From NCBI GenBank assembly GCA_903941105.1, contig CAJANL010000043.1, positions 1 through 64,000 on the forward strand: 64,000 nucleotides of DNA, written 5' to 3'. Below are positions 1 through 64,000 of this stretch, piece by piece. How positions within the stretch are numbered: position 1 is the stretch's first letter; every line of letters begins with the position of its first letter. Made by a program: the position numbers and the translations under genes. The notes under the pieces are model-generated. The model worked only from the letters and a program-made list of their open reading frames with translations, did no database searches and was not told the DNA's origin. The stretch is from an uncultured Rhodospirillaceae bacterium. GTDB taxonomy: Bacteria > Pseudomonadota > Alphaproteobacteria > Rhodospirillales > Magnetospirillaceae.

Positions 1-79
1 AGTGTTGCATCAACGAGAAGATCGGCAGGCGATCCTCAATCCAGTTGACGACCTTGTTGTTGCTCTTGAAGCCGCTCAT
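1..79 (-). CDS. petB: Cytochrome b of the bc1 complex, N-terminal fragment
   Basis: The reverse strand from base 79 reads ATG and gives a start of the form MSGFKSNNKVVNWIEDRLPI, then FSLMQH, before running off the window edge. This matches the N-terminus typical of alphaproteobacterial cytochrome b, the membrane subunit that carries the two b hemes and oxidises ubiquinol. It lies 11 bases downstream of the petA stop on the same strand, which is the usual petABC order. Only 26 codons are visible, so the identification rests on this N-terminal signature and the context. Confidence 0.85.
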   Translation of the reverse strand, partial: MSGFKSNNKVVNWIEDRLPIFSLMQH

Positions 80-90
80 GGGTCGCCCTC

Positions 91-645
91 TCAGCCGATG
101 CGGATCGCGGTATCGCCGGTGAAGGCGTAGGGCGGCACCGGCAGGTTAAGGGGCGCGGGGCCCTTGCGGATGCGTCCCGAGGTATCGTAGTGCGAGCCAT
201 GGCAGGGGCAGAACCAGCCGCCGAAGTCGCCCTTCGGATCGGCCGCCTTCTGGCCCAGCGGCACGCAACCCAGATGGGTGCAGACGCCCACCAGGATCAG
301 CCACTCCGCCTTCTTGACCCGCGTGGCGTCCTTCTGCGGCTCGCGCATGTCGGCGCCGTCGTCCTTGACCGCGGCCGAGATCTCCTCGGCGGTGCGATGC
401 CGGACGAATACCGGCTTGCCCTGCCACACTACGGTGACTGACTGGCCCGCCTGGATGGAGGAAAGATCGACGTCGGTAGTGGACAGCGCCAAAGTGTCGG
501 CGGCCGGGTTCATGCTGTGCACGAACGGCCACAGGGCGATACCCGTGCCTGCAACGCCTAAAGCGGAGGTAGCATACAGCAGGAAGTCCCGCCGCGTCTG
601 TCCGTCCACCGGCGAAGGCTGGGCATGCGTAGCCTGATCAGCCAT
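91..645 (-). CDS. petA: Ubiquinol-cytochrome c reductase Rieske iron-sulfur subunit
   Basis: The Rieske protein passes electrons from ubiquinol to cytochrome c1 in the periplasmic part of the bc1 complex. The 184-residue product has a twin-arginine start (TRRDF, residues 17-21) followed by a hydrophobic anchor to about residue 45. The two [2Fe-2S] boxes are CTHLGC at 122-127 and CPCHGSHYD at 146-154, supplying the two Cys and two His ligands plus the disulfide cysteines. Length is normal for the family. It begins the petABC operon; cytochrome b follows after 11 bases. The 150-base AT-rich gap upstream, shared with the divergent trmL, should hold its promoter. Confidence 0.97.
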
Positions 646-795
646 AACTTAACCCTCTTGTTGGCCCGCGAAAGCGGCACTATTAACCACAACGGAAGCC
701 ATGATTCAACAGATGAGTCAAGCCGAATGAGAAAACCCTAATATAATATTTGACCAATAAGACGGGGCCGTCCCCGCCCAAAAGGGCAGTATCAC

Positions 796-1299
796 TTGAT
801 CCGCCACCAAAAACCCCTCCGTTTAGCCCTATTCCAGCCTGATATCCCCCAGAATGCCGGCACGTTGCTACGCCTTTCGACCTGTTTTGGCCTGCCGGTG
901 GACATAGTCGAGCCCTGCGGTTTTGTCTTTTCCGACACCAAACTGCGGCGGGCCGGCATGGATTACCTCGACCGCGCCCAGGTGGTGCGGCATTCTTCGT
1001 GGCAGGCCTTCGCCGCCACCCTGGCCGGGCAGAAGCGGCGGCTGGTCCTTTTGACCACGGCGGGCGAGACGCGATACGACCTCTTCCCCTTCGCGCCCGG
1101 TGATACCATCATGGTCGGGCGCGAGAGCGCCGGGGTGCCGCCCGAGGTGGCCGCCGCGGCGGGAGCGCGCCTGCGCATCGCCATGGTCCCGGGGGCGCGC
1201 TCGCTGAACGTGGCGTTGGCCGCCGCCATGGTGGTGGGCGAAGCGTTGCGGCAACTGAGTGCCTATCCGGCCGAGATCGAACAAGGAGAGCCCCAATGA
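796..1299 (+). CDS. trmL: tRNA (cytidine(34)-2'-O)-methyltransferase
   Basis: This SPOUT-fold enzyme methylates the 2'-OH of the wobble base in certain leucine tRNAs using S-adenosylmethionine. The 167-residue product carries the family signatures: an N-terminal PDIPQNAGTLLRL segment, VGRESAGVPPEV near residue 110, and the SAM-binding trefoil-knot end SLNVALAAAMVVGE. The only start that keeps the conserved N-terminus is a TTG at 796, with a weak AGGG upstream; no ATG is available. Its stop overlaps the next gene's start by four bases (ATGA), so the two are probably cotranslated. It is divergent from petA. Confidence 0.93.
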   Translation: MIRHQKPLRLALFQPDIPQNAGTLLRLSTCFGLPVDIVEPCGFVFSDTKLRRAGMDYLDRAQVVRHSSWQAFAATLAGQKRRLVLLTTAGETRYDLFPFAPGDTIMVGRESAGVPPEVAAAAGARLRIAMVPGARSLNVALAAAMVVGEALRQLSAYPAEIEQGEPQ

Positions 1300-1991
1300 C
1301 CGACGCCGCCCGCCACTATGACGCCGATCGGGCGGCGGCCTATGACCGTCGGATCCGCCAGGCCATCCCCGGCTACGAGGCGCTGCACTTCCTGTCCTGC
1401 ATGGTGGTCGCCGAGGCCACCGCCGGCCGCGGCCGCGCCCTGGTGGTGGGGGCCGGCACCGGCGTCGAATGCGTGGCGCTGGCGCAAAGCTGTCCCGCCC
1501 TGCATGTGGTGGGGGTCGACCCCTCCACCGAGATGCTGGCCATCGCCGAGCACAAGGTGGCGGCGCACGACCTCACCGAGCGGGTCCGCCTTTACCCGTC
1601 ACGGGTCTCGGGACTGCCCAGGTTCGAGCCGTTCGACGGCGCCACCCTGCTGCTGGTGCTGCACTTCCTGCCCGATGATGGCGCCAAGCAGACCCTGCTG
1701 ACCGAGATCGCCGATCACCTCAAGCCGGGCGCGTCCCTGGTGCTGGCCGACCTGTTCGCCGACCCGGCGGAGGACTGGCAGACGCGTCAGCGCGCCTGGT
1801 GGCGCCATCTGCAACTGGCATCCGGCATCCCCGAGGCCGAGGTGGACAAGGGCTTCCGCCACGTCGACCGCGACATCTTCCCGGTCACCGAAACCCGCCT
1901 GGCAGACCTGCTCGACGCCGCCGGCTTCGGCCCGCCGCAAAACTTCTTCCGCGCGCTGTGCTTCGGCGGCTGGGTGGCGCGGCGGAATTAG
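1296..1991 (+). CDS. Class I SAM-dependent methyltransferase
   Basis: The 231-residue product has the Rossmann motif I ALVVGAGTGVECVALA (about 48-63), an acidic motif II VVGVDPSTEML, and a motif-IV-like TLLLVLHFLPDD, so it is a soluble SAM-dependent methyltransferase. The substrate cannot be told from sequence. It starts inside the stop of trmL (ATGA overlap), which suggests a two-gene transcription unit. It ends 12 bases before the convergent M48 peptidase gene. Confidence 0.8.
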   Translation: MTDAARHYDADRAAAYDRRIRQAIPGYEALHFLSCMVVAEATAGRGRALVVGAGTGVECVALAQSCPALHVVGVDPSTEMLAIAEHKVAAHDLTERVRLYPSRVSGLPRFEPFDGATLLLVLHFLPDDGAKQTLLTEIADHLKPGASLVLADLFADPAEDWQTRQRAWWRHLQLASGIPEAEVDKGFRHVDRDIFPVTETRLADLLDAAGFGPPQNFFRALCFGGWVARRN

Positions 1992-2003
1992 CCTCCCGCG
2001 CTC

Positions 2004-3437
2004 CTACTCCACCAGCTTCACCCTCTGCCCCGGCTTCAACTGGTCGCCCGGGTGCAAGCCATTCAGCGCCTGGAAGCGCTCCAGGCGGAAGTGGTCGAAG
2101 GGCAGGCGCTCGGCCAGCTTTTCCACCGTGTCGCCGGGCTTCACCGCCACCACCTTGATGCGGGCGGGATGGGCCGCCGCCTTTTCCTCGGGCGTCAGTC
2201 CGTGGAAGCTGTAGGTGGTGCGCTTGAAGTCCTCGATATGCTGGGCGGTGACCCGGGGCGGGGTGAGAAACATCAGCCGCCACGCCGAACTGCCGTGCTG
2301 GATGGCCACCAGGCGGGCGTCCAGGGTGCCCTTGCTGGTCTCGACCCGCGCCGATGCGGTGGCGGCCTCGAAGCCGTTGATGGTGATGCTCTCCACCTGG
2401 GAGAGCTTCAGCCCCTTGGCCCACTGGTGCTGGAGATAGCTGGCCGGACCGGCGGTGGCGTCGCGGCCCTGGTCGAAGCGGATCAGCGAGCCGTCGTCAT
2501 GGCTGGCGGTCACCGCCTTGGCGCCATTGACAAGGCGGAAGCCGGGCGGCACCTCGAAGCCGATGCCCAGCGGGGCATGCAGGAACACCCGCCCATGCGT
2601 CACCCCTTCGGCGGGGTCGTCGCCGTAGATCATGCCGTTGACCCGCGCCAGATACTGCTCGGTGCCGAGGGCGCCGTGGGGAAACTCGTTCTTGACCGCC
2701 TCGGCGGTGGCCTGGATGCGTTCTATGGCGCGCGGGTGGCTGGCCATCATGTGGAACTCATCCACCGCGTCGGGCGAGCGCCCGGCCAGCAGCGCCTCCA
2801 GCCGGGAGTGGTCGCGCATGCGGCTGAACATGGAACTCATGGCATGGGGGTCGTAGCCCGCCTTGGCCATGTAGCGCATGCCCAGCGCGTCCGCCTCGCT
2901 TTCATTGTCGCGCGAAAACCCCTGCAGATAGGCCGAGGCCCCCAGCGATGCCACCTGCCCGACCCCGGGCACTCCCACCACCGCCCCCAGCACCGTCGTC
3001 AGCACGTTGGCGGCCATGGCGCGGGTATAACGCTGGCCGGTGTGCTGGGCGGTGACGTGGCCGATCTCGTGGCCGATCACGCCGGCCAGTTCGGCCTCGT
3101 TGCCGGCCACCGCGATCAGGCCGCGGGTGATGTAGACATAGCCGCCGGGCAGCGCCATGGCGTTGAAGATAGTGCTGTTGAGCACGGTGAAGCGGAATTC
3201 GGCGTTGGGGGTCTCGCTCTGGCGCACCAGGCGCTGGCCGATGCCGGCGACCCAGGCCTGCAGTTCAGGATCGTCATAGGCGCCGCCGAATTCCTTGAGG
3301 ATGCTGGGATGGGCCTCGGCGCCCATCTGCCGCTCCTCCTGCGACGACACCATGTTGAGGTTGGTGGAGCCGGTACCGGGCGCCACCTGGCAGCCCCCCA
3401 GGGCCAACAGTGAAAGCAGGACGACGAGACGGCGCAT
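2004..3437 (-). CDS. M48-family metalloprotease lipoprotein with C-terminal LysM domain
   Basis: Probable envelope quality-control protease of the BepA/YfgC kind. The chosen ATG at 3437 has a strong GGGGGAG six bases upstream; a TTG two codons earlier is less likely. The 477-residue product begins with a lipoprotein signal ending LALGGC, so Cys16 would be lipidated. The zinc motif HEIGH lies at about 123-127, with a third ligand in ESEADALG downstream. The last 50 residues (VKPGDTVEKLAERL, then LKPGQRVKLVE) form a LysM peptidoglycan-binding domain. BepA proteins usually end in TPR repeats, so the LysM ending points to a cell-wall-tethered variant. No obvious operon partner. Confidence 0.9.
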   Translation of the reverse strand: MRRLVVLLSLLALGGCQVAPGTGSTNLNMVSSQEERQMGAEAHPSILKEFGGAYDDPELQAWVAGIGQRLVRQSETPNAEFRFTVLNSTIFNAMALPGGYVYITRGLIAVAGNEAELAGVIGHEIGHVTAQHTGQRYTRAMAANVLTTVLGAVVGVPGVGQVASLGASAYLQGFSRDNESEADALGMRYMAKAGYDPHAMSSMFSRMRDHSRLEALLAGRSPDAVDEFHMMASHPRAIERIQATAEAVKNEFPHGALGTEQYLARVNGMIYGDDPAEGVTHGRVFLHAPLGIGFEVPPGFRLVNGAKAVTASHDDGSLIRFDQGRDATAGPASYLQHQWAKGLKLSQVESITINGFEAATASARVETSKGTLDARLVAIQHGSSAWRLMFLTPPRVTAQHIEDFKRTTYSFHGLTPEEKAAAHPARIKVVAVKPGDTVEKLAERLPFDHFRLERFQALNGLHPGDQLKPGQRVKLVE

Positions 3438-3479
3438 CGGCAACTCCCCCCAGGCACACCAGCGGCAACGATAGTAATG

Positions 3480-4682
3480 CTACCCCCTGGCGCGCGCCAG
3501 CAGGTGATAGGCGGCCAGGGCTCCCAGGCCCATCACCATCACCACCGCCGCCAGCGGCCGGGTGCTGCCGTCGAACAGGTTGGCCACCAGCCAGCCGCAG
3601 GCCGAGCCCCACAGGATCTGCACGAAGCCGAGGCCGGCCGAGGCGACGCCCGCCATCTGCGGAAAGGGCGCGATGGCCGCGGCGGTGCAGTTGGGCAGCA
3701 CCAAGGCCGAGGACAGGAAGAACAGCATCATGGGCAGCAGCACCGCCGGCAGGCTGGAGACCCCGCTGAACGCCAGCCCGGCCAGGACCAGGCCCGAGCC
3801 GGCGCATCCCAGGGTGCCGGCGGTGACCATGCGCTGGAAGCCGATCCTCGCGGTCAGCCGGCCGGCGAGGAAACCGCCGGCGATATAGCCCGCCACCACC
3901 ACGGCGAAGCCCAGGCCGAACCACTGCACCGGCAGGCCCAGCACGTCGATCAGCACGAAGGACGAGGCCGAGATGAAGGTGAACATGCCGCCGAACGCCA
4001 TGGCCACCGTCAGCACGCAGCCGAGAAAGTGCCGGTCGCGGAACACCAGGGCGTAATTGCCCAGCAGGCGCCCGGGCGACAGGGCATGGCGATCGGGGTG
4101 CGGATTGGTCTCGGCCAGCAGCCTATTGACCGCCAGCCCCAGCCCCAGCCCGAACAGCAGCAGCAGCACGAAATTGGCCTGCCAGCCGAACAGGGCATGA
4201 CACCAGCCGCCGGCGATGGGGGCGAGGAACGGCGCCAGTGCCATGGCCGAGGCCATGTAGCTCATCACCCGGGCGGCCTCGTTGCGGGGATAGACGTCGC
4301 GCACCACGGCCCGACCGACCACCGGACCGCAGCAGGCGCCCACCGCCTGCAGCACGCGGCCGGCGATCAGGATCTCGATGGTGGGCGAAAAGACGCAGAC
4401 GACGGTGCCGGCGAGGTAGACCCCGATGCCGCCGAGGATCACCCGGCGCCGGCCGAAGCGGTCGGACAGCGGCCCGTAGACCAGCTGCATCACCGCGAAA
4501 CCGGCCAGGAAGCCGGACAGGGTGAGTTGCACCGTGGCGGCATCGGTGCGGAAGGCCCGCGCCATGTCGGGTAGCGAGGCGAGATAGAGGTCGGTGGACA
4601 CCGGCCCGAACGCCACCAGGCAGGTCAGCAGCACCGCCATGGCGAACGACCCGGGCGCCAGCCGGCGGGAAGACTCGGTCAT
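3480..4682 (-). CDS. Bcr/CflA-type multidrug efflux MFS transporter
   Basis: The 400-residue protein has about twelve hydrophobic segments and major facilitator loop signatures: GPLSDRFGRRRVILGG in the cytoplasmic loop after helix 2, and the early FGPVSTDLYLASLPDMA, which is characteristic of the Bcr/CflA drug:proton antiporter subgroup. It probably exports a small drug-like molecule from the inner membrane; the substrate is unknown. It lies 36 bases beyond the M48 gene start on the same strand, but there is no sign that they work together. Confidence 0.88.
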   Translation of the reverse strand: MTESSRRLAPGSFAMAVLLTCLVAFGPVSTDLYLASLPDMARAFRTDAATVQLTLSGFLAGFAVMQLVYGPLSDRFGRRRVILGGIGVYLAGTVVCVFSPTIEILIAGRVLQAVGACCGPVVGRAVVRDVYPRNEAARVMSYMASAMALAPFLAPIAGGWCHALFGWQANFVLLLLFGLGLGLAVNRLLAETNPHPDRHALSPGRLLGNYALVFRDRHFLGCVLTVAMAFGGMFTFISASSFVLIDVLGLPVQWFGLGFAVVVAGYIAGGFLAGRLTARIGFQRMVTAGTLGCAGSGLVLAGLAFSGVSSLPAVLLPMMLFFLSSALVLPNCTAAAIAPFPQMAGVASAGLGFVQILWGSACGWLVANLFDGSTRPLAAVVMVMGLGALAAYHLLARARG

Positions 4683-4736
4683 GCCGTGCTCATAGCACGG
4701 AATGCCGCGTCCAGGGTGTGTTTCGTGTCGGCGCCG

Positions 4737-7700
4737 TCACCGCGCCCCGGCCGCCTTGAGGCAGCGGTCCACCCACTGCCGGGTCAGCCGTTCCGAGGTG
4801 TTGTTCTGCGACAGGCGGTCGCCCAGGCTGCGAAAGTCGACGTGGTCGAGCGGCTGGTCCTGGTTGAAGCAGGTGAACACCACCGTCTCCTCGCCGGTCA
4901 CCGGGTCGCGGTGACGCTGCAGGCACTGGGCACAGACCTCCTTCATCATGCATTGCATGGGCGAGTTGATGGAGCCCACCGCCACGTGGCCGGGCTTGAA
5001 CAACGCCGCCAGCCGGTGGTGGCGGGCATGGGCCACCGCCGCCATCATGCGGTCGGAGCCGATGGCCACCACCCGGTCGACCTCGGGCAGCGCAATGACC
5101 GCCTCGCCCAGCCGGCCCTCGCCATAGGCCGCCATGGCCTCGACGATGTTGCCGACGAAGGTCCTGTCGCCGGGGCGATCCGGGATGAACGGTTCGCCCT
5201 TGTCGACGCACCACACCACCACGTCGGCGGCGGCCTCGATCTCGGCCAGCTTGAAGCGGTCGTGGGCGTTCTTGTAGCCGGCGAAGTAGAGTACCCGGTT
5301 GCCGGCGGCCCGCATGGCCTGGCCGATGGAGAACAGCACCGCGTTGCCGAGCCCGCCACCGGCCAGCAGCACCGTCTCGTCGGCGGGGATCTCGGTGGGA
5401 GCGCCGGTCGGCCCCATCAGCACCACCGGCTCGCCCGGCGGCAGCAGCACGCAGAGGTCGGAGGAACCGCCCATTTCCAGCACGATCAGGCCGACCAGCC
5501 CCCGCTCCTCGTCGGTCCAGGCGCCGGTCAGGGCGATGCCCTCCATGGCCAGGGTGGTGCCGTCCACCCGCCGCGACAGGGTCTCGAAGTTCTGCAGGCG
5601 GTAGAACTGGCCCGGCTCGAAGGCCCGCGCCGCCAGGGGGGCGCGCACCACCACCTCGACGATGGTCGGCGTCAGGCGGTTGACCGCGTGCACGGTGGCG
5701 CGCAATCCATCGTTGAGGCGGCGGAACAGGTCCTCGGCCGCGATGGGCGAGGCCGGACGGGCCATCAGCCGACGGGTGACCACCGGGTGGCCCTGCTTGG
5801 CGCTGGCCATGGCCGAGACCACGTTGCCGGCATAGCTGGGATGCAGGTCGCCGAAGAAGCTCACCGTCTGGCCCAGCCCGTCCACATGCATCAGCACCTG
5901 CGGCACCTCGGGCTTGGCGAAGCGTTCCGGGGTGACCGGGTTGCCGTCCTCGTCGGTGGCCTGGAAGAACTTGCCGTCGAGGCGGATGCCGCCGCGCTCG
6001 CGGGCCAGCACAGTGTTGGGCACGGTGCCGGCCGCCACCAGGATGCCACGCGCCGGCAGCACCCGTTCCACGCCCTCGGCATCCTTGACCCTGAGGCCGC
6101 TGGCGGCGCCGAAGCGGTCGACCTCCACCGCCAGGGGGGTGAGGCCCTCGGCGAAGACGATGCCCTCCTCCAGCGCCTTGTTGATCTCCTCGTGGTTGCG
6201 GTAGGCCGGGCTGTCCACCATGCGGCGGCGATAGGCCACGGTGGCGCCACCCCAGGCGTTCAACAGGTCGAGCACGCGCGGCTCGGGCTTGGCCTTCTCC
6301 AGGCGCAGGGCGCGGGCATGGGCGATGAATTCGTCGGCGATCAGCCGGTCCTCCTCGGACCAGCCGGCCCGCACCGCGTCGTCGCCGCGTTCGGCCACCA
6401 GGACTTCATAGCGGGAAAGGAACTTCTCCACCTGCACCGGGTAATAGGCCAGGGCCTCGGTGCAGGTGTCGATGGCGGTGAGGCCGCCGCCGATCACCAC
6501 CACCGGCAACCGCAGTTGCAGGTTGGCCAGGGTGTCGGCCCGCGCCGCCCCGGTCAGTTGCAGCCCCATCAGGAAGTCGGAGGCCTGCCGCACCCCCTTG
6601 GCCAACCCGTTGGGCAGCGCCAGGATGGTGGGCTTGCCGGCGCCCATGGACAGCGCCACATGGTCGAAGCCCAGGGCGAAGGCCGAGGTGAAGCTCAGCG
6701 TGCCGCCGAAACGTACGCCGCCCATCATGGTGAACTGCGCCCGGCGCTCCAGCAGCAGGCGGATGACCTTGAGGAAGTTCTTGTCCCAGCGCACCGTGAT
6801 GCCGTATTCGGCGACGCCGCCGAAGCCGGCCATGACGCGGCTGCCCAGCGGCTCCCACAGCTCGCGCACGTCGCGAACCGGGCGGAACTCGACGCGGCGG
6901 CCGAGCGGGTCGACCCCCGACAGCTCGGCCGGCAACGGTTCGATCTTGAGGCCGTCGACGGCGGCGACGGCGTGGCCGTCCTGCATCAGGTGATGCGCCA
7001 GGGTGAAGCCGGCCGGGCCGAGCCCCACCACCAGCACCTTGCGCCCGGTCGAGGCCCGCGGCAGCGGCCGGCGCAGGTTGAGCGGGTTCCAGCGGGTCAG
7101 CAGGCCGTAGATCTCGAAGCCGAACGGCAGTTCCAGCACGTCCTTGAGGGTGCGGGTCTCGGCCTGGGGCACGTCCACCGGCTCGCGGTTCTGGTTCTGA
7201 TAGATGCAGGCGGCCATGCAGTCGTTGCAGATGCGGTGGCCGGTGCCGGCCACCATGGGATTATCCACCACCGCCACCGCCAGCGCCGCCATGGCCAGCC
7301 CCTGGCCCTTGACCTCGTGCATCTCGGAGATGCGCTCCTCCAGCGGGCAGCCTTGCAGCGTCACCCCCACCGCATTGGATTTCAGCGCGCCGGTCTTCTT
7401 GTCGGTCATGCCCTTGGAGCAGCTGTCATTGTTCTGATGGTGGCACAGGATGCAATAGTTGACCTCGTCCAGCGCGCCCATCAGGTCGCAGCCGGAGTCG
7501 GTGAGAGCGAAGCCGTCGCGGGTCCGCAGGCTGTGCGGCGGCACCGCCACCAGGGCCAGCGGATCGTGCTTGGCCGGAACACGGAACAGCACGCCCTCGC
7601 CCCGCAGCACCCGGGCGGCGGCGTAGCGGGCGGCGAGCTTGAGGCGGTCGCCGTGGCTGGCCTCATCGTCGAGCCAGCCCAACACGGCGGTGGCGAAGGC

Positions 7701-8117
7701 CATTTCCGTCACCGACCCGCCCAATTCTGCCTGCAACTCGGCCTCCAGCGCGGCAAGGTCGAGGGTGGCGGCCTGATCGGGCTTGACCTCCTTGACGGCG
7801 CGGCGCTGCACGAAATGGCGTTTGGCGAGATAGAGCGGCGCCAGCGCCTGATGGCGGGCGCGCAATTCGGCGGCGGCGCTGCGGATACCGAACAGGGCGG
7901 CGAGGAAGTCGTCGAGCGCCGGTGCCAGCGCCACCAGCAGCTCGGCCTCGGTCTTGCCGCCCGGCGGCGCCTGACGGGCGACGAGCAGGCGGTGGCGCAA
8001 CTCGGGCTCCAACTCGGCCAGGAAAGTCTCGTCGACGCGCTCCAGCCCGGCTTGTTCGTAGAGATCGGCGAAAGTGATCCCGAAGCCAAAAGGGGGATGC
8101 GTCATGTCGGCACTCAT
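4737..8117 (-). CDS. Giant iron-sulfur flavoprotein: GltD-like pyridine nucleotide oxidoreductase fused to PyrK/FNR-like reductase
   Basis: A 1126-residue cytoplasmic redox protein. Residues 1-210 are a helical region I do not recognise. Cysteines at 222, 225, 233 and 257, then 297, 300 and 304 (CILCHHQNNDSC, CNDCMAAC), resemble the ferredoxin-like cluster region of GltD-type enzymes. FAD binding follows at VLVVGLGPAG (361-370) and NAD(P)H binding at VVVIGGGLTAIDT. The last 300 residues look like the ferredoxin-NADP reductase fold of PyrK, with four cysteines at about 1056, 1062, 1065 and 1083 that could hold a [2Fe-2S] cluster. The fusion would link two flavins through Fe-S centres, possibly for electron bifurcation or NADH/NADPH/ferredoxin exchange. 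That function is inference. It stands alone, with no glutamate synthase partner nearby. Confidence 0.78.
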   Translation of the reverse strand: MSADMTHPPFGFGITFADLYEQAGLERVDETFLAELEPELRHRLLVARQAPPGGKTEAELLVALAPALDDFLAALFGIRSAAAELRARHQALAPLYLAKRHFVQRRAVKEVKPDQAATLDLAALEAELQAELGGSVTEMAFATAVLGWLDDEASHGDRLKLAARYAAARVLRGEGVLFRVPAKHDPLALVAVPPHSLRTRDGFALTDSGCDLMGALDEVNYCILCHHQNNDSCSKGMTDKKTGALKSNAVGVTLQGCPLEERISEMHEVKGQGLAMAALAVAVVDNPMVAGTGHRICNDCMAACIYQNQNREPVDVPQAETRTLKDVLELPFGFEIYGLLTRWNPLNLRRPLPRASTGRKVLVVGLGPAGFTLAHHLMQDGHAVAAVDGLKIEPLPAELSGVDPLGRRVEFRPVRDVRELWEPLGSRVMAGFGGVAEYGITVRWDKNFLKVIRLLLERRAQFTMMGGVRFGGTLSFTSAFALGFDHVALSMGAGKPTILALPNGLAKGVRQASDFLMGLQLTGAARADTLANLQLRLPVVVIGGGLTAIDTCTEALAYYPVQVEKFLSRYEVLVAERGDDAVRAGWSEEDRLIADEFIAHARALRLEKAKPEPRVLDLLNAWGGATVAYRRRMVDSPAYRNHEEINKALEEGIVFAEGLTPLAVEVDRFGAASGLRVKDAEGVERVLPARGILVAAGTVPNTVLARERGGIRLDGKFFQATDEDGNPVTPERFAKPEVPQVLMHVDGLGQTVSFFGDLHPSYAGNVVSAMASAKQGHPVVTRRLMARPASPIAAEDLFRRLNDGLRATVHAVNRLTPTIVEVVVRAPLAARAFEPGQFYRLQNFETLSRRVDGTTLAMEGIALTGAWTDEERGLVGLIVLEMGGSSDLCVLLPPGEPVVLMGPTGAPTEIPADETVLLAGGGLGNAVLFSIGQAMRAAGNRVLYFAGYKNAHDRFKLAEIEAAADVVVWCVDKGEPFIPDRPGDRTFVGNIVEAMAAYGEGRLGEAVIALPEVDRVVAIGSDRMMAAVAHARHHRLAALFKPGHVAVGSINSPMQCMMKEVCAQCLQRHRDPVTGEETVVFTCFNQDQPLDHVDFRSLGDRLSQNNTSERLTRQWVDRCLKAAGAR

Positions 8118-8221
8118 TCTTTGGTTCCCATTCGAGTGTAGGATGCCACAAGCAATCGTTCCAGCGCCCGCTCGGCATATTCCCGGCGCCGCGCTAGATA
8201 TGTGGTATCGGCTAGTGTGAA

Positions 8222-9037
8222 ATGCGAAACAACAACAAATTTCTTGCGGGAATTATCGCGGCGCTGGTCGTGACGGCCGTTCCCGCCTTCGCCGAGACCA
8301 CGCTGGCCGGTCGGATCGAACAGGGCGGCATCGTGCAGGGCCGCACCGCGCCCGGTGTTCCGGTCACTCTCGACGGCCGCGCCGTGCCGGTGGACGGCGA
8401 GGGGCGCTTCCTGCTGGGGTTCGGCCGCGAGGCGGCGCCCGAGGCAACGCTGCGGGCCGGCGGCGAGACGCGGCGGCTGGCGGTCGCCCGGCGCGACTGG
8501 GATATCCAGCGCATCGAGGGACTGCCCAAGGACAAGGTGACGCCCGACCCGGCCCAGCTCGCCCGCATCAAGGCCGAGGCCGAACTGGTGGCGGCGCGGC
8601 GCGAGCGCGTCACCTTCACCGCCTTATTCCTGTCGGGACTGCTCCCGCCGGCCGAGGGGCGAATCTCGGGGGTGTTCGGCAGCCAACGCATCCTCAACGG
8701 CGAGGCCCGCGCCGCCCATTCCGGCACCGACATTGCCGCCCCACCCGGCGCCGCGGTCAAGAGTGTCGCCGAGGGCATGGTAACCCTGGCCGAGCCCGAC
8801 CTGTTCCTCACCGGCAAGACCGCCATGATCGACCATGGCCTGGGCCTGCAGACCGTCTATGCCCACCTGTCGCGCCTCGACGTCCGCGAGGGCCAGCGGG
8901 TGGTGGCGGGAGAGGTGATCGGCGCCGTCGGCGCCTCGGGCCGCGCCACCGGGCCGCACCTGCACTGGGGCGCCAGCTGGCTCGACGTCAGGCTCGACCC
9001 CGAGACGGTGATGGCGGTGTTGGGGAGCAAGCCTTAG
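8222..9037 (+). CDS. M23-family peptidase (LytM domain), exported
   Basis: The 271-residue protein opens with a Sec signal peptide (hydrophobic run ending near AVPAFA, residues 14-23). The C-terminal half has the M23/LytM zinc-site pattern HSGTD, an internal YAHLSRL, and GPHLHWG near the end, so all catalytic residues appear present. Such enzymes cut peptide cross-links in peptidoglycan, or act as division or secretion factors. Its stop overlaps the convergent downstream gene by four bases. Confidence 0.9.
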   Translation: MRNNNKFLAGIIAALVVTAVPAFAETTLAGRIEQGGIVQGRTAPGVPVTLDGRAVPVDGEGRFLLGFGREAAPEATLRAGGETRRLAVARRDWDIQRIEGLPKDKVTPDPAQLARIKAEAELVAARRERVTFTALFLSGLLPPAEGRISGVFGSQRILNGEARAAHSGTDIAAPPGAAVKSVAEGMVTLAEPDLFLTGKTAMIDHGLGLQTVYAHLSRLDVREGQRVVAGEVIGAVGASGRATGPHLHWGASWLDVRLDPETVMAVLGSKP

Positions 9038-9735
9038 CCGAATTTCAGGAACAGCTTCTCGTAGGACGCTCGAATCGCCGCCAGGGCACGGTCGAGCATG
9101 TCCGGTTTGCCCTCGGCCAGGGTACGGGCGCGCTCGATGTTGGCGACCAGATTTTCACTCATCTTGGCGAAATCGGGGGTCTCCTGCACCGCGCGGGGCG
9201 CGTTCTTCTGGATGCGGTCGGCCAGCCAGCGCAACACCGCCAGTTGGTCGCGGCGGGCGCGCTGGCTCTTGGCCGAGGGCGTCTCGGCGGCGATGGCCTC
9301 GTCCAGCGTCTCGGCGAAGTCGTTCATCACGTCGGCGAAGGCGGTGACGTTGTTACGGCGGCGCAGGTCGGCCAGCACCGCCTTGATCTCCGACAGGGTC
9401 TCCTGGGCGTCGTCGGGTGCCTTGCGGTCGAACTCGGCCAGCGCCCGGCCGGCGATATCGGCCACCGCGTTCAGCGTCTCCTTCCACTCGGCCTCCTCGG
9501 CGAACTGCGGCGGCGGGGTGGTGGCCCAGCGGCCCTGCAGCCGTTGCCACGAGTCGAGGAAGGCCGCCAGTTGGCCCTTGGCGCCGCCGCCGTCACGGCC
9601 GGCCTGGGTCAAGGCGGCACGGTAGTGCCCCCAGGCGTCGGCCAGTGCGGCGTCGAACTCCGCCGTCTCGCCCGCCGCCGCCGGTCCCGCGCCGACCATT
9701 GCCACCAAGGCCGCCACCATCGCCCAGAGCCGCAT
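9034..9735 (-). CDS. Exported alpha-helical protein of unknown function
   Basis: I do not recognise the family. The ATG at 9735 has GGGAGG six bases upstream, better than the in-frame TTG two codons earlier. The 233-residue product has a clear signal peptide ending near AAAGETAEF (about 22) and then an almost wholly helical, alanine-rich sequence with few cysteines and no heme motif. The general look resembles periplasmic helical-bundle proteins such as imelysin or cytochrome c'-like bundles without heme, but no signature confirms this. It converges on the M23 peptidase gene, their stop codons overlapping. Confidence 0.6.
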   Translation of the reverse strand: MRLWAMVAALVAMVGAGPAAAGETAEFDAALADAWGHYRAALTQAGRDGGGAKGQLAAFLDSWQRLQGRWATTPPPQFAEEAEWKETLNAVADIAGRALAEFDRKAPDDAQETLSEIKAVLADLRRRNNVTAFADVMNDFAETLDEAIAAETPSAKSQRARRDQLAVLRWLADRIQKNAPRAVQETPDFAKMSENLVANIERARTLAEGKPDMLDRALAAIRASYEKLFLKFG

Positions 9736-9830
9736 GTCCAACCTCCCTGTTTCGATGTCGTTGCTGCCATCGGCGGGTGGTTGCGGTCAAGGGGCTTCCG
9801 CAGTTTCCAAAGGGCTGGTACGCTTCGGGG

Positions 9831-10466
9831 ATGATAGTCATGGACGACTCCCGCCTCGCCGAATTGCTATGCGCCCGCCTGTGCCACGACCTCGCCGGTC
9901 CGGTCGGGGCCGCCGCCGCCGGGGCCGAACTGGCCGAGGACGCCGGCAGCGAACTCGACGCCGAGACCCTGGCCCTGGTCGCCGCCAGCGCCGCCGGGGC
10001 GGCGGCGCGGCTGAAGTTCTTCCGCACCGCCCTGGGGCCGGCCGCGTCGGCCCAGGATGCCGTGGTGGTTCGCGAGCTGGCCGAGGGCTATCTGCGAACC
10101 TCCGTCTCGGGTGGCGCGGTCGAGTTGGAATGGCGCTCGGAGCAGCGCACCCTGGATGGCGACGCCGCCCGGCTGGTGCTCAACCTGATCCTGCTGGCCC
10201 GCGACTCGCTGCCGCGCGGCGGAGCCATCGTGGCGGAGATTGCGGCGCAGGGGCCGGGAACGGCGCGGGTGCACGCCCGGGGCGAACCGGCCAAGCTCGG
10301 CGAGGAGGCACGCGCCGTGCTTGTCGAGGACCGCGAGCCCCCCGGGCCGCGCGGCGCCCATGCCCTGTTCACCCGGCGGTTGGCCGAACGGCTGGATGGT
10401 GCCGCTCTGCAGGTGACCGAGGGACCGGGTGAACTGCTGCTGTCCCTTGGCCCGGTTGCAGAATGA
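9831..10466 (+). CDS. chpT: Histidine phosphotransferase, ChpT family
   Basis: The 211-residue protein starts at one of two in-frame ATGs (9831 or 9840). It has the ChpT-type phosphoacceptor helix LLCARLCHDLAGPVGA, with His in place of a kinase H-box, then a degenerate GHKL-like C-terminal domain lacking a usable ATP-binding G-box. In alphaproteobacteria ChpT relays phosphate from the hybrid kinase CckA to CtrA and CpdR, which control cell cycle and motility. Here it sits 140 bases upstream of cheA, on the same strand, which fits a CtrA link to motility genes. Assignment rests on the His helix and overall form. Confidence 0.82.
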   Translation: MIVMDDSRLAELLCARLCHDLAGPVGAAAAGAELAEDAGSELDAETLALVAASAAGAAARLKFFRTALGPAASAQDAVVVRELAEGYLRTSVSGGAVELEWRSEQRTLDGDAARLVLNLILLARDSLPRGGAIVAEIAAQGPGTARVHARGEPAKLGEEARAVLVEDREPPGPRGAHALFTRRLAERLDGAALQVTEGPGELLLSLGPVAE

Positions 10467-10606
10467 ATCTGTGAGCAAAATCTTGGGTCCTTCTAATACT
10501 TTTCGAGCCGTGCTATGAGTCGAAGGCTGCGGGGCGGAGGGGCTCTTGCGGTAGAGGTTCGCGTCCCCGGCGGAACGCGACGTTTGGAGTGGAGCTGGAG
10601 CCGACC

Positions 10607-13261
10607 ATGGATGATCTCCTCAGCGAATTTCTGACCGAGACGTCCGAGAGTCTTTCGACCCTCGACGTCGAACTGGTAAAAATGGAGCAGAATCCAAACG
10701 ACCCCAAGATTCTGCAGAACATTTTCCGTCTGGTTCACACCATCAAGGGAACGTGCGGCTTCCTCGGCCTGCCCCGCCTTGAGCATGTGGCTCACGCCGG
10801 CGAAAACGTGCTGGGCAAGTTCCGCGATGGCGAGCTCGAAGTCACTCCCGAAGCCGTCACCCTGATCCTGCGCTCCATCGACTGCATCAAGCACATCCTC
10901 TCCCACCTCGAACAGAACGAGTGCGAGCCCGAGGGCGACGACAGCGTTCTGATCGACCAGTTGAATGCCCTGGCCGAGGGCCGTGCCGTCGGGGTGGCCC
11001 CCAAGGTCACCGCCCCGCCGCCGCCGATGCCGACCTTCGCCAGTGTCGCCGAGAGGGAGCGTCAACCCGAACCGGAACCCGAGCCGGAGCCCGAACCGGA
11101 ACCTGAACCCGAACCCGTCCGAGCCAGCGTTCCGGCCACCCAGCCGCAGCCGCCGGCGGTGGTCAAGGACATGGCGCCCGCCGCCGGTCCCGCGCTCGAT
11201 GCCAAGGAATCGGCCATCGCCGCCCAGACCATCCGGGTCAACGTCGAACTGCTCGAAAACCTGATGACCCTGGTCTCCGAGTTGGTGCTGACCCGCAACC
11301 AGCTGCTGCAGATGGTGCGCGGCAAGGACGACAGCGAGTTCGCCACACCGCTGCAGCGCCTCTCGCACATCACCACCGACCTGCAGGAAGGGGTGATGAA
11401 GACGCGCATGCAGCCCATCGGCAATGCCTGGGCCAAGCTGCCGCGCATCGTCCGCGACCTCGCGCTGGAAATGAACAAGAAGATCGACCTGCAGATGCTG
11501 GGGGCCGAGACCGAACTCGACCGTCAGGTGCTGGAGCTGATCAAGGACCCGCTCACCCACATGGTTCGCAACTCGGCCGATCACGGCCTTGAGGGAACCG
11601 AGGAGCGCAAGAAGGTCGGCAAGCCCGAGGTGGGCAAGGTGGTGCTGAACGCCTATCACGAGGGCGGCCACATCATCATCGAGATCTCCGACGACGGCCG
11701 CGGCCTCAACATCGACCGTATCCGCCAGAAGGCGATCCAGAACGGCCTGGCCAGCGAGTCCGAACTCGATGCCATGACCAACCAGCAGATCTATCAGTAC
11801 ATCTTCAAGGCGGGCTTCTCGACCGCTGAAAAGGTGACCTCGGTGTCCGGGCGCGGCGTCGGCATGGACGTGGTGCGCACCAACATCGAGAAGATCGGCG
11901 GCACCGTCGAACTGCGCTCGCAGCCCGGCAGGGGCTCGTCCTTCATCATCAAGATCCCGCTGACCCTGGCCATCGTCTCGGCCCTGATCGTCGAATGCGC
12001 CGTCGAGCGCTTCGCCATCCCGCAGATCAGCGTCCTCGAATTGGTCCGCACCACCGCCAATTCCGAGCACGGCATCGAGATGATCAACAACGCGCCGGTG
12101 CTTCGCCTGCGCGACCGCCTGTTGCCGCTGGTGTCCCTCAAGAAGCTGCTGAAGCTGTCCGACGACAGCGAGGAGCGCGAGGAGACCTTCATCGTCGTCA
12201 CCCAGGTCGGCACCTACACCTTCGGCATCATCGTCGACCGCGTCTTCGACACCGAGGAAATCGTGGTCAAGCCGGTGGCGCCGATCCTGCGCCACATCAG
12301 CATGTTCTCGGGCAACACCATCCTGGGCGACGGCTCGGTGATCATGATCCTCGACCCCAACGGCATCGCCGCCGCCACCGGCGAAGGATCGGGTCCGGCC
12401 CCCGCCACCGAGGCCGCGGTGGCGCGCGAAAGCCACGCCGAGGCCAAGACCTCGCTGCTGGTGTTCCGCGCCGGTGGCAGCGACCTCAAGGCGGTGCCCC
12501 TCGCCCTGGTGGCCCGCCTGGAAGAGATCGACGTCGCCGAGATCGAGTACAGCCACGGCAAGCCGATGGTGCAGTACCGTGGCCATCTGATGCCCCTGAT
12601 CGCCATCGATGGCGCCATGACCTTCCGCGACGAGGGGCGCCAGCCGGTGCTGGTGTTCTCCGACCGCGAGCACACCATGGGGCTGGTGGTGGAGGAGATC
12701 GTCGACATCGTCGAGGACCGCCTGAAGGTCGAGCTGACCGCCAACAACGCCGGTGTCATCGGCACCGCGGTGATCGCCGGCAAGGCCACCACCATCATCG
12801 ACGCCGGCTACTACCTGCCGCAGGCCTTCGGCGACTGGTTCGGCCGCAATGATGCCGATTACAGCGAAGATGGCATGCACCCGCCGCGCATCCTGCTGGT
12901 GGACGACAGCCCGTTCTTCCGCAATCTGCTGACCCCCTTGTTGTCGGTGGCGGGCTATGAGGTGGTATCGGTGGAAAGCGCCGACCGCGCCCTGTCGTTG
13001 CGCGAACAGGGCAACGAGTTCGACGTCATCATCAGCGACATCGAGATGCCGGGCATGAACGGCTTCGAATTCGCCAGTGCGGTACGCTCGGACATCCGCT
13101 GGAGCGGAACGCCCATGGTGGCGCTGTCATCGCACGCCACCGAAAAGGATTTCGAGCGTGGCCGCCAGGTCGGCTTCAACGACTATGTGGCTAAATTCGA
13201 CCGCGACGCCCTGCTCAACACGCTGTCACAGACCATCGCCGCCTCTAAAGGTGCCGCATGA
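10607..13261 (+). CDS. cheA: Chemotaxis histidine kinase CheA, hybrid with C-terminal receiver
   Basis: CheA autophosphorylates in response to receptor arrays and passes phosphate to CheY and CheB. The ATG at 10607 has GGAG six bases upstream; a GTG six codons earlier is weaker. Domains over 884 residues: Hpt with phospho-His44 (VHTIKGTCGFL); a Pro-Glu repeat linker at about 150-175; a dimerisation helix pair (VSELVLTRNQLLQM); a GHKL ATPase (NSADHGLE, DDGRGLN, GRGVGMDVV); two CheW-like domains; and from about 757 a receiver with phospho-Asp811 (SDIEMPG). The classic P2 CheY-binding domain appears replaced by the linker. It is the first gene of cheAWYBR and overlaps cheW by four bases. Confidence 0.97.
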   Translation: MDDLLSEFLTETSESLSTLDVELVKMEQNPNDPKILQNIFRLVHTIKGTCGFLGLPRLEHVAHAGENVLGKFRDGELEVTPEAVTLILRSIDCIKHILSHLEQNECEPEGDDSVLIDQLNALAEGRAVGVAPKVTAPPPPMPTFASVAERERQPEPEPEPEPEPEPEPEPVRASVPATQPQPPAVVKDMAPAAGPALDAKESAIAAQTIRVNVELLENLMTLVSELVLTRNQLLQMVRGKDDSEFATPLQRLSHITTDLQEGVMKTRMQPIGNAWAKLPRIVRDLALEMNKKIDLQMLGAETELDRQVLELIKDPLTHMVRNSADHGLEGTEERKKVGKPEVGKVVLNAYHEGGHIIIEISDDGRGLNIDRIRQKAIQNGLASESELDAMTNQQIYQYIFKAGFSTAEKVTSVSGRGVGMDVVRTNIEKIGGTVELRSQPGRGSSFIIKIPLTLAIVSALIVECAVERFAIPQISVLELVRTTANSEHGIEMINNAPVLRLRDRLLPLVSLKKLLKLSDDSEEREETFIVVTQVGTYTFGIIVDRVFDTEEIVVKPVAPILRHISMFSGNTILGDGSVIMILDPNGIAAATGEGSGPAPATEAAVARESHAEAKTSLLVFRAGGSDLKAVPLALVARLEEIDVAEIEYSHGKPMVQYRGHLMPLIAIDGAMTFRDEGRQPVLVFSDREHTMGLVVEEIVDIVEDRLKVELTANNAGVIGTAVIAGKATTIIDAGYYLPQAFGDWFGRNDADYSEDGMHPPRILLVDDSPFFRNLLTPLLSVAGYEVVSVESADRALSLREQGNEFDVIISDIEMPGMNGFEFASAVRSDIRWSGTPMVALSSHATEKDFERGRQVGFNDYVAKFDRDALLNTLSQTIAASKGAA

Positions 13262-13743
13262 ACCAGCTCGTTCCCCACGGTAAGCGCCAGTCCACGGATC
13301 TCGCAGCGCCCGAGACCCAGGACTACGTCACCATGTTCATCAAAGGCCAGTTGTTCGGCATTCCGGTGCTGACCGTCCAGGACGTGCTGGGGCCGCAGAA
13401 GATCACCCGCATTCCGCTGGCGCCGCGCGAGATCGCGGGTTCGCTGAACCTGCGTGGCCGCATCGTCACCGCCATCGACGTCCGCCTCCGCCTGGGGCTG
13501 CCCCGCGACTCGGGCGAGAGCAAGGGGATGAGCGTTGTTGTCGATATGGGTGGTGAGCTATACAGTCTAATGGTCGACTCGGTGGGCGAAGTGCTTTCGC
13601 TGCCGGCGGCAAAGTTCGAACGTAATCCGCCAACGCTGGATCTTCATTGGCGTGAGTTCTCGGCGGGCATCTATCGGCTTGAAGACAAGCTTCTGGTGGT
13701 GCTCGACGTGGGCAAACTCCTGGATTTCACGCGTAACGAATAG
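13258..13743 (+). CDS. cheW: Chemotaxis coupling protein CheW
   Basis: The 161-residue single CheW domain shows the expected pattern: FGIPVLTVQDVLGP early, the RIPLAPREIAGSLNLRGRIV core, and SLMVDSVGEVLSL. CheW bridges chemoreceptors and CheA at the inner face of the membrane. Its ATG lies in the cheA stop region (ATGA overlap), so translation is probably coupled to keep the two in fixed ratio. A 77-base gap containing a GC-rich stretch separates it from cheY. Confidence 0.96.
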   Translation: MNQLVPHGKRQSTDLAAPETQDYVTMFIKGQLFGIPVLTVQDVLGPQKITRIPLAPREIAGSLNLRGRIVTAIDVRLRLGLPRDSGESKGMSVVVDMGGELYSLMVDSVGEVLSLPAAKFERNPPTLDLHWREFSAGIYRLEDKLLVVLDVGKLLDFTRNE

Positions 13744-13820
13744 TAGCCTTGAACTGAGGGACATAGAGGGGGAACCGCCGGGGGGCCGGCGCTCTTCCTT
13801 CACGGGAGGCAAGCTGAGGC

Positions 13821-14186
13821 ATGAAGTCCTGTCTGATCGTCGACGACTCGAAGGTCATCCGCATGGTGGCCAAGAAGATCCTGCATGAGCTCACCTTCCA
13901 GACCGAGGAGGCCGAGGACGGCCAAAAGGCCCTGGATGCGTGCAAGCGGGCCATGCCCGATGCGGTGCTGCTCGACTGGAACATGCCGGTGATGAACGGC
14001 ATCGAGTTCCTGCGCGAACTCCGCAAGCTGCCCGGTGGCGACCACCCGGTGGTGGTCTTCTGCACCACGGAGAACGACATCGAGCACATTCAGGAAGCCA
14101 TCACGGCCGGCGCCAATGAATACATCATGAAGCCGTTCGACAGTGAGATCCTGCAGGCCAAGTTCTCGCAAGTGGGCCTGCTCTAA
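13821..14186 (+). CDS. cheY: Chemotaxis response regulator CheY
   Basis: A 121-residue single receiver domain. It has the acidic pair at residues 8-9 (IVDDS), phospho-Asp52 (LLDWNMPVMNG), the Thr switch (FCTTEND) and the invariant Lys in YIMKPF. With no output domain it should bind the flagellar motor switch. It follows cheW and precedes cheB. The nearby cheZ would supply dephosphorylation. Confidence 0.96.
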   Translation: MKSCLIVDDSKVIRMVAKKILHELTFQTEEAEDGQKALDACKRAMPDAVLLDWNMPVMNGIEFLRELRKLPGGDHPVVVFCTTENDIEHIQEAITAGANEYIMKPFDSEILQAKFSQVGLL

Positions 14187-14209
14187 GGCCTTGACGAGGA
14201 ACCCGCAAG

Positions 14210-15370
14210 ATGGCGCTTGATCCTGCCCACACCGCCGCCAGCGGCCCGCCGACCGATCAGGTCCGCGTGATGCTGGTCGACGACTCAGCGGTGGTGCGTG
14301 GCCTCGTCACCCGCATCCTGGAAGAAGACCCGGGCATCGCGGTGGTGGCTTCGGTGGGGAATGGCCAGATGGCCATGTCCGCCCTGGAACGCAATGACAT
14401 CGACGTGGTGCTGCTCGACATCGAAATGCCGGTGATGGACGGCCTGACGGCGCTGCCCAAGCTGCTGCAGATCGATCCCGGCGTGAAGGTGATCATGCAG
14501 TCGACGCTGACCTCCAAGGGGGCCGACGTCTCGCTGCGCGCCATGGAAATGGGGGCCGCCGACTATATCCCCAAGCCGACCTCGACCCGCGACCTGGCCG
14601 GCGGCATGGACTTCAAGACCGAGCTTCTCAACAAGGTCAAGGCGCTGGGCCAGGCCCGTCGCCGCAATCCCAACCGGCCACAGCGCCCCGGCGGCGCGCC
14701 GGCCGCCCGGCCCATTGCCCCGCTGCCGCCGCGCACTCCGGTGCATATCCACCCGCCCGGCCCGCTGCAGCTGCGCAGCCAGACGATCGAGCCGCCCGAC
14801 ATCATCGCCATCGGCTCATCGACCGGCGGCCCGCAGGCGCTGTTCTCGGTGCTGGGCACCATGCGCGCCGGAACCGTGCGCCAGCCCATTATCATCACCC
14901 AACACATGCCCGCCACCTTCACCACCATCCTGGCCGAGCACATCAGCCGCGTGTCGGGCTGGACCGCCCGCGAGGCGGTCGATAACGAGGTGATTCAAAG
15001 CGGTCGCGTCTATATTGCGCCGGGCGACTTTCATACCCTGGTGGAAACCAGGGGAAACGACCGCGTCCTGAGACTGGTCAAGACGCCGCCGGAGAATTTC
15101 TGCCGGCCGGCCGTCGACCCCATGCTGCGCAGTATCGCCCAGGTCTATGGGCGACGGGTGCTGGCCTGCATCTTGACGGGTATGGGTTCTGACGGTCTTA
15201 AGGGGGGGCAGGCGGTGATTCAAGCGGGAGGGACTGTCATCGCACAGGACGAAGCGAGCTCGGTGGTGTGGGGCATGCCCGGCGCGGTGGCAACGGCGGG
15301 CATCTGCTCGGCCGTCCTGCCGGTCGGTGAGATTGCTCCGTGGATCATGAAGCTGGCGGCGAGGCGCTGA
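14210..15370 (+). CDS. cheB: Chemoreceptor methylesterase/glutamine deamidase CheB
   Basis: The 386-residue protein has an N-terminal receiver with phospho-Asp70 (LLDIEMPVMDG) and a Pro/Arg-rich linker at about 148-190. A C-terminal methylesterase follows, with catalytic Ser204 (GSSTGGPQ), His232 (ITQHMP) and the Asp in LTGMGSDGLKGG. It removes methyl groups from chemoreceptors when phosphorylated by CheA, giving adaptation. It lies between cheY and cheR; the gap to cheR is only four bases. Confidence 0.97.
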   Translation: MALDPAHTAASGPPTDQVRVMLVDDSAVVRGLVTRILEEDPGIAVVASVGNGQMAMSALERNDIDVVLLDIEMPVMDGLTALPKLLQIDPGVKVIMQSTLTSKGADVSLRAMEMGAADYIPKPTSTRDLAGGMDFKTELLNKVKALGQARRRNPNRPQRPGGAPAARPIAPLPPRTPVHIHPPGPLQLRSQTIEPPDIIAIGSSTGGPQALFSVLGTMRAGTVRQPIIITQHMPATFTTILAEHISRVSGWTAREAVDNEVIQSGRVYIAPGDFHTLVETRGNDRVLRLVKTPPENFCRPAVDPMLRSIAQVYGRRVLACILTGMGSDGLKGGQAVIQAGGTVIAQDEASSVVWGMPGAVATAGICSAVLPVGEIAPWIMKLAARR

Positions 15371-15374
15371 ACCC

Positions 15375-16232
15375 ATGCGGCCCGAAGATTTCGACTACGT
15401 CGCCAAGTTGCTGAAGGACCGCTCCGGGTTGATCATCACCCGCGACAAGGCCTATCTGCTCGAAAGCCGCCTCACCCCGGTGGCCCGCAAGCGCGGCTTC
15501 AAGGGACTGGATGACCTGGTATCCAGCCTGCGCACCGCGAACGAGGACCTGCTGCGTGAGGTCACGGAGGCGATGACGACCAACGAGTCGTTCTTCTTCC
15601 GCGATATCAAGCCGTTCGACCAGTTCAAGGCGGTGGTGATGCCGCATATCCTGGCCAACCGCTCCGGCAAGAAGTCGCTGCGCATTTGGTCGGCGGCCAG
15701 TTCGTCGGGCCAGGAAGCCTATTCGCTGGCCATGATCCTCAAGGAGGAAGGCCCCAAGTTCGCCGGCTGGAAAATCGAGATCGTCGGCACCGATATCTCG
15801 ACCGAGATGCTGGAAAAGGCCAAGGCCGGTTTGTATTCGCAATTCGAGGTCCAAAGAGGCCTGCCCATCTCGTATCTGGTAAAATATTTCAAGAAAAACA
15901 ACGAGATGTGGCAGATCGATCCTGCCATCCGCGGCATGGTCCAGTACCGCGAATACAACCTGCTGCACGACCTGAAGCCATTGGGCCAGTTCGACGTGGT
16001 GTTCTGCCGCAATGTGCTGATCTATTTCGACCAGCCGACCAAGACCCGGGTGCTGGACAATATGAGCCGCGTCATGCCCGACGACGGGTTCCTCTATCTC
16101 GGCGGCGCCGAGACCGTGCTGGGGATCTCCGACAAGTTCAAGCCGGTTCCCGAGCAGCGCGGCATCTACGCCCTCACCCGTGGCGCCGGCGTGGCGCCAG
16201 CCACGCCTGCCTTCGGACTCGGGGCGCGGTAG
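15375..16232 (+). CDS. cheR: Chemoreceptor glutamate methyltransferase CheR
   Basis: CheR methylates glutamates of chemoreceptors using S-adenosylmethionine and opposes CheB. The 285-residue protein has the N-terminal helical CheR domain (TTNESFFFRDIKPF), then the SAM fold with IWSAASSSGQEAYSLAM and the catalytic-domain stretch FDVVFCRNVLIYFD. It is the last gene of cheAWYBR; a perfect hairpin and then a terminator follow. No chemoreceptor or cheD gene is in this cluster, so receptors must be encoded elsewhere. Confidence 0.96.
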   Translation: MRPEDFDYVAKLLKDRSGLIITRDKAYLLESRLTPVARKRGFKGLDDLVSSLRTANEDLLREVTEAMTTNESFFFRDIKPFDQFKAVVMPHILANRSGKKSLRIWSAASSSGQEAYSLAMILKEEGPKFAGWKIEIVGTDISTEMLEKAKAGLYSQFEVQRGLPISYLVKYFKKNNEMWQIDPAIRGMVQYREYNLLHDLKPLGQFDVVFCRNVLIYFDQPTKTRVLDNMSRVMPDDGFLYLGGAETVLGISDKFKPVPEQRGIYALTRGAGVAPATPAFGLGAR

Positions 16233-16251
16233 GAGCGACCGGGATTCCTCC

Positions 16252-16280
16252 TTCGAGACGCACCATGGGTGCGTCTCGAA
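16252..16280. repeat. Perfect 13-bp inverted repeat downstream of cheR
   Basis: TTCGAGACGCACC is followed after a three-base ATG loop by its exact complement GGTGCGTCTCGAA. There is no T-run after it, and a normal terminator lies 30 bases further on. It may be an extragenic palindromic element or a 3' mRNA-stabilising hairpin rather than a terminator. Confidence 0.7.
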
Positions 16281-16310
16281 CGGTCGATCACAACAGATGC
16301 CACGAACGAA

Positions 16311-16343
16311 AAAAAAGGCCCGCAATCCTCTGCGGGCCTTTTC
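16311..16343. terminator. Bidirectional rho-independent terminator between cheR and rpmB
   Basis: AAAAGGCCCGCA pairs with TGCGGGCCTTTT around the loop ATCCTC. There is an A-run on the left and T-run on the right, so it can end both the rightward che operon and the leftward rpmB transcript. Confidence 0.85.
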
Positions 16344-16362
16344 AATCGTGCTGCTCGCCGTG

Positions 16363-16665
16363 TCAGGCGGCGGCGGCCTGCTGCTTGGCCAGCGCCTTCT
16401 CGATGCGCTTCTTGATGCGGCGTGCCTCGATCGGCAGCTTGACGGTGCTGACGCTGAGCAGGTAGGCATCGATGCCGCCGTTGTGGTCGATGGTCTTCAG
16501 GCCGCGGGTGCAAACCCGAATCCGCACCATCTCGCCCAACGCATCGGACAACACCGAGGTCTCCTGCAGATTGGGCAGGAACCGGCGGCGGCTCCTGTTG
16601 TTGGCGTGGCTGACATTATTTCCGGACAGCACACTCTTGCCGGTGATTTCGCAGCGACGAGCCAT
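16363..16665 (-). CDS. rpmB: 50S ribosomal protein L28
   Basis: The 100-residue basic protein begins [20 protein letters not shown], the standard L28 start, and continues with [13 protein letters not shown] and a C-terminal helix rich in Lys and Ala. L28 is a late-assembling large-subunit protein. Length fits alphaproteobacterial L28, which carries a C-terminal extension compared with the enterobacterial form. It is monocistronic here, with the shared terminator 20 bases downstream. Confidence 0.96.
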
Positions 16666-16813
16666 GGTCGCAATCCCTTCGATTCACGCAAAATTCGGTC
16701 CGGGCCGAGGCCCGAGGAAGGGCGTTTTTACGGGTTGGGTCGCCGAACGTCAAGGGAAAGAATCGCTCTGCCGGCGAGCAATAGCCGTCCACCGCGATAA
16801 CCGCGCCGTTCGG

Positions 16814-17374
16814 CTAGCCGAACAGCTTGTCGATCTCGGTCTGCGCCAGCATCTTGTCGACCTCTTCCTGGCTGACACCCTGACCGGGCAGTTGCGGGCC
16901 ATGCAGCAGGTTCTTGTCGGGATCCTTGTCTTCCTTGATCTCCACCACCACCTTGGTCAGCTCGTCCCTACCCCAGGTGAAGATGATGGAGTTGATGCGT
17001 TCCTCGACGAACTTGAGCGAGTTGACCACCTTGTTGACCCGCTGTCCGGTGATGTCCTGGAACGAGCAGGCCTCGAAGACGGAATTCACCCGGTCGGTGA
17101 CCTGATCGAAAATTTCGCCCATCTTGCCGCCCGAGCACATGGCGCGGGCCTCGCCCATCAGTCCGTCGATGCCCTCGACGCTTTCCATGATGGTATTGGT
17201 GGCACTCTCGGTGGCGTTGACGATGGCGTCGAGTTGTTCGGACATGCTGCCGAAATGATCGGCGGCGCCCGGTGGATTGAGCGCCGCCAGCTCCTTGCGG
17301 ATCTTCTGCAGGTGGCCGAACAGACCGACCATTTCCTTCTTGAAGAGCCTGATTTCGTCGTCAACCTGCTGCAT
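16814..17374 (-). CDS. cheZ: CheZ-type CheY-phosphate phosphatase
   Basis: The 186-residue helical protein holds the CheZ active-site pattern ACSFQDITGQRVNKV (about 107-121); the Asp and Gln correspond to the catalytic pair of enterobacterial CheZ. The C-terminal tail, EEVDKMLAQTEIDKLFG, is acidic and amphipathic like the CheY-binding peptide. It should speed loss of phosphate from CheY made by the facing che operon about 600 bases away. Many alphaproteobacteria use a phosphate-sink CheY instead, so the presence of CheZ is informative. Confidence 0.9.
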   Translation of the reverse strand: MQQVDDEIRLFKKEMVGLFGHLQKIRKELAALNPPGAADHFGSMSEQLDAIVNATESATNTIMESVEGIDGLMGEARAMCSGGKMGEIFDQVTDRVNSVFEACSFQDITGQRVNKVVNSLKFVEERINSIIFTWGRDELTKVVVEIKEDKDPDKNLLHGPQLPGQGVSQEEVDKMLAQTEIDKLFG

Positions 17375-17450
17375 GTGCGCCCGTCCTTGAATCCATCGCC
17401 TCGAAGATAGCCCGTTCGAGATGCTTTCGCCAAGCGGCTGGTAGGACCGC

Positions 17451-18446
17451 TCAGCAGATAGTGCCGCTTCTTCCTCGAAAGGCAGCGATCAGGCGGCGTG
17501 CCGCGGCCGCGGGGGCCAGCGCCCCGGCCGCCACGTCGCGTTCGAGATCGGCCAGGTGTTCGGCGACGCGGTTGTCATCCTTGAGCGCCGACAGCAGAGT
17601 CTCCGAGACCTCGCTCCACATCCAGGCATGGGCCTGGGCGGCGCGGCGGCTGGCCAGCTGCCCGGCGGCGGTCATGGTGGCGCGGTAATTCTCCACCATG
17701 GCCCAGACCTCGGCGATGCCGGTGCGGGTCCGCGCCGAGCAGGTCAACACCGGCACCCGCCACCCCGAGCCCGACGGCGCCAGCAGGTGCAGTGCGTTGG
17801 TGTAGTCGCGGGCGGCGCGTGCCGCGGCGGCGGCGAGGTCGCCGTCGGCCTTGTTGACGACGATGGCGTCGGCCAGTTCGACGATGCCCTTCTTGATGCC
17901 CTGCAACTCGTCGCCGCCGCCCGGCACCAGCAGCAGCAGGAACATGTCGACCATGTCGGCCACCGCCGTCTCGCTCTGGCCGACGCCCACCGTCTCGACC
18001 ACGATGACGTCGAAGCCGGCTGCCTCGCAGATCAGCATCGCCTCGCGGGTGCGCCGCGCCACACCGCCCAGGGTGCAGCCAGACGGGCTGGGGCGGATGA
18101 AGGCCCTCGGATCACGCGACAGCTCCTCCATGCGGGTCTTGTCGCCGAGGATGGAACCACCGGAACGCGGCGAGGACGGATCCACCGCCAGAACCGCCGG
18201 CCGCATGCCCTGGGCCAGCACATGCAGGCCCAGCGATTCGATGAAGGTGCTCTTGCCCGCCCCCGGCACGCCGGTGATGCCGACCCGCACCGAGCGCCCG
18301 GACCGCGGCAGCAGATCGTGCAGCAGCGCCTCGGCGGATTCGCGGTGGTCGGGCCGGGTGGATTCGATCAGGGTGATGGCGCGGGCCAGGGCGCGGCGCT
18401 GGCCGGCAACAACGCCCTCGGCCAGCGCCCTGATGTCGGGAGTCAT
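17451..18446 (-). CDS. meaB: MeaB/ArgK-type GTPase, methylmalonyl-CoA mutase chaperone
   Basis: This G3E-family GTPase guards cobalamin loading and reactivation of methylmalonyl-CoA mutase. The 331-residue protein shows Walker A GVPGAGKST (59-67), the switch VVETVGVGQSE, and the base-specifying VVNKADGD. Length matches the family. Its ATG overlaps the stop of the small upstream gene (ATGA). No mutase subunit gene is within the window. The C-terminal dimerisation helices are present. Confidence 0.93.
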   Translation of the reverse strand: MTPDIRALAEGVVAGQRRALARAITLIESTRPDHRESAEALLHDLLPRSGRSVRVGITGVPGAGKSTFIESLGLHVLAQGMRPAVLAVDPSSPRSGGSILGDKTRMEELSRDPRAFIRPSPSGCTLGGVARRTREAMLICEAAGFDVIVVETVGVGQSETAVADMVDMFLLLLVPGGGDELQGIKKGIVELADAIVVNKADGDLAAAAARAARDYTNALHLLAPSGSGWRVPVLTCSARTRTGIAEVWAMVENYRATMTAAGQLASRRAAQAHAWMWSEVSETLLSALKDDNRVAEHLADLERDVAAGALAPAAAARRLIAAFRGRSGTIC

Positions 18447-18751
18447 TTCTTCGGCTTCTTCTTACTCTTGTCGGGATCGAGATGATCGGCCTCGGCCAGG
18501 AAGCTGGTGATGGCCACCGCCAGCAGTCGGGCGCGATCCTCGTCGGACAGGGCGTCGAGGATCTTGCGCTTGGCCTTGTGCACCCGCTGGGCATTGCGGA
18601 TCAGCTCGGCGCGTTCCGACGACACGGCCGGTGGCTTGCCCGCCGCCTTGGCAGGAGTCGAAGACTTGGCAGGAGTCGAAGACTTGGCACGGGCGTCCAC
18701 CGCCTGGCGCGCCTTCTCGTCGAGAAACAGGGATTTGAGGAATCCGAACAT
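18443..18751 (-). CDS. Small charged protein, paralogue of the adjacent upstream gene
   Basis: Function unknown. Starting at the ATG at 18751 (a GTG lies two codons upstream) the product is 102 residues, exactly the length of its neighbour. Both share a hydrophobic-basic N-terminus (LFLDEKARQAV here, LFLDRKARDAL there), a low-complexity linker, and a helical C-terminus (ELIRNAQRVHKAKRKILDAL here). The linker holds a duplicated SSTPAK. It overlaps meaB by four bases and probably forms one operon with it. The N-terminal FGFLKSLFL may contact the membrane. Confidence 0.72.
   Translation of the reverse strand: MFGFLKSLFLDEKARQAVDARAKSSTPAKSSTPAKAAGKPPAVSSERAELIRNAQRVHKAKRKILDALSDEDRARLLAVAITSFLAEADHLDPDKSKKKPKK
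18650..18685. repeat. Perfect 18-bp tandem duplication inside a coding sequence
   Basis: The unit GGCAGGAGTCGAAGACTT occurs twice in a row. It encodes the repeated SSTPAK in the linker of the small protein on the minus strand. Being an exact multiple of three and identical, it looks like a recent slippage event that may vary between strains. Confidence 0.9.
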
Positions 18752-18766
18752 GGCCACAGTGTAGCA

Positions 18767-19075
18767 CTACCCCTGGGGTCCGAGAAAAGTCTTCCGCGCA
18801 ACGTCGGCCAACCGCTGCACTTCCTCCTCGGAAAGTTCCGACAGGGCGGCGTCCCGTGTCGCCATCTGTACCAGCAGGGCGGTGCGGATGAGCTGCGCCT
18901 TCTCGGGCGGCAGGCGCTTCATACGCTCCTCGGCCTCGGCCAGGGCGGTGGCGGGGTCTCGCGGGCGCTCGCCCCCCGTGGCGCGGCGCGGCCGCATGGC
19001 AGCCGCCGGCTTGCGCTTCAAGGCGTCACGCGCCTTGCGGTCGAGGAACAGGAAATGGAGCAGGCGGCGCAGCAT
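18767..19075 (-). CDS. Small charged protein, first of two tandem paralogues
   Basis: Function unknown; 102 residues. It begins MLRRLLHFLFLDRKARDAL, has an Arg/Pro-rich linker, and ends with a helical KAQLIRTALLVQMATRDAALSEL and an EEVQRLADVARKTFL tail. The next gene repeats this plan at the same length, which indicates tandem duplication. It is 15 bases upstream of that gene on the same strand, so a three-gene unit with meaB is likely. The divergent glycosidase gene begins about 100 bases away. Confidence 0.72.
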   Translation of the reverse strand: MLRRLLHFLFLDRKARDALKRKPAAAMRPRRATGGERPRDPATALAEAEERMKRLPPEKAQLIRTALLVQMATRDAALSELSEEEVQRLADVARKTFLGPQG

Positions 19076-19178
19076 GGTCTGATTTCAGCATGGATTGCCC
19101 CCCTCGGAAAGAACTCTCGGTCGTGCCCGCGTTACCGCCTCGTGGTAACATGCGTGCGACAGCAAGGGAGAGCGCGCC

Positions 19179-20456
19179 ATGGCCAATATCGCCAAGATCG
19201 TCTTCATCGGTGCCGGCAGCATGTCGTTCGGGATGAGCACCTATCGCGACATGTTCAACAGCAAGGTCCTGGCCGGCTCGACCCTGGTGCTGGTGGACAG
19301 CAACGCCGAGGCCTTGGCGCGCATGGCCGGGCTGGCGGAGCGGATGAACCGCGAGCTGGGCGCCGGCATGATCATCGAGCACACCACCGACCGCCGAAGC
19401 GCGCTGGACGGCGCCTCGATGGTGATCAACGCGGTGGCCATCGACCGCGCCCGACTGTGGCAGCTGGATTTCGAGATCCCCCGGAAGCACGGCATCCGCC
19501 ACACCCTGGGCGAGAACGGCGGTCCGGGCGGGCTGTTCTTCACCATGCGCACCCTGCCGCTGATCTTCGACTTCGTACGCGACATGGAGGAGCTGTGCCC
19601 CAACGCGCTGTTCGTCAACTACTCGAACCCCGAGAGCCGCATCGTACTGGCGCTGGGCAAGTACAGCCGCATCAAGGCCATGGGGCTGTGCCACGGCATC
19701 TTCATGGCGCGCGGCGACATCTGCCAGATCCTGGGGCGCATCTGGCATGACCTGGAGCTGTGGGGGGCGGGGCTCAATCATTTCCAGTGGGTGCTGGGCG
19801 TCCGCGACCGCTGGACCGGCGAGGACCTTTATCCCAAGCTGCGTGAACTGGAAAAGACCTACGACCCCAGCCACTGCCCGCTGACCCGCAAGATGCTGCG
19901 CGCCTTCGGCTATTGGCCGACCTGCAGCGACGACCATTTCGGCGAATACGTCGCCTTCGGCTACGAAGGCGGCGAGCACGGCTACGACTTCGCCGCCGAT
20001 GCCCGCGACCGCGACGAGTTGAAGGCCACCATCGAGGCCATCCTGGCCGGCGGACCGCTGCCGCACGAGTGGCATGAAGGCCCCGGCGAGCGCACCGACG
20101 TGGTGGCCGACGGCCTGATCAACAACCGACACCACTACCTGGAATCGGCCATCGTCTACAACCAGGGCGTCATTCCCAACCTGCCGCCCGACCTCGCCGT
20201 CGAGGTGCCGGTGACGGTGGATGCCGCCGGCTTCCACCCGGTGTCGCAGGGCCCCCTGCCCGACGCCTGCGCCAAGCTGCTGCTGCAACAGGCCAGCGTG
20301 CAGCAATTGGCGGTGGAGGCCGCCGTGCACGCCTCGAAGGAGCTGGCGCTGCAGGCCCTGCTGGTCGATCCGGTGATCAACTCCACCGACGCCGCGGTCA
20401 AACTGCTCGACGAGCTGTGGGAAATCAACAGGCCGTATATCCGGAAGTGCGTCTAG
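19179..20456 (+). CDS. Glycoside hydrolase family 4 enzyme (alpha-galactosidase/glucosidase type)
   Basis: GH4 enzymes cleave glycosides by an NAD+- and Mn2+-dependent redox mechanism in the cytoplasm. The 425-residue protein has the NAD-binding start [12 protein letters not shown], the NYSNPESR segment (about 148-155) and GLCHGI, whose Cys and His are metal ligands in the family. The GENGGPGG loop also fits. AAGGGAG lies seven bases before the ATG. Substrate (galactoside, glucoside or glucuronide) cannot be fixed from sequence. No sugar transporter is adjacent, which is unusual for a catabolic GH4 gene. Confidence 0.87.
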
Positions 20457-20510
20457 GAACTCGCGCCCCCCCCAGGCGTTAGGCAGGCGACACCCCTCCG
20501 GGAGGACGCC

Positions 20511-20966
20511 ATGAGCGACATCGACCATCGCCGCCTGCTGCTCCCCGCGCTCGCCCCCCTTTACCAGCGACTGGCGCCGCTGGCCTGGCCGCTGGTGCGC
20601 ATCACCTGCGGCGCCACCTTGATCCCCCACGGCTGGGGCAAGCTGGTGGCCGGCGGACTGCCCGGCACCGCTGCAGGGTTCGCCAGGCTGGGACTGGAAC
20701 CGGCCTATCCGCTGGCCCTCTACATCGGATGCCTGGAGCTGATCGGCGGCACCCTGCTGGCCCTGGGGCTGTTCACCCGCCTGGTGGCCATCCAGGTGGT
20801 GGGCTTCATGGCGGTGGCGGTGGTGCATGTCCACTGGGGCAACGGCTTCCTGTGGACCAAAGGGGGCTACGAGTATCCGCTGTTCTGGGGGCTGGTGGCG
20901 CTGGCCCTGGTGTTCAAGGGCGGCGGGCCGCTGGCGCTGGACCGGCTGCTGCCGCGGGAAATCTGA
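20511..20966 (+). CDS. DoxX family membrane protein
   Basis: The 151-residue protein has four hydrophobic helices and the DoxX pattern: LVRITCGATLIPHGWGKL in the first helix region, IGCLELIGGTLLALGLFTR in the second, and GGYEYPLFWGLVALALVF near the end. DoxX proteins are inner-membrane components linked with redox stress or quinone use in some bacteria; the role here is unknown. A good GGGAGGA precedes the ATG. Its 3' end overlaps the convergent membrane-protein gene by 53 bases. Confidence 0.87.
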   Translation: MSDIDHRRLLLPALAPLYQRLAPLAWPLVRITCGATLIPHGWGKLVAGGLPGTAAGFARLGLEPAYPLALYIGCLELIGGTLLALGLFTRLVAIQVVGFMAVAVVHVHWGNGFLWTKGGYEYPLFWGLVALALVFKGGGPLALDRLLPREI

Positions 20967-22446
20967 GGCCGACCCAGGCGGCGGCCAGGGCGGCCACTGC
21001 CATCACGTTGCCGCGCAACGCCCGCGCGCCCGATTCGGCCGGGGCGAAATGCCACAGCAGATCGATATCGGGCAGGCCGGCATGGCCGCGATGGGCGGTG
21101 AGCCAGAATGCCACCAGCACCACCGCCGCCGCCGCTCCCAACCAGCCCCAGGGCAGCGGTGCGGCGGCCTCGTCGCGATGGAACAGTGGCGCCGCCGTGA
21201 CCAGAACCGCCAGCGCTCCGGCCAGGAAGCCGGCCCCCAGCCAGTCCGGCCCGCGCAGCAGGGCGAGCCAGACCCCCACCGCCAGCACCGCCATGGCGGT
21301 CCACCAAGCGCGGCGATTCTGGCGCACCAGCCCCCAGGCGGCCACCAGCAGCACCGCCCCGGCGGCGGCGGCGAACAGATGGGCCGGTTCGGCCAGCCAT
21401 AGGGGAAGGGTGGAGCGCGGCGTCACCGCCCCTCCCACCAGCATCACCACCCCGGCACCGAACACCAGGGCAGAGCATACGGCTGGCCCCAGGCTCTCCA
21501 GCCATGGCAACGGCCGCGCGAGACGATGGCTGCGCTGCAGCAGCTCGAACACCGCCAGCACCACGGCGGCCAGCACCAGCGGCAGCAGGTTATAGAAGAC
21601 ACGGAACACCAGCAGCGCCCCCAGCACCTCATTGGGTGCGGCCGCCGGCAACATCAGGATCAGGGCGCCCTCGAACACCCCCAGCCCGCCGGGCACGTGG
21701 CTGGCGATGCCGGCGATGGTGGCGACCACGTAGAGGCCGATGAAGGCGGAATAGGACAGCTCATCGCCGATGGGCAGCAACAGGTAGAGGGCGGCGGCCA
21801 CCAGGGCGAGGTCGGTGGCAGCGACCATGATCTGCGCCAGGCTGAGGCCGAGGGGTGGGGTGGCGAAGCGCCAGGGGCCGACGGAAATCGGGCGGCCCGC
21901 CAGCCCGGTCCAGCCGAGGTAGCCGGCCAGCAGTGCCGCCGCCACCCAACCGATGACCTCCACCACCACCGCCGGCAGGTGCAGCAGCCGCGCCACCGTC
22001 ACGCTTTCCAGGATGAAGGCGCCGCCGGCCAGCACCACGGTGCCCAGTGCGAAGGTCAGCCCGGCGAAGGCGATGACGCCCGCCACCTCGCCGATGGACA
22101 GGCCGAAGGTGGAATACATGCGCAACCGCACCGAACCGCCGGTCAGAACGGCGAAGCCGGCATTGTGGCTGACGGCGTGGCTGACGAACGACACCAGGGC
22201 GGTCCACGCCCCCGGCAACGGCCGCCGGATGTGGTGCAGCGCCAGCCAGTCGAAGCCGGACAGGCAGGCGTAACTGGCGACGCACATCGCCAGGGCACCC
22301 ACCAGCGTCCCGGCGGGATAGCCGGCGACGGCGCCCATCACCTGCTCGGCGTCGAAGCGGCCGATGACACGGTGAAGCACGAACAGCGCCGCCGCGAACA
22401 CCACGGCGCTGAACACCCCACCCAGTCGCTTGCCCCAGCGGCTCAT
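20914..22446 (-). CDS. Polytopic membrane protein, lysylphosphatidylglycerol synthetase-like (UPF0104/MprF transmembrane type)
   Basis: The 510-residue protein is almost entirely hydrophobic. The first 310 residues show the UPF0104/MprF flippase-type pattern, including a conserved region around VSHAVSHNAGFAVLTGGSVR and HVPGGLGVFEGALILML. The last 200 residues add further helices rather than the cytoplasmic aminoacyl-transferase domain of full MprF. It may therefore move or sense lipids without aminoacylating them. The C-terminus overlaps doxX by 53 bases in convergent orientation. Confidence 0.8.
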   Translation of the reverse strand: MSRWGKRLGGVFSAVVFAAALFVLHRVIGRFDAEQVMGAVAGYPAGTLVGALAMCVASYACLSGFDWLALHHIRRPLPGAWTALVSFVSHAVSHNAGFAVLTGGSVRLRMYSTFGLSIGEVAGVIAFAGLTFALGTVVLAGGAFILESVTVARLLHLPAVVVEVIGWVAAALLAGYLGWTGLAGRPISVGPWRFATPPLGLSLAQIMVAATDLALVAAALYLLLPIGDELSYSAFIGLYVVATIAGIASHVPGGLGVFEGALILMLPAAAPNEVLGALLVFRVFYNLLPLVLAAVVLAVFELLQRSHRLARPLPWLESLGPAVCSALVFGAGVVMLVGGAVTPRSTLPLWLAEPAHLFAAAAGAVLLVAAWGLVRQNRRAWWTAMAVLAVGVWLALLRGPDWLGAGFLAGALAVLVTAAPLFHRDEAAAPLPWGWLGAAAAVVLVAFWLTAHRGHAGLPDIDLLWHFAPAESGARALRGNVMAVAALAAAWVGLRFPAAAAGPAPAARRP

Positions 22447-22506
22447 GCGGCGAGATCGCGATGGAAAGAGAGGCTCGCAGCATCCCTGCCGCGAGCCACG
22501 GTGCCC

Positions 22507-22992
22507 TTACTCACCCGAACTCTTGCCGGTCTTGCCCTTCTCGGGCGTCTGGGCCTGCTGGCTGGCGGCCTTCTGCCAGTAGCTGGCGATGCTGCTCTGG
22601 GTCTTCGGCGAATCGAGCGCCTGCAGGTTCTGGATATCCACCGTCGGGGCATTGCGCAACGTCTCCTTGTCGACGTTGAGCACATAGGTCTGTGGCTGGT
22701 CGCTAGCCTGAATGCGATTCCACGGCACCGCCACATCCTTCTGGCCCATGCCGAGGAAGCCGCCGACACCGATCACCGCGTATTTCAGCCGGCCGGTGCT
22801 CTGATCGACCACCACGTGATCGACGGTGCCGATCTTTTCCCCGGTGGCGTTGCGGATGGCGGCGCCCTTGACGTCCTTCTCGCTGACCATGGACAGGTCC
22901 TTGGTCGGCATATCGGAGGTGGATTGCTGCGCCATGGCGGGGGCAGCCACGGCGACGACGACGGCGACGACGGAGAAGATACGTTTCAGCAT
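22507..22992 (-). CDS. Exported PRC-barrel domain protein
   Basis: The 161-residue product has a signal peptide (cut near PAMAQQ, about 22). A PRC-barrel follows: the segment from about residue 45 runs GAAIRNATGEKIGTVDHVVV, with LKYAVIGVGGFLGMGQKDVA after it. The tail is Gln/Lys-rich. PRC-barrels bind other macromolecules or sense conditions; exported forms are often stress-induced. It lies 11 bases downstream of the ECF sigma factor gene with a good GGAGG ribosome site, so it is probably in that operon and perhaps a target or partner of the sigma factor. Confidence 0.85.
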   Translation of the reverse strand: MLKRIFSVVAVVVAVAAPAMAQQSTSDMPTKDLSMVSEKDVKGAAIRNATGEKIGTVDHVVVDQSTGRLKYAVIGVGGFLGMGQKDVAVPWNRIQASDQPQTYVLNVDKETLRNAPTVDIQNLQALDSPKTQSSIASYWQKAASQQAQTPEKGKTGKSSGE

Positions 22993-23003
22993 CTCTGGCC
23001 TCC

Positions 23004-23549
23004 TTAAACTTTGCGTGGTGAACCCTCCACTTGCCGGACCTCCGGCAGGTGACCCTCGTCGGCGGTCAGTTCGCCATCCATAAGGCGACGCAGACGATGG
23101 CGGGCCCGCGACAGGCGCGACTTCACCGTCCCCATGGGCACGCCCAAGGCGGTGGCGGCGTCCTCGTACTGCATGCCGTCGAGTCCGATCATCAACACCA
23201 CCTGCTGTTCCTGTTCCGGCAGGCGGTCGAAGGCGCGGGCGAGGTCCTTCAGCGTAACGCTGTGATATTGCCGCGGCGGTACCGCCAAATGAGAATGCTC
23301 ATCCAAAAGGGGGACCATGGTGCCTACCGAGCCGTGGCGCAGGTACTGGTTGATGTAGAGGTTGTGCAGGATGGTGAACAGCCACGCGCGAAGATTGGTT
23401 CCCTCGCGCCACAGGTGCTCGCGTGAGATGGCCCGTTCCAGGCAGTCCTGCACGAGGTCCTCGGCGTGCACCGAGTCGCGGACCAGAACCCTTGCGTATC
23501 GCCGAAGATTGGGGATGTGCTCGGAAACCATCACACCAAATTCCGACAT
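23004..23549 (-). CDS. ECF-type RNA polymerase sigma factor
   Basis: The ATG at 23549 is chosen because GAGG lies eight bases upstream; in-frame GTGs just before it would bury that site. The 181-residue protein has sigma region 2 (ARVLVRDSVHAEDLVQDCLE, then TNLRAWLFTILHNL) and region 4 (GMQYEDAATALGVPMGTVKS, then RLSRARHRLR). It redirects RNA polymerase to a stress regulon. No anti-sigma gene is adjacent; the only partner is the exported PRC-barrel protein. It is not obviously the general stress factor EcfG, since no NepR or PhyR gene is near. Confidence 0.93.
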   Translation of the reverse strand: MSEFGVMVSEHIPNLRRYARVLVRDSVHAEDLVQDCLERAISREHLWREGTNLRAWLFTILHNLYINQYLRHGSVGTMVPLLDEHSHLAVPPRQYHSVTLKDLARAFDRLPEQEQQVVLMIGLDGMQYEDAATALGVPMGTVKSRLSRARHRLRRLMDGELTADEGHLPEVRQVEGSPRKV

Positions 23550-23558
23550 ATTCACCAC

Positions 23559-23946
23559 CTCGCCTGCGACAGTTTTGTCTGGCTGCCCCGGAAGAATGCG
23601 CGGAAAAGTCCGGATCGGCTCAAGGCCGCCTCTTTCGGGTGCTGCGTCGTTCGGGTGATCGAGAGGTGTGGCGACACGGGGGGGAAAGTAAGGTCACCTG
23701 AGGGGGTAATCCCGGCGGGCGGCGCAGTGCGGCTCCTGTCGGGGGAAGGCCCCCGCGCCGGGCGGGCGCATCCGCCTGCCGGGAGGGCTCCCTGCCCGGC
23801 CTGTAATCCGAAGGATTCGACTCCGTTCGACGCCCCCTCCGTTCGGGTAACTCGCCTGAGACGGGACCTTACCCGTCTGAGTCTCCCGCTTTCACCGCCG
23901 GATGTGGTGCCATGCACCCAGAGGCATCGCGGACGACGAGGAGACG
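23559..23946. other. Palindrome-rich intergenic region between the sigma factor and a glycosyltransferase
   Basis: About 390 bases separate the two divergent genes. I see no convincing coding sequence; the open frames here are GC-driven. Two neat hairpins stand out: GCCGGGAGGG/CCCT-G-CCCGGC at 23778-23800 and AGACGGG/CCCGTCT at 23859-23878. The promoters of both flanking genes must be here, but no -35/-10 pair is clear enough to report. Confidence 0.5.
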
Positions 23947-25056
23947 ATGGCTGATCGGCGCAGTGGACCATTTGTGATGATTACGGTGGAACCGCCGGGC
24001 AGCACCTGGCCCCACATCGATACCCTGGCGCGCGAGTTGGCGTTACAGGGCGCCGAGGTGGTGGTGGCGGCGCTCGCGCCGCTCCGTCCCGGCCAGCGGG
24101 TGGAATATGCCGGCATTCGCGGCGTCGAATTGCTGCCCTGCCCGATCCCGGCCGCCACCGCAGCCGACCATCTCGCCAACCGCGGCCGCATCGCCGCCTG
24201 GCTGCTCTCCATGGAGGAGATGCTCAACCCCGACGTGGTGCACCTGACCGGCTATCTGCACGCCGGGCTGCCCTGGTGCGGCAAGCTGCTGGTGGCCGGC
24301 CATCCCGGTTCGGGCTCGGCCTATGGCCGGCTGTGCACCGAGAGCCGCCGCATCTGCCGGAGCGCCTTCCAGCATGGGCTGGCCGCCGCCGATCTGGTGG
24401 TGACTCCCAGCGATACCATGTTGACGGCCCTGAAGCGTCACTTCGGCGCCATCAACGGCCGGGTCATCCGCGATGGCCGTGACCCCGCACGCTTCACTCC
24501 CGGGACCAAGGAGCCGGTCATCCTGTCGGCCGGCGCGGTTCGCGACGACCCGGCGCGGGTTTCGGCGTTGGAGAAGGCGGCGCCCCGCCTGCCGTGGCCG
24601 ATCGTGGTGGCCGGCGAGCAGGCCGACGAGGCCGGCAAGCCGTTCAAGCTGGACGGCGTCTCGGTGCTGGGGCGGCTGCATCCCAACCAGCTGGCGCCAT
24701 GGCTCAACCGGGCCGCAGTCTATACCGCCAACGCCGCCGAGGGTCCCGGCACCTCGCTGCCCGAGGCGGCGCTGTCGGGTTGCGCCCTGGTGCTGGGCGA
24801 TACCGCCGCCCTGCGCGAGCTGTGGAGCGGCGCCGCCCTGTTCGTGCCGCAGGATGACCCCGACGCCCTGGCCGCCGGCCTGCGCACCCTGACCGCCGAC
24901 CGCCGCCTGCGCGAGGCCATGGGCTTCGCCGCTCGCCGTCGGGCGTTGCGCCACACCGCCAAGGGCATGGCCGAAGCCTACCTCGCCGCCTATCGCGGCC
25001 TGATCGCCACCCGCGCCCCCGACCAGTTCGCCCAGGAGAACCGATACCCGGCCTGA
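23947..25056 (+). CDS. Glycosyltransferase, GT-B fold (group 1/family 4)
   Basis: The ATG at 23947 follows a GAGGAG ribosome site, so the longer in-frame start at 23902 is not used. The 369-residue protein shows GT-B features: an N-terminal PPGSTWPHIDTLARELALQG, a linker with VVTPSDTMLTALKRHFG, a donor-side VLGRLHPNQLAPWLNRA, and the family-4 EGPGTSLPEAALSGCALVLG near residue 265. It transfers a sugar from a nucleotide donor; donor and acceptor are unknown. It lies 26 bases upstream of egtB on the same strand. A link to ergothioneine chemistry is possible but unsupported beyond position. Confidence 0.87.
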   Translation: MADRRSGPFVMITVEPPGSTWPHIDTLARELALQGAEVVVAALAPLRPGQRVEYAGIRGVELLPCPIPAATAADHLANRGRIAAWLLSMEEMLNPDVVHLTGYLHAGLPWCGKLLVAGHPGSGSAYGRLCTESRRICRSAFQHGLAAADLVVTPSDTMLTALKRHFGAINGRVIRDGRDPARFTPGTKEPVILSAGAVRDDPARVSALEKAAPRLPWPIVVAGEQADEAGKPFKLDGVSVLGRLHPNQLAPWLNRAAVYTANAAEGPGTSLPEAALSGCALVLGDTAALRELWSGAALFVPQDDPDALAAGLRTLTADRRLREAMGFAARRRALRHTAKGMAEAYLAAYRGLIATRAPDQFAQENRYPA

Positions 25057-25082
25057 TGGGTCCAAACCGCCCGGAGGGGATC

Positions 25083-26240
25083 ATGCCCGACCTGATCGAG
25101 CTCTACCGCCGCGTCCGCGCCCACACGCTGTCGCTGGTGGACGGCCTGACGCCCGAGGACATGCAAGCACAGGCCATGCCCGACGCCAGTCCGGCCAAGT
25201 GGCACCTCGCCCACACCAGCTGGTTCTTCGAGGTCTTCGTGCTGGAGGAGGAAGCGGCAGCCGACTACCGGCCGTTCGCCGCCGACTTCCGCATGCTGTT
25301 CAACTCCTATTACGACACGGTGGGTGATCGCCCGCCGCGGCCGCACCGCGGGCTGCTCACCCGGCCCGCTCTGGCCGAGGTGCTGGCGTGGCGCGCCCAT
25401 GTGGACGAGGCCATGGCGGTGCTGCTGGCGCGGCGGGGCGACCGGCTGCGGCGGGTGGTGGAATTGGGGCTGGCGCATGAGCAGCAGCACCAGGAGCTGA
25501 TGGTCACCGACCAGCTCGCCCTGTTCGCCCGCCATCCGTTGCAGCCGGGCTGGCGGCCCGACGCGTCGCCGCCGCTCCAGCCCCTGGCCACGGACTGGCT
25601 CGATCATGGCGGCGGGGTGGTGGAGATCGGCCATGGCGGCGACGGCTTCGCCTTCGACAACGAGGGGCCGCGCCACCGGGTGCTGCTGATCCCCTTTCGC
25701 CTGCAGGCCCGGCCGGTGGCGGCCGGCGAGTTCCTCGCCTTCATCAATGACCACGGCTACCGGCGGCCGCATCTGTGGATGTCGGACGGCTGGGACGCGG
25801 TGCGGCGCGAAGGCTGGCAGGCGCCGGGCTATTGGGAACGGCGCGGCGATGGCTGGACCGTGCTGACGCCCTCGGGCCGCCGCCCCGTGGCCGCCGACGA
25901 GCCGGTGCGGCATCTCAGCTGGTACGAGGCCGACGCCTACGCCCGCTGGGCCGGCGCCCGCCTGCCCAGCGAGGCCGAGTGGGAGGTGATGGCGGCCGCC
26001 TTGCCGGGGGTGGGGGTGGTCTGGGAATGGACCGCCAGCGCCCATGCCCCCTATCCCGGCTACCGCCCGCCCGGAGGGGCCTTCGGCGAGTACACCGGCA
26101 AGTTCATGTCGGGCCAGATGGTGCTGCGCGGCGGCAGCGACGCCACCCCGCCCGGCCATACGCGCCCCACCTATCGCAACTTCTTCCCACCCGCGGCGCG
26201 CTGGCAGATGAGCGGGTTGCGCCTGGCGGTGGACGCATGA
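25083..26240 (+). CDS. egtB: Ergothioneine biosynthesis sulfoxide synthase EgtB
   Basis: EgtB is a mononuclear iron enzyme joining trimethylhistidine to a thiol donor (gamma-glutamylcysteine or cysteine) with O2. The ATG at 25083 has GGAGGGG close upstream and is preferred over the ATG at 25056. The 385-residue product has the DinB-like N-domain with WHLAHTSWFFE and the metal motif LGLAHEQQHQEL. A formylglycine-generating-enzyme-like C-domain follows (HLSWYEADAYARWAGARLPS, then EAEWE). It ends slightly shorter than many family members but looks complete. It overlaps egtD by four bases. egtA, egtC and egtE are not nearby. Confidence 0.93.
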   Translation: MPDLIELYRRVRAHTLSLVDGLTPEDMQAQAMPDASPAKWHLAHTSWFFEVFVLEEEAAADYRPFAADFRMLFNSYYDTVGDRPPRPHRGLLTRPALAEVLAWRAHVDEAMAVLLARRGDRLRRVVELGLAHEQQHQELMVTDQLALFARHPLQPGWRPDASPPLQPLATDWLDHGGGVVEIGHGGDGFAFDNEGPRHRVLLIPFRLQARPVAAGEFLAFINDHGYRRPHLWMSDGWDAVRREGWQAPGYWERRGDGWTVLTPSGRRPVAADEPVRHLSWYEADAYARWAGARLPSEAEWEVMAAALPGVGVVWEWTASAHAPYPGYRPPGGAFGEYTGKFMSGQMVLRGGSDATPPGHTRPTYRNFFPPAARWQMSGLRLAVDA

Positions 26241-27172
26241 CCCCCGTTCCCTCCACCGACGACTTTCGTGCCGCGGTGCTGGCGGGCCTGAGCCGGCGGC
26301 GGCGCGCCATTCCCTGCCGCTGGCTCTACGACGAGATCGGCTCGGCCCTGTTCGAGGTGATCTGCACCCTGCCGGAATACTATCTGACCCGGGCCGAGAC
26401 CGCCCTGCTGGAGCGGGTCGGCCCGGACCTGGCCGAATTGGCCGGGCCGGGGCGCGTTGTGGTCGACCTGGGTGCCGGCTCCATGAGCAAGACCCGGCTG
26501 TTGCTGTCGGCGCTGACCCGCCCCGCCGCCCTGGTGCCGGTGGACATTGCACGGCGGCCGCTGCTGACCCATGCCCGCCGCCTCGCCGAGGAGTTCCCCG
26601 CCCTCACCGTCGAGCCGCTCAATGCCGATTTCACCCGGCCGCTCACCCTGCCGCCCACCGTGTCGGGGCCGGTGCTGGGCTTCTTTCCCGGCTCCACCAT
26701 CGGCAATCTCGGGCGTTGCGAGGCGATGCGCCTGTTACGCGGGCTGCGGCGGCTGGGCGGGCCGCTGCTGGTGGGCGTCGATCTGGTCAAGGACCCGGCA
26801 GTGCTGGAGGCCGCCTATGACGACCGGGCCGGCGTCACCGCCGCCTTCACCGGCAACCTGCTGGCCCGGCTGGTGCGCGAGCTGGACGCCGAAATCGACC
26901 GGCGCGCCTTCACCCATCGTGCCCGCTGGAACCCGCGCCGGTCACGCATCGAGATCCACCTGGTGTGCCGGCGCGCCACCGAATTGCGGGTGGCGGGACG
27001 GCGCTTCGCCTTCGGCCGCGGCAGCGCCATCCATGTGGAGGATTGCCACAAATACTCTCCCGAGGCCTTCCGCCGGCTGGCGACACGCGCCGGCTGGACC
27101 CCGGTCGCCAGCTGGATCGACCACGGCTACAGCCTGCACCTGCTGGCGCCATCGGGCACCAGCCCTCTCTGA
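26237..27172 (+). CDS. egtD: L-histidine N-alpha-trimethyltransferase EgtD
   Basis: EgtD trimethylates the amino group of histidine, the first step to ergothioneine. The 311-residue protein starts at the ATG overlapping the egtB stop. Family marks include CRWLYDEIGSALFEVICTLP, EYYLTRAE, SAM motif I VVDLGAGSMSKTRLL, and GPVLGFFPGSTIGNL. The C-terminal VEDCHKYSPEAF region also matches. A longer open frame runs upstream but lies inside egtB in another frame. With egtB this gives the minimal ergothioneine pathway. Confidence 0.95.
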   Translation: MTPVPSTDDFRAAVLAGLSRRRRAIPCRWLYDEIGSALFEVICTLPEYYLTRAETALLERVGPDLAELAGPGRVVVDLGAGSMSKTRLLLSALTRPAALVPVDIARRPLLTHARRLAEEFPALTVEPLNADFTRPLTLPPTVSGPVLGFFPGSTIGNLGRCEAMRLLRGLRRLGGPLLVGVDLVKDPAVLEAAYDDRAGVTAAFTGNLLARLVRELDAEIDRRAFTHRARWNPRRSRIEIHLVCRRATELRVAGRRFAFGRGSAIHVEDCHKYSPEAFRRLATRAGWTPVASWIDHGYSLHLLAPSGTSPL

Positions 27173-27186
27173 TCGGAAGCGCCGTC

Positions 27187-27924
27187 CTATCCACCCGCCC
27201 GCGGCATTCCGTGCGCCACCGGGACATAGCCGCCGCGACGCTTGGCCTTCAGCTCGCGCAGGGCGCTACCGGCGTAGATCTGCTTGGTGGCCTCGACGAT
27301 GATCACCCCGGCGAAGGTTTCGAACCACCGCCGGCCCATCTGCTCGAACGCGGGTGCCGAGCGCAACACCATGCGCGATGCCGTGGGGGGGATGAACAAG
27401 GCGCCGTGCTGGCCCACCGGGGTGAACAGGTTATCGCGCAGCAGCCGGCTGATCTGGCCCGAGGTATAGGGGCGGCCATTGCCGAATGGCGTGTTCTCCA
27501 GCCGCGCCCAGATGCCGCGGCGATTGGGCACCACCACCGCCAGCCGGCCACCATCGGCCAGCACCCGCCACGCCTCGCGCAGCATGCCCCGCACCTGCTC
27601 GGTGGATTCGAGGGCATGGGCGATGACGATGCGGTCCATGCAGCGGGCCGGCAGCGGCAACTCGGTCTCGTCGGCCAGCGCCGCCAGTCCCAGTCCCTCG
27701 GGCGGCCACGGCAGAACGCCCTGGCTGGCCGGCATCATTGCCACCACCCGCTCGGCCTCGGTCATGAACGAGCGCAGATAGGGAACGGCGAATCCAAGGC
27801 CCAGCACCCGCATGCCGGTGACGTCCGGCCACATCTCGCGCAGACGGCCGCGAATCATCCGCCGCACCACCTGGCCCAGGCTGCTGTCGTAGAAATCGCG
27901 CAGGTCGACGACGTCGGTCCACAT
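27187..27924 (-). CDS. SAM-dependent methyltransferase encoded opposite gloB
   Basis: The 245-residue protein starts at MWTDVVDLRDFY (27924); an ATG six codons upstream has no better ribosome site. It has a methyltransferase motif I variant (VLGLGFAVPYLRSF) and a motif-IV region PARCMDRIVIAHALES. In many alphaproteobacteria a protein of this form is divergent from gloB, as here with 57 bases between starts. Substrate unknown. The usual glycine-rich loop is degenerate (GLGFAVPY), so activity is not certain. Confidence 0.75.
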   Translation of the reverse strand: MWTDVVDLRDFYDSSLGQVVRRMIRGRLREMWPDVTGMRVLGLGFAVPYLRSFMTEAERVVAMMPASQGVLPWPPEGLGLAALADETELPLPARCMDRIVIAHALESTEQVRGMLREAWRVLADGGRLAVVVPNRRGIWARLENTPFGNGRPYTSGQISRLLRDNLFTPVGQHGALFIPPTASRMVLRSAPAFEQMGRRWFETFAGVIIVEATKQIYAGSALRELKAKRRGGYVPVAHGMPRAGG

Positions 27925-27981
27925 GGTGGAACAGGATAGCATGGGTTAGGATGCGGCGGGGAGCTTGCCGGAGGGAACACC

Positions 27982-28755
27982 ATGGCGAAGCTGACGGTCG
28001 AGATCGTTCCCGTCCTGTCGGACAATTACGTCTTCCTGCTGCACGAGCCGAACTCGGGCGCCACCGCCGCCGTCGACCCGGCGGTGCCGGGGCCGGTGAT
28101 CGAGGCCCTGGCGGCCAAGGGCTGGCGGCTCAGCCACATCTTCAACACCCATCACCATGCCGACCATACCGGCGGCAATCGCGAATTGCAGCGCGCCACC
28201 GGCTGTGCCGTGGTGGGGGCGCGGCGCGACGCCGACCGCATTCCCGGCATCACCGTCGAGGTCCGGAACGGCGAGACCTTCCTGTTGGGCAGCGCCGCCG
28301 CCCGGGTGTTCGACGTGCCGGGTCACACCATCGGCCACATCGCCTACTGGTTCCCCGACTCCGAGGCGCTGTTCTGCGGCGACACCCTGTTCTCGCTGGG
28401 CTGCGGCCGACTGTTCGAGGGCACGCCGGACCAGATGTGGCGTTCGCTGGTGACGCTGCGCGACCTGCCCGCCGCCACCCGGGTGTTCTGCGCCCACGAA
28501 TACACCCAGTCCAACGGCCGCTTCGCCCGTCTGGTCGAGCGCGGCAACCCGGCGCTGACGGCGCGGCTCGACGAGGTCGACGCCTTGCGTGCCACGGGCC
28601 AGCCGACCGTACCGTCGACCATCGCCTCCGAGCGCGCCTGCAATCCCTTCCTGCGCGCCGACCAGCCCACGGTGGCCCGCGCCGTCGGCATGGAGCCGGG
28701 CGCGGACCCGCTGGCAGTGTTCACGGAACTACGGCGGCGGAAGGACGTGTTTTAG
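27982..28755 (+). CDS. gloB: Hydroxyacylglutathione hydrolase (glyoxalase II)
   Basis: Glyoxalase II hydrolyses S-lactoylglutathione to lactate and glutathione in methylglyoxal detoxification. The 257-residue protein has the binuclear metal motif THHHADHTGGN (about 57-67), DVPGHTIGHIAY, FCGDTLFSLGCGRLFEG and FCAHEYTQSN. The family's C-terminal ACNPFLR follows. GGAGGGA precedes the ATG. All metal ligands are present. Confidence 0.97.
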   Translation: MAKLTVEIVPVLSDNYVFLLHEPNSGATAAVDPAVPGPVIEALAAKGWRLSHIFNTHHHADHTGGNRELQRATGCAVVGARRDADRIPGITVEVRNGETFLLGSAAARVFDVPGHTIGHIAYWFPDSEALFCGDTLFSLGCGRLFEGTPDQMWRSLVTLRDLPAATRVFCAHEYTQSNGRFARLVERGNPALTARLDEVDALRATGQPTVPSTIASERACNPFLRADQPTVARAVGMEPGADPLAVFTELRRRKDVF

Positions 28756-29664
28756 CTAACGAAATTTTTTGAACAGACCGGCACACAGGGCGATGATCTT
28801 CTCGTCGAGAAACACCGGTTCGGCCAGACGGTAGATCTTTCCACGGCCGGGGGCGGGGTGGAATCTCGCCCGCCACCCCCAGGCCATCCAGTTGGTCATG
28901 ATGTCGCGGCAACTTTTCCAGATTGCGGTCAAGCGGATGCCCTTGGCCTGCCCCTTCTGGCGCGGCAGGAAACGGATGGGCACCTCGATGATGTCCATGC
29001 CGCGGTCGAGGGTGCGGGACATCATTTCGACGCCGAGAAACGAACTCTCGCCCTTGAGCGTCAGTGACTGCAACGTCGCCGTTCTATGAAACTGGATATT
29101 CTGGAAGTCGTGGGCATTCACGCCGAAGAGAATGCGAAGCACGTAATAATTTGCAATTGATACCATCGCCCGCAAAAGATCATCGGACCTTTTTCGCACC
29201 CTGTAAAGCGAACGAATCACCGGCACATAGGAAAAGGCCCGTATCGGCACGGGTCGAATGCCGATTACAACGGGAAAATATTTTAGAAGCTCCAAAAATA
29301 TCCGCAAGTCTTCCATGTCATACGACCAGTCGACGGTCTGCCAGAAGATGAATTCCTTCTCGGCCAGGGACACCCCCCGTTTGAACGAATAGCCGATGTT
29401 GCGATTGCGTTCGTTGCGAACCGTGCGAATGCGGGAATTCTGCGCGGCACAGCGTTGGGCGATGTCCCAGGTGCCGTCGGTCGAGCAGTCGTCGACGAAG
29501 ATGAGCTCGTAGTCATCCGCGACAGTGTCGAGAAGGGCCGAAGCCTTCGCGAGGAATTCCGCGATGGATTCTCTCTCGTTGTAGCCGTAGCTGACCAGGG
29601 TCACCGAATGGCCGAATTTTGACCGTTCCGCGGTGTCGGGGATGGCCTCATCTGCGTCCAGCAT
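28756..29664 (-). CDS. Family 2 glycosyltransferase, DPM/ArnC-like
   Basis: The ATG at 29664 has GGGGGAGG five bases upstream and is preferred; an ATG at 29685 overlaps the previous stop (ATGA). The 302-residue protein has the GT2 core VTLVSYGYNERESI, LIFVDDCSTDGTWDIAQ, and the acceptor-side VPIRFLPRQKGQAKG typical of polyprenyl-phosphate or bactoprenol sugar transferases. It lacks the twin C-terminal membrane helices of GtrB. Codon use is visibly AT-richer than in gloB next door, suggesting acquisition with the operon. Last gene of the six-gene unit from 33951. Confidence 0.87.
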   Translation of the reverse strand: MLDADEAIPDTAERSKFGHSVTLVSYGYNERESIAEFLAKASALLDTVADDYELIFVDDCSTDGTWDIAQRCAAQNSRIRTVRNERNRNIGYSFKRGVSLAEKEFIFWQTVDWSYDMEDLRIFLELLKYFPVVIGIRPVPIRAFSYVPVIRSLYRVRKRSDDLLRAMVSIANYYVLRILFGVNAHDFQNIQFHRTATLQSLTLKGESSFLGVEMMSRTLDRGMDIIEVPIRFLPRQKGQAKGIRLTAIWKSCRDIMTNWMAWGWRARFHPAPGRGKIYRLAEPVFLDEKIIALCAGLFKKFR

Positions 29665-29681
29665 GGTTGCCTCCCCCTGCG

Positions 29682-30680
29682 TCATGAGCCCGGGTGGGGT
29701 TCAGGCCCCTTGGTCCAGGCCTGCCAAAGGCCGGCCACCGCACCGGCGACGATGATGTGGCTGTAGAGAATATGCAGGCCGAGGGCAAGCAACGCGAACC
29801 CCGTGCCCTTCTTCCGGGCGGCAAGGTCAAAGAACAAGCGATACGACCAGAGGAAGACTGCCAGGGCGACCGCGGCAACGGCGGCGCCCCCCCAGTGAAG
29901 CGGCGTCAGGGCCAGCAGCGGCAGAATCGCTGCGCCGATCAGATGGCCAAGACCATTCCCCGCCGACGTGCCGCCACCGTCGAAGCGACGACGCGAGGCG
30001 AAAAGAAGGGCCCATTTGGCGGAGCGGTCGAAGTATACCCGCATGGTCTTGCGGATGTCGGGGAAGTCATGGCGGACCATGATGTGCTCGTCGAGGACGA
30101 TCCGCGCGTCGGGCGGCAGGCGATAGCTGAATTCATAGTCTTCGACCTCGGCACGCCGATAGCGGCCATCGAACCCGCCGGCCCGTTCGAAGATGGACTT
30201 GTACATGGCGCCGGCGCGGGTATTGAAACAGGTCAGCGGCACCGGCTTTTGCAGCCAGGCGAGAACCCAGCTGTATTCCACCAGCGCCTTGTACCAGCAA
30301 CCGGGGCTCTCGCGCAGCGGCACCGGTGAACAGATGCCGTTGACGCATGGGGCGGCGCCCGGCTTCGCGAAGTGCGCCTTGACCGCCGCCAGGCTGCCAG
30401 GCTCGACCATGGTGTCGGAATCGAAGAAGACGATGATGTCGTTGGCCGCCTCCGCCACGGCGCGGTTGCGCGCCACGGAGGGTCCCGAGTTCTCCGCCAG
30501 GCACACCACCCTGGCTCCCGCCGCCGCCGCGCGGTCGGCGCTGCCATCGGTCGACCTGTCGTCGACCACGATCAGCTCGTCGCCATCGCCAAAGGCGGGA
30601 TCGGTCACAATGGAGGTGACGAGCGCCCCAATTGTTTCAGCGGAGTTATAGCATGGGATCAGGACTGAAATGGGGGCCAT
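29682..30680 (-). CDS. Family 2 glycosyltransferase with C-terminal membrane helices
   Basis: The 332-residue protein starts MAPISVLIPCYNSAETIGAL, has LIVVDDRSTDGS and the donor-metal motif FFDSDTMVEPGSL near residue 90, then AEVEDYEFSYRL for the catalytic-base region. After about residue 235 there are two or three hydrophobic helices, so it works at the inner membrane, probably adding a sugar to a lipid-linked acceptor. It overlaps the next glycosyltransferase by an ATGA and lies 59 AT-rich bases after the M20 gene. It is the fifth gene of the operon. Confidence 0.9.
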   Translation of the reverse strand: MAPISVLIPCYNSAETIGALVTSIVTDPAFGDGDELIVVDDRSTDGSADRAAAAGARVVCLAENSGPSVARNRAVAEAANDIIVFFDSDTMVEPGSLAAVKAHFAKPGAAPCVNGICSPVPLRESPGCWYKALVEYSWVLAWLQKPVPLTCFNTRAGAMYKSIFERAGGFDGRYRRAEVEDYEFSYRLPPDARIVLDEHIMVRHDFPDIRKTMRVYFDRSAKWALLFASRRRFDGGGTSAGNGLGHLIGAAILPLLALTPLHWGGAAVAAVALAVFLWSYRLFFDLAARKKGTGFALLALGLHILYSHIIVAGAVAGLWQAWTKGPEPHPGS

Positions 30681-30739
30681 GGTGAATTCAATTCTCGTAA
30701 TTCTGCTGAATAGGGACGGATGCTATATGAATAGCCGAG

Positions 30740-31981
30740 TCAGGTTCCACACCATTCCTCCGCCAGGGCGAGGTAAACCGCCATCATTCGCGGCAGATCC
30801 TCCAGCATGAAGTGCTCGTCGGGCCGGTGGGGATTGTAGCCTCGGCCGGGGCCATACAGCACGCACGGCATCCCGCGGCTGACGAAATGGCGCATGTCGG
30901 ACAGGCCGGTCGACGGGCTGGGGGTCAGCGGCGGCATGTGGCAGGCGGCCAGCGCCCGCTGCAGGCAGTCGATCAGCGGCTGCCACGCCCCTTCCACCGG
31001 TTCGAGGGCGAAGCGCCCCCAGTCGAATACCAGCGAGCGGCAGCCGAGGCCGGCGGCAGCCTCGCTGGCGACCGCCTCCATCAGCGACTTGATGTCGGCG
31101 ACGCTGTGGGGCGGCGGAAAGGTGACGAAACACCGGGCCTGCGCCGTGTCCGGCACACAGAAGCGCGGCGCGTCGCTCGCCAGCCCGTGGACGACGAACT
31201 GGTAGGGACTGGGGTATTCACGCCAAGCCCCCTGACGCCCCTCGTTGAGCCTGTGGATGTTCTGGCGCATGTCCAGCAGGATGCGGCACAGCGCCTCGGC
31301 GGCGTTAACCCCCATATGCGAGACGCTGACCGAGGCCGACTTACCTTCGACGGCCAGCGAGAACTCCATGTTGCCGGCATGGGCGACGCAGGCCTTGTCA
31401 GGCCGGGTACCATCGACCAGCACCACGCCATCGGCCTTGAACCCGGCCTCGACGCAGGCGAGTGTCCCATTGCCGGTGGTCTCGTCCTCGATGACGAACT
31501 GGAAGATCAGGTCGCCCGACAGCCGCAGGTCGGTGGCCTTGATGGTCTTGAGCAACCCGAGAAGAATGGCGACGCCGGCCTTGTTGTCCATGGTGCCGCG
31601 GCCGTACATCGCCCCGGTGGCGCTGTCGATGGCGGCGGCGAACGGGAGGTGCGACCACAGGGCCGGGTCCCCGGCCGGCTGGATATCGAGATGCGCCTCC
31701 ATGATCAGTGACCGGCCACCACCGCTGCCGGGAAGGCGCACCACCAGGTTGTTGCGGCCCGCCATGCGGCTGATGGGCAACTGGGCGTCGGGATGGGCGT
31801 CCATGGCGGCCGGCTCCACCGGCACGGCCACCGGCGAAAATCCATGGCGCCGCAGCCAGTCGGCGACGAAGCCGGTCACCGCCGCCTCATCCTCGTAGGC
31901 GCTGGGAATGCGCACCAGATCGGCCAGCAGGGCCACCCATTCGTCCTGATGGGCGCGGATGTAGTCGGCGGAGGCGGTCAT
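30740..31981 (-). CDS. M20-family metallohydrolase (ArgE/DapE-like deacylase)
   Basis: The 413-residue protein has the M20 dinuclear zinc site: EAHLDIQPAG (His and Asp), the bridging Asp in YGRGTMDNKAG, the acidic pair region IEDETTGNGT, and a late His in HRPDEH. Relatives remove acyl groups from amino acids or amino sugars (acetylornithine, succinyl-diaminopimelate). Its place between an AAC(3)-like acyltransferase and glycosyltransferases suggests it processes an N-acylated intermediate. Its start overlaps the previous stop (ATGA). The exact substrate is unknown. Confidence 0.88.
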   Translation of the reverse strand: MTASADYIRAHQDEWVALLADLVRIPSAYEDEAAVTGFVADWLRRHGFSPVAVPVEPAAMDAHPDAQLPISRMAGRNNLVVRLPGSGGGRSLIMEAHLDIQPAGDPALWSHLPFAAAIDSATGAMYGRGTMDNKAGVAILLGLLKTIKATDLRLSGDLIFQFVIEDETTGNGTLACVEAGFKADGVVLVDGTRPDKACVAHAGNMEFSLAVEGKSASVSVSHMGVNAAEALCRILLDMRQNIHRLNEGRQGAWREYPSPYQFVVHGLASDAPRFCVPDTAQARCFVTFPPPHSVADIKSLMEAVASEAAAGLGCRSLVFDWGRFALEPVEGAWQPLIDCLQRALAACHMPPLTPSPSTGLSDMRHFVSRGMPCVLYGPGRGYNPHRPDEHFMLEDLPRMMAVYLALAEEWCGT

Positions 31982-32772
31982 GGCGCTTCCTCGTCGGTCG
32001 CGAGCCAGCAGGGCAGCCGGCCGTCACGGTAGCGGCCTTTGGCGTGACACACCGCGTCGTCGAACCACGGTGCCAGATCGACGCGGAAAAAATGCGCGTC
32101 ATTGACCGTAACGCTGCGGAAATAGCATGGCGTCCGCTCGGACACCCGATACAGCCGCCCGGGCCGGATGGCCTTCTGCACCGCGTCGCTGACCCCGCGG
32201 CGGCGCTGGCGGTGCACCGCACCCGTTCCGTCGATCACCGTCAACTCGAAGACCTCCTCGGTGAACAGCGGCAACGGACACTGGTCGCGAAACAGGTAGT
32301 CAACGTAGTGGATCAGCGGGTTGGTGTTGGCGCTGACCCCCAGACCCAGCAGGAAACCGCCATGACCGATCACCCTGCAAAAGGCGGAATCCTCGCCGCA
32401 TGGCAACTCGCCCGACGGAGAGCTGCCGCAAATATGCTCGGCGCCAGGACCGTAGGATGAAATGGGGATGTCGGCGTCCAGGCTCCGCCGCGCTCCCGGC
32501 AGACGCCGGAACAACTCGTTCAGCAGTCCGATGCGTGACGGCGTGCGGGCGATGTCGAGTGGCGGCGGATTACTGCGCAGATAGTCGACGTAAGAGCCTC
32601 GGAACGGATAGGTCGGCATGCTGAAGCTGGCTCCCGCCGACCGCTCCAGCAAGGCGTCCAGCGCCTCGCCCGCCGCGATGCCGGCCCGGCCCATCCAGTC
32701 CATGGATGAATGCACATAGATCGGCGCGCCGGCGGGAACGTCAAGCGAGTCGAGGACGGCGGCCAGCTTCAT
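31978..32772 (-). CDS. AAC(3)-family N-acyltransferase
   Basis: The 264-residue protein matches the aminoglycoside 3-N-acetyltransferase fold: PIYVHSSMDWMGRAG at the start, SFSMPTYPFRGSYVDYL, SYGPGAEHICGSSPSGELPC, and GHGGFLLGLGVSANTNPLIHY near the catalytic His. Chromosomal relatives mostly acylate amino sugars in biosynthesis rather than give drug resistance. The gene overlaps both neighbours by four bases; the one upstream encodes an acyl carrier protein. That makes an ACP-borne acyl donor plausible, which is inference. A resistance role is unlikely given the operon. Confidence 0.85.
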   Translation of the reverse strand: MKLAAVLDSLDVPAGAPIYVHSSMDWMGRAGIAAGEALDALLERSAGASFSMPTYPFRGSYVDYLRSNPPPLDIARTPSRIGLLNELFRRLPGARRSLDADIPISSYGPGAEHICGSSPSGELPCGEDSAFCRVIGHGGFLLGLGVSANTNPLIHYVDYLFRDQCPLPLFTEEVFELTVIDGTGAVHRQRRRGVSDAVQKAIRPGRLYRVSERTPCYFRSVTVNDAHFFRVDLAPWFDDAVCHAKGRYRDGRLPCWLATDEEAP

Positions 32773-33044
32773 GGCGCTTCCGGCAGTCCGTCCCAGGAAA
32801 TATCGACACCCTTGATATCGCGCATCACCGTAATGAGATCGTCAACGGTGCGCATGCCGGTAATCTCCCGTGTGGTGAAGGCGACGCTGAACGCGGCCTC
32901 GATGCCGACCACGAGATTGATATGGTTGAACGAGTCCCAGGATTCCACGTCCTCGGCGGTCATGTCCGGTCGAATGACCAGATCGGGCTCGCTGAAGACC
33001 TCACGAAAGACTGCGTTAAGGCGGATGATTTGCGTCATCGGCAT
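32769..33044 (-). CDS. Acyl carrier protein
   Basis: The 91-residue acidic protein has the phosphopantetheine site WDSFNHINL (Ser near residue 37) in a four-helix ACP pattern: an early VFREVFSEPDLVIRPDMTAE, a late EITGMRTVDDLITVM. It is not the housekeeping AcpP, which has the DSLD motif and lies with fab genes. Either ATG at 33044 or 33038 could start it, both behind an AAGGG. It overlaps the AAC(3)-like gene by four bases (ATGA), so it is probably the dedicated carrier for that enzyme. Confidence 0.9.
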   Translation of the reverse strand: MPMTQIIRLNAVFREVFSEPDLVIRPDMTAEDVESWDSFNHINLVVGIEAAFSVAFTTREITGMRTVDDLITVMRDIKGVDISWDGLPEAP

Positions 33045-33051
33045 GAACCCT

Positions 33052-33951
33052 TCACGTCACGACGAAAGCGGCAATTTCGGGAACCGGCACGCACGCCTTC
33101 ATGGGGGGATAGGCAAGAATGGACAGCTGGCGCTCCACCGTGAAGCCGGCACCGATCAGGTGGGCCGCCACCTCGTCCGCGTGGCGGTAGAGATAGATGT
33201 GGTCTGCATTGGGGGCATTGACCGCGGCCGTGATGAAGCCCCGAGCCCCGTCGCCCGCCAGCATCCGCCGCAAGGCGCCCAGATAGGCCAGCGGATCTTC
33301 CAGGTGTTCCAGAACCTCCACCGAGATCAGGCAGCGGCTGGGCGGCGGCGGGTCGGCAAGAATGTCGCGCAGTTCCACCCCATAGCGCCCCTCGCCACCA
33401 TAGGCATCGACCTGACGTTGGGCGAAAGCTTGCGAGTGGCGGCTGATGTCGAAGCCGGTGCCACGCATGCCGGACACCTGGACCAAACGGCGCGAATAAA
33501 ATCCGGTCCCGACCCCGACATCGTAGAAGCCGCGGAGATCGGTCGCCTCGATCGGCGCGACGAACGCCTCCTCGAAGAAGAGGAACTGCTTGTAATGGTG
33601 GGGCCACAGGAAGCTCGACAGCAATATGCCCGGTAGGTAAAGCCGCTCCATGTAGTCTTCGTCGTGATAGATCGCCGCCGCAACCTCGGCGAAACTCCGG
33701 TTGGCGTAGGTGCCGGTGCGGTCGAAGACTTTTTGCAGCCGAAGGGCGTCCAGGGCGAATTCGGCATAGCCTTCAGCCGCCATGTGCAGCGAACCGGCGC
33801 CGGAGAACATCCGGAGCAGGCTTTCCTCGAATCGGGCCGCCCATTGGTCGCCGAATTCCGCATGTCCCCGCGCGACCGAGTCGCGGAAGAAGGGAAAGCG
33901 CTCCTTGAAGACCGCATTGAGCTCCGCTACCCGGGGAAACCTTTCGGTCAT
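33052..33951 (-). CDS. SAM-dependent methyltransferase, first gene of the ACP/AAC(3) operon
   Basis: The ATG at 33951 has GGAAGGG eight bases upstream; a longer frame to 34098 lacks one. The 299-residue protein has a helical N-terminal 125 residues (CMD- or anchor-like) and then a class I methyltransferase with motif I FYDVGVGTGFYSRRL, motif II GTGFDISRHSQAFA and SVEVLEHLEDPLAYL. Downstream genes encode ACP, acyltransferase, hydrolase and glycosyltransferases. It probably methylates a sugar or acyl group of the same product, though the substrate is not known. Confidence 0.82.
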   Translation of the reverse strand: MTERFPRVAELNAVFKERFPFFRDSVARGHAEFGDQWAARFEESLLRMFSGAGSLHMAAEGYAEFALDALRLQKVFDRTGTYANRSFAEVAAAIYHDEDYMERLYLPGILLSSFLWPHHYKQFLFFEEAFVAPIEATDLRGFYDVGVGTGFYSRRLVQVSGMRGTGFDISRHSQAFAQRQVDAYGGEGRYGVELRDILADPPPPSRCLISVEVLEHLEDPLAYLGALRRMLAGDGARGFITAAVNAPNADHIYLYRHADEVAAHLIGAGFTVERQLSILAYPPMKACVPVPEIAAFVVT

Positions 33952-34212
33952 GGGCGCGTCCCTTCCTGCGGTGAGATCTCGATTGAAGGCGAGTGTGGCA
34001 AAGCCGAACGCGGCGAGATCATAACGTGAGATATGCTTGTTTCGCTCGCGGGCCGGACATTGCCGAGCTGTGATAGGCCACGTCCCATCCCGATGCAAGC
34101 CTCAAGATATACGAGTCGGGTCTCCGTCGCGCCTGCCCTTTTGTCGGGTCCATTCCGCTTGACCAGTTGGGGGCTGCCGGGAGCATCGTAGCGGGAGGAA
34201 CAGGAGGCAGGC

Positions 34213-34836
34213 ATGGGCGCGGGATGTTGTCAGGACGGGTGCGGCACCCTGGCCGCCAAGGTGAGCCGCCGCTTCCGGCGTGCCCTGTGGATCGCGCTGG
34301 CGATCAACGCGATCATGTTCGTGGTCGAGATCACGGCCGGTGTGGCGGCGGGATCGTCGTCGCTCCAGGCCGATGCCCTGGACTTCCTGGGCGACGCCGC
34401 CAATTACGGCCTGAGCCTGTTCGTCCTCGGCATGAGCCTGCGACACCGGGCCATGGCGTCGGTGCTGAAGGGCTTCACCATGGGGGCGTTCGGCATCTGG
34501 GTGATGCTCGCGACGGTCCGGCATCTGTTCGACGGAACCGTTCCCGAGGCGGAGACCATGGGGGCGGTCGGCGTCGCCGCACTGATTTCCAACGTCACCG
34601 TCGCGCTGGTCCTCTACGCCTTCCGCGATGGCGACAGCAACATGCGCTCGGTGTGGATCTGCTCGCGGAACGATGCCGTCGGCAACGTGGCGGTGCTGGC
34701 GGCGGCCGGTGGGGTGGTGGCCACCGGCGCCGGCTGGCCTGATGTGGCGGTGGCGGCCATCATGGCGGCGCTTGCTCTCAGCGGCGCCTGGCAGGTCCTG
34801 CGCCATGCCCTGTCCGAGCTGCGCCCGGCCCCCTGA
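34213..34836 (+). CDS. Cation diffusion facilitator-type transporter, short form
   Basis: The 207-residue protein has six hydrophobic helices and the CDF metal-site pattern: DALDFLGDAANYG in helix 2 and SRNDAVGNVAVL in helix 5. It ends at the last helix and so lacks the usual cytoplasmic C-terminal domain. The N-terminus carries MGAGCCQDGCG, a Cys cluster that may bind the incoming metal. Related short CDF proteins export Co, Zn or Cd. A strong GGAGGAACAGGAGG precedes the ATG. It converges on the hybrid kinase gene with four bases between. Confidence 0.85.
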   Translation: MGAGCCQDGCGTLAAKVSRRFRRALWIALAINAIMFVVEITAGVAAGSSSLQADALDFLGDAANYGLSLFVLGMSLRHRAMASVLKGFTMGAFGIWVMLATVRHLFDGTVPEAETMGAVGVAALISNVTVALVLYAFRDGDSNMRSVWICSRNDAVGNVAVLAAAGGVVATGAGWPDVAVAAIMAALALSGAWQVLRHALSELRPAP

Positions 34837-34840
34837 AGGC

Positions 34841-36848
<2,008 letters not shown>

Positions 36849-36852
<4 letters not shown>

Positions 36853-39800
36853 AGGCCGAGGCTCCAAGGTTCGGCGAGCTTTCGCAGCTCGTCATAGGCG
36901 GCGAAGAAGTCGTAGCCGGCCACGTGCCGCCGCACCGGCGCCATGGCACCGGCCAACTCGGGCGCCACGGCCAGGATTTCGTCCAGCAGGTCGCCGGCGT
37001 CGGCCTCGCCCTCCTGCAACAGGGCGGCCAGCTGAATCAGTTGTTCCGTGACGGCGGGGGTCAGGGTGATGGCGGCGACGGAGGGGGGCCCGACGGCGGT
37101 CTCCTCCGGCGCGCTCACTCCCAGCAGGGCTTGCAGCTCGGCCAGGGTCGGGGTCAATTCAGCCGCCACACCCGCCAACAGCGGCGCGAGGTCGACGCTG
37201 GCGGTTCCGTCGTGGCAGGCGTGCTCCAGCACCCCGGCGGCCTCGGCCACGGCGGTGGCGCCCAGGGTGGCGGCCAGGCCTTTCAGGGTGTGGGCGACCC
37301 GAATCGGCGCGGTGGTGTCGGCGTCGTCAAGGGCGCGGGCGAACTGGGCCGCGAAGTCGACATTGCCGTCGAGGAATTTCTGCAGCAAGCGACGGTACAG
37401 CGCGGCATTGCCCTGGGTGCGGCGCAACCCGGCGGCAACGTCGAAGCGGCTCAGCCCGGCGAAGGCGGCGGTGTCGAGGCCAGGCTGCGGCCGCATCGGC
37501 TCGGGGGCGCAGGGATGCGCCGGCACTGCCGGCTTGATCCAGCGCGCCATGGTGGCGAGCAGTTGGGCGATGTCGATGGGCTTGGTGACGTGGTCGTTCA
37601 TGCCGGCCGCCAGACACTTCTCGCGGTCGCCCTGCATGGCATTGGCGGTCATGGCGATGATGGGCAGGCCGACCAGCGACGGATTGGTGCGGATGGCGCG
37701 GCTGGCGGCATAGCCATCCATCACCGGCATCTGGCAATCCATCAGGATGCCGTCGTAGCTGTTGCCCTTCAGCCGCTCCAGTGCCTCGGCGCCGTTACCG
37801 CATGCCTCGGCGGTCATGCCGGCCTGGGCGAGGATTTCCAGCGCCAGCTCCTGATTGACCTCATTGTCCTCGACCAGCAGGATGCGGGCGCCGCGCAGCC
37901 CGGCCACGTGCGGCACCGGGGCGATTTCGTCCGCCTCGTCGGGCCGTGGCCGCAGCGGCTCACGGCCGAGGATGCCGAGGACGGTGTCGAGCAGGATGAT
38001 GGGACTGACCGGCTTGACCAGGAAGCCGCTGAGGCCGGCCTGGGAGGCCTTCTGCATCACCTCCTCCCGTCCATAGGCGGTGACCATGGCCAGCATGGGC
38101 GGCTTGGAGATGCGGGGGTCGTCGAGGATGCGCCTGGCCGCCTCGACGCCATCCATGCCGGGCATCATGTAATCCATCAGCACGATGTCGTAGGATGGCT
38201 CGCCGGCGGCGACGCCGCGCGTCAGTTCGCTGATGGCCTCCTCGCCGCTGGCCGACGCGGCGACGGTGCAGGCGAAGCTTTCGAGTATGGCGCTCAACAG
38301 CTCGCGCGAGGCCTGGTTGTCGTCCACCACCAGAACCCGCACGCCGGCCAGGGCGTTCGCCTCGTCGGCATGGTCGGCGGCGGAGGTGGGAGTGCCGAAC
38401 ACGGCGGTGAACTCGAACACGCTGCCTTCGCCGGGCTGCGACCGCACCTCGATGTCGCCGTCCATCAGGTTGGCGATGCGCTTGGAGATGGCCAACCCCA
38501 GCCCGGTCCCGCCGAAACGCCGGGTGGTCGAGGCGTCGGCCTGCGAGAAGGCGCTGAACAGGCGGCCGATCTCCTCCTGGGTCATGCCGATGCCGGTGTC
38601 GCGCACCTGGACGCTGAGGCCGGTTCGCCCACCCTCCTCGAACCGGCTGGTGACCGAGACGATGACCTCGCCGGTCGCGGTGAACTTGACCGCGTTGCCC
38701 ACCAGATTGATCAGCACCTGGCCCAGCCGCAGCGGGTCGCCGACCAGTCGCTTGCACACCTGTGGATCGACCGCGACCAGCAGTTCGAGTCCCTTCTCCT
38801 GGGCGCGGACGGTGGTGACGTCGGCCACGTGGGTCAGCACGTCGTTGAGGGTGAACTCGACCTGCTCGATACTCAGCCGGCCGGCCTCGATCTTTGAGAA
38901 ATCGAGGATGTCGTTGATGATGCGCAGCAGGGCGCGGGCCGAGTTATGGGCCTTCTGCAGGTAGTTGCGCTGCTTGGCGTTGAGCTCGGTCTTCAGGCAT
39001 AGCTCGGTCATGCCCAGCACCGCGTTCATGGGCGTGCGGATTTCGTGGCTGACATTGGCGAGAAACTCGCCCTTGAGCTGGTTGGCCTTGTCGGCGAGGT
39101 CCTTGGCCTGGGCCAGTTTCTCCTCCGCTTGCCGGCGCGAGGTGATGTCGTTGATGCCGGCCAGCACCACCGTGCGGCCAAGATAGATGGTGGGGGTGAT
39201 GGACAGCACCGCCCAGGCGGCGGTGCCGTCGCGGCGATTCAGTCCCAGCTCGAAGGCCGCCACTTCACCCGATTGGGCGCGGGCTTCCCGCAGGCGCTCG
39301 CGGTCGGCGGCGTCGGCGAAGAAATCGGGCTCCACCGCCTCGCCCAGGTATTCTTCCTTCATGCGCCGGTTGGCGAACAGCACGTGATCGTCGCCGGCAT
39401 CCAGCATCATCAGCGGCACCGGCATGGCGTCGACGATCAGGCTGAGGCGCTCCTCGCTTTCCCGCACCGCCGCCTCGGTGGCCTTCTCCGCCTCCAGGCG
39501 CTCCATCTCGATGGCGCGGCGGCGGAACACCTCGGCGGCGCGGGCCATGTCGCCGATCTCGTCGGCACGGCCGAGGCCGGGGATGGCGACCTCCTTGTCG
39601 CCCTTGGCCAGGCGCAGCATCACCGCCGTCATCGCCGCCATCGGCAGGGTGATGCGGCGGAAGCTGGCGAAGATGGCCGCCCACAGCACGGCGACGATGG
39701 CCAGCAGGCCGAAGCCGGCCAGGCGCATCTGCTGGCTCACCGCCCGGTCCACCGTGGCGGTCGAGAAGGCGATGGTCAGCCTGCCGACATTGGCGCGGCC

Positions 39801-40205
39801 GTTGCCGTTGTCGAAGGCGATGTCGCGATGGGCGATGATGCGGCCGATACCGGCCTCCGCCGCCTCGCCGAAGCGCGCCACTTGCTTGCCCAAGTCATCC
39901 ACCACCTCGGCGCCCATGATGTCGGGATCGCCCTGGATGGCGACGATCATCGAAGCCACCACCTGATCGTTGTAGTCGAACATGGCGCGGCCGAGGCCGC
40001 CGGCCTGGACGTCGGCGGTGCGGCGGATCTTCTCCTGCAGCAGCTCCAGCCGTTCGTCGCGCACGCTCCACAGCCGGTAGGCCTCCGAGGCCGCCAGCAC
40101 CGCGAAGGCCGACGCCAGGATCGCCACCAGCACCCGCACCCGGAGCGGCAACTGCCGTGGGCGCGCCGTGGCCTGACCCTGTTCCATCTGAGAAGCCAAT
40201 GTCAT
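36849..40205 (-). CDS. Membrane-bound hybrid histidine kinase with two receivers and an Hpt domain
   Basis: An 1118-residue sensor. A membrane helix lies near 25-41, a periplasmic part of about 120 residues follows, and a second helix (LLAIVAVLWAAIFASF) leads into HAMP. Then come a PAS domain, a HisKA H-box (ANVSHEIRTPMNAVLGM), ATPase boxes ([30 protein letters not shown]), receiver 1 (VLMDYMMPGMDG), receiver 2 (LMDCQMPVMDGY), and an Hpt domain with VAHTLKGLAATLG. The full internal relay resembles BarA/ArcB-type kinases. ATG 40205 is my best start; 40187 is possible. It heads the unit with the two receivers downstream and is divergent from a periplasmic binding protein. Confidence 0.93.
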
Positions 40206-40261
40206 TCTCTCATTCGCTGGTGATTCCACGGCCGCGCCGCAGCGTCGCCCCCCCGGAGCTA

Positions 40262-40303
40262 GCCCCTCGAAACATGCCCCTCGGAGCATGCCCCTCGAAA
40301 CAT
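40262..40303. repeat. Three tandem 14-bp repeats in the promoter region
   Basis: The unit GCCCCTCGAAACAT occurs at 40262-40275 and 40290-40303. Between them (40276-40289) lies a variant, GCCCCTCGGAGCAT, differing at two bases. They lie in the 160-base gap between the divergent kinase and binding-protein genes, so they may be a regulator-binding array or a slippage tract. Confidence 0.85.
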
Positions 40304-40364
40304 GATTGGCACCGGCGGGAGTTCGGGTCAAGATCAGAGAAATTTTAAAGTGGAGAACGCCGAA

Positions 40365-41147
40365 ATGCCGAACATTCTGTCGCGACTGTTGCCGTTTCTG
40401 CTGGCAACCACGATCGTGTCACAGGCTCAGGCCGGCGAAAGTTTGCGTGTCGCCTATGAAGACAAGGCGCTGCCGCCCTATTACATCGGCGACTCAGTGC
40501 AGGTTGATCCGGTGTCTCCGGGCATCTCGGTGGAATTGGTCCGGATGGCCGGCGAGGCCCTGGGGATCGAGGTGCAGTTGGTGCGCATGCCGTGGACGCG
40601 CTGCCTCAACTTACTACAGAAGGGAGAGGTCGACGCCATCTTCAACGCCTCGTTCAAGGAGGACCGTCTGGACAACGGAGTCTATCCCACCAAGGCCGGC
40701 AAGCCCGATCCGGCGCGGCGCATCGCCACGGTCGCCTATTCGCTGTACGCCCCCAGCGGCAGCGCCGTGACCTGGGACGGCAAGGCATTGAACGGCATTT
40801 CCGGAAGCGTCGGCACGCCGGCCGGTTATTCCATCGGCGACGATCTGGCCAGAATCGGGGTCAAGGTCGAGGAAGCACCCGATACCGTTGCCAACTTCCG
40901 TAAGTTATCATCGGGACGCATCGCCGCCGTGGCGACACTGGATACCTCTGGCGACGCCTTGCTGGCTTCGGGTCAATACCCCCGGCTGATCAAGATCGAA
41001 CCGGCTTTGTCGACCAAGGATTACTTCCTGATGATCAGCCACCAGTATTATGCGGCCAAGCGCCCTCTCGCCGAGCGGCTATGGCAGACCATCGCCGATC
41101 TGCGCGAAAAGAAGGGCGCCGACCTGCGGGTGAAATACGCACGTTGA
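40365..41147 (+). CDS. Periplasmic solute-binding protein, family 3 (amino-acid type)
   Basis: The ATG at 40365 follows GGAG at nine bases. The 260-residue protein has a signal peptide (cut near SQAQAGES, about 25) and a type II binding fold: LRVAYEDKALPPYYIGD, GISVELVRMAGEALGIEV, GEVDAIFNASFKEDR, and late DYFLMISHQYYA. No ABC permease or ATPase gene is nearby. Such orphan binding proteins often pass ligand information to a membrane sensor; the divergent hybrid kinase and the adjacent HD-GYP gene make that plausible here. Confidence 0.87.
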   Translation: MPNILSRLLPFLLATTIVSQAQAGESLRVAYEDKALPPYYIGDSVQVDPVSPGISVELVRMAGEALGIEVQLVRMPWTRCLNLLQKGEVDAIFNASFKEDRLDNGVYPTKAGKPDPARRIATVAYSLYAPSGSAVTWDGKALNGISGSVGTPAGYSIGDDLARIGVKVEEAPDTVANFRKLSSGRIAAVATLDTSGDALLASGQYPRLIKIEPALSTKDYFLMISHQYYAAKRPLAERLWQTIADLREKKGADLRVKYAR

Positions 41148-41160
41148 CCGCTGCCATTCC

Positions 41161-42984
41161 ATGGGCTCTCCCATGACATCCGCCGCCCTGTCCACAGCGC
41201 TGCCCTCTGTCCTGGTCGTCGACGACACGCCGACCAACCTGGATGTGATGAAGGATGTCCTTGGCTCCGCCTACAGCGTGCGGTTGGCGATCAGCGGTGC
41301 CGCCGCGCTGAAGCTGGCCCGCCAGTCGCTCCCCGACATCGTGCTGCTCGACGTGATGATGCCGGACATGGACGGCTACGAGGTCTGCCGGCACTTCAAG
41401 GCCGATGCCGTGCTCGCCCAGGTGCCCGTCATCTTCATCACCTCCCGCGATGAACCCGAGGACGAGGAGCGCGGCTTCGCGGCCGGTGCCGTCGACTACA
41501 TCACCAAGCCCATCAGCCCGGCACTGGTCAAGGCCAGGGTCGCCAACCACCTTGCCCTGTCCCGCCGCACCCGCGAAGCCGAGGACTCGGCGCGACGGCG
41601 GGCCGAGTTCCTGTTCCTGATGCGCGACGGCTTCGACGCCATCGAACAGGCGGTGCTGCTGGTCAACGATGACTTCCAAATCGCCTTCGTCAACGACAGA
41701 TACCTCGGCATGATGGAATTGAGCGCCGATGTCTGCCGCATGGGCGCCAATTTCCTCGACGTGGTCTGGCTGCTGGCCGATCGCGGCGAATTCGGCGCCG
41801 GCGACATCGCCACCGTGGTCGAGGACCGGCTGCAACCGGTTCGCAATCGCCAGAAGGCCAGCCTGCTGCGGGTGAGGCCGGATGGCCGCATCGTAGCGGA
41901 GACCGGAGCGCCCCTGCCCAGCGGCGGCTACATCTACACCTTCACCGACGTCACCGCCGAGCGGCAGGCCGCCGAGCGCGAACGGACCGCCGGCCGGGCG
42001 ACGGTGATGGCCCTGGCCAGCCTCGCCGAATTCCGCGACACCGATACCGGCGACCACATCGCCCGCGTCGCCCGCCTGACCCACGAAATCGCCCGCGCCC
42101 TGCGGGCCAACGACAGCTTCGACGAGGAAATCTCACCGGACGTGCTGCAGCATCTGGGCATCGCCAGCATTCTCCACGACATCGGCAAGGTCGCCATCTC
42201 GGACGCCATCCTGCGCAAGCCCGGCCGCTTCACCCCCGAGGAACGGGCGGTGATGGAAACGCATACCCTGGTTGGCGCCGCCCTCCTGGGCAAATCGCAA
42301 ACCATGGCCCATGACAGCGTCTATCTGCGGATCGCCACCGAGACCGCCCGCCATCATCACGAACACTACGACGGCGCCGGCTATCCCGACGGGCTTGCCG
42401 GCAAGGCCATCCCCCTGGCGGCCCGTATCGTCGCGGTGGCGGACGTCTTCGACGCGCTGACCAACAATCGACCCTACAAATCCGCCTGGTCCGAGGCCGA
42501 GGCGGCCGCCTTCCTGGCGGAACAGAAGGGCAAGCAGTTCGATCCCGATGTGGTCAACGCGGCCCTGATCGTGCTGGAGGAGCGCCGTCAAACTCCGGTC
42601 TTCAGTTGGACGGACACTTTGAGCGTCGGCAACGAGGAACTCGACCAAGACCATCGCGCCATCATCTCGCTGGTCAATCAACTGGCGAGCCCGCTCAACC
42701 GCGACGACCGGCAGGTTCAGGAATTCGTGCTCAACGAACTGATGGGCTACGCCGTTACCCACTTCGCGCGGGAAGAGGACCACATGCGGCGAATCGGTTA
42801 TGTCGGCTGTGACCGCCATCAGGCCATCCATGCGGCGCTGGTCGACGAATTGACCCGGATCCGCTCCCAGTTCGTCACCGGCAGCCAGGAGGTCGGCGAG
42901 GTCGTCTGGACCTTCGTGGCCGACTGGCTGCGCCACCACATCATGCAGGAAGACATGGGCTACGTCCGCCACACCGACCGATAG
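41161..42984 (+). CDS. Receiver-PAS-HD-GYP c-di-GMP phosphodiesterase fused to hemerythrin
   Basis: A 607-residue cytoplasmic fusion. Receiver: residues 16-130, phospho-Asp64 (LLDVMMPDMDG). PAS-like: about 155-265. HD-GYP: 280-470, with the HD pair at 339-340 (ILHDIGK) and HYDGAGYPDG ending near 411, so the c-di-GMP hydrolase residues look intact. Hemerythrin: 480-605, with the full diiron set H498, H534, E538, H553, H557, H593 and D598. It would tie c-di-GMP breakdown both to a phosphorelay and to O2 or redox state. Start: ATG 41161 or 41173, neither with a strong ribosome site. It is 13 bases after the binding-protein gene. Confidence 0.93.
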   Translation: MGSPMTSAALSTALPSVLVVDDTPTNLDVMKDVLGSAYSVRLAISGAAALKLARQSLPDIVLLDVMMPDMDGYEVCRHFKADAVLAQVPVIFITSRDEPEDEERGFAAGAVDYITKPISPALVKARVANHLALSRRTREAEDSARRRAEFLFLMRDGFDAIEQAVLLVNDDFQIAFVNDRYLGMMELSADVCRMGANFLDVVWLLADRGEFGAGDIATVVEDRLQPVRNRQKASLLRVRPDGRIVAETGAPLPSGGYIYTFTDVTAERQAAERERTAGRATVMALASLAEFRDTDTGDHIARVARLTHEIARALRANDSFDEEISPDVLQHLGIASILHDIGKVAISDAILRKPGRFTPEERAVMETHTLVGAALLGKSQTMAHDSVYLRIATETARHHHEHYDGAGYPDGLAGKAIPLAARIVAVADVFDALTNNRPYKSAWSEAEAAAFLAEQKGKQFDPDVVNAALIVLEERRQTPVFSWTDTLSVGNEELDQDHRAIISLVNQLASPLNRDDRQVQEFVLNELMGYAVTHFAREEDHMRRIGYVGCDRHQAIHAALVDELTRIRSQFVTGSQEVGEVVWTFVADWLRHHIMQEDMGYVRHTDR

Positions 42985-42996
42985 GGCGGTAACGTT

Positions 42997-43212
42997 CTAC
43001 GCCCCGTCGCCGGTCGGCTGGAACGCCGCACAAGGAATCGGATGGGGGAAGCGGGACTTCACCGCCATCCGCGCCCGACGCAACGCCTCGCTCTAGGGTA
43101 GATTAGCTATTCCGGCGTTGAAGCGCAGCATCAGCTCCTTGGTGGCCTGATCGCCGACGCGCCACAGGCTGGAAACCATGGCCGGTGCCCCGGCGAACAG
43201 GAAGCCGCGATC
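42997..43212 (-). pseudogene. Remnant of a CHAT-domain protein C-terminus
   Basis: On the reverse strand one frame reads GFLFAGAPAMVSSLWRVGDQ, then ATKELMLRFNAGIANLP, a TAG at 43093-43095, and in the same frame SEALRRARMAVKSRFPHPIP, then CAAFQPTGDGA and a final stop at 42997. This is the C-terminal pattern of CHAT (caspase-like HetF-associated) domains. The family usually has Lys at the stop position, so an AAG-to-TAG nonsense change is likely. Nothing upstream of about 43212 continues the match, so the rest of the gene, including the catalytic His, is lost. No other gene lies in this 319-base gap. Confidence 0.72.
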
Positions 43213-43303
43213 GGGCCCCCTGATCGGTCCTTTTCAGCGCACGGCGCTACGCGCCTTTTTCAAAGGCGTTTCCCCAGGCCATGGCAACGCCTGTGGGGGG
43301 CCG

Positions 43304-44410
<1,107 letters not shown>

Positions 44411-44487
44411 GACGGTCCCCTCACTGAACAAATGGTATGACCTGGGTAACGCCGGAAAACGAAGGCGTCAATCGTTGTCGGAGCGCC

Positions 44488-45093
44488 CTACAACCAGGGC
44501 TGGCCGGCCTTGCGCGCCTCTTCGAACGTGGCGATCTTTTCGGCGCGCTGGAGCGTCAAACCGATATCGTCAAGGCCGTTCAGCAGGCAATGCTTGCGGA
44601 AGGGATCGACCTCGAAGCGGATGACGCCGCCGTCCGGGCCGCGGATTTCCTGCTTGTCGAGGTCGACGGTGACCACCGCGTTGGCGCCGCGCGCCGCGTC
44701 GTCCATCAGCTTGTCCACCTCGGCCTGTGGCAGGGTGATGGGCAGGATGCCGTTCTTGAAGCAGTTGTTGAAGAAGATGTCGGCGAAGCTGGGCGCGACG
44801 ACGCAACGGATGCCGAAATCGGCGATGGCCCAAGGGGCGTGCTCGCGCGACGAGCCGCAGCCGAAATTGGCCCCCGCCACCAGGATCCTGGCGGTGCGCC
44901 AGGCCGGCTGGTTGAGCACGAAGTCGGCGACTTCCTTGCCGTCGGTGGTATAGCGCATTTCGTCGAACAGGTTCTTGCCCAGCCCGGTGCGCTTGATGGT
45001 CTTCAGGAACTGCTTGGGGATGATCATGTCGGTATCGACGTTGATCATCGGCAGCGGCGCCGCGACGCCGGTAAGAACGGTGAACTTTTCCAT
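44488..45093 (-). CDS. leuD: 3-isopropylmalate dehydratase small subunit
   Basis: LeuD pairs with LeuC to isomerise isopropylmalate. Starting at the ATG at 45093, the product is 201 residues, the usual length, and begins [20 protein letters not shown]. It has [13 protein letters not shown], the swivel-domain [20 protein letters not shown], and [17 protein letters not shown]. Upstream in-frame codons add residues not typical of the family. It is followed by leuB, so the two should be coexpressed. Confidence 0.96.
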
Positions 45094-45185
45094 GACGATC
45101 TGGCCCAGGCTGACGGATCGGAAGAGGGTCAACTAGCCGATTTTCACCGCCGCCGCAACGATTCCCCTCCGCCCGCCCCGTTTTG

Positions 45186-46148
45186 CTAGCGCATCTCTGC
45201 CGTCAGCCGGCGAAGCTGCGGCGGTTCGCCGTCGCGCGTCAGGGTCGCCTCGCCGTCATAGGAACCGGGCGGCCAGCCGCCGGCGGGCGGCTTGCGGCCG
45301 GCGGTGCGGAAGGCCCAGGCCTGGGCGCGGTCGAGCTTTTCGCTGTGATCGACCACCGCCACGCCGCCCGGCCCGGTGATCCGCAGCCGTACCGTGTCGC
45401 CGGGCGCCGCCCCGAACAGCGCGCCCCACAGCAGCAGCGGCTGGTCGCGCCGTGGCGCCCGGGACGCGGCATCGGCCTTGATCTCGGTGTCCGAGGGCAG
45501 GTGGTCGGAGAAGCCGGCGGCATAGAGCGCCGCCGCCTCGTAGGGCGGGGCCTCGGCCCATAGCGGCCGGCCGGCCTGGCCGCAGCCCTCCGACGCCGCC
45601 TGTCCGGTGAAGGGGTCGAGCGGCTTGCCGTCGCGGCGCACCGTCAGATGCAGGTGGGGAAAGGCGCTCATGCCCGAGGAGCCCACCAGCCCCAGCGCCT
45701 GGCCGCGCGACACCCGCTCGCCCTTGGCCACGACGAGGCTGCCGCGCCGCAGGTGGCAGTACTGTGTCTCAAGGCCGCCGTCGTGGCGCAGCACCAGGCC
45801 GTTGCCGCATTCCTTGCCCGTGACCGCCGCCTTGTCGCCGCCGGCGTAGACGCCGTCGGGTTCGCCGTCGCGGCTGCCCTGGACGATGCCATCGGCGGCG
45901 GCCACCACGCCGATGCCCTTGGCCATGGCCACGGCGTCCCTGATGGCGAAATCGGTGCCGTCATGGCCGTCATAGCTGCGCGGCCGGCAGCGGAAATCAC
46001 GGGCGGCGAGGCCGGGGTCGTCGTCGACGTAATTCATCACCCAGCAGGATTCGCCCAGCCGGCAGGCAACCGGAAGGGACAGCACGAGCGGCTCGGCGGT
46101 GGCGACGAAGGGTGCAAGAAGAAAGGCGAGGGCCACGATTCGCATCAT
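45186..46148 (-). CDS. M23-family peptidase with C-terminal beta domain
   Basis: The 320-residue protein has a signal peptide (about 1-18, cut near VATAEPL). The M23 catalytic site is present: GHDGTDFAIRD for the first His/Asp, YCHLRRGSLV, and AFPHLHLTV for the last His pair. About 100 residues after it form a beta-rich region of unknown role. It is probably a periplasmic peptidoglycan endopeptidase, and is the second M23 enzyme in the window. Starts at 46148 and 46145 are both possible; GGAGG lies upstream. Confidence 0.9.
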   Translation of the reverse strand: MMRIVALAFLLAPFVATAEPLVLSLPVACRLGESCWVMNYVDDDPGLAARDFRCRPRSYDGHDGTDFAIRDAVAMAKGIGVVAAADGIVQGSRDGEPDGVYAGGDKAAVTGKECGNGLVLRHDGGLETQYCHLRRGSLVVAKGERVSRGQALGLVGSSGMSAFPHLHLTVRRDGKPLDPFTGQAASEGCGQAGRPLWAEAPPYEAAALYAAGFSDHLPSDTEIKADAASRAPRRDQPLLLWGALFGAAPGDTVRLRITGPGGVAVVDHSEKLDRAQAWAFRTAGRKPPAGGWPPGSYDGEATLTRDGEPPQLRRLTAEMR

Positions 46149-46186
46149 GAGCGGATGGCCTCCCAGAATGCCGGCCAGCGGCGCAA

Positions 46187-46216
46187 GGGCGAGGGGGAAC
46201 GCATTCCCCCTCGCCC
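46187..46216. terminator. Perfect 13-bp hairpin after phaB
   Basis: GGGCGAGGGGGAA and TTCCCCCTCGCCC pair around a four-base CGCA loop. There is no T-run in either direction. It lies between phaB and the M23 peptidase gene. A similar but imperfect sequence occurs at 50833-50858, so it may be one copy of an interspersed palindromic repeat that doubles as a terminator or mRNA end. Confidence 0.6.
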
Positions 46217-46340
46217 AACCCTCTTATACCAGCGAGCCGCTGAAGCGACTTACCTATTCGCCCCTCGCCGGGCGGGCGCGTCCACGCCCTTGGCCACCGC
46301 CTCAATGGCGGCGGAATAGCGGCGAACGGGTCACTTCGAG

Positions 46341-47063
46341 CTAGTACATGTGCTGGCCGCCGTTGACCGACAGGGTCGAGCCGGTGATGAAGTCGGCGTC
46401 GTCGGCCACCAGGAACAGCACGCAGCGGGCGATGTCCTCGGCGCGGCCGAGGCGGCCCACCGGGATGCGGGCGATGATCTTCTCCAGCACCGCCGGCGGC
46501 ACTGCACGCACCATCTCGGTGTCGACATAGCCCGGCGCGATGGCGTTGACCGTCACGCCCTTGGCGGCGCCTTCCTGGGCCAGGGCCTTGGTGAAGCCGT
46601 GGATGCCCGACTTGGCGGCGGCGTAGTTGACCTGACCGTACTGGCCGGCCTGGCCGTTGACCGAGCCGATGTTGATGATGCGGCCGAAGCCGCGCTCGCG
46701 CATGGACTCGATGGTGAGCCGGGCCATGTTGAAGCACGAGGTCAGGTTGGTCTGGAGGACTTCTTCCCACATACCCGGGCTCATCCGGTGCAACACGGCA
46801 TCACGGGTGATGCCGGCGTTGTTGACCACCACCTCGACCGGGCCCTGCTCGGCGGCGATCTTGGCGACGGCGGCTTCGCACTCGGCATAGACGCCCACGT
46901 CCCAGCGCATGGAGGTGATGCCGGTCTCCTCGGAGAACTGGCGGGCGGCGTCGACGTTACCGAAATAATTGGCCACCACCTTGTAGCCGGCATTCTTCAG
47001 CCCGACGGAAATGGCGCGGCCGATGCCGCGGGTGCCGCCGGTGACAATTGCTACACGCCCCAT
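46341..47063 (-). CDS. phaB: Acetoacetyl-CoA reductase
   Basis: PhaB reduces acetoacetyl-CoA to (R)-3-hydroxybutyryl-CoA with NADPH for PHB synthesis. The 240-residue short-chain dehydrogenase has the cofactor motif VTGGTRGIGRAIS, the VNNAGITRDAVLHRM segment typical of PhaB, and catalytic YAAAKSGIHGFTKALAQEGA. The N-terminal loop FGNVDAARQF fits NADP preference. AGGAGA precedes the ATG. It is the last gene of the phaC-phaA-phaB unit. Confidence 0.95.
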   Translation of the reverse strand: MGRVAIVTGGTRGIGRAISVGLKNAGYKVVANYFGNVDAARQFSEETGITSMRWDVGVYAECEAAVAKIAAEQGPVEVVVNNAGITRDAVLHRMSPGMWEEVLQTNLTSCFNMARLTIESMRERGFGRIINIGSVNGQAGQYGQVNYAAAKSGIHGFTKALAQEGAAKGVTVNAIAPGYVDTEMVRAVPPAVLEKIIARIPVGRLGRAEDIARCVLFLVADDADFITGSTLSVNGGQHMY

Positions 47064-47135
47064 GAGATTCTCCTATGTCTTTCTGGCCGACCGGTTGTTC
47101 CAGCCGTGCGTCGCGTTTCCACCCGGGGGGATTAT

Positions 47136-47167
47136 CGGGGAGCCGCCGGGCAGGGCGCGGCTCCCCG
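47136..47167. terminator. Hairpin between phaA and phaB
   Basis: CGGGGAGCCGC pairs perfectly with GCGGCTCCCCG around a ten-base loop. There is no T-run. Lying within the phaA-phaB intergenic space, it may attenuate or process the transcript rather than end it. Confidence 0.5.
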
Positions 47168-47190
47168 TGGACCTCTGTCGTCTACCTAAA

Positions 47191-48363
47191 TCAGCGCTCG
47201 ACGCAGAGCGCGATGCCCATGCCGCCGCCGATGCACAGGGTGGCGAGGCCCTTCTTGGAGCCGCGCTTGGCCATCTCGTGCAGCAGGGTCACCAGGACGC
47301 GGGCGCCCGAGGCACCGATGGGGTGGCCGAGGGCGATGGCGCCGCCATTGACGTTCACCTTCGAGGTGTCCCAGCCCATGTCGCGGTTGACGGCCAGGGC
47401 CTGGGCGGCGAAGGCCTCGTTGGCCTCGATCAGGTCGAGATCGCCGACCTTCCAGCCCGCCTTCTCCAGTGCCAGCCTGGACGAGGGGATCGGGCCGGTG
47501 CCCATGATGGAGGGATCGACGCCGGCGGTCGCCCACGAGGCGATGCGGGCCAGCGGGGTGATGCCGCGCTTGGCGGCTTCGGCGGCGGTCATCAGCACCA
47601 CGGCGGCGGCGCCGTCATTGATGCCCGAGGCGTTGCCGGCGGTGACGGTGCCTTCCTTGTTGAAGGCGGGACGCAGCTTGCCGAGAGCCTCGGCGGTGGC
47701 GCCCATCTTGGGGAACTCGTCGGTGTCGAAGATCTTCTCTTCCTTCTTCACCGTGTACTTGACCGGGACGATCTCGTCCTTGAAGCGGCCGGCCTTGATG
47801 GCGGCCTCGGCCTTGTTCTGGCTGCCGGCGGCGAAGGCATCCTGCTCGTCGCGGGTCAGCTGCCACTTCTGGGCCACGTTCTCGGCGGTGACGCCCATAT
47901 GGTAGCCGTGGAAGGCGTCGGTCAGGCCGTCGCGCAGCATGGTGTCCACCAGCTGGGCGTCGCCCATCTTGGTGCCGTTGCGCAGGTGGATGAAATGCGG
48001 CGCCTGGGTCATGCTCTCCTGGCCGCCGGCGATGACGATGTTGGCGTCGCCGAGCCGGATGGCCTGGGAGCCCAGCGCCACGGCGCGCAGGCCCGAGCCG
48101 CACAGCTGGTTGATGGTCATGGCGGTCGAGGCGGCGGGCAGGCCGGCGTTGACGGCGGCCTGGCGGGCACCGTTCTGGCCGACGCCGGTGGTGAGGATCT
48201 GGCCCAGCAGGACCTCGTCGACCTGGGCGGCCTCGACGCCGGAGCGCTTCAGCACTTCACGGATGACGATCTCGCCCAACTGGGCGGCGGCGAACCCGGA
48301 CAGGGTGCCGTTGAACGAGCCAATGGCGGTACGCGCGGCGGCGGCAATTACGATGTCGGTCAT
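47191..48363 (-). CDS. phaA: Acetyl-CoA acetyltransferase (beta-ketothiolase)
   Basis: PhaA condenses two acetyl-CoA to acetoacetyl-CoA. The 390-residue thiolase carries the nucleophile Cys in INQLCGSGLRAVALG (near residue 88), the NEAFAAQALAVNRDMGWD motif, the GGAIALGHPIGASGAR catalytic His loop, and the terminal Cys region LATLCIGGGMGIAL. Length is normal. Its position between phaC and phaB points to PHB synthesis rather than fatty acid breakdown. Confidence 0.96.
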   Translation of the reverse strand: MTDIVIAAAARTAIGSFNGTLSGFAAAQLGEIVIREVLKRSGVEAAQVDEVLLGQILTTGVGQNGARQAAVNAGLPAASTAMTINQLCGSGLRAVALGSQAIRLGDANIVIAGGQESMTQAPHFIHLRNGTKMGDAQLVDTMLRDGLTDAFHGYHMGVTAENVAQKWQLTRDEQDAFAAGSQNKAEAAIKAGRFKDEIVPVKYTVKKEEKIFDTDEFPKMGATAEALGKLRPAFNKEGTVTAGNASGINDGAAAVVLMTAAEAAKRGITPLARIASWATAGVDPSIMGTGPIPSSRLALEKAGWKVGDLDLIEANEAFAAQALAVNRDMGWDTSKVNVNGGAIALGHPIGASGARVLVTLLHEMAKRGSKKGLATLCIGGGMGIALCVER

Positions 48364-48385
48364 GACCTGCGATCTCTCCTGCGAC

Positions 48386-48405
48386 GGACCCCCTTCGGGA
48401 GGTCC
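48386..48405. other. TTCG-tetraloop hairpin in the phaC-phaA intergenic space
   Basis: GGACC pairs with GGTCC, with an inner CC/GG stem around a stable TTCG loop and one mismatch. It lies just upstream of the phaA start region on the minus strand and could affect phaA translation or mRNA decay. Evidence is structural only. Confidence 0.4.
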
Positions 48406-48453
48406 AGTTGGCCCCGAAACGAATTGAACTCCTCTAGTGTTACTGCTTCGCTC

Positions 48454-49704
48454 CTAGGGCGCGCAACCCGTCTTGTGCAACGCCGAACGGGTTAGCCACT
48501 TTGCCAGAGGCCCATAGACCTCCGTCGTAGCCCGGGGGGAGGTCAGCATACCCACATGCCCGCCCTTGAGGGTCAGCACCTGGGCGTTGGGCAGGCGGTC
48601 GGCCAGGGGAAGCGACGAGGCCGGCGGCACGATGCGGTCGCGCTCGGGCACCACCACCAGGACCGGCTGGGTGATTTCCTCGGGGGTAACCGCGCGGCCG
48701 GCGATCTTCCACAGCCCGCGCGCCGGCTCGTTGTCGCCGTACCAGCCGAACAGGCATTCGCGCGCCACCGGCCCGGCCAGCGGCACCCCGTCATTGGCCC
48801 AGTCCTCCAGCGCCACGAAGTCGCGCGCCCGGGCGCTGCGGCGCGGCAGGCGGGCGAAGGCGGTGAACTTGCGCGCCGACAGGGCGGGGTCGAGGCTGGC
48901 GAACATGGCGTTGAGGAAATCCACCGACAGCGAGCCCATGGCGCCGATCATCTCGCCCAACGGCAGCGCCAGGGCGCGCATCATCAGGGCGTGGGCCTCG
49001 CGCCCGGCGCAGAAATCCCACGGCGTCGCCAGCAGCACGATGGATTGCACCGCATCGGGGCGGCGCTGCGCCAGCGCCAGGGCCAGCAGCCCGCCCATGC
49101 AATAGCCCAAGCTCGCCACCGGCCGCCCCAGCTCGGCCACCGCCACCTCCAGCGCCCGTTCCAGCCGGCCGGCGATGTAGTCGGTCAGGGTGAAGCCGGC
49201 CTCGGTCTCGCCGGGGGTTCCCCAATCCACCAGCAGCGGCGCCAGCCCCTTGCGCGCCAGGCTGCGCAGCAGGCTGCGCCGGGCGGTCAGGTCGAGGATG
49301 TAGGAGCGATTGATCAGCGAGGGCACCACCAGCACCGGCACGCCGCCGGCCGATTTCGGCTCCCGGTAGTCGAGCAGGCGGGTGGTGCCCTCCTGCCACA
49401 GGCAGGGCGGCTCGGCCAGTTCGCGGTGATAGGGGTGGCGACGATAGGCGTCGATGCCGGCCAGGAAAGCGCGGTGGCGGCGCATCGCCTCGGCGGTGAC
49501 GGCGGCGTCGAAGGCCTTGAGATCGTCAGGCCCGGCGTTTGCGAGGCTTTCCCTTAGTTCGGCCGCCGCCGGCGCCAAGTGCGGCCTCCAGGGCAGCGAG
49601 CCGTTCCTCAACAGCGGCAAGGCGGCGCGCGAGCTGGTCACCGTCGAGGCGTGGGTCATCAGGTGCAGCGGCAGCGGGCGCGGGCCCAGCCGGAGTTCGC
49701 TCAT
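48454..49704 (-). CDS. phaC: Short polyhydroxyalkanoate synthase (PhaC), class III-like
   Basis: PHA synthase polymerises 3-hydroxyacyl-CoA at the granule surface. The 416-residue alpha/beta-hydrolase has the PhaC lipase-like box with catalytic Cys (SLGYCMGGLLALALAQ, near 198), LLVDWGTPGETEAG upstream, catalytic Asp in VVPERDRIVPP, and His in LKGGHVGML. Class I synthases are near 590 residues; this length is closer to class III PhaC, which needs a PhaE partner. The first 59 codons overlap the upstream gene out of frame. A start further in (ATG 49659 or 49485) is possible, but SSRAALPLLRNGSLPW looks like authentic N-terminal sequence. Confidence 0.85.
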   Translation of the reverse strand: MSELRLGPRPLPLHLMTHASTVTSSRAALPLLRNGSLPWRPHLAPAAAELRESLANAGPDDLKAFDAAVTAEAMRRHRAFLAGIDAYRRHPYHRELAEPPCLWQEGTTRLLDYREPKSAGGVPVLVVPSLINRSYILDLTARRSLLRSLARKGLAPLLVDWGTPGETEAGFTLTDYIAGRLERALEVAVAELGRPVASLGYCMGGLLALALAQRRPDAVQSIVLLATPWDFCAGREAHALMMRALALPLGEMIGAMGSLSVDFLNAMFASLDPALSARKFTAFARLPRRSARARDFVALEDWANDGVPLAGPVARECLFGWYGDNEPARGLWKIAGRAVTPEEITQPVLVVVPERDRIVPPASSLPLADRLPNAQVLTLKGGHVGMLTSPRATTEVYGPLAKWLTRSALHKTGCAP

Positions 49705-49903
49705 CGGCCGTCCCGGGTTTGGGGTTGCCAGTTTTGAGATTCACCGCCTGTGCGAAGGCCGAGGCGCCCTGGTTCATCATGGCGACGCCGGCGGCCACCG
49801 CCTCGGCGACCTTGGGGTCGGTTGCCATGCTGGCCACCTGCTCCTGCCAAAGGTCAAGGTAGCGGCGGGCGAGCGCTTCGAGATCGGACGGCCCTTTCGA
49901 CAT
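49526..49903 (-). CDS. Small coiled-coil protein, possible PhaE-like synthase subunit
   Basis: From the ATG at 49903 the product is 125 residues: a helical N-terminus (LEALARRYLDLWQEQVASMA), an Ala/Pro linker, a heptad-like coiled coil (GDQLARRLAAVEERLAALEA), and a Lys/Arg tail. The YLDLWQ segment and terminal coiled coil recall PhaE, the non-catalytic subunit of class III PHA synthases, which fits the short PhaC encoded next. It overlaps phaC by 179 bases in another frame. It could instead be a phasin-like granule protein; sequence alone does not decide. Confidence 0.6.
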   Translation of the reverse strand: MSKGPSDLEALARRYLDLWQEQVASMATDPKVAEAVAAGVAMMNQGASAFAQAVNLKTGNPKPGTADERTPAGPAPAAAAPDDPRLDGDQLARRLAAVEERLAALEAALGAGGGRTKGKPRKRRA

Positions 49904-49961
49904 GGCCGGACTATACCAAGGGCAGGTGCCGATGAGAAGCGCCGCTCCCGTCGGGTCTGGT

Positions 49962-49978
49962 GTGCAGCGCGAAAAAAA
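49962..49978. promoter_or_regulatory. Candidate PhaR operator in the phaC/phaR divergent region
   Basis: GTGCAGCGCGAAAAAAA lies between the divergent PhaE-like gene and phaR. It resembles GTGCACTGCAATAAAAA upstream of the phasin gene (54640). PhaR repressors are known to bind TGC/GCA-type dyads next to phasin and phaR promoters. The match is by eye between two sites only. Confidence 0.4.
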
Positions 49979-50047
49979 TGTTGTTGCCAAAGCGGTTGAG
50001 AGGGAAAACTGTGGGAGCGACACGCCCCGAGCCAAGGCTTATCAGAT

Positions 50048-50641
50048 ATGTCCGAACCGCAGACCACTCAGCAGGCGCCGATCACCATCAAGAAGTACGC
50101 CAACCGGCGCCTGTACAACACCGCCACCAGCAGCTACGTCACCCTTGAACATCTGGCCCAGATGGTCAAGGACGGGGCGGATTTCGTGGTCTACGACGCC
50201 AAGAGCGGCGAGGACATCACCCGCTCGGTGCTGACCCAGATCATCGTCGAGGAAGAATCGAAGGGTGGGCAGAACCTGCTGCCCATCAGTTTCCTGCGGC
50301 AGCTCATCGGCTTCTACGGCGACAGCCTTGGTGGCCTGGTGCCACGCTACCTCGAATACAGCATGCAGTCCTTTTCCCGCAACGAGCAGCAGATGCGCCA
50401 GTACATGCAGAACGCGCTCGACGGCATGTTCCCCTTCAACCCGTTCGAGGAGATGGGCAAGCAGAACATGGCCTTCTTCGAGAGCGCCATGAAGATGTTC
50501 TCGCCCTTCTACCCGCCCGGCGGCGCGCCCGAACCGGGCCGCCCCGAGGGTGCCCCGGGCGGCGAGCCGCGGGTCGAGGACTTGCAGTCCCGCCTCAACA
50601 GCCTGCAGCAGCAGATCGACCAGCTGTCGAAGAAGAAGTAA
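50048..50641 (+). CDS. phaR: PHB synthesis repressor PhaR
   Basis: PhaR binds both PHB and the promoters of phasin genes, so phasin is made only when polymer surface is present. The 197-residue protein starts with the hallmark ITIKKYANRRLYNTATSSYV, then LEHLAQMVKDGADFVVYDAK and GEDITRSVLTQIIVEEE. These form the DNA-binding and PHB-accumulation regulatory domains. The C-terminus is Pro/Gly-rich with a final Gln-rich coiled coil. It is divergent from the phaC operon. A perfect 14-bp hairpin follows the stop. Confidence 0.96.
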   Translation: MSEPQTTQQAPITIKKYANRRLYNTATSSYVTLEHLAQMVKDGADFVVYDAKSGEDITRSVLTQIIVEEESKGGQNLLPISFLRQLIGFYGDSLGGLVPRYLEYSMQSFSRNEQQMRQYMQNALDGMFPFNPFEEMGKQNMAFFESAMKMFSPFYPPGGAPEPGRPEGAPGGEPRVEDLQSRLNSLQQQIDQLSKKK

Positions 50642-50643
50642 TA

Positions 50644-50858
50644 CCAAGCCTCGATGAACCAGACTCATCGAGGCTTGGCCGGCCGCGACTGCGGCCGCGC
50701 GCCTCGTGGTGCGGCAGCCAAGGGATTCGGAGAATCCCGCCCGGCGCCTGAGGGCTTCGCTGATCGGTTGCGATCAGCGAGATATGGTATAACGAGCCCT
50801 CCCTCTTCCGGCGGGAGGGGAAGGATCGGTACGGGCGGGGGAACATCCCCCTCGCCCC
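50644..50858. repeat. Mosaic of palindromes between phaR and ubiE
   Basis: The gap is largely made of hairpins in series. They are: CCAAGCCTCGATGA/TCATCGAGGCTTGG (50644-50678, 14 bp perfect, probable phaR terminator); GGCCGC/GCGGCC (50681-50696); GGGATTC/GAATCCC (50722-50738); TCGCTGATC/GATCAGCGA (50757-50780); CCCTCCC/GGGAGGG (50797-50819); and a GGGCGGGGGAA...TCCCCCTCGCCC unit (50833-50858). The last resembles the hairpin at 46187. No coding sequence is supported here. It looks like a composite extragenic repeat element. Confidence 0.7.
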
Positions 50859-50887
50859 GGCGCGGCAGTTGGGCTATCTTCCGCCCC

Positions 50888-51640
50888 ATGACAGACGAAA
50901 ACCGCCCCGGCACCACCCATTTCGGCTTCAAGACCGTGCGGGAGGACGAGAAGTCCACCTTGGTCCGCGATGTCTTCGATTCGGTGGCGCCCAAATACGA
51001 CCTGATGAACGACCTGATGAGCGCCGGCATCCACCGGCTGTGGAAGTCGTCGTTCCTCGACTGGCTGAAGCCCCGGCCCGACCAGACGCTGCTCGACGTC
51101 GGCGGCGGCACCGGCGACATCGCGCTGGGGTGGAAGAAGCGCGGCGGCGGCGCGGCCATGGTCTGCGACATCAACCGCGAGATGCTGTCGGTGGGGCGCG
51201 ACCGCGCCTTCAACCGTAACGTGGTCGGCGGGCTGGCCTGGGTCTGCGGCGATGCCGAGCGGCTGCCGGTGGCCTCGCAAAGTGTCGACCGCTACACCAT
51301 CGCCTTCTGCTTGCGCAACGTCACCCACTGGGAACAGGCCATCGCCGAGGCCTACCGGGTGCTGAAGCCGGGCGGGCGCTTCATGTGCCTGGAATTCAGC
51401 GAGGTCAGGCTGCCGGGGCTGAAGCAGGCCTATGAGATGTATTCCTTCAACATCATGCCGCGCATCGGCCAACTGGTCACCGGCAACCGCGACGCCTACC
51501 AGTATCTGGTGGAGAGTATCCGCAAGTTCCCGCCGCAGGACGAGTTGAAGGGCATGGTCGAGGCCGCCGGCTTCGAGCGCGCCGAGTACCGCAACCTGTC
51601 GGGCGGCATCGCCGCCATCCATTCCGGCTGGCGGCTGTAG
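50888..51640 (+). CDS. ubiE: Ubiquinone/menaquinone C-methyltransferase UbiE
   Basis: UbiE performs the C-methylation of the quinone ring. From the ATG at 50888 the product is 250 residues, the family length; the longer open frame crosses the palindromic gap. It shows FGFKTVREDEKSTLVRDVFD, SVAPKYDLMNDLMS, motif I LLDVGGGTGDIAL, GDAERLPVASQSVD and the C-terminal YRNLSGGIAAIHSGW. It is followed by ubiB after seven bases, a common alphaproteobacterial pair. Confidence 0.96.
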   Translation: MTDENRPGTTHFGFKTVREDEKSTLVRDVFDSVAPKYDLMNDLMSAGIHRLWKSSFLDWLKPRPDQTLLDVGGGTGDIALGWKKRGGGAAMVCDINREMLSVGRDRAFNRNVVGGLAWVCGDAERLPVASQSVDRYTIAFCLRNVTHWEQAIAEAYRVLKPGGRFMCLEFSEVRLPGLKQAYEMYSFNIMPRIGQLVTGNRDAYQYLVESIRKFPPQDELKGMVEAAGFERAEYRNLSGGIAAIHSGWRL

Positions 51641-51647
51641 CGCCCCT

Positions 51648-53186
51648 ATGCGCTCCATCCGCAACCTCCATCGCCTGTTCACCATCGCCCGCGTGCTGGC
51701 CCGCCACGACGCGCTGTCGCTGCTGGAGGAACAGCTGCCCATCACCCGGCTGTTCACCACCTTCATGCGCGGCGGCCGGCCGGCGGTGGCCGAGGGGCGG
51801 CCGGGGCAACGGCTGGCGGCGGCGCTGATCGAACTGGGACCGACCTTCATCAAGCTGGGCCAGGCGCTGTCCACCCGCGCCGACCTGCTGGGCGAGGAGA
51901 TGGCGGCCGACCTGTCCGAGTTGCAGGACCGTCTGGCGCCGTTCCCCGCCGAGCAGGCGCGGGCCATCATCGAGGCCGAGCTGGGCCAGCCCATCTCGCA
52001 GCTTTACGCAAGCTTCGACGACACCCCGGTGGCGGCCGCCTCCATCGCCCAGGTGCATTTCGCCGTCACCGCCGAGGGTCGCGAAGTGGCGGTCAAGGTG
52101 CTGCGTCCCGACGTCGACAAGGCCTTCGCCCGTGACATCGACATGCTGGCCTGGCTGGCCGAGTGGGCCGAGATCACCCAGCCGCGCCTGCGCCGCCTCA
52201 AGCCGGTGGCCAGCGTCCGCACCTTCGAGGACTCGGTGACGCTGGAAATGGACCTGCGCTTCGAGGCGGCGGCGGCGGCCGAACTGGCGGAGAATTTCCG
52301 CGGCGACGACAGCTTCCAGGTGCCCGAGGTCGATTGGGTGCGCACCGCCCGTCGGGTGATGACGCTGGAACGGGTGCACGGCACGCCGGTGGACGAGCGC
52401 GACGCCCTGGTGGCCGCCGGCCACGACCCCGACGCCATCCTGGCCAAGGCGGCCGAGGCCTTCTTCAATCAGGTGTTCCGCGACGGCTTCTTCCACGCCG
52501 ACATGCATCCCGGCAACCTGTTCGTCGACAAGGACGGCAATCTGGTGGCGGTGGATTTCGGCATCATGGGCCGGGTGGACAAACGCACCCGCCGCTTCCT
52601 GGGCGAGATGCTGATCGGCTTCCTCAGCGGCGACTACCGCCGCGTCGCCGAGGTGCATTTTGAGGCCGGCTACGTCCCGGCCGACAAGTCGGTGGACGCC
52701 TTCACCCAGGCCACCCGCTCCATCGCCGAGCCCATCATGGGCCGCGCCATGCACGAAATCTCCATCGCCAAGCTGCTGGGCCAGCTGTTCCAGGTGACCG
52801 AGACCTTCGCCATGGAGACCCAGCCGCAACTGCTGCTGCTGCAGAAAAGCATGCTGGTGGCCGAAGGCGTCGGCCGTATCCTCGACCCGCGCGTCAACAT
52901 GTGGGAACTGGCCCGGCCGCTGATCGAATCCTGGATGCGCGAGAACTTGGGTCCCGAGGCCCGAATCAAGGCCGCCGTCAGCACCATGGCCGGCTCCATC
53001 GAGCGGTTGCCGCGGCTGCTGCATCAGACCGAGAAGACCTATTCCATGCTGGTCTCGGGCGGGCTGAAGCTGCATCCCGACACCGTCAAGGATCTCGTCT
53101 CCGCCCGCCGCCGTCAGGGCATCTTCCCCGCCTGGGTCCCCTGGGCGCTGGCCGCCGTCCTGGCCTACATGCTGCTGCGGGGGTAA
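51648..53186 (+). CDS. ubiB: Ubiquinone biosynthesis atypical kinase UbiB
   Basis: UbiB is a membrane-attached ABC1/ADCK ATPase needed for ubiquinone assembly. The 512-residue protein has the KxGQ-type motif FIKLGQALSTRADLLG, the Ala-rich nucleotide loop TPVAAASIAQVH, the invariant Lys in VAVKVLRP, HADMHPGNLFV and VDFGIMGRVDK. A C-terminal hydrophobic helix (WVPWALAAVLAYMLL) anchors it. It is cotranscribed with ubiE. Confidence 0.96.
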   Translation: MRSIRNLHRLFTIARVLARHDALSLLEEQLPITRLFTTFMRGGRPAVAEGRPGQRLAAALIELGPTFIKLGQALSTRADLLGEEMAADLSELQDRLAPFPAEQARAIIEAELGQPISQLYASFDDTPVAAASIAQVHFAVTAEGREVAVKVLRPDVDKAFARDIDMLAWLAEWAEITQPRLRRLKPVASVRTFEDSVTLEMDLRFEAAAAAELAENFRGDDSFQVPEVDWVRTARRVMTLERVHGTPVDERDALVAAGHDPDAILAKAAEAFFNQVFRDGFFHADMHPGNLFVDKDGNLVAVDFGIMGRVDKRTRRFLGEMLIGFLSGDYRRVAEVHFEAGYVPADKSVDAFTQATRSIAEPIMGRAMHEISIAKLLGQLFQVTETFAMETQPQLLLLQKSMLVAEGVGRILDPRVNMWELARPLIESWMRENLGPEARIKAAVSTMAGSIERLPRLLHQTEKTYSMLVSGGLKLHPDTVKDLVSARRRQGIFPAWVPWALAAVLAYMLLRG

Positions 53187-53192
53187 CTCCCC

Positions 53193-53648
53193 TCACTCCA
53201 GCACCACCACCGTCACCCCATCGCCGTCGTCGACCACGTCGGCCACCCCGGCCGGGCGACCGTCGAGCGGCAGCAGCAGCAGCCAGGGCAACGGGCGGCC
53301 GAGGTCGAGCATGACCTGATCGCGCTCGCGGCTGCCCTTGGGCCAGAAGCGGCAGGGGCCGGGGGCCGGGCAGTGGCCGGCCGCCTCGTCGAAGGGCGGC
53401 AGCGTTGCCAGTCCATGGCGGGAGACCCCGCCGGTGACGAAGCCATCGCGCAGCAGCAGGGCCTCGGCCCGGTTCAGGTCGGCGGCATTCAGCGCCTGGA
53501 TGGGCCGCGACCGCGCCAGGGGCGAGGGGCCGTATGGGGAGGGGGCCCATCGCCTCAGTTCGAGGACCGTGCCGCTCGGTTCGCCACCGCCGCAGGCGGT
53601 CAAGGCGGCGACGAGGGTGACGGCCCCGAACCGGGCGGCGTGGCGCAT
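53193..53648 (-). CDS. Small lipoprotein of unknown function
   Basis: The 151-residue product starts MRHAARFGAVTLVAALTACG; the LTAC box suggests lipidation at the Cys near residue 19. The mature part holds a repeated leucine-rich pattern (NAADLNRAEALLLRDGF) and a C-terminal beta-like VADVVDDGDGVTVVVLE. No family recognised. It starts two bases after the mtnP stop, so translation is probably coupled. The longer open frame that runs back through mtnP is a GC-driven shadow. Confidence 0.7.
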   Translation of the reverse strand: MRHAARFGAVTLVAALTACGGGEPSGTVLELRRWAPSPYGPSPLARSRPIQALNAADLNRAEALLLRDGFVTGGVSRHGLATLPPFDEAAGHCPAPGPCRFWPKGSRERDQVMLDLGRPLPWLLLLPLDGRPAGVADVVDDGDGVTVVVLE

Positions 53649-53650
53649 GG

Positions 53651-54541
<891 letters not shown>

Positions 54542-54639
54542 TTGTCCTACCCCTGTCCATCCGTGATGCTGCCGCTTTTAGGGTAAAACCGCCGGCCGGG
54601 CAAGAATCCCGGGGCGATGCTGCGATGCGGCATGATTTT

Positions 54640-54656
54640 GTGCACTGCAATAAAAA
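54640..54656. promoter_or_regulatory. Candidate PhaR operator upstream of the phasin gene
   Basis: GTGCACTGCAATAAAAA contains the near-palindrome TGCACTGCA followed by an A-rich stretch. It lies about 80 bases before the phasin ATG, in a TGC/GCA-rich segment (CTGCGATGCGGCATG just upstream, TTGCA downstream). It resembles the site before phaR at 49962. Repression of phasin by PhaR is known in other alphaproteobacteria; the site here is inferred. Confidence 0.45.
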
Positions 54657-54732
54657 CCGCTTGCATTCTCCGATGGGGAAGGTATCCTGCCCTTATGTTG
54701 CAGCGCACAAATCGCCATCAAGGAACAAAGCC

Positions 54733-55086
54733 ATGAAGATCGAAGGTTTCGACAAGTTCATCTCCCTCGGCCAGGACAGCGCCGACGCGTTCACCAAGAG
54801 CAGCGCCGTCGCCGTCAAGGGCTTCGAGGAATTCGCCAAGGTCTCCCAGGCCCTGACCGCCCGCAACGTCGAGAAGGCCGATGCCGCCGTCAAGGCGCTG
54901 TTCTCGGTCAAGAGCCCGGCCGAGTTCGCCGACCTCCAGGGCAAGCTGGCCCGCGAGGCCGTCGAGTCCATGATCGCCGATGGCCGCAAGCTGGCCGAGA
55001 TCGGCACCTCGGTGATGACCGCCGCACTCGAGCCCTTGAACGCCCGCTTCGCCGCGTTCCAGTCGCTGGTCAAGACCGCCGCTTGA
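54733..55086 (+). CDS. phaP: Phasin family protein
   Basis: Phasins coat PHB granules and control their size. From the ATG at 54733 (AAGGA eight bases upstream) the product is 117 residues, helical and low in aromatic residues. It has the phasin_2 pattern MKIEGFDKFISLGQDSADAF, FEEFAKVSQALTARNVEKA, and SPAEFADLQGKLAREAVESM. A longer open frame from 54625 crosses the promoter region. The upstream TGC-rich site fits control by PhaR. It is single, with hairpins downstream. Confidence 0.92.
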   Translation: MKIEGFDKFISLGQDSADAFTKSSAVAVKGFEEFAKVSQALTARNVEKADAAVKALFSVKSPAEFADLQGKLAREAVESMIADGRKLAEIGTSVMTAALEPLNARFAAFQSLVKTAA

Positions 55087-55112
55087 TCAGCCGCTGACCA
55101 AGTCTCGAGTGT

Positions 55113-55147
55113 CGGGTCCCGGCCACCCTCCACCCGGCCGGGACCCG
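55113..55147. terminator. Perfect 12-bp hairpin downstream of the phasin gene
   Basis: CGGGTCCCGGCC pairs with GGCCGGGACCCG around an 11-base loop, about 30 bases after the phasin stop. There is no T-run. It probably protects or ends the phasin mRNA; a stronger terminator follows at 55230. Confidence 0.6.
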
Positions 55148-55229
55148 CATCTTGAGGATCGCCGCACCCACGGTATCGGAGACCACCCCTCCTCCCCCCC
55201 TTCGGTTTCCCTACCAGCGGCGATTACGG

Positions 55230-55270
55230 AGCCCCGGCCTTCCCCCCCTTGGCCGGGGCTCTTCCTTTTT
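55230..55270 (+). terminator. Rho-independent terminator before the MoxR gene
   Basis: AGCCCCGGCC pairs with GGCCGGGGCT around TTCCCCCCTT, followed by CTTCCTTTTT. The stem and T-rich tail are on the plus strand, so it ends transcription from the phasin gene. Confidence 0.85.
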
Positions 55271-55320
55271 CCGCCGCCGCCTACTACCCTCTGGTCCGAA
55301 GGCCAGGGAGTATGCCGCCG

Positions 55321-56166
55321 ATGAGTTTCAAGGGGACCGAATCCTATATCGCCACCGACGACCTGATGGTTGCGGTCAACGCCGCCCTGGCGTTGGAGCG
55401 ACCGCTGCTGATCAAGGGCGAACCGGGCACCGGCAAGACGGTGCTGGCGCAGGAGGTGGCGGCGGCCCTGGGCCGGGCGCTGATTCCCTGGCACATCAAG
55501 TCCACCACCAAGGCGCAGCAGGGCCTGTACGAATACGACGCGGTGGCGCGTCTGCGGGATTCGCAGCTGGGCGACCCCCGGGTGCACGACATCTCCAACT
55601 ACATCGTCAGGGGCAAGCTGTGGGAGGCCTTCGAGGCCGAACGGCCGCCGGTGCTGCTGATCGACGAGATCGACAAGGCCGACATCGAATTCCCCAACGA
55701 CCTGCTGCTGGAACTCGACCGCATGGAGTTCCACGTCTACGAGACCCGGCAGGTGATCCGGGCGGCGCGCCGTCCCATGGTGATCATCACCTCCAACAAC
55801 GAGAAGGAGCTGCCCGACGCCTTCCTGCGCCGCTGCTTCTTCCACTACATCCGCTTTCCCGATCCAGCCACCATGGCCCGCATCGTCGAGGTCCACTATC
55901 CCGGCATCAAGCCGGCACTGCTGCGCGAGGCACTGATGGTGTTCTTCGAGGTGCGCGAGGTGACCGGCCTCAAGAAGAAGCCCTCCACCTCCGAGCTGCT
56001 GGACTGGATCAAGCTGCTGCTGGCCGAGGACCTGGCGCCGGAGGACCTGCGCGCCACCGATCAGCGCGCGGCGATCCCCAGGCTGCACGGGGCCTTGTTG
56101 AAGAACGAGCAGGACGTGCACCTGTTCGAGCGTTTGGCATTCATGGCGCGCCGCGACGGGCGCTGA
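55321..56166 (+). CDS. MoxR-type AAA ATPase
   Basis: The ATG at 55321 gives MSFKGTESYIATDDLMVAVN, the usual start of this subgroup; an ATG three codons earlier is possible. The 281-residue protein has Walker A GEPGTGKTVLAQE, Walker B PPVLLIDEIDKADIEF, sensor 1 IITSNNEKELPDAFLRRC, and a helical lid domain. MoxR ATPases act as chaperones that load cofactors or remodel complexes with a VWA-domain partner. No VWA gene follows here; a hemerythrin gene does, 12 bases on, which suggests a possible cofactor-maturation link. Confidence 0.92.
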   Translation: MSFKGTESYIATDDLMVAVNAALALERPLLIKGEPGTGKTVLAQEVAAALGRALIPWHIKSTTKAQQGLYEYDAVARLRDSQLGDPRVHDISNYIVRGKLWEAFEAERPPVLLIDEIDKADIEFPNDLLLELDRMEFHVYETRQVIRAARRPMVIITSNNEKELPDAFLRRCFFHYIRFPDPATMARIVEVHYPGIKPALLREALMVFFEVREVTGLKKKPSTSELLDWIKLLLAEDLAPEDLRATDQRAAIPRLHGALLKNEQDVHLFERLAFMARRDGR

Positions 56167-56178
56167 AGGGGGAAGACA

Positions 56179-56559
56179 ATGGCGTTGCAATGGACCGAGG
56201 AGATGAGTGTCGGAGTCGCGGCGCTCGACCAGGACCACAAGGAATTGATCGCGCTGATCAATGCGATTGCCGAGTCGGGGCCATCCTTCGCCGAGGTGTT
56301 CAGTCGCCTGCTCGATTATGTCGGCGGCCACCTCGACCGCGAGGAGGCCTATCTCGACAGTATCGGCTACCCCGACTATGACAACCACACCTCGGCGCAC
56401 GACGCCCTGACCGCCCGCATGGCCACCCTGATGCGCGACCATGCCGACGATGCCCTGGCCCGCGTCGATCAGGACATCGCCGAGTTCCTCTACGATTGGC
56501 TGAAGACCCACATCATGATCGAGGACAAGAAATACGCCACCTTCGCGGCGGGGAAATAG
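56179..56559 (+). CDS. Bacteriohemerythrin
   Basis: The 126-residue single-domain protein has the full diiron ligand set: H20 (LDQDHKELI), H51 and E55 (GGHLDREEAYL), H70 and H74 (NHTSAHDAL), H111 and D116 (THIMIEDKK). It binds O2 reversibly and may store, carry or sense it. It follows the MoxR gene by 12 bases with GGGGGAAG before the ATG, so they are probably cotranscribed. The 41161 gene product ends in a related domain. Confidence 0.95.
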   Translation: MALQWTEEMSVGVAALDQDHKELIALINAIAESGPSFAEVFSRLLDYVGGHLDREEAYLDSIGYPDYDNHTSAHDALTARMATLMRDHADDALARVDQDIAEFLYDWLKTHIMIEDKKYATFAAGK

Positions 56560-56576
56560 ACTCCGGTCGCTTCACA

Positions 56577-57000
56577 TCACCCCGCCTTCGGCTTTATGAC
56601 ATCGGCAAACCCATGAAAGGCCCGACTTGACCCAGGGCTGATAACAGGCGGTCCTTATCCTGTCTGTGTCGGCGACGAGGGCATGCCAAGCGACGCAGCC
56701 GGCCTCGACGATGCGGTTCGGTCGGGCCAGACGGCGAGCGAAGGGATGCGCTCGACCAGGGTGCATTCGGGGGAATGGGGCGGCAGCGGCACGCGGGTGA
56801 CATTTTTTTTGGGCGTTGCTGTCCTGCCAACCGGCTCCGTCGAGGACCATTACGGCGTGCTCGTCGGGGGCCGGTGTTTTTGGCGAATTTCGCCAGGAAC
56901 AGCGCCATGGTGCGGGAGGAGACTTCGGGAAGAATTAGAGCGAAGCCTTGGCCGGTGGCGGGTTGAACGGCGCCAAAGATAACCATTCGCCTTCGTTCCC
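56577..57000 (-). pseudogene. IS630-family transposase remnant, frameshifted
   Basis: The reverse strand holds the 3' part of an IS630-type DDE transposase in three frames: MVIFGAVQPATGQGFALILP then EVSSRTMALFLAKFA; next DEHAVMVLDGAGWQ with the second catalytic Asp; then NVTRVPLPPHSPECTLVERI with the catalytic Glu. At least two frameshifts and stops break it, and the N-terminal half and first Asp are missing. I could not define the insertion-sequence ends. It lies just outside the tRNA-linked island, beyond its left repeat. Confidence 0.8.
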
Positions 57001-57041
57001 GTACAGCCGGCTTCGGAGTATGGGGGCAGTATGGGTAGAAA

Positions 57042-57071
57042 CGAAAAACCGCCCTCAAAGGGGCGGTTTCG
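57042..57071. terminator. Hairpin with T-tract near the left end of the island
   Basis: AAACCGCCC pairs with GGGCGGTTT around TCAAAG. Read on the minus strand the right arm continues into TTTTTCG, giving a rho-independent form. It lies seven bases outside the left 19-bp repeat and could stop transcription leaving the island leftwards. Confidence 0.65.
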
Positions 57072-57077
57072 CTAGGA

Positions 57078-57096
57078 AATGGCGGAGAGGGTGGGA
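57078..57096. repeat. Left attachment-site repeat (partial tRNA-Ser 3' end)
   Basis: AATGGCGGAGAGGGTGGGA is identical to 61726-61744. It contains the CCA end and acceptor/T-arm part of tRNA-Ser on the minus strand, but the rest of the tRNA is absent. This is the duplicate left by site-specific integration. Confidence 0.88.
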
Positions 57097-57370
57097 GAAG
57101 AATACCAAACCCGCCAAACCCAAGATTTCCCGTCCTCGGAGCAGTTTCCGCCCCAGTCCGTGGCGGCCACTTTGTACCACTTCGCTGTCCAGTGCAATCT
57201 GAGGCGGGGCCGATGTGCAATTAATTGCATAACGCCCTCAGGCTTGGCCCCGTGTTCAGTAACTATTGACTGCCCGAATGCGGGTTAGCGGTATTGTCTA
57301 TATCAGGCCTCAGGGCCGGCGCCCGGTGCGAAAGCCAGTACGCCTTCCCGCCCTTACCATCCGATGGAAC
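57097..57370. other. Non-coding left flank inside the island
   Basis: About 270 bases between the left repeat and the nuclease stop hold no supported gene. Features seen: a TGTACCAC at 57173-57180 matching two copies near the other end; a perfect 14-bp palindrome TGCAATTAATTGCA at 57216-57229; and a possible TTGACT...TATTGT promoter-like pair near 57265-57300 with no gene after it on the plus strand. Confidence 0.5.
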
Positions 57371-58099
57371 CTAAGGCGATGACTGGCGCTTCCGCTTGGG
57401 TCTAATGGGTGGTGTTGGCGCGGGTGGCGTGGGTGGGGGTCGCAAGGGGGCGGCGGGATCACCGGCCATAAACACATGGTGAATTGTGAAGGGAGCGGGG
57501 TCGGCTCCCCGACGATGGGTTGTTTCCCTAATGCGAGCATCTGCTGGTCGGCTAGCAGATGGCTGAAATTGACCGGGAATACCCATGCCCAGGTCGGTAT
57601 GGTGCGTTGTGATGTTGGCCTCCACGCCAGTAATAGCGCTGGTGAGATTGCCGTCGAGTACGAAGGCGAGCATGCCCCCAAACCGGACTAAGCGCGCGTA
57701 CTGTCCGCGAATGAAGCGGAACATCCCAAACCGAACGTATTCAGAACTGTACGCCCGTACGGCGCCACCGTAGTCCCGGACATTCAACCTCTTACATTCT
57801 AGGCAAAAATAAATGTCTTCGCGGGGGGCCATGGGAGAAAAAGTAATGTCCATCCGTCCCTGATCTTCGCCAGCGGCCGGATCCAACTCGACTTGTTGGC
57901 TGTCGATTCGTAGCGGCAGATCACGAAGTGATCGGGACTTTCGTAATGCGATGCATAAATCTTCTGATACCTTGTCCTCAAGCTCATTGCCAGCCGGCGA
58001 AGGCATGGCATGCCACGCATCGACGACTATCCCTATGATGTCCGGGACCAAGGTCTCTAGGAAATCGACCCAATCCTCAACGGAGCCCGAGTGCGTCAT
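57371..58099 (-). CDS. Putative PD-(D/E)XK-fold restriction nuclease
   Basis: The 242-residue protein matches no family I know by name. Residues 35-105 show the layout of a PD-(D/E)XK nuclease: an acidic helix (GNELEDKVSEDLC), an Asp in GRMDITFSP (near 84), and E-x-K in FCLECKRLNV (101-103). A conserved-looking core follows (YVRFGMFRFIRGQYARLVRF, then GGMLAFVLDG) and a Pro-rich basic tail from about 215. Its ATG overlaps the methyltransferase stop (ATGA), so it is translationally coupled to it. It is probably the cutting partner of that enzyme. Activity is inference. Confidence 0.68.
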   Translation of the reverse strand: MTHSGSVEDWVDFLETLVPDIIGIVVDAWHAMPSPAGNELEDKVSEDLCIALRKSRSLRDLPLRIDSQQVELDPAAGEDQGRMDITFSPMAPREDIYFCLECKRLNVRDYGGAVRAYSSEYVRFGMFRFIRGQYARLVRFGGMLAFVLDGNLTSAITGVEANITTHHTDLGMGIPGQFQPSASRPADARIRETTHRRGADPAPFTIHHVFMAGDPAAPLRPPPTPPAPTPPIRPKRKRQSSP

Positions 58100-61000
58100 G
58101 AGCTCTCCTTGGAGGAGCTCATAAGAATCGAATTGGCAATCGAATCCGCGTCGTTGAGTGCGGCTGTCTGGGTCCAGTACCTCCGGCCAATGGGCCTCAC
58201 CAAATACAGTCTTGAGCCCTCAAATAACATAACGCCACGCGTGACGTTAATGGTGGCTCCCTGCTTGCGAACGGCCAATTGACGGATATCCCTGAGAAGG
58301 GACAGCAGTTGCTTGCCCGGCGCAGGAAATGGTTCGTTGACCCGATCGCGCTCCACCTTTTCTAGAACAGCAATTCCAACGCCGAGCAGCTCTGAACCTT
58401 CTGCGTACCCTCGAACGGCAAAGGCTCCCTGTTTTGCCCATCCGTTCAACGTGGAACATAACCGCTCAATATATCTACTTTGTTCCAAACGCGATGCGGG
58501 AGCAATGGTTGGCACCAAGGGACGCGCCCTAGTCGGCCTCGTGCTCCCAATAATTATCTTTGCTGTATCTTCGATTAAAGCTCCTTCAGTCTCGATGATA
58601 TCAAAATACTCATTTATGAGCGGCGCTATTTTACAGTCGGCTGCCTGAATAATTGCATCTCTATCAGCAAAATCGACGCTTGCGGCGGCAGATTCCTTCC
58701 GAACAATACTGGCGACTTCGCTGACGATCTCATGCGCCCGTCGAGGGTCCGGTTGTTGTTCAGGCAGAGGAAACGGGAGCCGCACCACCTCCTCGACATG
58801 GACTTCTTGGCGGCTAATTCCCCAGTTCGAGGATGTGTGGAACAAAAAATAGCGAGCGAGGTTGCTGCGAAGATATGCAGCCAAGAATGCCAGCAATTCG
58901 TTATCTTCCGTTGGGCCATGAATTCCCCGGAGTGCATGTCTGAAAGAGACGTCAAAATCTGCAAAGGCGACGCTTGAGTACCCTTTAGAAACGAGAACGT
59001 GTGGTGCCCTAAAAACTGTCGTATTTTTATTTGACCGCTTTCTTACGGTTACCTTTCCACCGGGTATGGAGGCGCAATCTCTCCTCAGCAAAAAAAGGTC
59101 AATATTCTTGCTTTTCGCTTCAATAAACTCCTCCGATGGGAGGGTAAGCTCGACAGCCTCGTCAGCATCATCGCTTTCCCCCAAAGGCTGGAACCCTTCG
59201 GACATAATCCAACGCTTGGTGCCTGAGTGATCTCGCGGCTGGCGAATGATATCTCTTAGCCGTGGGTACAGCCCCAAGCGGTCAAGCAGACGCCAATCGC
59301 GTGGGGTTGCCCAGAATCGCTGCTTCCACAGTTGAGGGGCATCTGGTCCATCGAGGTCTTTAAGGAGGGAGCCGATGGTGAGCGAGGTACGGTCTTGCGG
59401 CGCAACGGTGATCACCTCCGCTTTGGTCACCGTCCAGTCAGCCTTTGGCCCCCAATATTCGATTCGATGGGCGTCCCCTTCGGGAGCTTCCCTGCGATAA
59501 CTGACGACAACGGCCGGGTGGCCTGCCTTTTCAAATAAGAAACGTTGGAAGTCCGCGAGATTAAGCACTCGTTCAATGGTGTGCGCTTTGAGCCACACCT
59601 TCTGAAACTCAAGGGCCCTCTGGCTGTGATTGAATAGCACTCCATGTGGGAGAACAAAGCACACGCGGCCATCTTCTACGACGTGCCGAGCTGCCTTCCA
59701 GACAAACGCTGCGGCAATCTGTTTATCGGGCAGGGGAAGTTCCTGTCTAGCGCACCAAATCCCGGCCGGCGACTCATCTGCTGCAATGCTTCCCCATGGA
59801 GGATTGCCTATGACAAGCGAAAACGCCCCGGAAATTTCCTCGGAGGCTTCAAAGAAGTCCATGCATCGAATGTTGCCTTCGCCCCCCTCTTCGGCAGGGG
59901 CGACTAACCGGGGAAGCGCTTTGCCCTTTCTTTGAAGGGCCTGGATATCTCGCGGCAAGAGTTTATCCAGGTAAGCAAGGTAAAGGCTAAAGGCTGTTAT
60001 GCGGCAAGCTGTGAGGCTTACGTCTACGCCAAAAAGGCTTTCCCGGAGAAGGCGCATCAGCTCCGTCGCGGCTTGGTCGTTCGGTGCGGCAGGGTTAGCC
60101 TGCTTCCATTCCTCGGCTAAACGATTAAATAAACCTACCAGAAAAATTCCAGAGCCACATGATGGGTCAAGGAAGCGCTTCCCGAGCAGGGAATCGCAGC
60201 CCTCAAGAGCTGAATCAAGGACAATTTCTGCAAGGAAGCGGGGGGTATAAAACGCTCCTTTTTCTTTATCAGCATCCTTGAGAAACCGTTCGTATATGGC
60301 ACTTATGGTCTCAATTGGGATAAATTTAAAATCATAAGGCCAAAAAGTTGTTTGCCCGGTCAGAACCTGTGTGCCATGAAAGAAATCGCACAATGTGGCT
60401 ATGTGCCCATCGCAGACCTTTTCTCTTTCGAGATCAAGATCGTCGCTGAATAGATCGCCATTGAAATCTTGGCGAAGCTTGGCGAAAAGTAGATAGAGTG
60501 CTTCCTTCGCCTTTTCTACAGGAAGTCCAAGCATGTCCCGTAGGTGCAAAATACCATCAAGTCCATTTTCTTTGAGATAGCTTTCTACAATGACCTCCCG
60601 GTCAAACAAATAGCAAGTAAACACAAGTCGGCAAAGAAGAGGGTCCAATTCCTCTTCATTGAGTTTGGTGCGGGTATCTGCAAGATTATCGAGAAGGTAA
60701 CGATCGACCCGTTGGTTGGGGTCAAAAGATTTCTGATGCCTACCAAAAAATTCACCCGATTCTACCGAAAAGATGAATTCCCCGAGCTTGTCAGCTGCGC
60801 GCTCTAAAGTTTCCACAAGGCTTGGGTGCTTGTTTTCCCCAGGAGTCGCAGGCGACGGGCATGCCATGCCGGAGTAAATTTGCACGTCCTGTCCCGTCAC
60901 GACGACGAGCAGAGAGGCGCCACCGTGATTCCAGAACTGCCGATGCAATTCCGCAATCGCTTGAGGTGTAGTTTGCTCGACAAGCTTAAAGTAGGCGAGC

Positions 61001-61176
61001 GGGGTTTGGTCGGCGCACAGCACCCCGTCAACCGCAAGAGTATCGAAGGCGCGCCTAAGGAGATGGGCCTGCGCGGTGGATGAGGATATCTCTTCCTTGC
61101 TCGTAAAGAGGCTCGGCGGAAGCCGGCCTTCTAGCCCGAACTCTGTCCGCCAGTCGCTTACCGGTGCCGTGGGCAT
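58096..61176 (-). CDS. Large N6-adenine DNA methyltransferase (Eco57I/PglX-like)
   Basis: The ATG at 61176 has AAGGA six bases upstream; in-frame TTG and GTG codons earlier are less likely. The 1026-residue protein has a 290-residue N-terminal region, FIPIETISAIYERFL (about 285-299), then AFYTPRFLAEIVLD (motif X, 308-321), motif I FLDPSCGSGIFLVG (335-348) and motif IV VIGNPPWGS (455-463), the adenine N6 signature. About 450 residues after it should hold target recognition. I see no nuclease motif at the N-terminus, so it is not an obvious single-chain IIG enzyme. It belongs to restriction, BREX or related defence systems; which one is unclear. Confidence 0.88.
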   Translation of the reverse strand: MPTAPVSDWRTEFGLEGRLPPSLFTSKEEISSSTAQAHLLRRAFDTLAVDGVLCADQTPLAYFKLVEQTTPQAIAELHRQFWNHGGASLLVVVTGQDVQIYSGMACPSPATPGENKHPSLVETLERAADKLGEFIFSVESGEFFGRHQKSFDPNQRVDRYLLDNLADTRTKLNEEELDPLLCRLVFTCYLFDREVIVESYLKENGLDGILHLRDMLGLPVEKAKEALYLLFAKLRQDFNGDLFSDDLDLEREKVCDGHIATLCDFFHGTQVLTGQTTFWPYDFKFIPIETISAIYERFLKDADKEKGAFYTPRFLAEIVLDSALEGCDSLLGKRFLDPSCGSGIFLVGLFNRLAEEWKQANPAAPNDQAATELMRLLRESLFGVDVSLTACRITAFSLYLAYLDKLLPRDIQALQRKGKALPRLVAPAEEGGEGNIRCMDFFEASEEISGAFSLVIGNPPWGSIAADESPAGIWCARQELPLPDKQIAAAFVWKAARHVVEDGRVCFVLPHGVLFNHSQRALEFQKVWLKAHTIERVLNLADFQRFLFEKAGHPAVVVSYRREAPEGDAHRIEYWGPKADWTVTKAEVITVAPQDRTSLTIGSLLKDLDGPDAPQLWKQRFWATPRDWRLLDRLGLYPRLRDIIRQPRDHSGTKRWIMSEGFQPLGESDDADEAVELTLPSEEFIEAKSKNIDLFLLRRDCASIPGGKVTVRKRSNKNTTVFRAPHVLVSKGYSSVAFADFDVSFRHALRGIHGPTEDNELLAFLAAYLRSNLARYFLFHTSSNWGISRQEVHVEEVVRLPFPLPEQQPDPRRAHEIVSEVASIVRKESAAASVDFADRDAIIQAADCKIAPLINEYFDIIETEGALIEDTAKIIIGSTRPTRARPLVPTIAPASRLEQSRYIERLCSTLNGWAKQGAFAVRGYAEGSELLGVGIAVLEKVERDRVNEPFPAPGKQLLSLLRDIRQLAVRKQGATINVTRGVMLFEGSRLYLVRPIGRRYWTQTAALNDADSIANSILMSSSKESS

Positions 61177-61221
61177 CGTCCGTCCTTCAAACACATGCAA
61201 ATCGCGCCGTCTTGTGAGCTC

Positions 61222-61419
61222 TCAGCCATTCGTTTCCCTTGCCCTGCGCCTCTCAAGCTTTTCGACAGCTGCTTCTAGAAGCCAGTTATTCCGGGAAGTG
61301 GGGATTTGACGCTGGTCGCAGGCCAGATCTATCTGGGCCACAAGCTCTTCAGGGAGCCGAATCGTCACGGCGATACGCTTTGAACAGCTTTCTTTTCGCC
61401 TCGCCACTAGCGCACCCAT
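61222..61419 (-). CDS. Ribbon-helix-helix regulator
   Basis: From the ATG at 61419 the product is 65 residues (a GTG at 61431 adds four). The segment SKRIAVTIRLPEELVAQIDL followed by a long helix is the Arc/MetJ-type ribbon-helix-helix DNA-binding fold. It lies 45 bases upstream of the methyltransferase start on the same strand. It probably controls the module, as small regulators do in restriction-modification operons. Upstream are two similar short sites, GTTGACGTCAC and ATTGACTCAAC (61432-61475), that might be its operator. Confidence 0.75.
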   Translation of the reverse strand: MGALVARRKESCSKRIAVTIRLPEELVAQIDLACDQRQIPTSRNNWLLEAAVEKLERRRARETNG

Positions 61420-61459
61420 TAGTCGATTCACGTTGACGTCACAATGATGGCAGATTGAC

Positions 61460-61636
61460 TCAACTCAGAAAATCGAAATTCACTTCGATGCAGATGGGGT
61501 CTGACGCTCGTTCAGAACGTATCTGGTCCGGGGCATCAATGCACCGCAGTCGGCGGGTGAAGGTGGCGCACACCCGGCGTCGGAACTTGTAGACCCCTGA
61601 GGCTTTCTGGCGCTGCACCAAGCTCGCTCCAAACAT
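61460..61636 (-). pseudogene. Tyrosine integrase N-terminal remnant
   Basis: From the ATG at 61636 the reverse strand reads MFGASLVQRQKASGVYKFRR, then RV and unrelated sequence to a stop at 61460. The first 22 residues match the common start of phage-type integrases (a SLVQRK-SGVYYFRRRVP pattern). The catalytic C-terminal domain is wholly missing. Its place 90 bases inside the tRNA-Ser repeat is just where an island integrase belongs. Only a short match supports this. Confidence 0.62.
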
Positions 61637-61640
61637 GGCT

Positions 61641-61663
61641 TGTGTACCACCCCTGTGTACCAC
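61641..61663. repeat. Paired 10-bp direct repeats beside the integrase remnant, possible arm sites
   Basis: TGTGTACCAC occurs at 61641-61650 and again at 61654-61663, three bases apart, immediately upstream of the integrase start. The core TGTACCAC also occurs at 57173-57180 inside the left end. Sites placed inside both ends fit integrase arm-type binding sites. Confidence 0.5.
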
Positions 61664-61725
61664 TGGGGCGGTCACGAAGCCATGATTTGCTTGGTGTTCG
61701 TGGATTCCTGCGCTGTTGGCGAAGG

Positions 61726-61744
61726 AATGGCGGAGAGGGTGGGA
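61726..61744. repeat. Right attachment-site repeat within tRNA-Ser
   Basis: AATGGCGGAGAGGGTGGGA; bases 61728-61744 are the last 17 bases of the tRNA-Ser gene on the minus strand. Identical to 57078-57096. Confidence 0.88.
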
Positions 61745-61817
61745 TTCGAACCCACGGAACCCTTGCAGGTTCTCCGGTTTTCGAGACCGGCCCATTCGAC
61801 CGCTCTGGCACCTCTCC
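61728..61817 (-). tRNA. tRNA-Ser (anticodon CGA)
   Basis: The reverse strand from 61817 begins GGAGAGGTGCCAGAGCGG and ends CCTCTCCGCCA, so the acceptor stem pairs perfectly and CCA is encoded. The anticodon arm is CCGGT-CTCGAAA-ACCGG, giving anticodon CGA, which reads UCG. A long variable arm makes it a 90-base class II serine tRNA. The T-loop GGTTCGAATCC is standard. It is the integration target of the adjacent island and remains whole. Confidence 0.97.
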
Positions 61818-61926
61818 GCAGAGATGACTTTCCCCCGGTCGGGTGGGGAGGCGCGGAAATTAGCGCAAAGGCCCGGGCTGTGCAACCCGAATTGCCGAGA
61901 ACCAACCGCCTTCGTCGCACGCGCCG

Positions 61927-61954
61927 GGGAAGGCGGGCGGAATGCCCGCGTTCC
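61927..61954. terminator. Hairpin downstream of infC
   Basis: GCGGGC pairs with GCCCGC around GGAAT, and the stem extends imperfectly through GGGGAAG/GTTCCC. It lies between infC and tRNA-Ser on the infC exit side. No strong T-run. Confidence 0.5.
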
Positions 61955-61981
61955 CTTGCCCTTCGGTGGGTGACTGGCCGC

Positions 61982-62503
61982 TCAGCGCGGCGCGATCACC
62001 ATCACCATCTGGCGGCCTTCCATCTTGGGCAGTTGCTCGACCTTGCCGAGGTCCTCAAGCTCCGTGCGCACCCGCTCCAGCACCTTGAAGCCAAGGTCCT
62101 GGTGGGCCAGTTCACGGCCACGAAAGCGCAGGGTCACCTTGACCTTGTCGCCCTCGCCGAGGAATTTGCGCATGGCCCGCATCTTGACGTCGTAATCGTT
62201 GTCGTCGATGTTCGGACGCAGCTTGATTTCCTTGACCTCGATGACCTTCTGCTTCTTCCGGGCCTCGTTCTTCTTCTTCTGGGCCTCGAATTTGAATTTG
62301 CCGTAGTCGAGGATCTTGCAAACCGGCGGATCGGCGTTGGGCGACACCTCGACCAAGTCCAGCCCGGCCTCCTCGGCCATGACCAGCCCCTCTCGCAAGG
62401 TAACGACTCCGATCATTTCGCCCTCGGGTCCAACCAATCGGATGGAGCGGGCATCGATTTCCCGGTTGACGCGCGGGCCCTCGTTCTTGGGCGGCGTCTG
62501 CAT
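61982..62503 (-). CDS. infC: Translation initiation factor IF-3
   Basis: IF-3 keeps ribosomal subunits apart and checks start codons. The 173-residue protein has the N-domain pattern [57 protein letters not shown], and the C-domain [19 protein letters not shown]. It begins with an ordinary ATG at 62503, unlike the rare AUU start used in enterobacteria, and no clear ribosome site precedes it. It follows thrS by about 100 bases in the common thrS-infC order; rpmI and rplT do not follow. Confidence 0.96.
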
Positions 62504-62600
62504 AGGCGGTCTGGCTATTTAACAATCTCCATCATTCGAGCGATCGGCTAGTCGGCGCATTGGGCGCCGACCGGTTTTGAATATGAAAGCTCCCCCGCCA

Positions 62601-64000
62601 TCACACGGGTGGAGCGGCCTCGACGGCAAGTGTATCCACTGCTTTGTCAAGCGCAACAATTTCTTGGGCGCTGCCGCCCAGGCGGCGCACCGCCACGGTG
62701 CGTTCGTCGGCCTCGCGCTTGCCGACCACCAACATCACCGGCACCTTGGCCACCGAATGCTCGCGCACCTTGTAGTTGATCTTTTCGTTCCTGAGATCCA
62801 GTTCCACCGCCATGCCGCGCGCGGACAGGGCGGCGGCGACCTCGCGGGCATAGTCGTCGGCGTCGGAAACGATGGTGGCCACCACCACCTGCACCGGCGC
62901 CAGCCACAACGGGAAGCGCCCGGCGTAGTTCTCGATCAGGATGCCGAGGAAGCGTTCGAACGACCCCAGGATGGCCCGATGCAGCATGACCGGACGCCGC
63001 TTGCCGCCGTCCTCGGCGATATAGTGCGCATCCAGCCGCTCGGGCAGCACGAAATCGACCTGCAGGGTGCCGCACTGCCAGTCGCGGCCGATGGCGTCGC
63101 GCAGCACGAACTCCAGCTTGGGGCCGTAGAAGGCACCCTCGCCCGGGTTCAGCGTCATCTCCAGCCCGGCGGCCTCGGCGGCGGTCTTCAGGGCGTGCTC
63201 GGCCTTGTCCCAGGTCTCGTCGCTGCCGGCGCGCTTCTCCGGGCGGTCGGAGAACTTGACGCGCACGCTCTCGAAGCCGAAATCGCGGTAGACCCGGCTC
63301 AACAGGTCGCAGAAGTCCTTGGTCTCCGAGACGATCTGGTCCTCGGTGCAGAAGATGTGGGCATCGTCCTGGGTGAAGGCGCGCACCCGCATGATGCCGT
63401 GCAAGGCCCCCGAGGGCTCGTAGCGATGGCACGAACCGAACTCGGCCATGCGCAGCGGCAGGTCGCGATAGCTCTTGATGCCCTGGCGATAAATCTGCAC
63501 ATGGCAGGGGCAGTTCATCGGCTTGATGGCGAGGTGGCGCTCGTCCTGGGTGCGCACCGTGAACATGCTCTCGGCGAACTTGTCGGCGTGGCCCGAGGCC
63601 TCCCACAGCGAGTAGTCCACCAGCTGCGGCGTCTTGACCTCGACATAGCCGTTGGCGTCGAGCCGGCGGCGCATATAACCCTCGACGGCGCGCCACAGGC
63701 GCCAGCCGTTGGGATGCCAGAACACGCTGCCCACCGCCTCCTCCTGCTGGTGGAACAGGCCCATCTCGCGCCCCAGGCGGCGGTGGTCGCGCTTCTCGGC
63801 CTCCTCCAGCATGTGCAGGTAGGCCTCGAGCTCCTTACGCTCGAACCACGCCGTGCCGTAGATGCGCTGCAGCATCTCGTTGCGCGAGTCGCCGCGCCAA
63901 TAGGCGCCGGCCAGCTTCATCAGCTTGAAGGCCTTGCCCAGCTTGGCGGTCGACGGCAGGTGCGGGCCGCGGCACAGGTCGATGAAGCCGCCCTGGCGGT
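62601..64000 (-). CDS. thrS: Threonine-tRNA ligase, C-terminal part (continues past the window end)
   Basis: ThrS charges tRNA-Thr. The frame runs from the stop at 62601 through the window end. The last visible stretch, [20 protein letters not shown], then [16 protein letters not shown], is internal to class II ThrS, so the start lies beyond 64000. Class II motifs follow ([19 protein letters not shown]), then NCPCHVQIY with the zinc Cys, motif 2 [33 protein letters not shown], motif 3 [18 protein letters not shown], and the anticodon-binding domain. An ATG at 63920 is internal and not the start. Confidence 0.97.

Follow-up and report, generated by a model that had tools for sequence, protein, structure and literature searches.

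Does a long methylase gene, overlapped at its end by a small reading frame and preceded by a probable regulator, encode a restriction system divided between two proteins? This question is raised by a locus found in an uncultured Rhodospirillaceae bacterium, within a window of 64,000 nucleotides that represents the whole stretch of DNA analysed here. A first-pass annotation, made from the sequence alone, had seen in this locus a candidate for an undescribed defense module carried on a mobile island. The analysis reported below indicates that the methylase (M), the product of the overlapping gene (R) and the upstream regulator probably constitute a mobile two-protein restriction-modification system, Type IIG-like, with the nuclease provided in trans.

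The operon and its insertion site

The features of the locus are the following:

57078..57096, no strand: att-like repeat, second copy, at the far island end (exact 19-bp repeat)
57097..61725, no strand: genomic island, GC 53.9%, integrase gene absent inside (ORF list)
57371..58099, minus strand: R, predicted PD-(D/E)XK nuclease, 242 aa (invariant residues, predicted fold)
58096..61176, minus strand: M, N6-adenine DNA methyltransferase, 1026 aa (Pfam, PADLOC, structural alignments)
61222..61431, minus strand: RHH (CopG-like) protein, probable regulator, 69 aa (Pfam RHH_1, above cut-off)
61726..61744, no strand: att-like repeat over the tRNA 3' end, near the island end (exact 19-bp repeat)
61728..61817, minus strand: tRNA-Ser(CGA), insertion site (ARAGORN), adjoining infC in nine related genomes

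The genes are thus read on the minus strand in the order RHH, M and R. M starts with an ATG at 61176, an alternative in-frame TTG at 61200 extending the protein to 1034 aa, and its stop at 58096 is shared with the start of R in an ATGA overlap (58096-58099). The RHH gene ends 21 bp ahead of the upstream TTG. These genes, their coordinates and the overlap were all recovered as originally annotated. The RHH protein, which scores 21.1 bits in Pfam against a cut-off of 20.5, is the probable regulator of the operon. The coupling of an RHH gene to the pair, claimed at first, holds for this window but not throughout the relatives, in which it can be replaced. RHH proteins below the Pfam cut-offs precede M in two of them (L040, L045), a MerR-like protein is found in L039 and L043 (and in L037, below cut-off), HTH_11 in L002, and a CI/LexA-like protein combining HTH and Peptidase_S24 domains in L057 (5165-5932). 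The upstream regulators are interchangeable, and RHH is no fixed partner. The CI/LexA-like regulator hints at an induction by DNA damage.

The module is a foreign island inserted in a tRNA gene, because its ends repeat the 3' end of this tRNA and because its GC content, overall and at third codon positions, is low. The 19-bp repeat, for which the chance expectation is none, copies the 3' end region of tRNA-Ser, and its two copies flank about 4.65 kb of DNA. The island GC stands against 67.3% elsewhere in the window, and over roughly the first 56 kb the lowest GC of any 4.6-kb segment is 62.9%. Third-position GC ranges from 0.54 to 0.59 in the island versus 0.85 to 0.93 in four flanking genes. 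The mobile island proposed by the first-pass annotation is therefore confirmed by its tRNA-Ser insertion site, its att-like ends and its deviant GC.

The ORF list shows no integrase gene inside the island, and many integrases are encoded elsewhere in the genome. With att-like ends and no integrase, the island either was moved by an integrase provided from outside or has lost its own. In this family, the tRNA-Ser(CGA) next to infC seems to be a hot spot of integration, with a cargo that differs between relatives. As read from ORF sequences rather than from profile results, the cargo at this tRNA includes a C5-cytosine methylase-like gene in L094, and L098, L099 and L101 have integrase-like ORFs there. 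L095 carries a second att copy at the same tRNA.

The nuclease and the methyltransferase

R contains the motifs GRMDITF and LECKRL. All 28 of the family members compared share residues E41, D84, E101 and K103; M143 is also invariant, and H195, R197 and H208 nearly so, among relatives down to about 16% identity. The AlphaFold model (pLDDT 88) presents a PD-(D/E)XK core, so that the structure prediction recommended at the outset yielded a nuclease fold. The structural aligner ranked OkrAI first (Z 8.3, rmsd 3.8, 154 residues), followed by BglII, BamHI, BstYI and then McrC; since Z values of this size can stem from a shared arrangement alone, the invariant active site carries the nuclease argument. 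Foldseek alone returned no match at E < 0.001. On the basis of its sequence and predicted fold, R is assigned to the PD-(D/E)XK superfamily, with a conserved E...D...ExK site on the alpha-beta core of restriction enzymes, in agreement with the initial description of the small protein.

This assignment had no counterpart in the databases searched. In Pfam, the R protein of the window has a PDDEXK_9 match only, which is insignificant, and the nuclease matches of 20 R members are neither consistent nor significant. The family is absent from NCBIfam, PHROGs and PADLOC, no sequence relative was found in the PDB, and no R copy was matched in an annotated phage collection. R belongs to a nuclease family without a model in the standard family databases.

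M carries the catalytic motifs DPSCGSG (residues 337-343) and NPPW (458-461). It is matched in Pfam by N6_Mtase (6.4e-16) and Eco57I (1.2e-12), and in PADLOC by PDLC03623 (5.7e-99, residues 126-1014 of 1026), a model that also matches 19 of 19 scanned relatives, with a best value of 1.3e-257. Structural alignments of the M model (pLDDT 79) were obtained with CamA (Z 27.1, residues 282-860), MmeI (Z 26.7), BrxX (Z 23.9), DrdV (Z 22.9) and BpuSI (Z 21.4), as well as with LlaBIII. A match to a TaqI-like specificity domain (TaqI_C-like) was obtained for four of the 19 family members. Motifs, profiles and fold all uphold the original identification of an N6-adenine methyltransferase. More precisely, Pfam, PADLOC and the fold designate M as an N6-adenine methylase of the gamma class that contains its own recognition region, as in Type IIG enzymes.

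Target recognition had at first been placed, as a probability, in the C-terminus of M. In the predicted structure it lies more likely at about residues 600-870 than at the extreme C-terminus, because this region aligns with the recognition domains of CamA, MmeI and BrxX. Among close pairs, residues 709-808, presumed to take part in recognition, are no more variable than the rest of the protein; they thus give no hint that specificity has been exchanged around a constant R, a point against the reading favored below.

Outside the CamA-like core, two further domains are conserved in the M family, one of alpha/beta type at the N-terminus and the other at the C-terminus. The C-terminal one (about residues 890-1026), characterized by KPxxRxW...AxxDAD family-wide, is not covered when M is aligned with CamA, MmeI and BrxX. 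Its absence, together with that of R, from a phage-like contig described below (L056) makes it a candidate site for the docking of R. In the N-terminal domain, the sole conserved residues are P59 and W82, and the family alignment reveals no conserved nuclease motif (D...ExK) within M. The alpha-beta-beta-alpha-beta-beta topology of residues 37-102 and their position nevertheless recall a nuclease domain. A comparison with HsdR and IIG nuclease domains by HHalign, based on seven template sequences only, was not significant (P 0.49), and a profile search of the PDB with this domain found nothing. That the N-terminal domain could be a degenerate restriction-nuclease domain is put forward as a hypothesis.

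Linkage, natural losses and competing explanations

Plasmids, genomes and viral contigs were searched for M, and R directly follows it in 33 of the 35 informative loci, a count that includes loci with one gene broken, mostly with a 4-nt overlap. The recurrence of the pair, proposed as a check by the first-pass annotation, is thereby established. The two loci without R, L056 (5851-8685) and L063 (5165-8925), are phage-like contigs and maybe fragments. In L063, the upstream side of M is overlapped by a gene for a Dam-like methylase, perhaps for self-protection against restriction. Such a gene also lies ahead of M and R in L062 (4953-9359), a copy that may have two methylases. On several plasmids, the pair is neighbored by SIR2, TIR or Shedu genes.

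The same linkage was observed in genome samples. Among 398 genomes sampled evenly across the phylum, a strong long M match occurs in seven, and the strong R matches fall in exactly these seven. The second sample, 369 genomes drawn class-wide, contained one with both (G684) and no genuine solitary R. In the two samples combined, R is beside M in eight of eight M genomes, and convincing R without M occurs in none. Two weak R-like matches were discarded as unrelated to the module, one being an HsdR (G391) and the other covering 30 residues only (G779). The distances of M and R are strongly correlated over 26 pairs (r 0.947, the best of 10,000 permutations reaching 0.335), which shows co-inheritance rather than contact, because the pairs share ancestry. 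The module is more than a chance association, since its gene order recurs and the motif residues of R do not vary among 28 family members.

Natural losses provide a view of the dependence between the two proteins. In 12 Pseudosulfitobacter plasmids (for example L049, 4381-6677, plus 11 further records), M lacks about its first 530 residues and hence both catalytic motifs. Its recognition and C-terminal parts are kept, and R is open with an intact motif. M is split by a frameshift next to an intact R in L046 and L047; these frameshifts could be sequencing errors, and the Pseudosulfitobacter plasmids represent one lineage. The opposite case is provided by L038, in which an intact M is followed by an R interrupted by an internal stop. 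Other plasmid records contain decayed R remnants without recognizable M (e.g. L121). The retention of R beside a broken M favors, with limited weight, a dependence of R on M, because an autonomous cutter should be lethal without M. The Pseudosulfitobacter plasmids suggest that R is harmless alone.

The split restriction system proposed by the first-pass annotation is still the best reading of these data, in view of the nuclease fold of R, the recurring pair and the lack of helicase and specificity subunit. Computational support extends to the active site and fold of R, the catalytic motifs and fold of M, their tight linkage, their co-inheritance and their mobility. M would recognize a specific site through its segment of about residues 600-870 and would methylate an adenine within that site, host DNA being protected in this way. 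R, produced from the overlapping downstream gene, would cut the unmethylated sites, most likely in complex with M or directed by it. We infer the cleavage by R, the residence of recognition in M, the need of R for M and an anti-phage role.

The main rival is an ordinary Type II restriction-modification pair, in which R would be a site-specific endonuclease acting on its own and M would methylate that site independently. Autonomous Type IIP enzymes of similar size, with a BamHI/BglII-like fold, do head the structural matches of R, and with such a size and fold R could recognize a site of its own. If a single site is tracked by both proteins, M and R should likewise diverge in parallel. This explanation is nonetheless less likely: R with an intact motif persists without a catalytic M in the 12 plasmids of one lineage, a situation that should be intolerable for an autonomous cutter, and M possesses conserved extra N- and C-terminal domains that are absent from the solitary methylase CamA.

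An abortive infection system would require M to sense modified, hemimethylated or invading DNA and to launch R, then less specific, on the DNA of the infected cell. Such a role would be in keeping with the weaker alignments (Z about 6) of the R fold to NucC, Card1 and Can2, with the SIR2, TIR and Shedu neighbors at some loci and with the CI/LexA-like regulator of L057. It is improbable, as classical restriction enzymes lead the structural matches of R, as the module lacks a gene for a nucleotide-signal synthase or sensor, and as a methylase with a recognition region is better suited to self-marking. Least probable, and very much so, is a mainly modifying or regulatory methylase of mobile elements with R as a non-restricting accessory nuclease: M does occur alone on the two phage-like contigs and beside an interrupted R in L038, but R has an invariant active site in the 28 members and is retained at nearly all loci (33 of 35).

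Position among known restriction systems

The two-protein restriction-modification system favored here can be compared with those already described. Methylase and predicted endonuclease are encoded together without an NTP-driven translocase, as in Type II systems in the broad sense, and a helicase is found neither in the module nor as a conserved neighbor. As announced by the first-pass annotation, there is no specificity subunit, helicase or BREX/DISARM gene between the island ends. Type I was rejected since the island has no S subunit gene and R, with 242 aa, has no motor motifs, and DISARM since its partner genes are absent from the module. The PglX models of BREX match only part of M, far below cut-offs, and the core partner genes are absent. 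BrxX/PglX does align with M over a helical domain, the methylase core and the recognition region; here, though, BrxC, PglZ, BrxB and BrxL are all absent, and the sole partner of M is a small nuclease. CamA and M.BseCI are stand-alone m6A methylases. CamA, the best structural match to the M core, has 577 residues and is devoid of the additional terminal domains, whereas M has a linked nuclease gene.

No description of the M-R pair was found in the open-access literature, including a paper on BREX diversity (PMC12839542); an entry in REBASE or in subscription-only sources is possible. Haloferax volcanii has a separate PD-(D/E)XK protein, HVO_A0006, which is related to Type IIG systems and affects m6A patterns (PMC4389544). 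HVO_A0006 is a fragment of a Type IIG N-terminus located beside transposition genes (PMC4389544), whereas R represents a distinct and intact family located beside its M.

The module is not undescribed in its entirety. In the Pfam and PADLOC searches advised by the first-pass annotation, the M half was matched (N6_Mtase, Eco57I, PDLC03623); R has no significant match in Pfam and none in NCBIfam, PHROGs or PADLOC. The PADLOC model PDLC03623, named 'Type IIG restriction enzyme-methyltransferase' like PDLC03603, evidently describes the same family as M. It spans M only; the nuclease is here the next gene, absent from PADLOC. Defense-finding software now sees the methylase alone and files it as a one-protein Type IIG, which the naming of R would correct. 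A probable function would be given to a conserved nuclease family that the databases do not model, and R would help to separate loci capable of restriction from remnants reduced to the methylase, such as the phage-like contigs with M alone. Modification and cleavage would also be genetically separable in this compact operon.

In Type IIG and IIL enzymes such as DrdV, BpuSI and MmeI, the nuclease is part of the same chain as the methylase. Judged on motifs, the two activities are not joined in one polypeptide here, the PD-(D/E)XK site being in R and not in M. The methylase core and recognition region of these three enzymes align with M, and the N-terminal domain of M sits where their nuclease is, whereas the nuclease of this module is the separate protein R. 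It is conceivable, as a tentative proposal, that such loci form a separate and widespread restriction class, in which the N-terminal domain of a Type IIG-like methylase is nuclease-like but catalytically dead, and the methylase recruits its nuclease in trans. If this is true, a set of enzymes now classed as single-chain Type IIG has been wrongly assigned, and R represents a family of nucleases that the databases do not yet know.
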